A stretch of DNA of 32,778 nt from a virus. How positions within the stretch are numbered: position 1 is the stretch's first letter; each line of letters begins with the position of its first letter. The DNA lies in the IMG/VR virus record IMGVR_UViG_3300021356_000087, positions 1 through 32,778 of that record. One strand, given 5' to 3'. Both the position numbers and the translations under genes were made by a program. Below are positions 1-32,778 of this stretch, in pieces. Below the pieces are notes generated by a model. That model was given only the letters and a program-made list of their open reading frames with translations. It made no database searches and was not told where the DNA came from.

Positions 1-1
1 G

Positions 2-211
2 GCAGAGGAGCCTGAGGATGAAGAAGAGCCAGCTGAGGAGGAGCCCGTTGAGGAACCTGAAGTTGAAGAAGAGCCAACTGAAGAGGAGCCAGTCGAGGAG
101 CCTGAGGTTGAAGAAGAGCCAGCTGAGGAGGAGCCAGTCGAGGAGCCTGAGGTTGAAGAAGAGCCAACTGAAGAGGAGCCAGTCGAGGAGCCTGAGGTTG
201 AAGAAGAGCCA
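2..211 (+). repeat. 45-nt tandem coding repeat (E/P/V-rich), about 4.7 copies
   Basis: Units lie at 2-46, 47-91, 92-136, 137-181 and a 30-nt partial at 182-211. Each encodes a 15-residue block of the form VEEPEVEEEP(T/A)EEEP. The units are nearly identical at DNA level; the first reads AEEPED in place of VEEPEV, and an Ala/Thr switch (gct/act) occurs at position 11. There are no unique spacers, so this is an in-frame coding repeat and not CRISPR. It may extend upstream of the window. Confidence 0.9.
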
Positions 212-646
212 GTCGAGGAGCCCACTGAAGAGGAAGAAGACGACGATGAGGATGATGACGACGATGAGGATGATGACGATGATGACGATGATGAGGAGGA
301 AGGTGAAGAAGTTGAAGAGATGGCTACCGTTTCTGAAACTGCAAAGAAGCTTTACTCTATGGCAGTTAAAGAAGCAGTTGCTTATGAGAATGACGACTAC
401 GCTGAGCATACTGTAGAAGGTTACATGAAAGAAAACGCAGCTTTGGCTGCAGGCTTAGCAGCTGATTCATTAAGAGAAGCATACAATGAGGCTAAAGAAT
501 CTGAAATCAATCAAGAAACATTCGAAGCTTCTTGTAACGAGATGAAAGAGGCATATGCTAAGAAGATGGACGAGATGAAGGAGGCATACGCAGCTGAAGG
601 TGAAGATGTAGTAGACGATACAGAGGTTGGTTCAACTAACTACTAA
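2..646 (+). CDS. Highly acidic repeat protein, 3' part (5' end outside window)
   Basis: The frame ending at the TAA at 644-646 is open back to the window edge, so this is the C-terminal 214 residues of a longer protein. It starts with 15-residue repeats rich in E, P and V (residues 1-70). An uninterrupted run of 25 Asp/Glu follows (nt 227-301). An Ala/Glu/Lys-rich helical tail comes next, in which the peptide EAY recurs (REAYNEAK, MKEAYAKK, MKEAYAAE). A start at the internal ATG 320 would cut off the acidic part, and I reject it because the same frame is clearly coding upstream. No enzymatic motif is visible. Extreme acidity plus a helical tail would suit a prohead core or scaffold protein, or a DNA-mimicking or charge-balancing protein, but the sequence does not decide. 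A hairpin terminator follows directly. The partial CDS is well supported; its function is unknown. Confidence 0.75.
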   Translation, partial: AEEPEDEEEPAEEEPVEEPEVEEEPTEEEPVEEPEVEEEPAEEEPVEEPEVEEEPTEEEPVEEPEVEEEPVEEPTEEEEDDDEDDDDDEDDDDDDDDEEEGEEVEEMATVSETAKKLYSMAVKEAVAYENDDYAEHTVEGYMKENAALAAGLAADSLREAYNEAKESEINQETFEASCNEMKEAYAKKMDEMKEAYAAEGEDVVDDTEVGSTNY

Positions 647-666
647 TTTCATTAACATATAAACTT

Positions 667-705
667 TTAGAAGAGTCTATGTATAATTTACATAGACTCT
701 TTTAG
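667..705 (+). terminator. Rho-independent terminator hairpin between acidic gene and dCMP deaminase
   Basis: A perfect 11-bp stem, AAGAGTCTATG (671-681) with CATAGACTCTT (691-701), encloses a 9-nt AT loop and runs into TTTT (700-703). Weaker wobble pairs extend it to about 667-705. It lies 21 nt after the TAA of the acidic gene and ends just before the ATG at 707, so it also occupies the ribosome-binding region of the deaminase. The T-run is short, so termination may be partial. Confidence 0.7.
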
Positions 706-706
706 T

Positions 707-1144
707 ATGCCTAGAATTCCTATAGATAAAATTTATATGCAAATAGCTTACCAAACGGCTAAGCTAAGCTATGCAGAACGTAGAAAAGTTGGATGTATTA
801 TTGTAAAAGATGAACAGATAGTTTCATTTGGTTACAATGGAACTCCGCATGGGTTTGACAATTCATGCGAAATGTGCCAAGCCGAAGGCGACCTAGTCAC
901 TAAGCCTGAAGTTTTGCATGCTGAATCTAACGCTATAACCAAATTGGCTAAAAGTACGCTAACTAGTGTTGGCGCGGATCTGTACACTACAACCATGCCA
1001 TGTTATAGTTGTTCAAAGCTTATTATTCAGTCTGGAATTAAGCGAGTATTTTATGCCGAAGATTACAGAGATCGATCTGGTATAGAATTACTAGAAGAAG
1101 CTGGAATAGAGGTCGAAGAGGTAATTTGCTGGAATAATCAATGA
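707..1144 (+). CDS. dCMP deaminase (zinc-dependent)
   Basis: The 145-aa protein belongs to the cytidine/deoxycytidylate deaminase family. It would convert dCMP to dUMP, feeding dTMP synthesis for phage DNA replication. The catalytic zinc site is complete: HAE at residues 71-73 (His ligand and catalytic Glu) and PCYSC at 98-102 (two Cys ligands). GYNGTP at 42-47 is the usual substrate-loop motif. Cys54 and Cys57 (CEMC) could hold the second, structural zinc known from T4-type dCMP deaminases. Length is normal for the family. No Shine-Dalgarno precedes the start, and a terminator hairpin sits immediately upstream. The stop overlaps the helicase start as ATGA, so the two are translationally coupled. 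Confidence 0.93.
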   Translation: MPRIPIDKIYMQIAYQTAKLSYAERRKVGCIIVKDEQIVSFGYNGTPHGFDNSCEMCQAEGDLVTKPEVLHAESNAITKLAKSTLTSVGADLYTTTMPCYSCSKLIIQSGIKRVFYAEDYRDRSGIELLEEAGIEVEEVICWNNQ

Positions 1145-2874
1145 GCGTATCAGAAATCATAGATAAGGCATTAGATAAAAATGTCTTTGGAGCTAAGTTT
1201 AAGTTTAGAAGCAATCAACGAGAAACTGTTGAAACTATATGCCAAGCATATCTTGATGATCCGAATTCCACAGTTATTTTAGATGCTCCCACTGGAACGG
1301 GTAAATCTATTATTGCCATGTGGTGTGCATATGTTCTTAAAGAGATGGGCAATCGAGGTTATTTGATTACGTCAGACCTCATGTTACAAGAACAATATGA
1401 GAAAGACATCAAAGAATTTAAACTTGATTGGGCTTCTATTAAAGGAGTTGATAATTACGAGTGTGTAGTTAATGAATTGCCCTTTAGTTTAGGAGAATGT
1501 AAGTTTAAGGGTATGAGTTATGAGCAAGCCGAAAAGCTTAGTTGCTTTAACTCATGTGGATACTTACAAAATCGTAGAAGAGCTATTGACCTTCCAGTTT
1601 CTCTTCTTAACTATAGCTATTGGCTTATTCAAAGAAACTATGTCGAGGATAAGATGATTGGCGAGGAGAGACCCGTTCCTTTTGAGAAAAGAGATTTTAC
1701 ATTCTTCGACGAGGCACACAAGGTCGATGATATAGTTCAAGGTCACTTTAGTCCAAGAATACAAGAGGATATCGTTGATCGTATTATGGAGGTTAATAGA
1801 TTTGCGTCGCGACAAGGTATAGCCGAGAACGTCTTTACTAAGAATAAAATCAAGACGTTGGTTTTGGACATGTTGAATGGTGATAGAGAAGTTGCCTTTC
1901 AAGCCCTAAAGGATTTTGAAAGAGTCTTGTTTCTATTCGGTAAGATGCGACAAGCTGGCAACAAAACGGTTAAGCGTCGCTATGGCAATGAGTCGGTACC
2001 CAAAGATTGGCAAAAAGCTTTCGGTACATTCGATCATTTGAAGGACGTACACTGTAAGACAGAGGACTATATAGATTTGATCGAGGAGGTCGGCACTGAT
2101 AAGATAGTATTGGATCAGAAGGATAGCGAGGTCACCTTTAAATGTGTCGAGGAGGCACTTATGATCGACAAGTTCTTACAGAAGAAGGCTGGTTTTAAAG
2201 TCTTTATGTCTGCTACGATTGGCGATGTTCGCTCATTCGCTAGACACATGAAAATTGATGGAGCAAAAGTTATTCGACTTGATAATCAATTTGATTTTGA
2301 GAAGTCACCTATTGTGTTTATCAATCGTCATAAGCTTTCGTTTAAGGAGCGAGAAGATAACTTACCTAAAGTTATTGAGATCGTAGATAAGATATTGGAT
2401 AAACATAAGGACCAGAGCGGTATTATTCATACTGGCTCATATCAATTTGCTGATTATATAGCATCTAAGTCTAAGCATAGATTTGGCAGATTTATTACAT
2501 ATGATTATGCTAAAGAAAGAAATGGAGCCATCGACATTTTTAAAGGAGTTATGGCTGACAAGAATAAAGTTTTGATAGGGCCTTCCTTATTAGAAGGTCT
2601 TGACTTTAAAGATGACGTGTCTAGATTTCAAATTTTCTTTAAAGTACCATATCCCTCATTGAAGGATCCGCTAGTCAAAGCAAAAATCAATCAATTTCCA
2701 GATTGGTATGATTGGAAAACTGGTATTTCTATACAACAAGGATCTGGTCGATCGATTAGGTCTAATAAAGACTGGGCAGTTACATATGTGGTGGACGCTT
2801 GCTTTAGAAGCTTGATAAATAAGCCAGATTTATTTCCACCTAGTTTCAAACAACGTATTAAAACAATTAAATAA
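1141..2874 (+). CDS. XPD/DinG-type superfamily 2 DNA helicase with probable Fe-S cluster
   Basis: The 577-aa protein has Walker A APTGTGKS at residues 49-56, a DEAH box at 190-193, motif III MSAT at 356-359 and a motif VI QGSGRSIR at 533-540. Four cysteines (C108, C120, C135, C139) lie between Walker A and DEAH. That is where XPD/DinG/FancJ-family helicases carry their [4Fe-4S] cluster. The family unwinds DNA 5' to 3' using ATP. The role here is presumably replication, recombination or repair in the infected cell. It overlaps the deaminase stop by ATGA and the next start by TAATG, so it sits mid-operon. The spacing of the first two cysteines is short, so the cluster itself is inferred. The helicase assignment is firm; the exact phage role is unknown. 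Confidence 0.9.
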   Translation: MSVSEIIDKALDKNVFGAKFKFRSNQRETVETICQAYLDDPNSTVILDAPTGTGKSIIAMWCAYVLKEMGNRGYLITSDLMLQEQYEKDIKEFKLDWASIKGVDNYECVVNELPFSLGECKFKGMSYEQAEKLSCFNSCGYLQNRRRAIDLPVSLLNYSYWLIQRNYVEDKMIGEERPVPFEKRDFTFFDEAHKVDDIVQGHFSPRIQEDIVDRIMEVNRFASRQGIAENVFTKNKIKTLVLDMLNGDREVAFQALKDFERVLFLFGKMRQAGNKTVKRRYGNESVPKDWQKAFGTFDHLKDVHCKTEDYIDLIEEVGTDKIVLDQKDSEVTFKCVEEALMIDKFLQKKAGFKVFMSATIGDVRSFARHMKIDGAKVIRLDNQFDFEKSPIVFINRHKLSFKEREDNLPKVIEIVDKILDKHKDQSGIIHTGSYQFADYIASKSKHRFGRFITYDYAKERNGAIDIFKGVMADKNKVLIGPSLLEGLDFKDDVSRFQIFFKVPYPSLKDPLVKAKINQFPDWYDWKTGISIQQGSGRSIRSNKDWAVTYVVDACFRSLINKPDLFPPSFKQRIKTIK

Positions 2875-3092
2875 TGGGATTCAATAAACTTTTTGTTCCT
2901 TCCGTTGATTCATTAAAGGAGGAACTATTAGCTAAGGGAAACGAACAATTCTTTAAAGATTGGTCAAGGCGATATGTTAAGGCCGATGCAGTCTTAGGAT
3001 CAGAAGAAGCTATAGATTTTATTAAACAATTTATAGCAGGAGAGTATGATATAGAGGAAAGTAGTTCGTTTAGCAATGAACCTGCGGAATAA
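2874..3092 (+). CDS. Hypothetical small protein, 72 aa
   Basis: Its ATG shares one base with the helicase stop (TAATG), which supports a real translationally coupled gene. The protein is charged and probably helical, with a hydrophobic-amphipathic stretch (EAIDFIKQFIAG, about residues 44-55) and an acidic Ser-rich C terminus. There is no signal peptide, membrane segment or known motif. It lies in the deaminase/helicase operon, so a DNA-metabolism accessory role is possible, but there is no direct evidence. Confidence 0.7.
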   Translation: MGFNKLFVPSVDSLKEELLAKGNEQFFKDWSRRYVKADAVLGSEEAIDFIKQFIAGEYDIEESSSFSNEPAE

Positions 3093-3114
3093 TCTATACA
3101 AATTATTTAGAATG

Positions 3115-3687
3115 ATGGCAACAAAAGAACGAGAGCCCGGAATCTTTATATGGACCAAGAGTGAGAGAGCTGGTCAAGTCGTAACTGAAGATACCGAGAA
3201 GGTCGATAGACAGTGGCTTTACTTTACGGACGGCACTAGAATCAACAAGAAGCTTATCAACGAGTATACTCTAAGAGCTGCGACTTTAGATGAAGCTAAA
3301 AGACTTGCAGAACCTTTAGGCTTGACCACTATAGAAAAGAGTTCAACTCCAACTAAAGTTGAAACTAAGGCTGAGGTTAAAGTTGAAACTAAAACAGTTG
3401 AATCTATGCCAGATCCAGTAGCAGAAACTAACGTTATGTTAGAGATGCTTAAGAAAATGAGCAAGAAGAATAGTGCTGATATGCCCGTTAGTGTTAATAT
3501 TCCTTCTAAGTCTGTTTATAAAATGCTTAAGGACGAGATGGATCTAACGGAGGATGATCTGCACGAGAACATTTCGCTGCTCATAGAAAGCCAAATAGAT
3601 AACTTAAGAGACCAACTCAAGTCTCAGATTGAAACATTCATTAAATCATACTACAATGTCAGAACAAGTTCAGGAAAATCAGAATGA
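3115..3687 (+). CDS. Hypothetical protein with N-terminal beta-rich domain and helical tail
   Basis: I prefer the start at 3115 (MATKEREPG, 190 aa), or the adjacent ATG 3112. The longer frame from 3076 would overlap the previous gene by 17 bases and add an atypical leader. Residues about 7-60 look like a compact beta-rich domain (motifs GIFIWTK, WLYFTDGT). A low-complexity Thr/Val/Glu/Lys linker follows (KVETKAEVKVETK). The last 75 or so residues form a charged amphipathic helical region that may oligomerise. I do not recognise a family. The end overlaps the next gene by 32 bases. Confidence 0.72.
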   Translation: MATKEREPGIFIWTKSERAGQVVTEDTEKVDRQWLYFTDGTRINKKLINEYTLRAATLDEAKRLAEPLGLTTIEKSSTPTKVETKAEVKVETKTVESMPDPVAETNVMLEMLKKMSKKNSADMPVSVNIPSKSVYKMLKDEMDLTEDDLHENISLLIESQIDNLRDQLKSQIETFIKSYYNVRTSSGKSE

Positions 3688-4081
3688 GCAACAGCCTCAG
3701 GTGCAATTCGCTATGCCTAATCACGCCCAGCGTAGAAACATGCTTCGCCAACAAAAGGTACTTAGAGCTAAGAACGAAATGCATCCTCTTGATAGAAACT
3801 CTGTTGAGTTTAGACAAGCACAAAGAGAGAACGGTCGCAAGATTCACGAGGCAAACCTTGATAGACTAGAGCAGCAAACTACTGTTCTTATGGAAGAAAA
3901 GTTGGCAGGGGTTGTTGCTGGCTGGCAAACTCAAGGTTATAACGAAGAAGAGATTGCTCTTCTAACCGAAGCGTGGAAGTTGACCACCTTCAAGAATAAG
4001 AAAACATGGCATGCTGATAAAAAGACAGCTAGAAAGTTGATGAAGCAGGCTGATGAATCAAGAAAACAAAGAAATCAATGA
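3656..4081 (+). CDS. Hypothetical basic, Gln-rich helical protein, 141 aa
   Basis: I start this at 3656 (MSEQVQENQ) rather than the in-frame ATG 3629, because the shorter form reduces overlap with the preceding gene and begins with a typical polar N terminus. The N-terminal 20 residues are Gln/Asn/Glu-rich. Then comes a basic helix with NHAQRRNMLRQQKVLRAK, a central helical stretch around LEQQTTVLMEEKLAG, and a Lys/Arg-rich C terminus. Nucleic-acid binding or a small assembly chaperone would fit the composition, but neither is shown. Its stop overlaps the next start (ATGA). Confidence 0.7.
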   Translation: MSEQVQENQNEQQPQVQFAMPNHAQRRNMLRQQKVLRAKNEMHPLDRNSVEFRQAQRENGRKIHEANLDRLEQQTTVLMEEKLAGVVAGWQTQGYNEEEIALLTEAWKLTTFKNKKTWHADKKTARKLMKQADESRKQRNQ

Positions 4082-4398
4082 TTACAATAGCTATAGAATT
4101 AGCTGAGAACGGGGTAATCAAAATCATTCACGACGACAACATTAACGGGGCTGGAGAAGAGTTCGAGTCTCGTAAAGTCTTTGATTTTGATGGCATTGAT
4201 AATGTCAACTCTAAGATTACTTTCTTAAATGAACTAGCTATGGACTTAGGTATAGACCTAGGAACTGAGTTAGACCATTCTAAGATTGTAGTTAGATCCG
4301 AGTGGGGATCGAAGTATAAGCCCAGCAAAGAGTTAGCTGCTGGCAAGATTAAGGAACTTGAGAAAGAAATTAAGCGCCTAGAAAAATTCACAAAGTAA
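4078..4398 (+). CDS. Hypothetical protein, 106 aa
   Basis: It overlaps the upstream stop by ATGA. The protein is mostly acidic with alternating beta-like segments (ITIAIELAENGVIKIIHDD) and ends in a charged coiled-coil-like helix (AAGKIKELEKEIKRLEKF), which suggests dimerisation or binding to a partner. No family was recognised. Coupling in the deaminase-helicase operon supports it as a real gene. Confidence 0.7.
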   Translation: MITIAIELAENGVIKIIHDDNINGAGEEFESRKVFDFDGIDNVNSKITFLNELAMDLGIDLGTELDHSKIVVRSEWGSKYKPSKELAAGKIKELEKEIKRLEKFTK

Positions 4399-4399
4399 T

Positions 4400-4792
4400 A
4401 TGAACTTAAAGATAGATGGCATATGGTGTAAGACAAAGACGGAGTTTAATCGCTACGTAAAAGCAGAGGATTACGACGTCGTGGTGTCTTACTCCGACAT
4501 CTATTCTAGATTACTTAAAAGTGACCCTTATGGTAACGAACCTTCTGATATAATCGTTACGCTTCATATAGAAAAGATGTTTAGATGTCTTTTAGAGAAG
4601 GAACAGGATTCACATCGAGCAGCCTATTTGTTTAAGAGCTTGGATCAAGAGACTGTCGATAACTTTAGAGATTTTATAAGTCTGATGTCAGAGGAATATC
4701 AGCTAGACTTAACGATTATCAATCGCTGTGACTATCCTAAGAAGGGTGTTCTTAGCAAGTTCGATAACGTTAAGTTTATAGACAATGATTAA
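4400..4792 (+). CDS. Hypothetical protein, 130 aa
   Basis: It begins one base after the previous stop and overlaps the next gene by 8 bases. The N terminus is a short beta hairpin-like segment (MNLKIDGIWCKTKTEF), followed by an alpha-rich body. I see no catalytic motif, signal or membrane segment, and no family was recognised. Dense coupling and coding-like codon use match the neighbours. Confidence 0.7.
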   Translation: MNLKIDGIWCKTKTEFNRYVKAEDYDVVVSYSDIYSRLLKSDPYGNEPSDIIVTLHIEKMFRCLLEKEQDSHRAAYLFKSLDQETVDNFRDFISLMSEEYQLDLTIINRCDYPKKGVLSKFDNVKFIDND

Positions 4793-5381
4793 GCATAAGC
4801 TATTTTCAAAGGGCGAATACATTCAAGCCCTCATCTCTACGTCTCAGCAGCCTAACGTCTTAATTCCTGTTAGAGCTATCATCCAAGACGTAAAGTTTGA
4901 TGACATAAACCCTCAATATCAGATCAAGGTTATCAAGTTCTATGATAACATTTATTTCTTGAAGAAGAACCTTTTCGGTGGTCGCTTCATCAGAAACTTT
5001 AAGGGTACAGAAACTAGGATGAACTTAGCCAGAAAGAACTACTCTACGGTTGAGGACATAGAGAATAACATCTTTGCTGGCAAGAATTGGGAAAAGTACT
5101 TGATAGTCGTAGACTCTGTATTCTGTGTTAGGACTCGAGGTGAGCAGGTAGAGTTGTTCAACAACTTACAAACCTTCATGATACAGATGAAGTTGAAGGA
5201 GATATTCGAGTTGGCTAATCGGTCCGTTTATTCTAACGGGGAGTTCTTCTTTCAGACGAAAGGGCTCTATGAGAAAGCTTTAAAGAGGTTCTTAGCAGAT
5301 AAGTACCCAAAAGAAAAGGACTGGGCTGATGAGCTTCTATACAGTCCTACGACTGAGGAGCTTGATGCCACTGAGTGGTAA
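4785..5381 (+). CDS. Hypothetical protein, 198 aa, last gene of early-type operon
   Basis: It overlaps the preceding gene by 8 bases. The first 75 residues look like a beta-barrel-like domain (VLIPVRAIIQDVKF, YQIKVIKFYDNIYFLK). An alpha-helical C-terminal half follows, with repeated aromatic and Lys residues and an acidic end. The family is not recognised. It is followed by a 63-base gap that separates this operon from the tail genes, so it probably closes the transcription unit. It may act in DNA metabolism by association only. Confidence 0.7.
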   Translation: MIKHKLFSKGEYIQALISTSQQPNVLIPVRAIIQDVKFDDINPQYQIKVIKFYDNIYFLKKNLFGGRFIRNFKGTETRMNLARKNYSTVEDIENNIFAGKNWEKYLIVVDSVFCVRTRGEQVELFNNLQTFMIQMKLKEIFELANRSVYSNGEFFFQTKGLYEKALKRFLADKYPKEKDWADELLYSPTTEELDATEW

Positions 5382-5444
5382 TTTATAATAAGTTAATCTG
5401 AATGTTGACGTTGAAAGATATATACAAAAAAGAATATCTTTTAT
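5382..5444 (+). promoter_or_regulatory. Intergenic leader with GATATATAC motif and small hairpin
   Basis: This gap separates the deaminase-helicase operon from the tail block. It contains GATATATAC at 5417-5425, the same nine bases as at 28327-28335. A 7-bp inverted repeat (AAGATAT 5415-5421 with ATATCTT 5434-5440) lies just before the ATG at 5445. No Shine-Dalgarno is present. A phage late promoter or a weak terminator/processing hairpin are both possible. The assignment is inference from recurrence and position. Confidence 0.4.
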
Positions 5445-7211
5445 ATGGCATCAGTATTTCAAGGCATTAAAAACGGGCTTAAAGAGTATAGAGATTTAGC
5501 TACAGGAGAAGTTAAGTCATTTAGTGAAAATTTAAGTGATGCTTTTGGTTTATCGCCAGAAGATGCCGATTTAGAAGCGGCTAAGCAGGGAGAAACTAAT
5601 CTTAACCCTGATTTATCTTCTTCTGAAAATTTAAGTGCAGTATATAGCGATCCTATTTGGAAGTCTGGAGATACCGAATCTAATGGAGATGAGCAAGCTA
5701 TTCCTAAGGCTTCAACTGAGCCAATACAAGGTAAAAAGTATGTTACTGATGTAAATGGCACTAGCAATAAAGAAACTATAGATCCAGGTAGAGCTAGACA
5801 GAGCGCTTTTAGCGGTTGGAGTTTATTTAGATATAAGTCTAAGGCCTTAGGAAATACCGAAGATAATAGTAACGTGCCTAAATATAACGTATCGGAGTAT
5901 AAAGATAGCGATATTACGGGTTTAACTAGTCCAACGGCTAAGCGAATAGTTAATTGGTCTCAAGATGAAAAGAATGACGGATGTGCATACAGCCTTAGGG
6001 ATTTTGTGCAATGTGAACATTATGGTCTTATTCCAAATAATTATATGCTTACGTTAAGAAGATTTCCTTTTCCAGCACCTGACGATATTTTTAATCCTAA
6101 AACCTTTTCTAGCAAACAACAAACCTTTGTAGAAACAGGTCAGCCTGATATAGCTAGAGCTATAACATGGATGAGCCCTACTTTAGGCAACGAACTTAAA
6201 GAAATATTTTCATTTGGCGTAGGATATAGTTGGAAAGATGTAGAGGCTCAGGTTCAAACTGCCCAGTCTAGCACGGATAGAGGTAAGGTTGGTGCATTTA
6301 TGGAGTCGAATCCAATACTAAAAGCAATAGAGGCTGGAAATGAAGGTCTAGACCCTGTCTCTGCTAGAAGAAAGGAGCAACTTGGCGAAGGGTACGATCC
6401 TCTACAAAGTACATATCCTAATCATGTTTATGGTCCACTTAATGTCATTAAAAGCATGATGGTTAGAGATAGGGGTATAAATTTTGACAAAGAGTTTACT
6501 CTTAATTTCTATTACGATCTTAAATCATATGGAAATACTAGCCCTAAAGCTGCATTTCTAGATACTTTATCTAATCTTCTTGTTTTAACAAGCAACAACG
6601 CACCTTTCTGGGGAGGAGCTGTTAGAGGTGTATCTAATGGAAAGGTTGGTAAGCCGTTTGGCGATATGAGTAAATTGGCCAGTGGAGATTATAAAGGTTT
6701 TTTTAATGGCATCAAGGATCAATTTTCTGAAATGGGTTCGAACCTATTGGGAGAAGTAAAAGGACTTCTACAAAATGGGGAAATGGGTGATATGATGAAT
6801 AACCTTATAGGCGGTCAACTTATGGACCTATTTGGTTCTCCACAAGGTGCTAGCGTATTAAACGCATTTTTAACAGGAGATCCTACGGGCCAATGGCATT
6901 TAACGGTTGGTAATCCAATGAACCCGGCCATGGTTATAGGTAACTTAGGTCTACAAAGTGCTAAATTTGAATTTAGTGGACCTATGGGCTATGAGGATTT
7001 TCCTACTAAGTTAAAGGTAACAGTAACTCTTAAGCCTGGTAGACCAAGAGATAAGTCTGAAATAGAAAGTATGTTTAATACTGGAAAGGGTAGAATGTAT
7101 ATTCTACCTGAAGATTCAGCGGGTGTTGCATATTACAATAAGTCTGCATATGGTAATAAAGAAATAAACAAAGGGGTGGCTGCAAGAGCATCTGAATCTT
7201 CACTAGGATAA
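5445..7211 (+). CDS. Tail/baseplate structural protein, 588 aa
   Basis: The first gene of the tail block. The N-terminal 150 residues are low-complexity and charged. The central part has a Phe-rich region (RRFPFPAPDDIF, TWMSPTLGNELKEIFSFGVG). Residues about 351-393 contain the segment FYYDLKSYGN..FLDTLSNLL..NNAPFWGGAVR. About 482-501 hold GQWHLTVGNPMNP, followed by a beta-rich C-terminal domain. From memory, similar strings occur in tail proteins of large Bacteroidota phages, and the C-terminal layout could correspond to T4 gp48/gp54-type tube-initiation proteins; I could not verify this. A Gly/Met/Leu-rich helical segment between about residues 425 and 470 is unusual and hydrophobic. It is coupled to the LysM gene, sharing one base at the stop/start. 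Confidence 0.6.
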   Translation: MASVFQGIKNGLKEYRDLATGEVKSFSENLSDAFGLSPEDADLEAAKQGETNLNPDLSSSENLSAVYSDPIWKSGDTESNGDEQAIPKASTEPIQGKKYVTDVNGTSNKETIDPGRARQSAFSGWSLFRYKSKALGNTEDNSNVPKYNVSEYKDSDITGLTSPTAKRIVNWSQDEKNDGCAYSLRDFVQCEHYGLIPNNYMLTLRRFPFPAPDDIFNPKTFSSKQQTFVETGQPDIARAITWMSPTLGNELKEIFSFGVGYSWKDVEAQVQTAQSSTDRGKVGAFMESNPILKAIEAGNEGLDPVSARRKEQLGEGYDPLQSTYPNHVYGPLNVIKSMMVRDRGINFDKEFTLNFYYDLKSYGNTSPKAAFLDTLSNLLVLTSNNAPFWGGAVRGVSNGKVGKPFGDMSKLASGDYKGFFNGIKDQFSEMGSNLLGEVKGLLQNGEMGDMMNNLIGGQLMDLFGSPQGASVLNAFLTGDPTGQWHLTVGNPMNPAMVIGNLGLQSAKFEFSGPMGYEDFPTKLKVTVTLKPGRPRDKSEIESMFNTGKGRMYILPEDSAGVAYYNKSAYGNKEINKGVAARASESSLG

Positions 7212-7813
7212 TGGATTTAAGAACTATTAAAGATAAAGTGGTTGACGGCGTTAAACTAGTTATCGTTCAACCTACAATATATTTTACATTAAAGGTCCGT
7301 GATGCTATTTTGGGACAGGACTACAATGTAAAAAGAGTAAAACCATTTCAATCAGGTAGACCAGACTTAATTGCGCTTGATGAATATGGAGATGCTAGTA
7401 TGGCCGATATTATTCTTAAGTTCAATGGCATATCTGATCCGTTTTCTGTTTTAGAAGGAGAAAAGATAATGATTCCAAAGATTGATTATCCCTTTAAGAA
7501 ATTAGAAAGAATACAGGAAAGAGAAGAAAATACTGTTAAACAACAATTTGTAGACACTAAGAGATTGAGTAAAAAAGATCAACGTAGGGTAGAGGCTATG
7601 AAAAAGAAGTATGATAAGGAAACTCTTCTGCCGCCTAACGTAATACCAGTTGGAAATAAAACATTTAAGTTTGAAGCAGGAGCTATTATATTTGGAGCTC
7701 AGGCCCAAAATGATGCAGTTGTTGATTCTGTAGTAAACTCTAAGAAATCTAAATTTGATTCTAATGGATTAGGTATAAATAAGAGTCAATTAGATAAGAT
7801 GCGTAACCGATAA
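7211..7813 (+). CDS. LysM-like baseplate wedge protein (gp53-like)
   Basis: The 200-aa protein has a LysM/gp53-type segment at residues about 38-92. It contains GRPDLIALDEYGDAS (49-63), then FNGISDPFSV (71-80) and GEKIMIP (83-89). This pattern is typical of T4 gp53-like and P2 gpX-like baseplate proteins, where the LysM fold holds wedge parts together and does not bind peptidoglycan. A charged helical region (about 97-135) and a C-terminal tail follow. It starts on the last base of the previous stop and lies next to the hub gene, which fits a baseplate role. Identification rests on this motif and context. Confidence 0.72.
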   Translation: MDLRTIKDKVVDGVKLVIVQPTIYFTLKVRDAILGQDYNVKRVKPFQSGRPDLIALDEYGDASMADIILKFNGISDPFSVLEGEKIMIPKIDYPFKKLERIQEREENTVKQQFVDTKRLSKKDQRRVEAMKKKYDKETLLPPNVIPVGNKTFKFEAGAIIFGAQAQNDAVVDSVVNSKKSKFDSNGLGINKSQLDKMRNR

Positions 7814-9286
7814 ATGGATTTTAATAGTAACACATATGCAGTTGTTGAACCATCAATAACTCCTACTGAAATTAGGCTTCAATCCATGGGCGAAGAAAAT
7901 GGAGGATTTAAGCAAAGTAAAACAGTAGGTATAAATGAACCATATGTTAGCGTCAACAATTATTCATTTAGTCCAGATGCCATTAGAAACTTTAACTTAA
8001 ATTGTTCAGGAACTATTCCATTTTTAAACATAACAGTAGACGATACTAGAGGTAATTTTTCGGTAGATTCTTTTCCAAGAGATGGAGATGTATTAACATT
8101 TATGTTAGGTTCTAAAAATGAATCTACATTTAAGTCTATACACATGGACTTCGATATATTAAAGGTAGCAAATTCTCCTACAGACGAAGACGGAACTGTT
8201 AGGTATAGCTTTTCATGTAAAGCAAAAATACCATTTTTAGATAGTGAAGAATGTAGACATTATGAAGCAGATACTTCTTTATCACATATGGAACAAGAAG
8301 CTAAACATTTGGGTTTAGGGCTAGTAACTAACATTGATGCTACTACTGACACTCAAGTTAGAATACAACCATACATTTCGCATTCAAAATTTATAGATAA
8401 CATAGTAGAGTCTTCTTACGTATCTGATGACGCTTTTCAAAAGTGGTTTATAGACCAATATTATTACCTGAATTTCATAGACATTAATCGAATATTTAAT
8501 TCTAAAAATATTATGTCGATTGAAGAGGCTCAAGAAAGTTTGATGTCATTTACCGATCCAATAGCTGTTGAAGCCGGATCTAATGACGCCGCTGATAATA
8601 TGAAAACTAAATTGGTTTTGACTAATCACTTTAGATTTAAGGGCATGAACAACTATATAAATAAATTTGCTCTTGAAAATAATTCGGCGGCTGTTGTGGC
8701 TAATCATGGTCATTTTAGAGATGTCCAATTCTATGACGCAACTATAGAAGAATTAAATGAATTTACAATAGATCCCTTAACTTCTGAAAATATGTTAGAT
8801 TCAGAAGAACCTTTAAGAGGCCGCAGAGATGAGGACAGATACTTAGGTCAAATTAAACATAAGTATGTGGGTAAACAAGATGCTGGAGAAGATGGTATGG
8901 GCAACGTACATCAAAACTATTCTTTTTCTAAAATGCATAATTTTAGAAATAATGAAGAGGTATCTAAGATGAGGCTTAAGCTTACTATGGCATCATTTAA
9001 TCCCTCAATTTATAAGTATCAAAAGATTTCAGTTATAATATATGCATATTCTCAAGAAAAGAAAAAGGCAGAAGATATTAAAACTCAAGAGGCTGAAAAA
9101 ATGGGCTTCGACGAAAGAGCATTTAAAGATAAAGGAGAAAACGAACAATCTCGAGTAGATTCATTTTTAAGCGGTAACTATATAATAGAGAATATAGACT
9201 ATTCATACTCTAAATCAAAAGGTATTGTTCAACATGTAACTCTAATAAGAAGAGAGTGGCCTACTAGGTATGCGGCGCTTCTATAA
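7814..9286 (+). CDS. Baseplate hub protein, gp27/late-control-D-like
   Basis: The 490-aa protein follows the LysM gene directly. Residues 163-224 carry the hub-type signature: AKHLGLGLVTNID, then DTQVRIQPYISHSKFIDNI, then SYVSDDAFQKWFIDQYYYLN. In gp27 and gpD-like hubs this region is an alpha/beta domain of the trimeric ring that holds the central spike. The N-terminal 150 residues are beta-rich with a repeated FxILKV/FSCKA strand pattern that fits the tube-like barrel. A spike gene of gp5 type is two genes downstream, as expected for its partner. The C terminus (NYIIENIDYSYSKSKG) is also beta-like. The assignment is moderate, from motif and synteny. Confidence 0.68.
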   Translation: MDFNSNTYAVVEPSITPTEIRLQSMGEENGGFKQSKTVGINEPYVSVNNYSFSPDAIRNFNLNCSGTIPFLNITVDDTRGNFSVDSFPRDGDVLTFMLGSKNESTFKSIHMDFDILKVANSPTDEDGTVRYSFSCKAKIPFLDSEECRHYEADTSLSHMEQEAKHLGLGLVTNIDATTDTQVRIQPYISHSKFIDNIVESSYVSDDAFQKWFIDQYYYLNFIDINRIFNSKNIMSIEEAQESLMSFTDPIAVEAGSNDAADNMKTKLVLTNHFRFKGMNNYINKFALENNSAAVVANHGHFRDVQFYDATIEELNEFTIDPLTSENMLDSEEPLRGRRDEDRYLGQIKHKYVGKQDAGEDGMGNVHQNYSFSKMHNFRNNEEVSKMRLKLTMASFNPSIYKYQKISVIIYAYSQEKKKAEDIKTQEAEKMGFDERAFKDKGENEQSRVDSFLSGNYIIENIDYSYSKSKGIVQHVTLIRREWPTRYAALL

Positions 9287-9302
9287 AGATAATATATAGT
9301 AT
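9284..9302 (+). promoter_or_regulatory. AT-rich leader TATAAAGATAATATATAG before tube-like gene
   Basis: The 16-base gap plus the preceding stop reads TAAAGATAATATATAGTAT up to the ATG at 9303. It has no Shine-Dalgarno sequence. The stretch TATAAAGA, which starts inside the preceding gene, resembles the T4 late promoter box TATAAATA, and GATAATATATA is a relaxed version of the GATATATA motif found in other gaps. Promoter function is inference. Confidence 0.3.
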
Positions 9303-10526
9303 ATGTCAGATTTTGTATCCATAGATCAATTTAGAAAGGGTAGGTTGCATAATAGAATGCATCAAGATCCTACATATCTTAGCTTTTTTCTAACATTTGA
9401 TTGGTACAGTGAAGAATCTCCTTTATTTTCTGGAGAAGCAGAAAGCTATTTAAGAAATGTAGTAGGAGATGATGTTAGAGCTGATAAGCTTAAGCGTTTT
9501 ATAAAGATACTAAAAAAGCTAAATACTGAAATGCCTTGGTTTTGGCAATCTATTTCTGGATTAGAAACTACTAAGCAATATAATAAAATGGAAGACCCAT
9601 TTAGGGGTGGAACTGATAGTAAAATAACTATAACCTGTTTAGAATCAGTTGAGTTACCAGTAACTGGCCTTATAGATTTATATAAGCAAGCCGCTTATGA
9701 TTTTTCAAGATGGGTTGAGGTTATACCTAACAATCTAAGAAGATTCAATATGTATGTTTACGTAAGTGAAGTTAGGATTTTTAGAACTAATAAAGCCAGT
9801 CAGTTTGTTGCTAATACAATCGATAACACTGGTTTATTAGGTACTAAAGATGATGGTCAAGCCAGAACTTCTAGTTCTATAGTTAATTCTTCATATAACG
9901 GAGATGTTAGATCCGTTAGACCTCACTTTGAGATAGGACTAAGTCATTGTACATTTGATATTGAATCTACGAGCGCAGTTTTTCAAGACTTGAGCAAAAG
10001 CCCGGATCAACCGATTGCACCTTCGATAAGCATTATGTACGAAAGTGTTCATGACCATAAAAGCTATTATGCCAATAGTATTCCAGATGGTAATGAAGAT
10101 CCAACCAATGGTCAACTTCTTGCACAAGGTGTTAAAGATGCTATAGTTGGTTCTGTTGCAAATAAAGTAGAAGGAGCTTTACAAAATACTCTAGATAACG
10201 TTAAAGGCAGATTACTACTGGGTAATGTATATGGTTTAAATGCAGCTTCTACAATTCAAGATGCTATTAGAACTGGTAGCATAAATGGAATAGCAAATAT
10301 TGCTGGTCAAATAGGTGCAGAATCTAGACCTCCTACTTCTCCAGATCTTCCACCTAATGTATATCCGGATCCTACGCAATTAAAGTATGGTCCAGCAGGC
10401 AGTATAAGTCCTAGTAATATATATGAAAACGGACCTGCTACATCAGACAGAGAAACTAGAAAAAAGGATCCTTCGGTTTCTAGAATTCCAAAAGATTTAG
10501 GCAACGCAATTGAAAGAAGAGTATGA
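9303..10526 (+). CDS. Baseplate/tail-tube associated protein, 407 aa
   Basis: The N terminus (about residues 1-170) has a pattern I associate with tail-tube or baseplate-cap proteins of large Bacteroidota phages. It includes SFFLTFDWY, SPLFSGEAESYLRN, PWFWQSISGLE and NNLRRFNMYVYVSEVRIF. A beta-rich domain with FEIGLSHCTFDIES follows, and then a Gly/Asn/Pro-rich C-terminal arm (about 325-390). A T4 gp48/gp54-like function is possible from its place between hub and spike, but no diagnostic motif proves it. Its stop overlaps the spike start by ATGA. Confidence 0.6.
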   Translation: MSDFVSIDQFRKGRLHNRMHQDPTYLSFFLTFDWYSEESPLFSGEAESYLRNVVGDDVRADKLKRFIKILKKLNTEMPWFWQSISGLETTKQYNKMEDPFRGGTDSKITITCLESVELPVTGLIDLYKQAAYDFSRWVEVIPNNLRRFNMYVYVSEVRIFRTNKASQFVANTIDNTGLLGTKDDGQARTSSSIVNSSYNGDVRSVRPHFEIGLSHCTFDIESTSAVFQDLSKSPDQPIAPSISIMYESVHDHKSYYANSIPDGNEDPTNGQLLAQGVKDAIVGSVANKVEGALQNTLDNVKGRLLLGNVYGLNAASTIQDAIRTGSINGIANIAGQIGAESRPPTSPDLPPNVYPDPTQLKYGPAGSISPSNIYENGPATSDRETRKKDPSVSRIPKDLGNAIERRV

Positions 10527-11218
10527 AACAAGCTGAGCTTATAAATGACAATATTAGAGATACACATTGGCTAGGTGAAGTTGTGGACAACCAAGATCCA
10601 CTGTATAATGGTCGGTGTAAAGTCAAGGTGTTCGGTAAATTCGATGCTATCCCAACTGAAGCCATTCCTTGGGCTTCTCCTATAAACAGGAACTTACCAG
10701 GTTCTCATGCTGTACCAAGAATTGGCGATATTGTTGGCGTTAGGTTCGACAATGGTGACATTTATCACCCAGAATACTTATTTCAGGTTAATCAAAATAC
10801 TGATCTAAAAACAGACGTACTTGAAAATAGCGAAAGACCATATGACGTTGTATCTTTGGTCTATGATGCTGAGAGAAACGTAAGAATATACTGGTCGCCT
10901 GAAGACGGTTTAGTCATGACAAGCGGAGAGTCTCAAACCTCTCAGCCTATGATTAGATTCTCTCCAGAAGGTGAGATATTCATCAACTCTGATAAGATAT
11001 ACGTTGCTACAGCAGGAGATGATAGAGACGAGCCTGCAGTTAAAGGTCAAACTCTTGCAGATCTATTATCTGAGATTATAACTCAATTTAATGGTCACAC
11101 TCACCCAACCGGTGTAGGTCCTTCTGGTCCTCCATTGCCTCCTCAGCTTCCCACGATGATTAACTTGCAAACACAGATAAATAGTAATGCAGGTCCTGGC
11201 TTTATCCAGCAAAAATGA
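10523..11218 (+). CDS. Central tail spike, gp5-like OB-fold protein without lysozyme domain
   Basis: The 231-aa protein has an OB-fold domain of gp5/VgrG type at residues about 14-92 (WLGEVVDNQDPLYNGRCKVK, then IPWASPI, VPRIGDIVGVRFDNGD). A short beta-prism-like stalk follows (about 105-165). The C-terminal region has GHTHPTGVGPSGPP at 191-204. In membrane-piercing spikes an HxH pair near the tip binds iron in the trimer; H192 and H194 could do this (inference). T4 gp5 has a lysozyme domain after the OB fold; here there is no room for it. The spike would therefore pierce without cell-wall hydrolysis by this chain. It overlaps the upstream gene by ATGA, in the position expected next to the hub. 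Confidence 0.85.
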   Translation: MKQAELINDNIRDTHWLGEVVDNQDPLYNGRCKVKVFGKFDAIPTEAIPWASPINRNLPGSHAVPRIGDIVGVRFDNGDIYHPEYLFQVNQNTDLKTDVLENSERPYDVVSLVYDAERNVRIYWSPEDGLVMTSGESQTSQPMIRFSPEGEIFINSDKIYVATAGDDRDEPAVKGQTLADLLSEIITQFNGHTHPTGVGPSGPPLPPQLPTMINLQTQINSNAGPGFIQQK

Positions 11219-11224
11219 TAGGCA

Positions 11225-12016
11225 ATGACGTTTGACAATCTTATCAATACATATGGCAACTCATATGCTGTTACTAGTTCTTATAACTCAATTGCTAGTA
11301 AGGTAATATCTGCGTGTGAAGATTTATTGAGCAGCGATTTAAAGGCTGGAGGTAAAACATTTACGTTTGCGGGTTCGCATGACTTTAATGAATCCGTTTC
11401 TAATTTATCGTCTGCGTTTAGTACCAACGATGTCGTTGGTGTAGCTGCTACTTTGTCTTACATATTCACAGCTAGACAGGCTACTGTTGAGCAATTAACT
11501 TATACGACCAAAGAAAGCGAGTTTCAAGATATAATCGTTTTATCAGCTTTGGGTGGATATGATGGCAATAAAAAGTTATACGATGAATTAACAGCCTTCA
11601 ATTCCATAAATAGACCCGTTACCACAAACGGCTCTAAAATTGTTTTAGATTTCACACGTATTAGAAATAGGTGTGAAGATTATGTTGAGGCCTTTAAGAT
11701 AAATGTACAAGGTAAAAAGATAGAAGGCGAAGAGTATGAAGAAGATATTCTAATGCATGGCAACCAAGTTATGGCAACTGAAACTTCTCCAGAAGGAATA
11801 ACTTATAAAGTTGAAAAGTCTGGAGATTTACCAAGTGATGCCTCTGCTAGAGAAGAAATAATGGCCGAAAGAATACAAGACTTAGATGCCATGGTTGATT
11901 CAGGAGAGGTAGTAAGATATAGCATACAAGAATATTCCAACAGAACCGTCATAAAAACGTATTTCAAGATACTTAGTGATTACGAAAAAGATTTTAACGT
12001 TCAATCTATATTGTAA
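11225..12016 (+). CDS. Hypothetical tail-block protein, 263 aa
   Basis: It lies 6 bases after the spike gene and shares its last base with the next start. The first 100 residues are Ser/Ala/Asn-rich and probably helical. The C-terminal half is acidic (EGEEYEEDIL, then AREEIMAERIQDLDAMVDSGEV) and ends in a beta-like segment. I recognise no family. Position between the spike and the next gene suggests a tail or baseplate accessory protein. Confidence 0.65.
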   Translation: MTFDNLINTYGNSYAVTSSYNSIASKVISACEDLLSSDLKAGGKTFTFAGSHDFNESVSNLSSAFSTNDVVGVAATLSYIFTARQATVEQLTYTTKESEFQDIIVLSALGGYDGNKKLYDELTAFNSINRPVTTNGSKIVLDFTRIRNRCEDYVEAFKINVQGKKIEGEEYEEDILMHGNQVMATETSPEGITYKVEKSGDLPSDASAREEIMAERIQDLDAMVDSGEVVRYSIQEYSNRTVIKTYFKILSDYEKDFNVQSIL

Positions 12017-12741
12017 TGGCATTTAGCACCTTTAAAACAAATATGACTCTGTTCTTTCAACAGAAAAATGGCACAGCAAGCGGAGTTATTCCACCTGAAG
12101 ATATGCCTGTTTCTGATATGATCGAAATTCCAGATCCTCAAGATCCAGAAAAAACAATAGAAGTTTTAGATACCGATAAGGAGTTAAGGAAACTAGCAAG
12201 AGCAATAGCGGATGAATATCACCTTGCAGTTGGTACAGCATATCAACAAAAGGGAGGCACTTCTAGACCTATAAACCCTGCGATATACAATGGCCCTATG
12301 AAGGCAGCTAAAGAGGGTATTTTTCTTGCTATTCTTGCCGTTCTAAAGGTTATGCATTCCGATAAAGGACCAAAACCATCTACTGTTTTGATGTTACCTA
12401 TAGGAGCGGCTGTAATAGCTTATTGGTCTACTGCTCTAGTTCCTGGCTCATTCTTACCAGTGCCTATGCCAGTTACTCCACCATATACTGCACCAAGTCC
12501 CGGTTCTATAGTGTTATTTCCAGGGAATCCAAGGCCAATAGCTAAGGGGTTTAAGGATGCTTTTTCAAAATATGATAATGAAAGAGATTTTAACACAGCA
12601 CTTTCTAAAATGCTAGACGATATCATAAAAGGATTTGAAGACCATCTTGCTAGCGTAAGCGGTATCTATGTTGGTTTAGTTCCTGCCGGCCCTGCTATTA
12701 TTCCTACGGTGACACCGTGGAAAGGAGTCAAAGTTCAATGA
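12016..12741 (+). CDS. Hypothetical tail-block protein with hydrophobic Pro/Gly-rich centre, 241 aa
   Basis: The start overlaps the previous TAA. After a charged N terminus, residues about 123-149 are strongly hydrophobic (VLMLPIGAAVIAYW). A Pro/Gly/Ser-rich stretch follows (about 141-173, with repeated VP, PP and PSPG). The C-terminal 60 residues contain a helix and another Pro/Val-rich end (IYVGLVPAGPAIIPTVTPW). It could be an assembly or membrane-interacting protein, since the hydrophobic segment could span a membrane. There is no signal peptide. The family is unknown. Confidence 0.65.
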   Translation: MAFSTFKTNMTLFFQQKNGTASGVIPPEDMPVSDMIEIPDPQDPEKTIEVLDTDKELRKLARAIADEYHLAVGTAYQQKGGTSRPINPAIYNGPMKAAKEGIFLAILAVLKVMHSDKGPKPSTVLMLPIGAAVIAYWSTALVPGSFLPVPMPVTPPYTAPSPGSIVLFPGNPRPIAKGFKDAFSKYDNERDFNTALSKMLDDIIKGFEDHLASVSGIYVGLVPAGPAIIPTVTPWKGVKVQ

Positions 12742-12776
12742 TATATAATATGTTACACCTTTAATATAAAAAATAA
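12740..12776 (+). promoter_or_regulatory. AT-rich leader with GATATATAATA before S1-like gene
   Basis: The gap opens with GATATATAATA (12740-12750) and ends in TAATATAAAAAATAA before the ATG at 12777. No purine-rich Shine-Dalgarno is present. Such A-rich leaders are typical of Bacteroidota start sites. The motif may be a phage promoter; this is inference from its recurrence. Confidence 0.4.
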
Positions 12777-14072
12777 ATGTCACAAAAAAAATCAAGGCCT
12801 AGAATCAATAAGAAGGCCATCGAGGAGGTTGAAGTAACCCAACCAGAGTCAACGACTCAAGAACAAACTGAAGTAAAGATCGAAAACGAGAGAGATCGCT
12901 GGACACTTGATAACGGCGAGTTTGACTGGGACGGTTATGCTGCAGATTGCCCAAAAACCCTTAGAACTCCAAATCCACATGTTAAAACTCAAAGTAACGA
13001 TAAGGTGTTTTCTAGAGAGTCATATGCTCAAGAGTTCTATGATATTCTAATCAACAAGGATAAAGAAAAAGATTTTGTTCCTAAGTTGAAAGTCGGAACT
13101 ATCTATGATGGTAAAGTTTATGGTATCAACGAGACTCATGCTACAGTCGATGTAAACTATCGTCAACTTGTCTTCGTTAAGCTTTCTAAGGAGGATCCTC
13201 AATACAGAGACGTCAGACCAGGAGAAGAGGTTTCGGTTCTTATAACCGAAGGTTCCAACGACGACGAAAGAGGCAATATTATAGGAACCATATCGGGCGG
13301 CATGCGCCAACGTATCTTTATGGACCTAAGAGAAGGCATCGACTCTGCCGACACAGCTTGGACTGGTGTTGTTAAGGAAATGATTTCTGCTGGAGGATAT
13401 GTTGTTAACGTACAAGGTGTAGACTGCTTTATGCCGGGTTCTCTTGCTGGTATCAATAAGCTTCATGACTTTGAAGCCATTGTTGGTCAAGAGCTTTACG
13501 TTGTACCTGTTTCATTCTCACAAGATAGAGGCACAATCGTTGTCTCACACAGAAAGTATTTACAAGCTATGATTCCTGTCGAGATTTCAAAGCTTCGTGA
13601 GAACATTACCGATAGAATTACAGGTACTGTCACTGGTACTGCAAAGTACGGAGTCTTTTGTGAGTTTAACACTTGCTTGACGGGTATGATTCACGTCAAT
13701 GACTTAGATGAAGAAACCTTTAAGAGACATAAGTCACAGAGCATTAAGCCGGGTGAAGAGATTGAATTCTTGGTTAAAGAGATTGTATCCAATACTAAGA
13801 TTACTTTAACTCAAAAGACACTTGAAGAAACTAATCCATGGATCAATATACTTGAAAGATACAAAGTTCCTAGCGTAGTTGACGCTAAAGTTAAAGCTGT
13901 TAAGGACTACGGCATCTTTGTAACTCTTGAAGAAGGCGTTGTTGGTTTACTTCATATCAGTGAAGTCGGAGAAGACCTAATTAAGGTATTCAAAAACGGA
14001 GATAACATTACCGTTCAAGTAACTAGAATCGATCCAGAAACTAGAAAGGTATTCTTGAAGTTACCATCATAA
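12777..14072 (+). CDS. S1-repeat RNA-binding protein (ribosomal protein S1-like), four S1 domains
   Basis: The 431-aa protein has four S1 (OB-fold RNA-binding) domains at about residues 103-175, 194-262, 280-348 and 364-430. The last two are the clearest (GTVTGTAKYGVF with GMIHVNDL; KVKAVKDYGIFVTLEEGVVGLLH). Bacterial S1 usually has six, so this is a shortened version. The N-terminal 100 residues are charged and contain NGEFDWDGYAADC (47-59). From memory, Bacteroidota S1 proteins carry a similar DEFDWD-type motif near the start. S1 binds mRNA and helps the 30S subunit initiate where Shine-Dalgarno signals are absent. This copy could assist translation of phage mRNA or bind its own RNA. It lies inside the baseplate block, which is an odd place. 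Domain assignment is firm; role is inferred. Confidence 0.9.
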   Translation: MSQKKSRPRINKKAIEEVEVTQPESTTQEQTEVKIENERDRWTLDNGEFDWDGYAADCPKTLRTPNPHVKTQSNDKVFSRESYAQEFYDILINKDKEKDFVPKLKVGTIYDGKVYGINETHATVDVNYRQLVFVKLSKEDPQYRDVRPGEEVSVLITEGSNDDERGNIIGTISGGMRQRIFMDLREGIDSADTAWTGVVKEMISAGGYVVNVQGVDCFMPGSLAGINKLHDFEAIVGQELYVVPVSFSQDRGTIVVSHRKYLQAMIPVEISKLRENITDRITGTVTGTAKYGVFCEFNTCLTGMIHVNDLDEETFKRHKSQSIKPGEEIEFLVKEIVSNTKITLTQKTLEETNPWINILERYKVPSVVDAKVKAVKDYGIFVTLEEGVVGLLHISEVGEDLIKVFKNGDNITVQVTRIDPETRKVFLKLPS

Positions 14073-14086
14073 TATGATGCCATAGT

Positions 14087-14124
14087 TAGACTGATATATA
14101 CCATAACAAAGATATATCGGTCTA
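14087..14124 (+). promoter_or_regulatory. Long inverted repeat just before amidoligase-like gene
   Basis: TAGACTGATATAT (14087-14099) pairs with ATATATCGGTCTA (14112-14124), 13 bp with one wobble and a 12-nt loop. It ends one base before the ATG at 14126. It contains GATATATA at 14093 and GATATAT at 14111. There is no T-run, so a simple terminator is less likely. An operator, a processing site, or a translational block on the next gene are options. Confidence 0.6.
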
Positions 14125-14125
14125 G

Positions 14126-15439
14126 ATGAACAAACTTCATAAAAATTCTAATAGAGCAGAGATACTCAACGCATCATTGTGCGGAGTAGAGTTCGAGTTT
14201 TATTCCAAATTGGGCCTAAAAGAGACTACCAAGCAATTGGAGGATCTTTTAGGCCGCTCTATTAGTATAGAAGATAAAGCTCACTCTGATTTTGAACCGA
14301 CCGATAAGGAGTTCAAAATCGAGCCTGACATGTCGGGCGGTAAGGGACTAATGGAGCTGGTTACTGGCGCTATGCCTTATAGAAATGCCAGAATTATGAT
14401 GATTAAGGTGCTGGGCTGGATCAGAGAAAATGGTTACACAACTGAAAGATCTGGTATTCACCTTAACTTATCGTTTGATAAAGACTACTTAGAAGATAAG
14501 AATATGGTATCTAAGATGAACACTCTTAAGTTTATCTTAGACTTTAATGAGAAGCAGGTCTATAACCTATTTCCAGACAGAGAAAACTCGGTTTACGCCA
14601 AAAGCATCAAGTGGGTTATGCCAAAGGTCGATGCATTCCACTATGATTCGGTCAATACTTCTATTCATAACTACGATTTCCCGAATACCAAGTATTATGG
14701 AATCAACTTTGAGAAGAAGCTTAAGAATTATCTAGAGTTTAGATATCTGGGTGGAAAAAACTATGAGCAAAGGCAAGATGATATCTTTTATCTTTGGGAG
14801 TCCTTTGTTATGACTATTTGGAAGTCATGCAATAATGTTAATTTTACAGAAGAGAACAAGTTAGAGCTTCGTAGAATTTTACATAAGAACGAGCCGGTTG
14901 CCCTTTCTTTAAGAGACTTTAGAAACGTAAATAAGAATTGGCCTAAGATAGAAATTCTAGTTGACCTTAACGACCATGGCGAGACCATTGATATGTACTG
15001 GGATCGTATGAAGCATAGGGTTATGGATCTAATAACTAAAGGTGGCATGACAGAAGGAATAGTTAACTATGACAGTGATATCTCTCATGTTCAGGTTAAG
15101 GATGGTAAGTTTCCAACTTGTTTCCAACTTGAAGGCTATGACTTTGTCGACTGCGAGATTCGTGGTAACGTAGAGAAAAGTGACTTATTTGGTTGCAAGG
15201 TTGAAGGATCTATGTTAACTAGATGCAATTTATATCAATCCACAGAAGTTAAAGAATCTAAAGTGGAATCTTGTTTTGTTCATGGTAGCTGTACTATCGT
15301 CAATAGTTTTGTCTTTGGCAGAGATGGCATATTTAAGGGTAAAATGAAAGGCGGCATATTTAGAGAAGGAATGATAACTAAAGATTCTAGGTTTGAAGAT
15401 GACGTAGAAGTCGTAGTTACTAAAAAAATAAAATCATAA
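14126..15439 (+). CDS. Putative amidoligase (glutamine-synthetase-like) fused to C-terminal beta-solenoid-like domain
   Basis: The 437-aa protein shows a motif order typical of amidoligase/COOH-NH2 ligases with a glutamine-synthetase-like fold. These are GVEFEF (20-25, two Glu), KIEPDMS (64-70), ELVTG (77-81), GIHLNLSF (110-117) and LEFRYLGG (203-210). They match the order ExE, E, E, H, ExR of the metal- and substrate-binding residues of glutamine synthetase. Such enzymes use ATP to join a carboxyl to an amine, typically on peptides. Residues about 230-325 are helical. Residues about 332-430 form a Cys-, Gly- and Val-rich run of short repeated strands that looks like a beta-solenoid, perhaps a binding or trimerisation module. 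It lies between the S1 gene and the neck-like gene. The enzymatic call is from motifs, and the substrate is unknown. Confidence 0.72.
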   Translation: MNKLHKNSNRAEILNASLCGVEFEFYSKLGLKETTKQLEDLLGRSISIEDKAHSDFEPTDKEFKIEPDMSGGKGLMELVTGAMPYRNARIMMIKVLGWIRENGYTTERSGIHLNLSFDKDYLEDKNMVSKMNTLKFILDFNEKQVYNLFPDRENSVYAKSIKWVMPKVDAFHYDSVNTSIHNYDFPNTKYYGINFEKKLKNYLEFRYLGGKNYEQRQDDIFYLWESFVMTIWKSCNNVNFTEENKLELRRILHKNEPVALSLRDFRNVNKNWPKIEILVDLNDHGETIDMYWDRMKHRVMDLITKGGMTEGIVNYDSDISHVQVKDGKFPTCFQLEGYDFVDCEIRGNVEKSDLFGCKVEGSMLTRCNLYQSTEVKESKVESCFVHGSCTIVNSFVFGRDGIFKGKMKGGIFREGMITKDSRFEDDVEVVVTKKIKS

Positions 15440-15440
15440 G

Positions 15441-16283
15441 ATGAGTGAAATCAGAAGCGGCAACGAAAGTGGCTTAAATACTCCTAAAAGCTTTGGTGAA
15501 GATTGTCAAGATCTGTTCTTAGACGAAATTGCCGATGAGCTTACAGGAGCATGTATGATTCCTGTTAACCTTCCTAAGAAGGAGGTCTTAAACATTATAA
15601 AGCGAGCAGTTAAGTGGTTCTATAAGAACTATGAATATTCTGTTAAGGAAAACTATTATCACATTCCCAATAGCGTATTTAGCACTGACTATTTTAAAAC
15701 TCATAGAGCTTTACATTTACCACAAGCTGCAAGTGATGGATCAGGTATGGTCTTCTCTGTTTATGGTCTTTATGACTTAGCTAGTGGTTGGAACCAACCG
15801 GGAGGAGGCTTAGATTTAAGATTTGAAAGTGGATCTGACTTTGCATTAGAGAGAATGCTTTTCAGAAACGTATACGATGGCGATGGAGCTGCTAGAGGTG
15901 CAGAAGAATTGCAATACTATGTAATTAATCAATCTATGGTGGATCTATCTAGACAAATCATGGAGAATCCTATTTCGTTCCACTTCTCGCAATTGACAGG
16001 CGAACTTAAGTTTATGGGTGATACACCTAAAGGAGATGTTATACTTGAGGTTTATGAGACTATTCCTAATTGCGCGCTTTACTCAGATGAGATATTCTTT
16101 AGATATGTTGCGGCTAAAGTTAAGATTTCTCTAGGTTCTAAGCTTGGTATCTTTAAGTTTGCTTTACCCGGTAACGTGGAGTTTGATTATTCAGAGATAA
16201 AATCTATGGGAGATGAAGAGCTTGCAGCTGTTATAGAAGAAATAAAAGGAGATGAAGGTGTCGATTGGATGATGCACTCATAA
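15441..16283 (+). CDS. Putative neck/head-completion protein (gp13-like)
   Basis: It starts one base after the amidoligase-like stop. The 280-aa protein has an N-terminal helical segment NLPKKEVLNIIKRAVKWFY (43-61). A middle part carries aromatic, Gly-rich loops (VYGLYDLASGWNQPGGG). A C-terminal helix is followed by the string KISLGSKLGIFKFALPGNVEF. A similar layout (N-terminal helix with acidic loop, terminal helix before LPGG) is known to me from neck proteins of T4-like phages. It probably closes the head or joins it to the tail. The assignment is by pattern memory and neighbourhood, and I am not certain. Confidence 0.5.
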   Translation: MSEIRSGNESGLNTPKSFGEDCQDLFLDEIADELTGACMIPVNLPKKEVLNIIKRAVKWFYKNYEYSVKENYYHIPNSVFSTDYFKTHRALHLPQAASDGSGMVFSVYGLYDLASGWNQPGGGLDLRFESGSDFALERMLFRNVYDGDGAARGAEELQYYVINQSMVDLSRQIMENPISFHFSQLTGELKFMGDTPKGDVILEVYETIPNCALYSDEIFFRYVAAKVKISLGSKLGIFKFALPGNVEFDYSEIKSMGDEELAAVIEEIKGDEGVDWMMHS

Positions 16284-16312
16284 GCTAAATAAAAAAGTTG
16301 AATAGATACTAG

Positions 16313-16669
16313 ATGGAACTCTACATCAAGACAATAGGCGACCCTAATTTTGACCCGGTCAAAGTACAGAGCAATAGCGAGATAGCTCAGCTTATGACTC
16401 AAATAGAGACCATACTTTTTACAAATAAAAGAGAGGTTTTAGGAAAGCCACAGTTTGGATGTAACCTTGAAGATTTAGTCTATTCTCTTAATTATAATAA
16501 TAAGCAGATCAAAGAAACTATAGATGAGCAAATTGCAATGTTTTGTCCTCTTGCCCAAAAATATAACGTATCGGCTGAAGTCTCTTTTGTAAAAGGTACT
16601 GCAAGAGATATAGCTTACATAGATATAACTATAGATTCTAAATACCTATTACAGGTCTATATAAATTAA
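16313..16669 (+). CDS. Baseplate wedge protein gp25-like
   Basis: The 118-aa protein is of the GPW/gp25 family that forms the wedge core with gp6 and gp53 in T4 and P2-like tails. It carries TNKREVLGKPQFGCNLEDLVY at 38-58, with the family's typical Arg-Glu-x-x-Gly-x-Pro-x-(F/Y)-G core. Length is normal. The next gene is gp6-like, the same order as in T4 (25 then 6). The 29-base leader has no Shine-Dalgarno; it is AT-rich with AATAAAAAAG. The family call is firm. Confidence 0.88.
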   Translation: MELYIKTIGDPNFDPVKVQSNSEIAQLMTQIETILFTNKREVLGKPQFGCNLEDLVYSLNYNNKQIKETIDEQIAMFCPLAQKYNVSAEVSFVKGTARDIAYIDITIDSKYLLQVYIN

Positions 16670-16682
16670 ACATAACCATATA

Positions 16683-18524
16683 ATGGCTGAATTTAAATTT
16701 TTAGATACGACACGAGCAATAGCTTCTGACATTGTGGCAGATGCTAGGACTTATATAAGTCGTGTTTATGGTAGAGCAAATACTCTATTTACTACAGCTT
16801 CTCCCTTCTCACAAATATTAGAGGTTATGTCTGAGATAGGAGAATTCTTAATGTTCTACGTTGAGGATGCAACAGTAGAGCAAAACATTTACACTGCTCA
16901 ACAACCTGAGTCTATTTATGGACTATCTAGACTTGCAGGCCATGACCCAACTCGTGGTTTTGCAGCTTTCGGTGAGATTACATTTAGATGGGCAGCTGGG
17001 GTTGATCTAAGCAAAGTTGTTGGAGATGCTATCAACATACCTGCAAATACTAAGATAAAATTCGATCTTAATGGGTTGACCTATATGCTTAGAACTAATA
17101 AAGATCAGTTTAGAATAGAAAAATCTAACAATAGCACCTTTACTTGTTCTATTATACAAGGTGAAATAGAATCTCAAACAGTAACTGGAACGGGTGAAAA
17201 GCTACAATCTTTTAATATTCAAACCGGAGGATTGACCGACCATAACTTAGTTTCAGTATCTGTAAACGGAGAGCTATGGACTAAGTTTAATTCTCTATAT
17301 GAGATGTTACCCTCGGACAAAGGCTACATCGTTAAAACGGGTATCGGCGGAGGCCTCGACGTTTACTTCGGAAATGGTAACTTTGGTATGATGCCAGTTT
17401 CTGGTTCTTCTATTGAAATAGAATATATTAAGCACGATGGCGCAAAGGGTAACTTAGACGATTCAACAGACCTCACCTTTAAATGGGTTGATGAAGGATC
17501 TGACGCTTTAGGTAATTCTTATGACCTAAATAAGTTTTTACAGGCTAACGTTACTTCTTCTCCTAAAATGGGAGCTGACAGAGAATCAACTGAATTTACC
17601 AAGTTAATTGCTCCAATGGCATCTAAAAGTTTTGTCTTGGCAACACCCGATCACTATGAGTATTTCTTAGGTAGATATGGTATTTTCTCTTATATTGATG
17701 CATATAATACAGTTGATGACCAATACATTGACGACGATAACGTTATTTACATATTTGCAATTCCAGATGTTAAGCGAAAGTTGGCTAAAAATTTAGATTA
17801 CTTCTCATTGCCCATTAACGAAATGTTCTTTGATGCCAATGAATATAGTGCAATGGCTGGTGTTTTACAAGAATCTGGTCAACAAATGGTTACTACAGAA
17901 GTTAAGTTTGTAGAGCCTAAAGCTAGATATTATTCTATGGATATTTCTGTTAGATATTTTGAGGGCTTTAGAAAAGAAGACATATTCAATGACATAAGAG
18001 ATGTTGTATCTAACTACTTGTTGAACGTTACAAGAAGAGATAAGTTACCAAAGTCTGATATCATTTATATTTTAGAAGAAGTTGAAGGCGTAGATGCAGT
18101 TAACGTTACTTTTGTTTCTGAAACCGAAGAAACTGCAAGAAGATTAGGTTACTATGAGTCTGTAACCACTCAAGTTGTACCTCAACAGCCTATTGTTTTA
18201 GAAGATATAGGTAATGGTAAACAAAAATTTGTCTTCTTTAAGAAGGTTCAAGAAACCGAATTAGTTAACATTAACATGAACGACCCTATTCCTGCAGACG
18301 TTGCAGGCTTAGACGAATATGGTGATATTATTATGGAAAAAGAAGAGGTTGCTGTCTTTAGAGGAGGTTGGCTAGATAGAGACGGTCAACTTGTTAAAGA
18401 CATTCCTTCTATTAATGAAGACGCCGCTCTGACCGTTACTTTTGACGAAACCCCGGTACCTAGAACTGTTTACACTAGACTTCAAGCCGGAGATAGAAAA
18501 TCAATAGTTAGAAGATCCTCATGA
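16683..18524 (+). CDS. Baseplate wedge protein gp6-like (baseplate J family)
   Basis: The 613-aa protein resembles T4 gp6/P2 gpJ-type wedge proteins. There are helical N-terminal segments, then a beta-rich middle with INIPANTKIKFDLNG, then GIGGGLDVYFGNGNFG. Near residues 430-480 is an alpha/beta domain with DKLPKSDIIYILEEVEGVDAV. In the family, gp6 dimerises to link wedges into the baseplate ring. Its position right after gp25 supports this. The C-terminal 100 residues or so are an acidic/aromatic extension. The final bases overlap the next start by ATGA. Confidence 0.83.
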   Translation: MAEFKFLDTTRAIASDIVADARTYISRVYGRANTLFTTASPFSQILEVMSEIGEFLMFYVEDATVEQNIYTAQQPESIYGLSRLAGHDPTRGFAAFGEITFRWAAGVDLSKVVGDAINIPANTKIKFDLNGLTYMLRTNKDQFRIEKSNNSTFTCSIIQGEIESQTVTGTGEKLQSFNIQTGGLTDHNLVSVSVNGELWTKFNSLYEMLPSDKGYIVKTGIGGGLDVYFGNGNFGMMPVSGSSIEIEYIKHDGAKGNLDDSTDLTFKWVDEGSDALGNSYDLNKFLQANVTSSPKMGADRESTEFTKLIAPMASKSFVLATPDHYEYFLGRYGIFSYIDAYNTVDDQYIDDDNVIYIFAIPDVKRKLAKNLDYFSLPINEMFFDANEYSAMAGVLQESGQQMVTTEVKFVEPKARYYSMDISVRYFEGFRKEDIFNDIRDVVSNYLLNVTRRDKLPKSDIIYILEEVEGVDAVNVTFVSETEETARRLGYYESVTTQVVPQQPIVLEDIGNGKQKFVFFKKVQETELVNINMNDPIPADVAGLDEYGDIIMEKEEVAVFRGGWLDRDGQLVKDIPSINEDAALTVTFDETPVPRTVYTRLQAGDRKSIVRRSS

Positions 18525-18790
18525 ACTTATTTCAAGATTTATTTAAGTACAAGCTAGAAAGGCTTTATGATTATAAGAAGACCAGAAAGGATAATAGGCT
18601 TAATTTAGGTTATGACTATAAAGATAGACTATTAAATGATAACATTTCTCAACACTTACAAAGAAACGATATAATTCAAACGTTTCTTTTGTTTATGAAT
18701 GATTACTTCTATAGAGTAATAGGTTCTATAAAGAATTTACAAGGGTATAAAAATTATACCATTAAAAAAGACGATACTAAAATACGATAA
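18521..18790 (+). CDS. Small wedge-associated protein, 89 aa
   Basis: It overlaps gp6-like by ATGA and the gp7-like start by TAATG, so it is translationally locked between the two. The protein is Lys/Asp/Tyr-rich with a helical middle (DIIQTFLLFMNDYFYRVIGS) and no known motif. It may be a small adaptor in the wedge. No T4 counterpart of this size sits at this exact place (T4 has 6 then 7), so it is a local feature. Confidence 0.72.
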   Translation: MNLFQDLFKYKLERLYDYKKTRKDNRLNLGYDYKDRLLNDNISQHLQRNDIIQTFLLFMNDYFYRVIGSIKNLQGYKNYTIKKDDTKIR

Positions 18791-21700
18791 TGTTTCAGAA
18801 GCTACGTTTCTTTAGAGGTACTGAGCACGATCTTAATTTAGTGCAAGATACTGATGGCATTTACAGAGGTACAGTTCACATGGATCCTGTTTCTACGGGT
18901 CTTTATGAAACTGTAAACTTATTTGTAATGGAAGAAGTTGAGAAGGATAATCAAGTTTGGTTAAATTATCCAACTTCAAACTCTCCATTCGGTAGCACAC
19001 TAAATTTTAAGTGGCTTAATGACTTTGATACGTCAGATGATATTATCATGTATGGTACTAAGTTAGAAGAGGGTGTCGTAAAAATAGACGTTAAGAAAGA
19101 ACAAGAATTTGATCTGATTGATATCATTGATAATAATTCATTAGAAACCTATTTCGATATAAGCGTTGCTCTTGACGATGGTCTTAATTTTTGTTTAAAC
19201 TATCCTAATGATGGATTTCCAAATGATTGTGTGTTTGCCCCCGAATTAACCTTAAAGAGAGGCTTTACCTATATTTTTGATCAAAGTGACGTAAGCAATT
19301 ATTTTACAGCTTATAACGTTCCGTTCACTCTAACTTTTTCTGAAACACCTGGAGGAGAAAATAACGGTATAGTTGCAGATTCATATACAGACGGGGTAGA
19401 ATATTCTGGAACTCCGGGTACAAATGGTACTGTAACATTTAATGTACCTCTTGATGCTCCGGATACTCTTTACTATTTTTCTCCAGCCGGTGTTATTTTT
19501 AACGAACCTATGGGTAATATAATCAACATTGTTGATGCTGACACAGATTTTGACGATGATGGATTCAAGGAAATAGAAAACCTAAATAATTCTGCAATAG
19601 CGATTAACATAGCCTTAATGTCTTTCGATGAAGGAAGACACCATCGTACACTTCAAATATACGAAAAAGATTCCATATCTGAAAATATTGTTGCTGAAAT
19701 TAAATTTTACGGTGAAGTAGAAGGAGAAGATGAAAGGTTAAAAGTTATGCTCAATAACCTTGGAGCTAGGTTGGAAGAAACAGACTTTTTATTGTTTAAG
19801 GACCATGATATTACTGAAATGGCGCCTGACTTTATTCTTTTAAATCAAAAGAGAAAGGAGTTACTTTTAGAGCTACATGATATTAAGCCATTCGTAGGAA
19901 CCTATAAGGCAATACTTAATGCTATCGATTTCTTCGGCTACAACAATATTACACTGAAGGAATATTGGATGAATATCGACGATACTAGTGATCGTTTCGG
20001 TAAGTTAAAAGCAATTCCAGTTCCTAACTCGTCAACATATGGAGAGCTACAGAGAAAGATGATGTCGATCAAGGTGCCTTCGAGCACTCTTAAGAAGACA
20101 AGCCGTTTTAGCTTAGTATATAAGATAAATGTACCTAACGGAGAGTTTGACTACTGGGATATTCCAGAAGTTGATGAGGTGTTTGACTTTACGCCCGAAG
20201 AAGTTCTTATAAAGTTATACGGCTTGAAGGACAAGTTGCAAAGAGAGTACTTGCCATTAAACGCCAAGATAGTTGACATTACTGGAGAAGGAGACTTCTT
20301 TGCTCAAAAGAGTATGAACTTTTGGAACAACCAAAATGGCATTGCTTTATTTACAGAGGGTCACGATATCAAATTCGATGTGTTACCTAAAGATAGAAAT
20401 TTATACATCGAAGACTTTGCTCTTATTCTAAAGAACATATACGATGAGGACGATATCACACTAGCCGACGATTATAACGATCTGCTAAATCTAGATTTTA
20501 ATCAATATGGTGAATTAAGCGGAGATATAAGAGATGCTAACGGAGAAGTTGTTACTCAAGGACAAAGATCGATATTGAGAGACCAATATTTTGAGTTCTA
20601 TGAAAATTATTTTCAAGGTCCTTTAGATACATTTAACCAAGATATTCCAGTTGGATGTCCAATAACTCTAGACGGAACCGAAACGTTTACTTATACATGG
20701 GATGATGCTGAGTTTAATTGGAACGATGCGATGGACTCTAATCAAAATTTAGGTGTAACTTGGAAAGATTGGTGGAAGCGTTGGGTTTACGAGATCGAAT
20801 GGGTAATTACAGGTCCTCGTGAATATTCTGAATCATTTAGAGGTCCGATAGATGACTTCTTAGTATTCCCTATGGCATTACCATATGAGGGTCAGTATAG
20901 TGTTGAGATGAGAACTTATGATCTATTCGGCCACAGATCCTATGAGCATAGAGAAAATACTATTGATGTTAAACTTAAAGATGTTGAGATTTATGGACTC
21001 TATAAGTGGATGGAGACAATGCAATGGAGAGATACTGATACCGATTGGAATTCCACTGGTGGAGTTTGGTCTATGCCATTGAATAATACTCAATACACTG
21101 AGGACATTCTATCTACTTTCTATCTGTCAATGGATAGAGCCAACTACTTGCATGATGAGTCGCATAGCATTAACACCTCTATGGTCAAAAGATACTTGGA
21201 CATTTATTCTGAAACTGGCTTTTCTGAAACAGCTGGACCATATCAATGGAATAACTGTGAGTTTAGATGGAACGATGGTCAACATAATTGGTGGGATGCC
21301 ACAGTAGTTGGAATGGATCTAACAGCCTCGTTTAAAATACTTGGCTTATCGGCTACTGAGACGTTGACAGTTGAGCATACTGACCCAAGTACCGGTGAGA
21401 CAAAAGTTGGAACATTTACACCTACTGTTTCTCCAGCTAGCCCTAATTCTTTAGCAGATTGGCAACAACTTGCTGATGAATTGAATGCATCTGAAGACGA
21501 GGTTATAAGTAAGTTTAATTACAACATCATATATGTAGACTATGACGGCGATGGCACTACTGATTCCACAGGCGAGTGGATTCCAGTAGATGGAGACGAA
21601 GACGGTCAAGTAGCAGATGGTGGAGGGCCAGCAATAGATGACACTGATGATATACCCCTTCAAAATATATTAGCTGCTAATATACTTGCAGTAGGTAAAA

Positions 21701-22083
21701 ACTATTCAAGATATAATGACTTCGATGATGTCTATGTAGTTGATACTAACGATCAGGTGTTGGATGGAAAAGTAAGAGGTAAATTACATTGTATTCACCA
21801 TAATCCTACATTTGATAATGTAAGAGTCTTTAGAGATTTTGCAGAAGTAGAAAGGTCAACTCACTTAACTATTTCGGCCGATGTTACCAAGATGGCTGGA
21901 ATCAAGAATCAAAAGTGGACAATTTCTAATTCTATAAGCTCTGAAGCGAATGATATATACTATGATGATATGTGGTTAACATACATCTTCCAATATCCAG
22001 GATATTACACAATAAGACTAGATGTGGAAGATACAAATGGTAACGTAAACTCTATCGAAAGAAATATGCTAAAAGTAAAATAA
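18790..22083 (+). CDS. Large baseplate wedge protein (gp7-like) with inserted beta domain and PKD-like domains
   Basis: The 1097-aa protein follows gp25, gp6 and the small ORF, in the place where T4 has gp7 (1032 aa). Residues about 320-520 match tail-protein-I/gp7-type features (FKDHDITEMAPDFI, PFVGTYKAILNAIDFFGY). Residues about 125-250 hold an inserted beta domain with LTLKRGFTYIFDQSD, YSGTPGTNGTVTFNV and TLYYFSPAG. This resembles a cupredoxin-like module common in marine phage structural proteins. Further on, three W-x6-W motifs occur (W637/W644, W746/W753, W820/W827). PKD-like domains lie at about 660-715 and at the C terminus (about 1030-1097). It is modular and probably surface exposed. 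The gp7 link is by order and partial pattern. Confidence 0.7.
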   Translation: MFQKLRFFRGTEHDLNLVQDTDGIYRGTVHMDPVSTGLYETVNLFVMEEVEKDNQVWLNYPTSNSPFGSTLNFKWLNDFDTSDDIIMYGTKLEEGVVKIDVKKEQEFDLIDIIDNNSLETYFDISVALDDGLNFCLNYPNDGFPNDCVFAPELTLKRGFTYIFDQSDVSNYFTAYNVPFTLTFSETPGGENNGIVADSYTDGVEYSGTPGTNGTVTFNVPLDAPDTLYYFSPAGVIFNEPMGNIINIVDADTDFDDDGFKEIENLNNSAIAINIALMSFDEGRHHRTLQIYEKDSISENIVAEIKFYGEVEGEDERLKVMLNNLGARLEETDFLLFKDHDITEMAPDFILLNQKRKELLLELHDIKPFVGTYKAILNAIDFFGYNNITLKEYWMNIDDTSDRFGKLKAIPVPNSSTYGELQRKMMSIKVPSSTLKKTSRFSLVYKINVPNGEFDYWDIPEVDEVFDFTPEEVLIKLYGLKDKLQREYLPLNAKIVDITGEGDFFAQKSMNFWNNQNGIALFTEGHDIKFDVLPKDRNLYIEDFALILKNIYDEDDITLADDYNDLLNLDFNQYGELSGDIRDANGEVVTQGQRSILRDQYFEFYENYFQGPLDTFNQDIPVGCPITLDGTETFTYTWDDAEFNWNDAMDSNQNLGVTWKDWWKRWVYEIEWVITGPREYSESFRGPIDDFLVFPMALPYEGQYSVEMRTYDLFGHRSYEHRENTIDVKLKDVEIYGLYKWMETMQWRDTDTDWNSTGGVWSMPLNNTQYTEDILSTFYLSMDRANYLHDESHSINTSMVKRYLDIYSETGFSETAGPYQWNNCEFRWNDGQHNWWDATVVGMDLTASFKILGLSATETLTVEHTDPSTGETKVGTFTPTVSPASPNSLADWQQLADELNASEDEVISKFNYNIIYVDYDGDGTTDSTGEWIPVDGDEDGQVADGGGPAIDDTDDIPLQNILAANILAVGKNYSRYNDFDDVYVVDTNDQVLDGKVRGKLHCIHHNPTFDNVRVFRDFAEVERSTHLTISADVTKMAGIKNQKWTISNSISSEANDIYYDDMWLTYIFQYPGYYTIRLDVEDTNGNVNSIERNMLKVK

Positions 22084-22091
22084 CGTAAAAA

Positions 22092-22661
22092 ATGGCTAAC
22101 ATTACTGAAATTTTAGGAACTGATTCCTTATCTTCGTCTAGAATTACTATTAACGGTAATTTCTCCTCGTTGAACAATGAGTTGGCGGATATTTCCACAT
22201 TACTAGACACTACAACTTCTACTATTGCGGGTATGTCTTCTGTTCAGACCGAAACTATTACTGTTCAAGATGGCGGTACACTTATTGCAAGTGCTAATGC
22301 AAATGTATTCCAAATTGGAGTAAGTTCAGAATTTGATAAAGAAGTTTCTTTGGGAGGTAGATTACTCAAGAACGGTGTTTTAGGTACAGCAGCTGCTCCT
22401 ATCAATACTGTATCAAACACATTAGATCCAGCAACTGAAGAATATACTACATACCTTATCAATGCAAATGCTGCTTTACCAGCTGGTTTAGAGGGTCAAG
22501 AGATTACTATTGTAAACGAAAGCGTAGGACCTATAAGCATATCGGGGTCATTAGGAGCAACTTCCATTATACTTGACAATACTAACTCCAACGTAACTTT
22601 AAGATATGTTGGTAGTAAGTGGTATGTAATCTCTCACGTAGGAGCAACAATCGTACTTTAA
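22092..22661 (+). CDS. Small fibre/whisker-like protein, 189 aa
   Basis: The N terminus ITEILGTDSLSSSRITINGN followed by FSSLNNELADIS is a short helical trimerisation-type segment of a kind often seen in small phage fibre or whisker proteins. A Ser/Thr/Ile/Val-rich beta region fills the rest. It ends in a beta domain with WYVISHVGAT. There is no catalytic motif. It lies 8 bases after the gp7-like gene, in the region where T4 encodes fibre and whisker genes. Fibre or decoration role is inferred; the exact role is unknown. Confidence 0.6.
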   Translation: MANITEILGTDSLSSSRITINGNFSSLNNELADISTLLDTTTSTIAGMSSVQTETITVQDGGTLIASANANVFQIGVSSEFDKEVSLGGRLLKNGVLGTAAAPINTVSNTLDPATEEYTTYLINANAALPAGLEGQEITIVNESVGPISISGSLGATSIILDNTNSNVTLRYVGSKWYVISHVGATIVL

Positions 22662-22676
22662 TCAAAACTAACTTAA

Positions 22677-24656
22677 ATGGCTACATCTCTAATTAGGATA
22701 CCTCAGCCACAGGGTGGCACTATGTATGCTTTTGCTTCAGCGGCAAAGGATATAACTCGTGCATTTAACAACCCAGATATTAAGTTTGAGTTTAGCAAAT
22801 TTGCGCTTTTAGATTTACCAGATTTTACAACGCCAGTTAATGGTTTAAACACCATCAACTTAACAAATCAAACCGAAGCTTCAGGCAATCAATACTTAGC
22901 TGATAGCGAAGCTAATGTTGAGTTTGCTCAATCATTTCAAAGTTATGTTCTTAACCTAGAAGAACTTTTATTACAGGATGATGACCACGATCCAGTTCTT
23001 CTACAGTCAGATGCTGAGAAAATTCTTTTTAAGTGGTTATCAGGTTTAGGAGCTATTAGGTTTAAGACTAGTGATTCTTCCGAATCTACATCAGGCACAC
23101 ATTATACTGAAGCTCTCGATGCAACAGGAACGGGATTAGACTATGAAAGAGTAGTTAAGTATTTAGGTTCTATAGATGCAGAGAACGATATAGCATATAA
23201 GGGTAACACATACCATGAAGTGTATATCAACGTACCTTCTGCAGTAGGTAACACTCCTACGGTTCTTTTTAGTCCTGCTAACTACAATACAACTGCTACT
23301 AAAGTTTATTCTGATAATAAACTTTCAGGTAGAGGAGGTCAAACCCACCCTGATCCAAACTTAACTTTAGACGCTATAGTTGATGTTGGATCAAACGCAG
23401 GAGGACCTTACTATGATATAAATTCAAATGCAACTGATAGTGTTCAAATTGATTTCGAACCTTTATCGTATCATGGTATTGCTAGCGATACTAAAGTAAG
23501 CACCTTAAATGACTTTTCAAAGAAGGGCCAAGACTTTAGATTTAATGCAGTTTTAGTATACTATGACCTATTTAGTGTTTCTACTCCCGTAAATAGAGCA
23601 ACAAACCTATATGGCTTGTTAATTTTAGATAACATAGGTGGAAACTTTGGAGTAGGTTCAAAAATTCATGAGCAACTTAAGTTTAAGCCGAATGAAGTTA
23701 CAGGCCTTAACGGTAATGCCTTCTCATTAAAGCTAAACCTAAAATTCAATACTTCTCTTGATAATGTAGGTGTTGAGACAAATATCAATGACTTTACTAC
23801 GTTCTCAATGGACTTGTTCTTGGATACTACAACTGCCCTTGAACATGCCACTGATTTGCTATTGAGAGCAAACGATCTTTACGGTGGTTTAGCAAATAGA
23901 TTGGAAGAATTAGAAAGAATAGTTTTAGCTGGAGAAGAAAGAGATGAGATGGTTCAAAGATTAGAGGATCTTGAGACTAGTTTCAACAATGCTTCTGTAG
24001 CTTTACAAGATTCTGACTCTTTACTTCAATTAATTACTAAAGCTCACAGTAAGCTCAACTCTTTAATTGACGGTACTGTTCCGGTTGAGTTACAATACAA
24101 CACGGACGTTATATTTAACGGCTTAGGCACCGAAGTAGACAAAAGTGTTCCAAATAGAATTAAGGTCAATAACACAGTTCAGGGCTATCATAATAATCCC
24201 GTATTTAAGTGGGATATTAACGCCGGAGAAAGAGTAGGTGGAGTTTTAGGTGGAACTAATACGTTTAATCCAAGTGGGGCAGACGGAGGTTCGGCTCTAT
24301 TTGGCATATGGTCTAAGCTAAAACCATTCACAAATAGAATTAGTTTAATAGATAAAACTTCTGGAAATCCAAGTAGTTTGGGAGGAGAAGAGACGCCTAC
24401 GTTAGCGGGAGACCTAAATATATACATAGATGATGGACGAGTAGCTTGGAAAGAGGGTCAAACTGTTAAGATTTCGTTTGAAACTATAAATGTTTCAGAG
24501 AGCGACATCTATATCAGAACCGGTTCAGCTAGCGACTTTGATAAAATAGTTGGAAGTGTTATTAGACCTTCTGACCTATTATCAAACAAGCCTTATTTTG
24601 AGGTAGTCTGCATCGACCCAGTAAATTATATCTTTGAAGTAGACATTTTAAGATGA
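22677..24656 (+). CDS. Large structural protein, 659 aa, fibre or baseplate
   Basis: The N-terminal half is mixed alpha/beta with acidic Asp-rich loops (LLLQDDDHDP). A coiled-coil-like segment lies at about residues 400-460 (ANRLEELERIVLAGEER, then QRLEDLETSFNNASV). The rest is beta-rich (EGQTVKISFETINVSESDIYI) with Gly/Asn-rich loops. The start is SD-less with AATCAAAACTAACTTAA before the ATG. The next gene overlaps by 4 bases (ATGA). No family was recognised. The context suggests a fibre or peripheral baseplate protein, with coiled-coil-mediated trimerisation. Confidence 0.58.
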   Translation: MATSLIRIPQPQGGTMYAFASAAKDITRAFNNPDIKFEFSKFALLDLPDFTTPVNGLNTINLTNQTEASGNQYLADSEANVEFAQSFQSYVLNLEELLLQDDDHDPVLLQSDAEKILFKWLSGLGAIRFKTSDSSESTSGTHYTEALDATGTGLDYERVVKYLGSIDAENDIAYKGNTYHEVYINVPSAVGNTPTVLFSPANYNTTATKVYSDNKLSGRGGQTHPDPNLTLDAIVDVGSNAGGPYYDINSNATDSVQIDFEPLSYHGIASDTKVSTLNDFSKKGQDFRFNAVLVYYDLFSVSTPVNRATNLYGLLILDNIGGNFGVGSKIHEQLKFKPNEVTGLNGNAFSLKLNLKFNTSLDNVGVETNINDFTTFSMDLFLDTTTALEHATDLLLRANDLYGGLANRLEELERIVLAGEERDEMVQRLEDLETSFNNASVALQDSDSLLQLITKAHSKLNSLIDGTVPVELQYNTDVIFNGLGTEVDKSVPNRIKVNNTVQGYHNNPVFKWDINAGERVGGVLGGTNTFNPSGADGGSALFGIWSKLKPFTNRISLIDKTSGNPSSLGGEETPTLAGDLNIYIDDGRVAWKEGQTVKISFETINVSESDIYIRTGSASDFDKIVGSVIRPSDLLSNKPYFEVVCIDPVNYIFEVDILR

Positions 24657-27600
24657 ACACAAACAACTCACTTTCTACGATAATCAAGCAGTTTTTAGAG
24701 ATTAACACAAATACTCTAAATGCTTTCGAACGTATTAACGAGGCGGTTATCTCCGATAGAGAAACGGTACCTCTTGATATTTTAACTGAAGATGGAGGTA
24801 CCAAGACGGTTTACGTTCCTGCGTTTGGTTATATGAATCGTGAGTTAAAGAGGCTAGAGCAGAATATGAAGGCTCTTGCTGGTTTATCCGACGGCACAGC
24901 TAAAGTTAGGTTAGCAGATGGATCTTACCAAAAGATACTTAAATCTAGTTTAAAGACACCTGCTGCTGATATAGGTACTCTTAATAGACCTAACACGTTT
25001 GACGTTAAATCTAACTATTTCTTTGAGGATTTCTTAACGCCGCTATTGAAAGTTTCATTTGATGTTAGCGGCCAAGTTCCAACCGATACAGAAAGAGTTT
25101 TGGTTAAGAGAGTTATTGTTGATGGTTCGTTCGATTTCGCCGCGCAGTTTTTTGACGACAATTACTTAGGAGAAGATGACGTCGATCACAATCAATTGAT
25201 GGCAGCTATAGCAGCTAACAACATTCCGTTCTTTATGGACGAAGAAGTTAGAGATATGCCGTATAGAAACACTCTATATTATGGCAAGTTTGATGTAACA
25301 TCCATAGACACTGTTCAAAAGACTATAGTCGTTGAAGGGGAAGAAAAGAGAAAAACTATTAAGCTTTATACTCTTGATAAACTAACTTACACAGATGCTG
25401 ATAAGGATCTAAAGGACACTGAGTTTATGAAAGTTGGTGATGAGCTAATCGTTAATACTCAAAGAAGAAGCACAAAGTATAAGGTTAAGACTATCTACAC
25501 GGAAACTCGTCAAGTTGAGCTTGATATTGTAGAAGGCTTCGAGGCCATTAAGATCGGTGCAGATATTCTATCGATCTATAAAGCTAACGATACTCAAGTT
25601 AGCATTGACATAAACGTTGGCTTTGATGACAGGTTTGTGGTCTTCTTCAAGGTTATAGATGCTAACTCTAAGATTGTAGCTGAAAATTGGTCACCGGGTG
25701 CAGCGCTTTATTCTAATAGTCTAACTATGACTAAAGACGATGGCACGGTTGTTACATTAGCTGATTACTATAAAGAAAGCGTAGCTGACTTTGGTCAATT
25801 TATTAAGGCATTAAAGGACGATCCAATCCCTCCTTCAACATTAGGAGTTGCGCCTGACGCACCAGAGGTTCTAGAAGAGAACTTTAAAGTTGTGCAGATC
25901 AATAAGCATCTAACAGAGAACGATGCTGCCCTGAAAGTTAAGAAGCTTAATGCTGATAAGGTAAGCGCTGATTCGGCTATCAAGAAATTAGATGATACTA
26001 TTGCTAAGAAGAGATCGCTAATAGCTAGTAAGAAATATAAGTCAACTATCGAGAGAGATAAAGACAAAAACGAGCTGGTTTCATTAGTTAACGAAAGAGC
26101 ATCAGAGTCCAAGCTTTATGGTTCTATAGTTGCTCAAATTCAATCTGCTGCTTCAGATGCACAGTTAACTGTCATTGCGCCTAAATACAGAATTAGAGGA
26201 TTTTGGGCTATTCCAGAACCTAAGCTAGTTGCCGAAACTATACCACAAGAAGTTGTTAAGTTTAAGATTCAATACAGATACTTGTCTACTTCTGGTAAAA
26301 CTTCTGAGATTGCTCAAATTTCATTCGACGATAAAGGTAATAAGAGAACTGGCGTCTTTAGTAACTGGAACGAAATAGAAACTCCGGTTAGAGCTAGACT
26401 AAGAAACGAAGAAGGTAAATTCTATTGGTCAAACAGTGCAGTTGAAGATGGTCAAGAGGTTAACTTCAATCAATTAGATATTCCTATTCAATCAGGAGAA
26501 GTTGTAGAGTTTAAGGTTAAGTCTATCTCTGAAGCTGGATGGCCAAGTAACCCATTAGAATCGGAATGGTCAGACATAATTAGAGTAGTTTTCCCAGAAG
26601 GTGAACTAGATAATGTTAGTGTTGTTAACTTAGTTGAAGAAAACGCTAATGAAGTTGCAAGAGTTAAGCTGCTTGAAGAATTAGAAGCTGCGGGAGTTTA
26701 CACTCACGTAACAGATGCGTTCTCAGCTAACGAAAAGTATTTTGCTCACACTTCTAATACTATTGCTTCAGGTTTCCTATCACCTGAACAAAATCCAGTT
26801 TCTCTATTTGATAAGCTAACAGAAATGCAAAATAAGATTTCTGTACTTGAAGAAACTATAAGTAACATTAGAGGTGAATTGGCTGTAACCCTAGTTGCTG
26901 AAGATGGTACAACTACTGAGATAAACCGAAACACTAATAATAGAGTTTTTGCTGGATACTATGTAGATGAAGTCGCAGATCTAGCCGTTAAGAAAGGGCA
27001 TATAGTCACCAAGACGTTTAAGCTTCTTCTTAAGAATACAAGGGCAACTACACTAGAATTAGTTGCTAGAATAACAGGAGATAGAGACTTACCAGCCTTT
27101 AAGTCAACTGATGCAGCTGTTGATGGTGGATTCGGGTTTGATGCTTCGGGCGCTATAGATAATAGAGTTATAGATGACGTTTATTATAGAACCGAAGGTA
27201 AGTATGATATGAGTCCTATTCAATATCAATCATTGGGAGGAGAATCGGAAACTCAATTTTCAAGACAAGCACCTCAACAATCTATTCAAAGAAGAGGTCA
27301 ATTCATCTATAATAGATTTATGGATGTAGCAAATGAAAATTCATTATATTTGAATCAATCTGCTATCGCAGCCGAATCTATTGGTGATTTCTCAGACTAC
27401 GAATATCCTTTGGGATATGCAAATTACACATCTGGAACAACTTCTATTTTACCAAAGATTGGTAATTTTTCTAGTAATGGATATATTTGGGCAGGAACAT
27501 TTGGCAGACAAAGATTAGAGGTGGCAATGGATCAAGGCTATACTCCAAGTAACCCAGATACTGTTGCTGTATATACTGTCGATAATATTAGTAGTGATTC

Positions 27601-28318
27601 AGATGAGTTTAACCTACATGTTGATATTGCAGGCGTTCCTTCTAACCCAGGAATCTATGATAATTCTATTTTCTTACATAAATCTCACCCTGACATAGCT
27701 AATATTTTCTCAGGATATATTAATTCCATGGGTTCCTCTCTTGATTTTAGTGCAAGCTCTGCAGAAGTAACCGATCTTCTAGAAGAACTTGCAGTTTCTA
27801 ATCTAGTACAAAATATGATTTATAGCATGCCTAAAACGGCTACTTTAAAATCAACAGATACTAACGGCTTAAAGCAATTAGCGTATAGATATGATGAGGA
27901 TGTAGAAAGAACAATAAAGATGTCATTTGATGCAGCCGATCAATACTTATTAGGAGGTAAGTCATGCGGATCTTTCTTATTCTTAGCTCCAATAAACACA
28001 ACTTCTTTATTAGTAGACGGAGACAATAAATTTGGTAAAACTAGAATAGAAAACGGAGATAATAACGCTCTATCTTTAGATGTTGTCTTCCAATATAGAA
28101 TGACTGACTATGCTGGTAATAATCCTGAAAGTGATACCGGTAGAGTAGCTGGTATAATGTCAAGAGTTGTAACCAACGTAACTTACTCTAAGAAAATAGG
28201 TTTCGACATCTTTGATTCTGACGGAGAACAATTCTCATTTGACTTAGAGGTTTTCTCAAAGTACAAAGCACAAGGCTCTAACCAAAACTCTATAAAAGCT
28301 GCGACTCTATCGGCATAA
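24653..28318 (+). CDS. Giant structural protein, 1221 aa, coiled-coil and fibronectin-like region
   Basis: It overlaps the upstream gene by ATGA. Residues about 430-499 are a long, charged helical coiled coil (LDDTIAKKRSLIASKKYK and onward). About 526-650 look fibronectin-III-like (VVKFKIQYRYLSTSG, EFKVKSISEAGWPSNP). A second coiled coil is at about 715-743 (FDKLTEMQNKISVLEETISN), just after the string HTSNTIASGFLSPEQNP. Beta-rich C-terminal domains follow. Similar text is familiar from large phage structural proteins, but I cannot name the family. The modular coiled-coil/beta layout fits an elongated tail or baseplate fibre. No signal or membrane segment was found. Confidence 0.6.
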   Translation: MNTNNSLSTIIKQFLEINTNTLNAFERINEAVISDRETVPLDILTEDGGTKTVYVPAFGYMNRELKRLEQNMKALAGLSDGTAKVRLADGSYQKILKSSLKTPAADIGTLNRPNTFDVKSNYFFEDFLTPLLKVSFDVSGQVPTDTERVLVKRVIVDGSFDFAAQFFDDNYLGEDDVDHNQLMAAIAANNIPFFMDEEVRDMPYRNTLYYGKFDVTSIDTVQKTIVVEGEEKRKTIKLYTLDKLTYTDADKDLKDTEFMKVGDELIVNTQRRSTKYKVKTIYTETRQVELDIVEGFEAIKIGADILSIYKANDTQVSIDINVGFDDRFVVFFKVIDANSKIVAENWSPGAALYSNSLTMTKDDGTVVTLADYYKESVADFGQFIKALKDDPIPPSTLGVAPDAPEVLEENFKVVQINKHLTENDAALKVKKLNADKVSADSAIKKLDDTIAKKRSLIASKKYKSTIERDKDKNELVSLVNERASESKLYGSIVAQIQSAASDAQLTVIAPKYRIRGFWAIPEPKLVAETIPQEVVKFKIQYRYLSTSGKTSEIAQISFDDKGNKRTGVFSNWNEIETPVRARLRNEEGKFYWSNSAVEDGQEVNFNQLDIPIQSGEVVEFKVKSISEAGWPSNPLESEWSDIIRVVFPEGELDNVSVVNLVEENANEVARVKLLEELEAAGVYTHVTDAFSANEKYFAHTSNTIASGFLSPEQNPVSLFDKLTEMQNKISVLEETISNIRGELAVTLVAEDGTTTEINRNTNNRVFAGYYVDEVADLAVKKGHIVTKTFKLLLKNTRATTLELVARITGDRDLPAFKSTDAAVDGGFGFDASGAIDNRVIDDVYYRTEGKYDMSPIQYQSLGGESETQFSRQAPQQSIQRRGQFIYNRFMDVANENSLYLNQSAIAAESIGDFSDYEYPLGYANYTSGTTSILPKIGNFSSNGYIWAGTFGRQRLEVAMDQGYTPSNPDTVAVYTVDNISSDSDEFNLHVDIAGVPSNPGIYDNSIFLHKSHPDIANIFSGYINSMGSSLDFSASSAEVTDLLEELAVSNLVQNMIYSMPKTATLKSTDTNGLKQLAYRYDEDVERTIKMSFDAADQYLLGGKSCGSFLFLAPINTTSLLVDGDNKFGKTRIENGDNNALSLDVVFQYRMTDYAGNNPESDTGRVAGIMSRVVTNVTYSKKIGFDIFDSDGEQFSFDLEVFSKYKAQGSNQNSIKAATLSA

Positions 28319-28372
28319 AGGGAGTAGATATATACTAGGAGATTAGTATATTAAAAGAATCTATTTTTTAGA
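28319..28372 (+). promoter_or_regulatory. Leader with GATATATAC and 8-bp hairpin before the giant final gene
   Basis: GATATATAC lies at 28327-28335, identical to 5417-5425. A perfect inverted repeat ATATACTA (28330-28337) with TAGTATAT (28344-28351) overlaps it. Then come an A-run and TTTTTT (28363-28368) just before the ATG at 28373. It may be a promoter, a weak terminator or both; no Shine-Dalgarno is present. Confidence 0.4.
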
Positions 28373-31300
28373 ATGCCACCAATTCATACGAAGAGTATAC
28401 AGCTTTACTACAAGCCCCACGACGGTTTATCTTTATCGGCGGGCGACGCGGATCAACTTCCTACTTCTGTTGGTCCAATAACTTATTTCTATAGAGTGGG
28501 ATCTGATGATCCGGTTGGATCTGTAAATTGTTTTACTGTTTATAGTACTATTGCTGCATATTCTCAACATCCTGATGGCGTTTTAGATTTACCTGACCCA
28601 GAAGATGCTGAATTATTTGTAGGCGGACCCGGATGCCAAAACCCCAGATGGAGTATAGGTCAAATTGCGCCATTAGGTGTAAAGCTTTACTTCGATAATC
28701 AACTTCAAAATGAAGCAGCTCCTGGTAAATATAGCGCAACTCCATTTCCAGTAACTAATTTTGATCCAGCTGATAATGAAGATGCTATTGTTTATAGTTA
28801 CGATCCTCCAGTACAAGTAACTTCACACAACCCTAATTACATTTGGGAAACATATGCTGTGCTTCAGCCTGGTCAAGCTGGACAAGATCCAACCTTTGTT
28901 GATCAAATACAAACTAGATCTGTTAGCCCAATAAATCCGGTATTGGTAGAATTTACTGGCACTCCCGGACAGGTTTATCGTAAAGTTACTACAAGTCAAG
29001 GAGATTCTCCTTGTGATTTTTCTCAAATAGCTACATTGCTTAATGGTGTAAGTTACTTTCCAACTGAAGATGTTCCAGCGGGCGCAACACTAGAGGAAAT
29101 TGCAAATGCAGGCGTTCCTTTAATGGATTCCAACGGCGATATATTAGAATCTGGTTACTTTGCTAGTCAAGAATTTCCTAGTACCTCTAATGATGTAACT
29201 ATTTACGAAGCTACTGGTCTAATAAATGATTATACTATAAACTGGGAAGAATCATTATGCACTCAAGTTGTAGCACCAAATGAAACGGTTAGAGAATTTA
29301 CAGTTAAGTATGCTAACACTATATCTGTTGTTGTAGAGAATGTTACAACAATTGAAGATGTATTTACGGGTGTAAATCCCAATTCTAATCTATTTTGTGC
29401 AAATGGCAATGACTTTAGAATTTTTTATACTAATAACAACGTAGAATATAATTCTATGGAGGAGCTTATGTTAGCTCAAGAACCTATTTATACTACACCT
29501 AATGTTTTACCAGAAGGCGTTTTACCAGAGTATTGGCAGTTAATTAATGCGCCAGAAGGCTCTTATGGACTAGACGAAAACAGATACTATGTATACTTAA
29601 CTTCTGATCCAAATCCTTCTAGTGCCTTTGATGGATATAGTGTACCTGGATTTTATACACTTGGTCTATTGATGGGTCAATTTAGTGAATATGCGTTAGT
29701 AGATCCTAATTATCAACCAAGTAATTCTTATTTTCCTCCAGGAGCTCCTCCTTGTTTTTGTGGAGTTGAAAATATAAACTTACTTCAAGTTAAGACAATA
29801 GATTTAATTTATAGTGAATCTCAAAGTGACTTTTGTAATGTTAATTTAGCCAATCAAGCTCAACATACATTAACGTGTGCTTATTTAAATCCATTTGGAA
29901 CAGATGATTTAACTTTTGATGAAATTTTGTTAAATCAAATACCGTTGTATGAGTTTACTACAGAATATGGTGCTTATTATGGAACAGAAGAATTATTGTT
30001 AAATGGTTTCTTTAATCAAGAGATTGGATTTTGTTATCATTTCAACAAGCAGGCAGAGATCGATACTTCTAATGGATGGTTTGGTAGAAATCAAATAAAC
30101 ATTTCAGAAAATTATAATTCTCCTTTCGTTTGTCAAGGTACTCCTAGACAAATTAATGACTTGATAACAACAAACTTTTTTTGGAATTACTATTTTCCCG
30201 AGTATGATTTTTCTGATGAATTTTGTTATAGGCAAAAAACAGGACTTCTACCTCCAATACACTCTAGTTCCACTTTATATTATAATTTACATGCTGATCT
30301 TCCTGACCTTACATTAGATCAAATAGCAAAATATAACATAAAGCTTAGAACTACTTTACAAGGTGATGAAACTTTAATTACAGGTCCATATTCAGATGAC
30401 ACTGGTTATTATTATAAATGGGTTGCAAACTCAGATGGAATTAGTGGCCATTGGATAGGATTAAATTCTAACCAAATAGAATCATCAGCTTATATAACTG
30501 GGCCTATTCAGTGTAATTTAGAGCCCGTTCCTAATTATTTTGATACATTAAACGATAATACACTAGCCGAAACGGGAGGTCCAGATTACTTACTAGCATT
30601 TTATGTTTTTAGTTCATGTATTCCTGTTAACGGTCAATATACTCACTACTTAATATTCGGAGAGCATACTAACTTATCAGGAAATAATGTAAGTTATATG
30701 TCTGAGTTTACTGATGACATCGGTTTAAACTCTTCTTTCTATAGTTATGCATCCACTGATTTAAATTATGGTTGTAAAAAATATGTAGGCAGAATATTTG
30801 CATCATCTCCAGCACAAGCCGAAGAGCTAATGTCTTCTCAACTTGGGTATTTCCAAGGGGATATTCAGTTTGTTAGTCCAAGTACAATAGGCATAACTAG
30901 CCAAGGTACAGTATACTATTATGAAGGAGGATGTGATGATTGTCTTAACACAATTGACAATCCAGGTACTTATTATATTTTACCAGAGTTTGATGACGGT
31001 AGTGAAACTGAAGAGGTTGGACCTAGATTTGGATTAGAGCAAAACTATAACTTACATAATAACTCTAAGCCTCTTCTTAGAACTAATCCTAGGCTAACTG
31101 GAAATATTAAGCTCGTTACTGATTCTAGAGGAGAAATATACTTAGAATCAATAAATGCAAACAAAGATCTTTCAGACTCTCGTTACAAAAGATATGGAGT
31201 AAGCCCAGAAAGTGATTATTCATATGATGTTTCTAGATTCTTTAATGATAATAAGACTCCATATGATATGGTATATGAGACCAAAAGAAGAGCTTCTGAC

Positions 31301-32778
31301 CTTTCTGTCTTAGAATCATATGATTTACAATTCGAAGAAGATTATCAATATGGTACTAGGTTTAACAATTCTAAATTGTACGATGAAAACTTTAGAATAT
31401 TTGCTCCTATTCAAATAGACACAAATATACCTAAAACATTCGTTATTTATAGAGTTAATTCTCCTAAGCCAAATGTAAACTACAATGATTTAGGCTCTGA
31501 TAAGCAAGATAGAATCAAATCTATGTTAGCTAACGCTACTATAATCAAAACGTTTGATTTAACGGAGTCTTCTAAATTAGGTCAATATATTAGAAAGCAT
31601 GTCTATAACGAGTTTTTCCAAGACAGTCAGCTAACTGTTTCTTTTGAGAAAAATGAGCAAACATTCTTTAAGGGAATAGATTTGGTAAAAGGAGGCTTCT
31701 CTAGTAAGGGCGAATTTATTTACAAAGACTTTGTAGCTACTGATAAACCTTTGATTGAAGCAAATGACTTTATCACCGATGGGTTTAAAAGAAATAGAAT
31801 AGTATCTTCTAATATTCTAAACTTAGAATTTATGTTCGATGACGAAGAGGCTAGTGAATATTCGGTTAGTCGTTATTTTGGACTATTCGTAGATGAAATA
31901 CCCTCAGGTAAAGGTAAGATTCAAAGGGTTAATTCTGGTTTAATTAAGTTTAAGGATTTGACGTCCTTTATGTACTATGATAATTATCCTAATTCATCAT
32001 TTGACGGTGATACATTTGCTATACCATCTAGTCAAATGATGAGAGATATTCCAGTGTTAGGCTATGTAAAATGTGATACGCACTACCATAACATCAAAAA
32101 TGGAAGTGAGTGGAGCGCTGAAAACTATACACTAAAAGTTGATGATAACGGAGATGATATCAATAGATTCATAGGAATTAAAGATACTTTAACCACTGTA
32201 GAATTAGAAGAAAACAAAGGCGTAGGATATGATTTTGTTAAATTATCAATTACTGATATACCATTTAACGGTGATTCTATATCAGTTATAGAAAATAAAA
32301 AACAATCATATTGCATACGTCTAATTAGTCATGTTCCAGGATCCACTATGACTATAACAACTTCATATCCTGGATCTACAATGCAAATAAACTCGGGAGC
32401 TACTAAAGAAGAGGCTATTGACAATTTAGAAAATCAGCTATCTATATCTGGGTTATCAGTAGAAAGAGAAGGCGATACAGTATTTGTAAAGGAATTCAAT
32501 TCTTATTTTAACGATATTAATTTAGAGGTTTCTTCATCTAACCCTGCTCAAGTTGTTAAGGTTGAAAAAAACTATACTAGCGCTATTTTACTTGAAAACT
32601 TAATTACTGCGAACTCGGCTATTGATAAAGGCAGATGTACAGAAAGAGAATTCTCTAATCAAGGTAGTATTAAAGATGTAGTCGTAGCATTATCAGGGGC
32701 TATATCTAAGCAAGACGGTATGATTGCCTTTGTTAACAACAATGACGTATATGTTTATTCAGATAGAAACATAGGTTA
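28373..32778 (+). CDS. Giant structural/adhesion protein, 5' part, at least 1468 residues (stop beyond window)
   Basis: Reading codon by codon from the ATG at 28373, I met no stop to the window end. Its N-terminal part (about residues 80-830) contains about six degenerate modules near residues 93, 239, 362, 514, 647 and 811. The core is of the form (T/S)(L/F/M)xE(I/L)xxxxxPLY, usually with Cys-containing loops before or after it (GGPGCQNP, APPCFCG, GGCDDC). From about residue 897 a different region begins (KPLLRTNPRLTGNIK, then SYDVSRFFNDN, then ENFRIFAPIQID). It has mixed alpha/beta character and reaches the window end. The many Cys, Tyr and Asn and the repeat layout suggest an exposed receptor-binding or fibre protein, but this is inference. 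Confidence 0.8.
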   Translation, partial: MPPIHTKSIQLYYKPHDGLSLSAGDADQLPTSVGPITYFYRVGSDDPVGSVNCFTVYSTIAAYSQHPDGVLDLPDPEDAELFVGGPGCQNPRWSIGQIAPLGVKLYFDNQLQNEAAPGKYSATPFPVTNFDPADNEDAIVYSYDPPVQVTSHNPNYIWETYAVLQPGQAGQDPTFVDQIQTRSVSPINPVLVEFTGTPGQVYRKVTTSQGDSPCDFSQIATLLNGVSYFPTEDVPAGATLEEIANAGVPLMDSNGDILESGYFASQEFPSTSNDVTIYEATGLINDYTINWEESLCTQVVAPNETVREFTVKYANTISVVVENVTTIEDVFTGVNPNSNLFCANGNDFRIFYTNNNVEYNSMEELMLAQEPIYTTPNVLPEGVLPEYWQLINAPEGSYGLDENRYYVYLTSDPNPSSAFDGYSVPGFYTLGLLMGQFSEYALVDPNYQPSNSYFPPGAPPCFCGVENINLLQVKTIDLIYSESQSDFCNVNLANQAQHTLTCAYLNPFGTDDLTFDEILLNQIPLYEFTTEYGAYYGTEELLLNGFFNQEIGFCYHFNKQAEIDTSNGWFGRNQINISENYNSPFVCQGTPRQINDLITTNFFWNYYFPEYDFSDEFCYRQKTGLLPPIHSSSTLYYNLHADLPDLTLDQIAKYNIKLRTTLQGDETLITGPYSDDTGYYYKWVANSDGISGHWIGLNSNQIESSAYITGPIQCNLEPVPNYFDTLNDNTLAETGGPDYLLAFYVFSSCIPVNGQYTHYLIFGEHTNLSGNNVSYMSEFTDDIGLNSSFYSYASTDLNYGCKKYVGRIFASSPAQAEELMSSQLGYFQGDIQFVSPSTIGITSQGTVYYYEGGCDDCLNTIDNPGTYYILPEFDDGSETEEVGPRFGLEQNYNLHNNSKPLLRTNPRLTGNIKLVTDSRGEIYLESINANKDLSDSRYKRYGVSPESDYSYDVSRFFNDNKTPYDMVYETKRRASDLSVLESYDLQFEEDYQYGTRFNNSKLYDENFRIFAPIQIDTNIPKTFVIYRVNSPKPNVNYNDLGSDKQDRIKSMLANATIIKTFDLTESSKLGQYIRKHVYNEFFQDSQLTVSFEKNEQTFFKGIDLVKGGFSSKGEFIYKDFVATDKPLIEANDFITDGFKRNRIVSSNILNLEFMFDDEEASEYSVSRYFGLFVDEIPSGKGKIQRVNSGLIKFKDLTSFMYYDNYPNSSFDGDTFAIPSSQMMRDIPVLGYVKCDTHYHNIKNGSEWSAENYTLKVDDNGDDINRFIGIKDTLTTVELEENKGVGYDFVKLSITDIPFNGDSISVIENKKQSYCIRLISHVPGSTMTITTSYPGSTMQINSGATKEEAIDNLENQLSISGLSVEREGDTVFVKEFNSYFNDINLEVSSSNPAQVVKVEKNYTSAILLENLITANSAIDKGRCTEREFSNQGSIKDVVVALSGAISKQDGMIAFVNNNDVYVYSDRNIG

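Follow-up and report, generated by a model that had tools for sequence, protein, structure and literature searches.

Amidoligases are common in phages: with one Porphyromonas phage enzyme as query, 227 phage records were recovered. Enzymes of this family use ATP to activate a carboxylate as an acyl phosphate, which an amine then attacks. The Amidoligase_2 (PF12224) phages considered here are phiEco32, LUZ24/PaP3/tf, TC6, and Arthrobacter, Porphyromonas and Bacillus phages, and their enzymes share a glutamine-synthetase-like domain with the motif set ExE ... D-x-S ... E ... H ... R ... N ... E-x-R. Known phage amidoligase genes mostly occur in cassettes with partner enzymes, among non-structural genes. 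In phiEco32 and several other phages, the amidoligase lies beside genes for a COOH-NH2 ligase, an amidotransferase, an ATP-grasp protein or a cyclotransferase, and the phiEco32 cassette includes an ATP-grasp gene resembling those for S6 modification. The cassettes of several podoviruses have been proposed to alter peptidoglycan (PMC5498523).

Here we analysed a viral record, 32,778 bases long (the window), which carries a predicted amidoligase gene of a different arrangement within a same-strand series of structural genes (Table 1). The window protein has the same motif set and domain as the known phage enzymes. In contrast to them, its gene stands without partner enzymes in a tail operon, and the protein ends in a predicted beta-helix that is absent from all ten reference amidoligases aligned. 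Phage amidoligases as such are already known; the beta-helix fusion and its tail-operon position are new within the literature searched, where neither an amidoligase-pentapeptide fusion nor this position is described. The sole paper with both terms, amidoligase and pentapeptide, treats another superfamily, as judged by its title and abstract. This is consistent with the original prediction, which was aware of no function reported for a fusion of this kind, and the reading frame is also exactly as that prediction had placed it.

Table 1. Features of the fusion gene and its surroundings in the window
Feature	Position	Strand	Basis
Amidoligase-beta-helix fusion gene	14126..15439	+	Complete ORF, ATG start, 437 aa
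Predicted catalytic domain, residues 8-240	14147..14845	+	Glutamine-synthetase-like fold; E22, E24, D68, E77, H112, R152, N194, E204, R206
Connecting region, mainly helical, residues 241-304	14846..15037	+	Least conserved part; secondary structure and conservation by domain
Predicted right-handed beta-helix, pentapeptide-repeat-like, residues 305-437	15038..15436	+	Own model, five-residue period, Foldseek
GATATATAC element, candidate late promoter element	14093..14101	+	33 nt before fusion-gene start
S1-domain protein, conserved upstream neighbour	12777..14072	+	Pfam S1 E 5.1e-27, three stretches; synteny
Neck / head-tail adaptor (Ad2-like), conserved downstream neighbour	15441..16283	+	phrog_211 E 5.5e-11; synteny; 1 nt gap
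gp25-like (16313-16669) and gp6/J-like (16683-18524) baseplate wedge genes	16313..18524	+	PF04965 4.4e-6, just below cut-off; phrog_219 E 5.2e-29
Baseplate-hub-like protein	start 10523	+	Structural run upstream of S1 gene

A conserved gene family of large phages

The fusion gene is under strong purifying selection, as codon comparison with close relatives gave dN/dS values of ∼0.02-0.05 (synonymous sites are nearly saturated except in the closest pair). Relatives in IMG/VR numbered at least 242 with one protein query and at least 558 with an alignment query. A search for the same fusion and its neighbours in other large phages, suggested with the original prediction, found one full-length copy, at 31-40% identity, in each of five uncultured huge phages (LR756500, LR745206, LR756501, LR756504 and LR756502; 462-735 kb). 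The four larger of these records are megaphages treated as kin of the marine megaphage Mar_Mega_1 (PMC9723777). More distant relatives, homologous over the catalytic domain, are the amidoligase of Agrobacterium phage Atu_ph07 (AUZ94978) and two phrog_33777 proteins from Salicola phage SCTP-2. Unlike the window protein, these have a longer N-terminal part, and no pentapeptide match was found in them. The SCTP-2 pair consists of two tandem, distantly amidoligase-like paralogues, gp125 and gp124 (L081, 7023-10783), and an SCTP-2 protein used as query had zero matches in IMG/VR. At the sensitivity used, no relative that would point to a cellular or plasmid origin was present in GTDB contigs or plasmids.

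The family profile was unmatched in PTm1, Lak-B1, MA9V-1 and Vibrio D506, all of which have neck or S1 relatives, and the family therefore seems to be a clade trait. Since relatives of the neck and wedge proteins were found in Tenacibaculum, Chryseobacterium and Prevotella phages, there is a hint that the host belongs to the Bacteroidota.

Two predicted domains: an amidoligase and a beta-helix

An AlphaFold2 model built from a 35-sequence alignment (mean pLDDT 89.6, pTM 0.81) aligned with glutamine synthetase by VIA-align over 181 residues (Z 11.6, rmsd 3.4, model range 8-239). The two proteins share the catalytic fold at only ∼12-16% identity and differ in their flanking domains. Glutamine synthetases were also the top PDB matches in Foldseek (best E 1.8e-3, none under 0.001), while matches in a viral structure library were mostly named phage amidoligases and included one uncharacterised phage protein that matched the model over its full length (TM 0.85). 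Structure prediction had been proposed as a check on the amidoligase-like assignment, and the model does show a glutamine-synthetase-like fold, so that the refuting outcome named there, a fold without it, did not arise.

Residues E22, E24, E66, D68, S70, E77, H112, R152, N194, E204 and R206 were invariant in the 35-sequence non-redundant alignment, whose members are 30-85% identical to the window protein. The original prediction had read these ligands in glutamine-synthetase order as E22xE24, E66 or D68, E77, H112 and E204xR206. This order was upheld by the 35 homologues, but the choice it had left was settled against E66: in a second alignment including megaphage LR756504, E66 is replaced by Leu in one member whereas D68 never varies, and the known phage amidoligases concur, with an invariant D116 that agrees with D68. 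Therefore, E66 was dropped in favour of D68 as the conserved metal ligand. The usual second histidine of the HxH motif, present in most known phage amidoligases, is Asn114 in the window protein (i.e. HxN), and Asn in Atu_ph07 too.

Support for family membership came from profiles and relatives. A profile of ten known phage amidoligases matched in hhalign (97.8%, E 1.2e-12) and lined up at the invariant positions G-x-E-x-E, D-x-S, E, H, R, N and E-x-R. The window protein alone had no amidoligase match in Pfam (E≤1) or PHROG scans; against Amidoligase_2, with a cut-off of 22 bits, a relative at 61% identity scored 27.5 bits and the Atu_ph07 relative 30.2 bits, and 9/35 family members matched at E≤1. 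Pfam-based whole-record searches overlooked most of the family. The Amidoligase_2 residue set (ExE, D, E, H, R, N, E-x-R) is present in the window protein, and the fold in its model. Together, the fold, profile and motif tests agree with the original assignment and support a predicted glutamine-synthetase-like amidoligase domain at the N-terminus, for which catalysis and ligand roles would follow by homology. This domain is the best conserved part of the protein. A structural virion protein or chaperone that kept the amidoligase fold and lost catalysis would suit the location among tail genes and the beta-helix, but is highly improbable given this conservation and a whole motif set that is invariant in 35 sequences, down to 30% identity.

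The C-terminal domain was originally described as a beta-solenoid-like tail, and this can now be refined to a predicted right-handed beta-helix resembling pentapeptide-repeat proteins. Modelled alone (pLDDT 94.3), its strands fall mostly at five-residue steps, and among periods 3 to 7 only period 5 was enriched for hydrophobic residues (p 0.02-0.04 in the window protein alone; shared ancestry inflates the family z-score). The top Foldseek matches were MfpA, QnrB1 and AlbG (E about 1e-3), themselves right-handed beta-helices with a five-residue period. VIA Z scores of 8-10 are modest for repeats, and other right-handed beta-helices (antigen 43, a pectate lyase and a tailspike) matched at similar Z. 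Relatives match Pentapeptide_4 under its cut-off; the best relative shown reached 26.8 bits against a Pfam pentapeptide cut-off of 38, and the window protein was unmatched. The alignment also revealed a conserved cap, G-x-M-x-G-G-[IV]-[FY]-R-x-G.

Compared with pentapeptide-repeat proteins, the domain is short, below Pfam cut-offs and fused to an enzyme, with no sign of gyrase-targeting DNA mimicry. A Qnr/MfpA-like DNA-mimic role was rejected as unsupported, because the domain is short and only mildly acidic. A trimeric tail-spike helix was likewise set aside: despite the matches to other right-handed beta-helices, nothing supports the trimerisation suggested in the original prediction. We read the domain as a pentapeptide-repeat-like module that probably serves in docking.

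Position in the tail operon and a candidate late promoter

The original prediction had noted the place of the gene between an S1 gene and a neck gene, and this arrangement proved real and conserved. S1 lay upstream and neck downstream in 74/83 distinct proteins with enough flank, with gaps that were almost always 50-59 nt to S1 and mostly 1-4 nt to neck. When loci were retrieved through the neck protein, the amidoligase preceded neck in all 77 that were testable (this set is the nearest 80 loci and overlaps the amidoligase-based set). The S1-amidoligase-neck order is thus nearly fixed. In divergent phages the gene is relocated, usually still beside tail, neck or sheath-block genes (L083/L168, L084, L087, L086 and L173-L175), and in several megaphages it is apart from S1 and still adjoins tail genes. 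Three divergent loci (L085, L172 and L176) have no recognised structural gene near the amidoligase. Lak and further megaphages encode relatives of the S1-domain protein, and some of these are annotated as ribosomal protein S1. Porphyromonas phages offer another example of an amidoligase within a structural region, where a different enzyme (L177, 8923-9876) is encoded between portal/adaptor and annotated neck and tape-measure genes.

A conserved element stands between the S1 gene and the amidoligase. In 85/90 homologues (which are kin, hence not independent), its ATATATA core falls within the 60 nt that precede the start, compared with 2.0% of random windows. The window contains four copies of the 9-mer GATATATAC, three of which are in the scarce intergenic gaps (at 5417, 14093 and 28327), ahead of the genes that start at 5445, 14126 and 28373; variants lie near 12740 and 9291. 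The ORF at 28373 (28373-32776) is very long, with 1468 aa or more, and runs past the window end. The bare count in the window is not significantly enriched (4 versus 1.4 expected, matched by 9/100 shuffles), so the evidence for the element lies in where it occurs and in how it is conserved among homologues. The T4-type late promoter TATAAATA was not enriched. GATATATAC looks like a late promoter serving the amidoligase with the neck and baseplate genes, and is a candidate late promoter, before structural genes, of this phage group.

Proposed function and alternatives

Considering domain and context, modification of a tail or neck protein is the most economical reading, which makes plausible one of the targets offered in the original prediction, a virion protein. 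We propose, at a probability of about 0.45, that the fusion gene encodes an ATP-dependent Amidoligase_2-type enzyme which acts late and most likely modifies a tail or neck protein of the virion during assembly. A promoter-like element of its own would drive the gene late in infection, together with the neck and baseplate-wedge genes, and the pentapeptide-like beta-helix would dock the enzyme onto a protein partner. The N-terminal domain would activate a carboxylate by phosphorylation and couple it to an amine, with metal ions bound by E22, E24, D68, E77, H112 and E204 and with phosphate or substrate held by R152 and R206. The tail or neck protein would gain an amino acid or peptide, or an isopeptide cross-link. 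The stronger form of this proposal, a dedicated virion-assembly ligase of jumbo and megaphages, docked by its beta-helix, whose action would covalently modify or cross-link a tail or neck protein, is more tentative.

A hint in favour of a virion protein as substrate comes from Atu_ph07. Its relative is two genes away from the portal gene. With portal as gp198, the order of accessions would make it gp196, which falls in CDS 170-215. This stretch forms one of three gene clusters that encode many of the virion proteins identified by mass spectrometry (PMC6102473). Membership of a late operon does not in itself imply a virion substrate, because lysis proteins are also late. The three divergent loci without a nearby structural gene weigh against a virion-protein substrate, as does the peptidoglycan modification proposed in print for phage amidoligases (PMC5498523).

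The latter raises the alternative that the ligase acts on the host cell wall, adding amino acids to peptidoglycan stem peptides or rewiring them, and so blocks superinfection or prepares lysis, as proposed for cassettes of the phiEco32 and RIO-1 type. The window enzyme is in the same family as the cassette amidoligases, for which this role has been proposed in print in several podoviruses, but we consider it unlikely here. The phiEco32/LUZ24-type partners are not beside the fusion gene, whose conserved neighbours are S1 and neck. GATase_6 (amidotransferase) was absent from all 13 phage records tested, with positive controls, and GGACT (gamma-glutamyl cyclotransferase) exceeded its cut-off in three megaphages only, far from the amidoligase gene. 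Both the tail-operon position and the beta-helix also set the window gene apart from the cassette enzymes.

Glutamine-synthetase-like ligases often use small substrates, and the product could instead be a gamma-glutamyl or amino-acid conjugate, i.e. a signal, an inhibitor or a precursor for nucleotide modification. This is distinctly improbable, since partner metabolic genes are absent beside the amidoligase, its linkage to structural genes is fixed and the enzyme is fused to a beta-helix of a protein-binding type. The chances also appear slim that the ligase targets a cytosolic protein of translation, from host or phage, such as the phage S1 or a ribosomal protein, much as RimK adds glutamate to S6. 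Such a target would fit the conserved S1 neighbour and the S6-modification-like gene of the phiEco32 cassette, but the promoter-like element parts S1 from the amidoligase, and the megaphages with the gene away from S1 keep it by tail genes.

If a virion protein is indeed the target, ATP-dependent peptide ligation would be part of how megaphages build or stabilise their tails, and a dedicated virion-assembly ligase would represent enzymatic covalent virion maturation of a kind undescribed in the literature searched. If the host is the target instead, modification of its cell wall or proteins would be linked with morphogenesis, and not with the separate cassettes known so far. In both cases, a function class is given to a conserved protein family that the largest known phages carry and for which the records and literature searched offer no characterisation.
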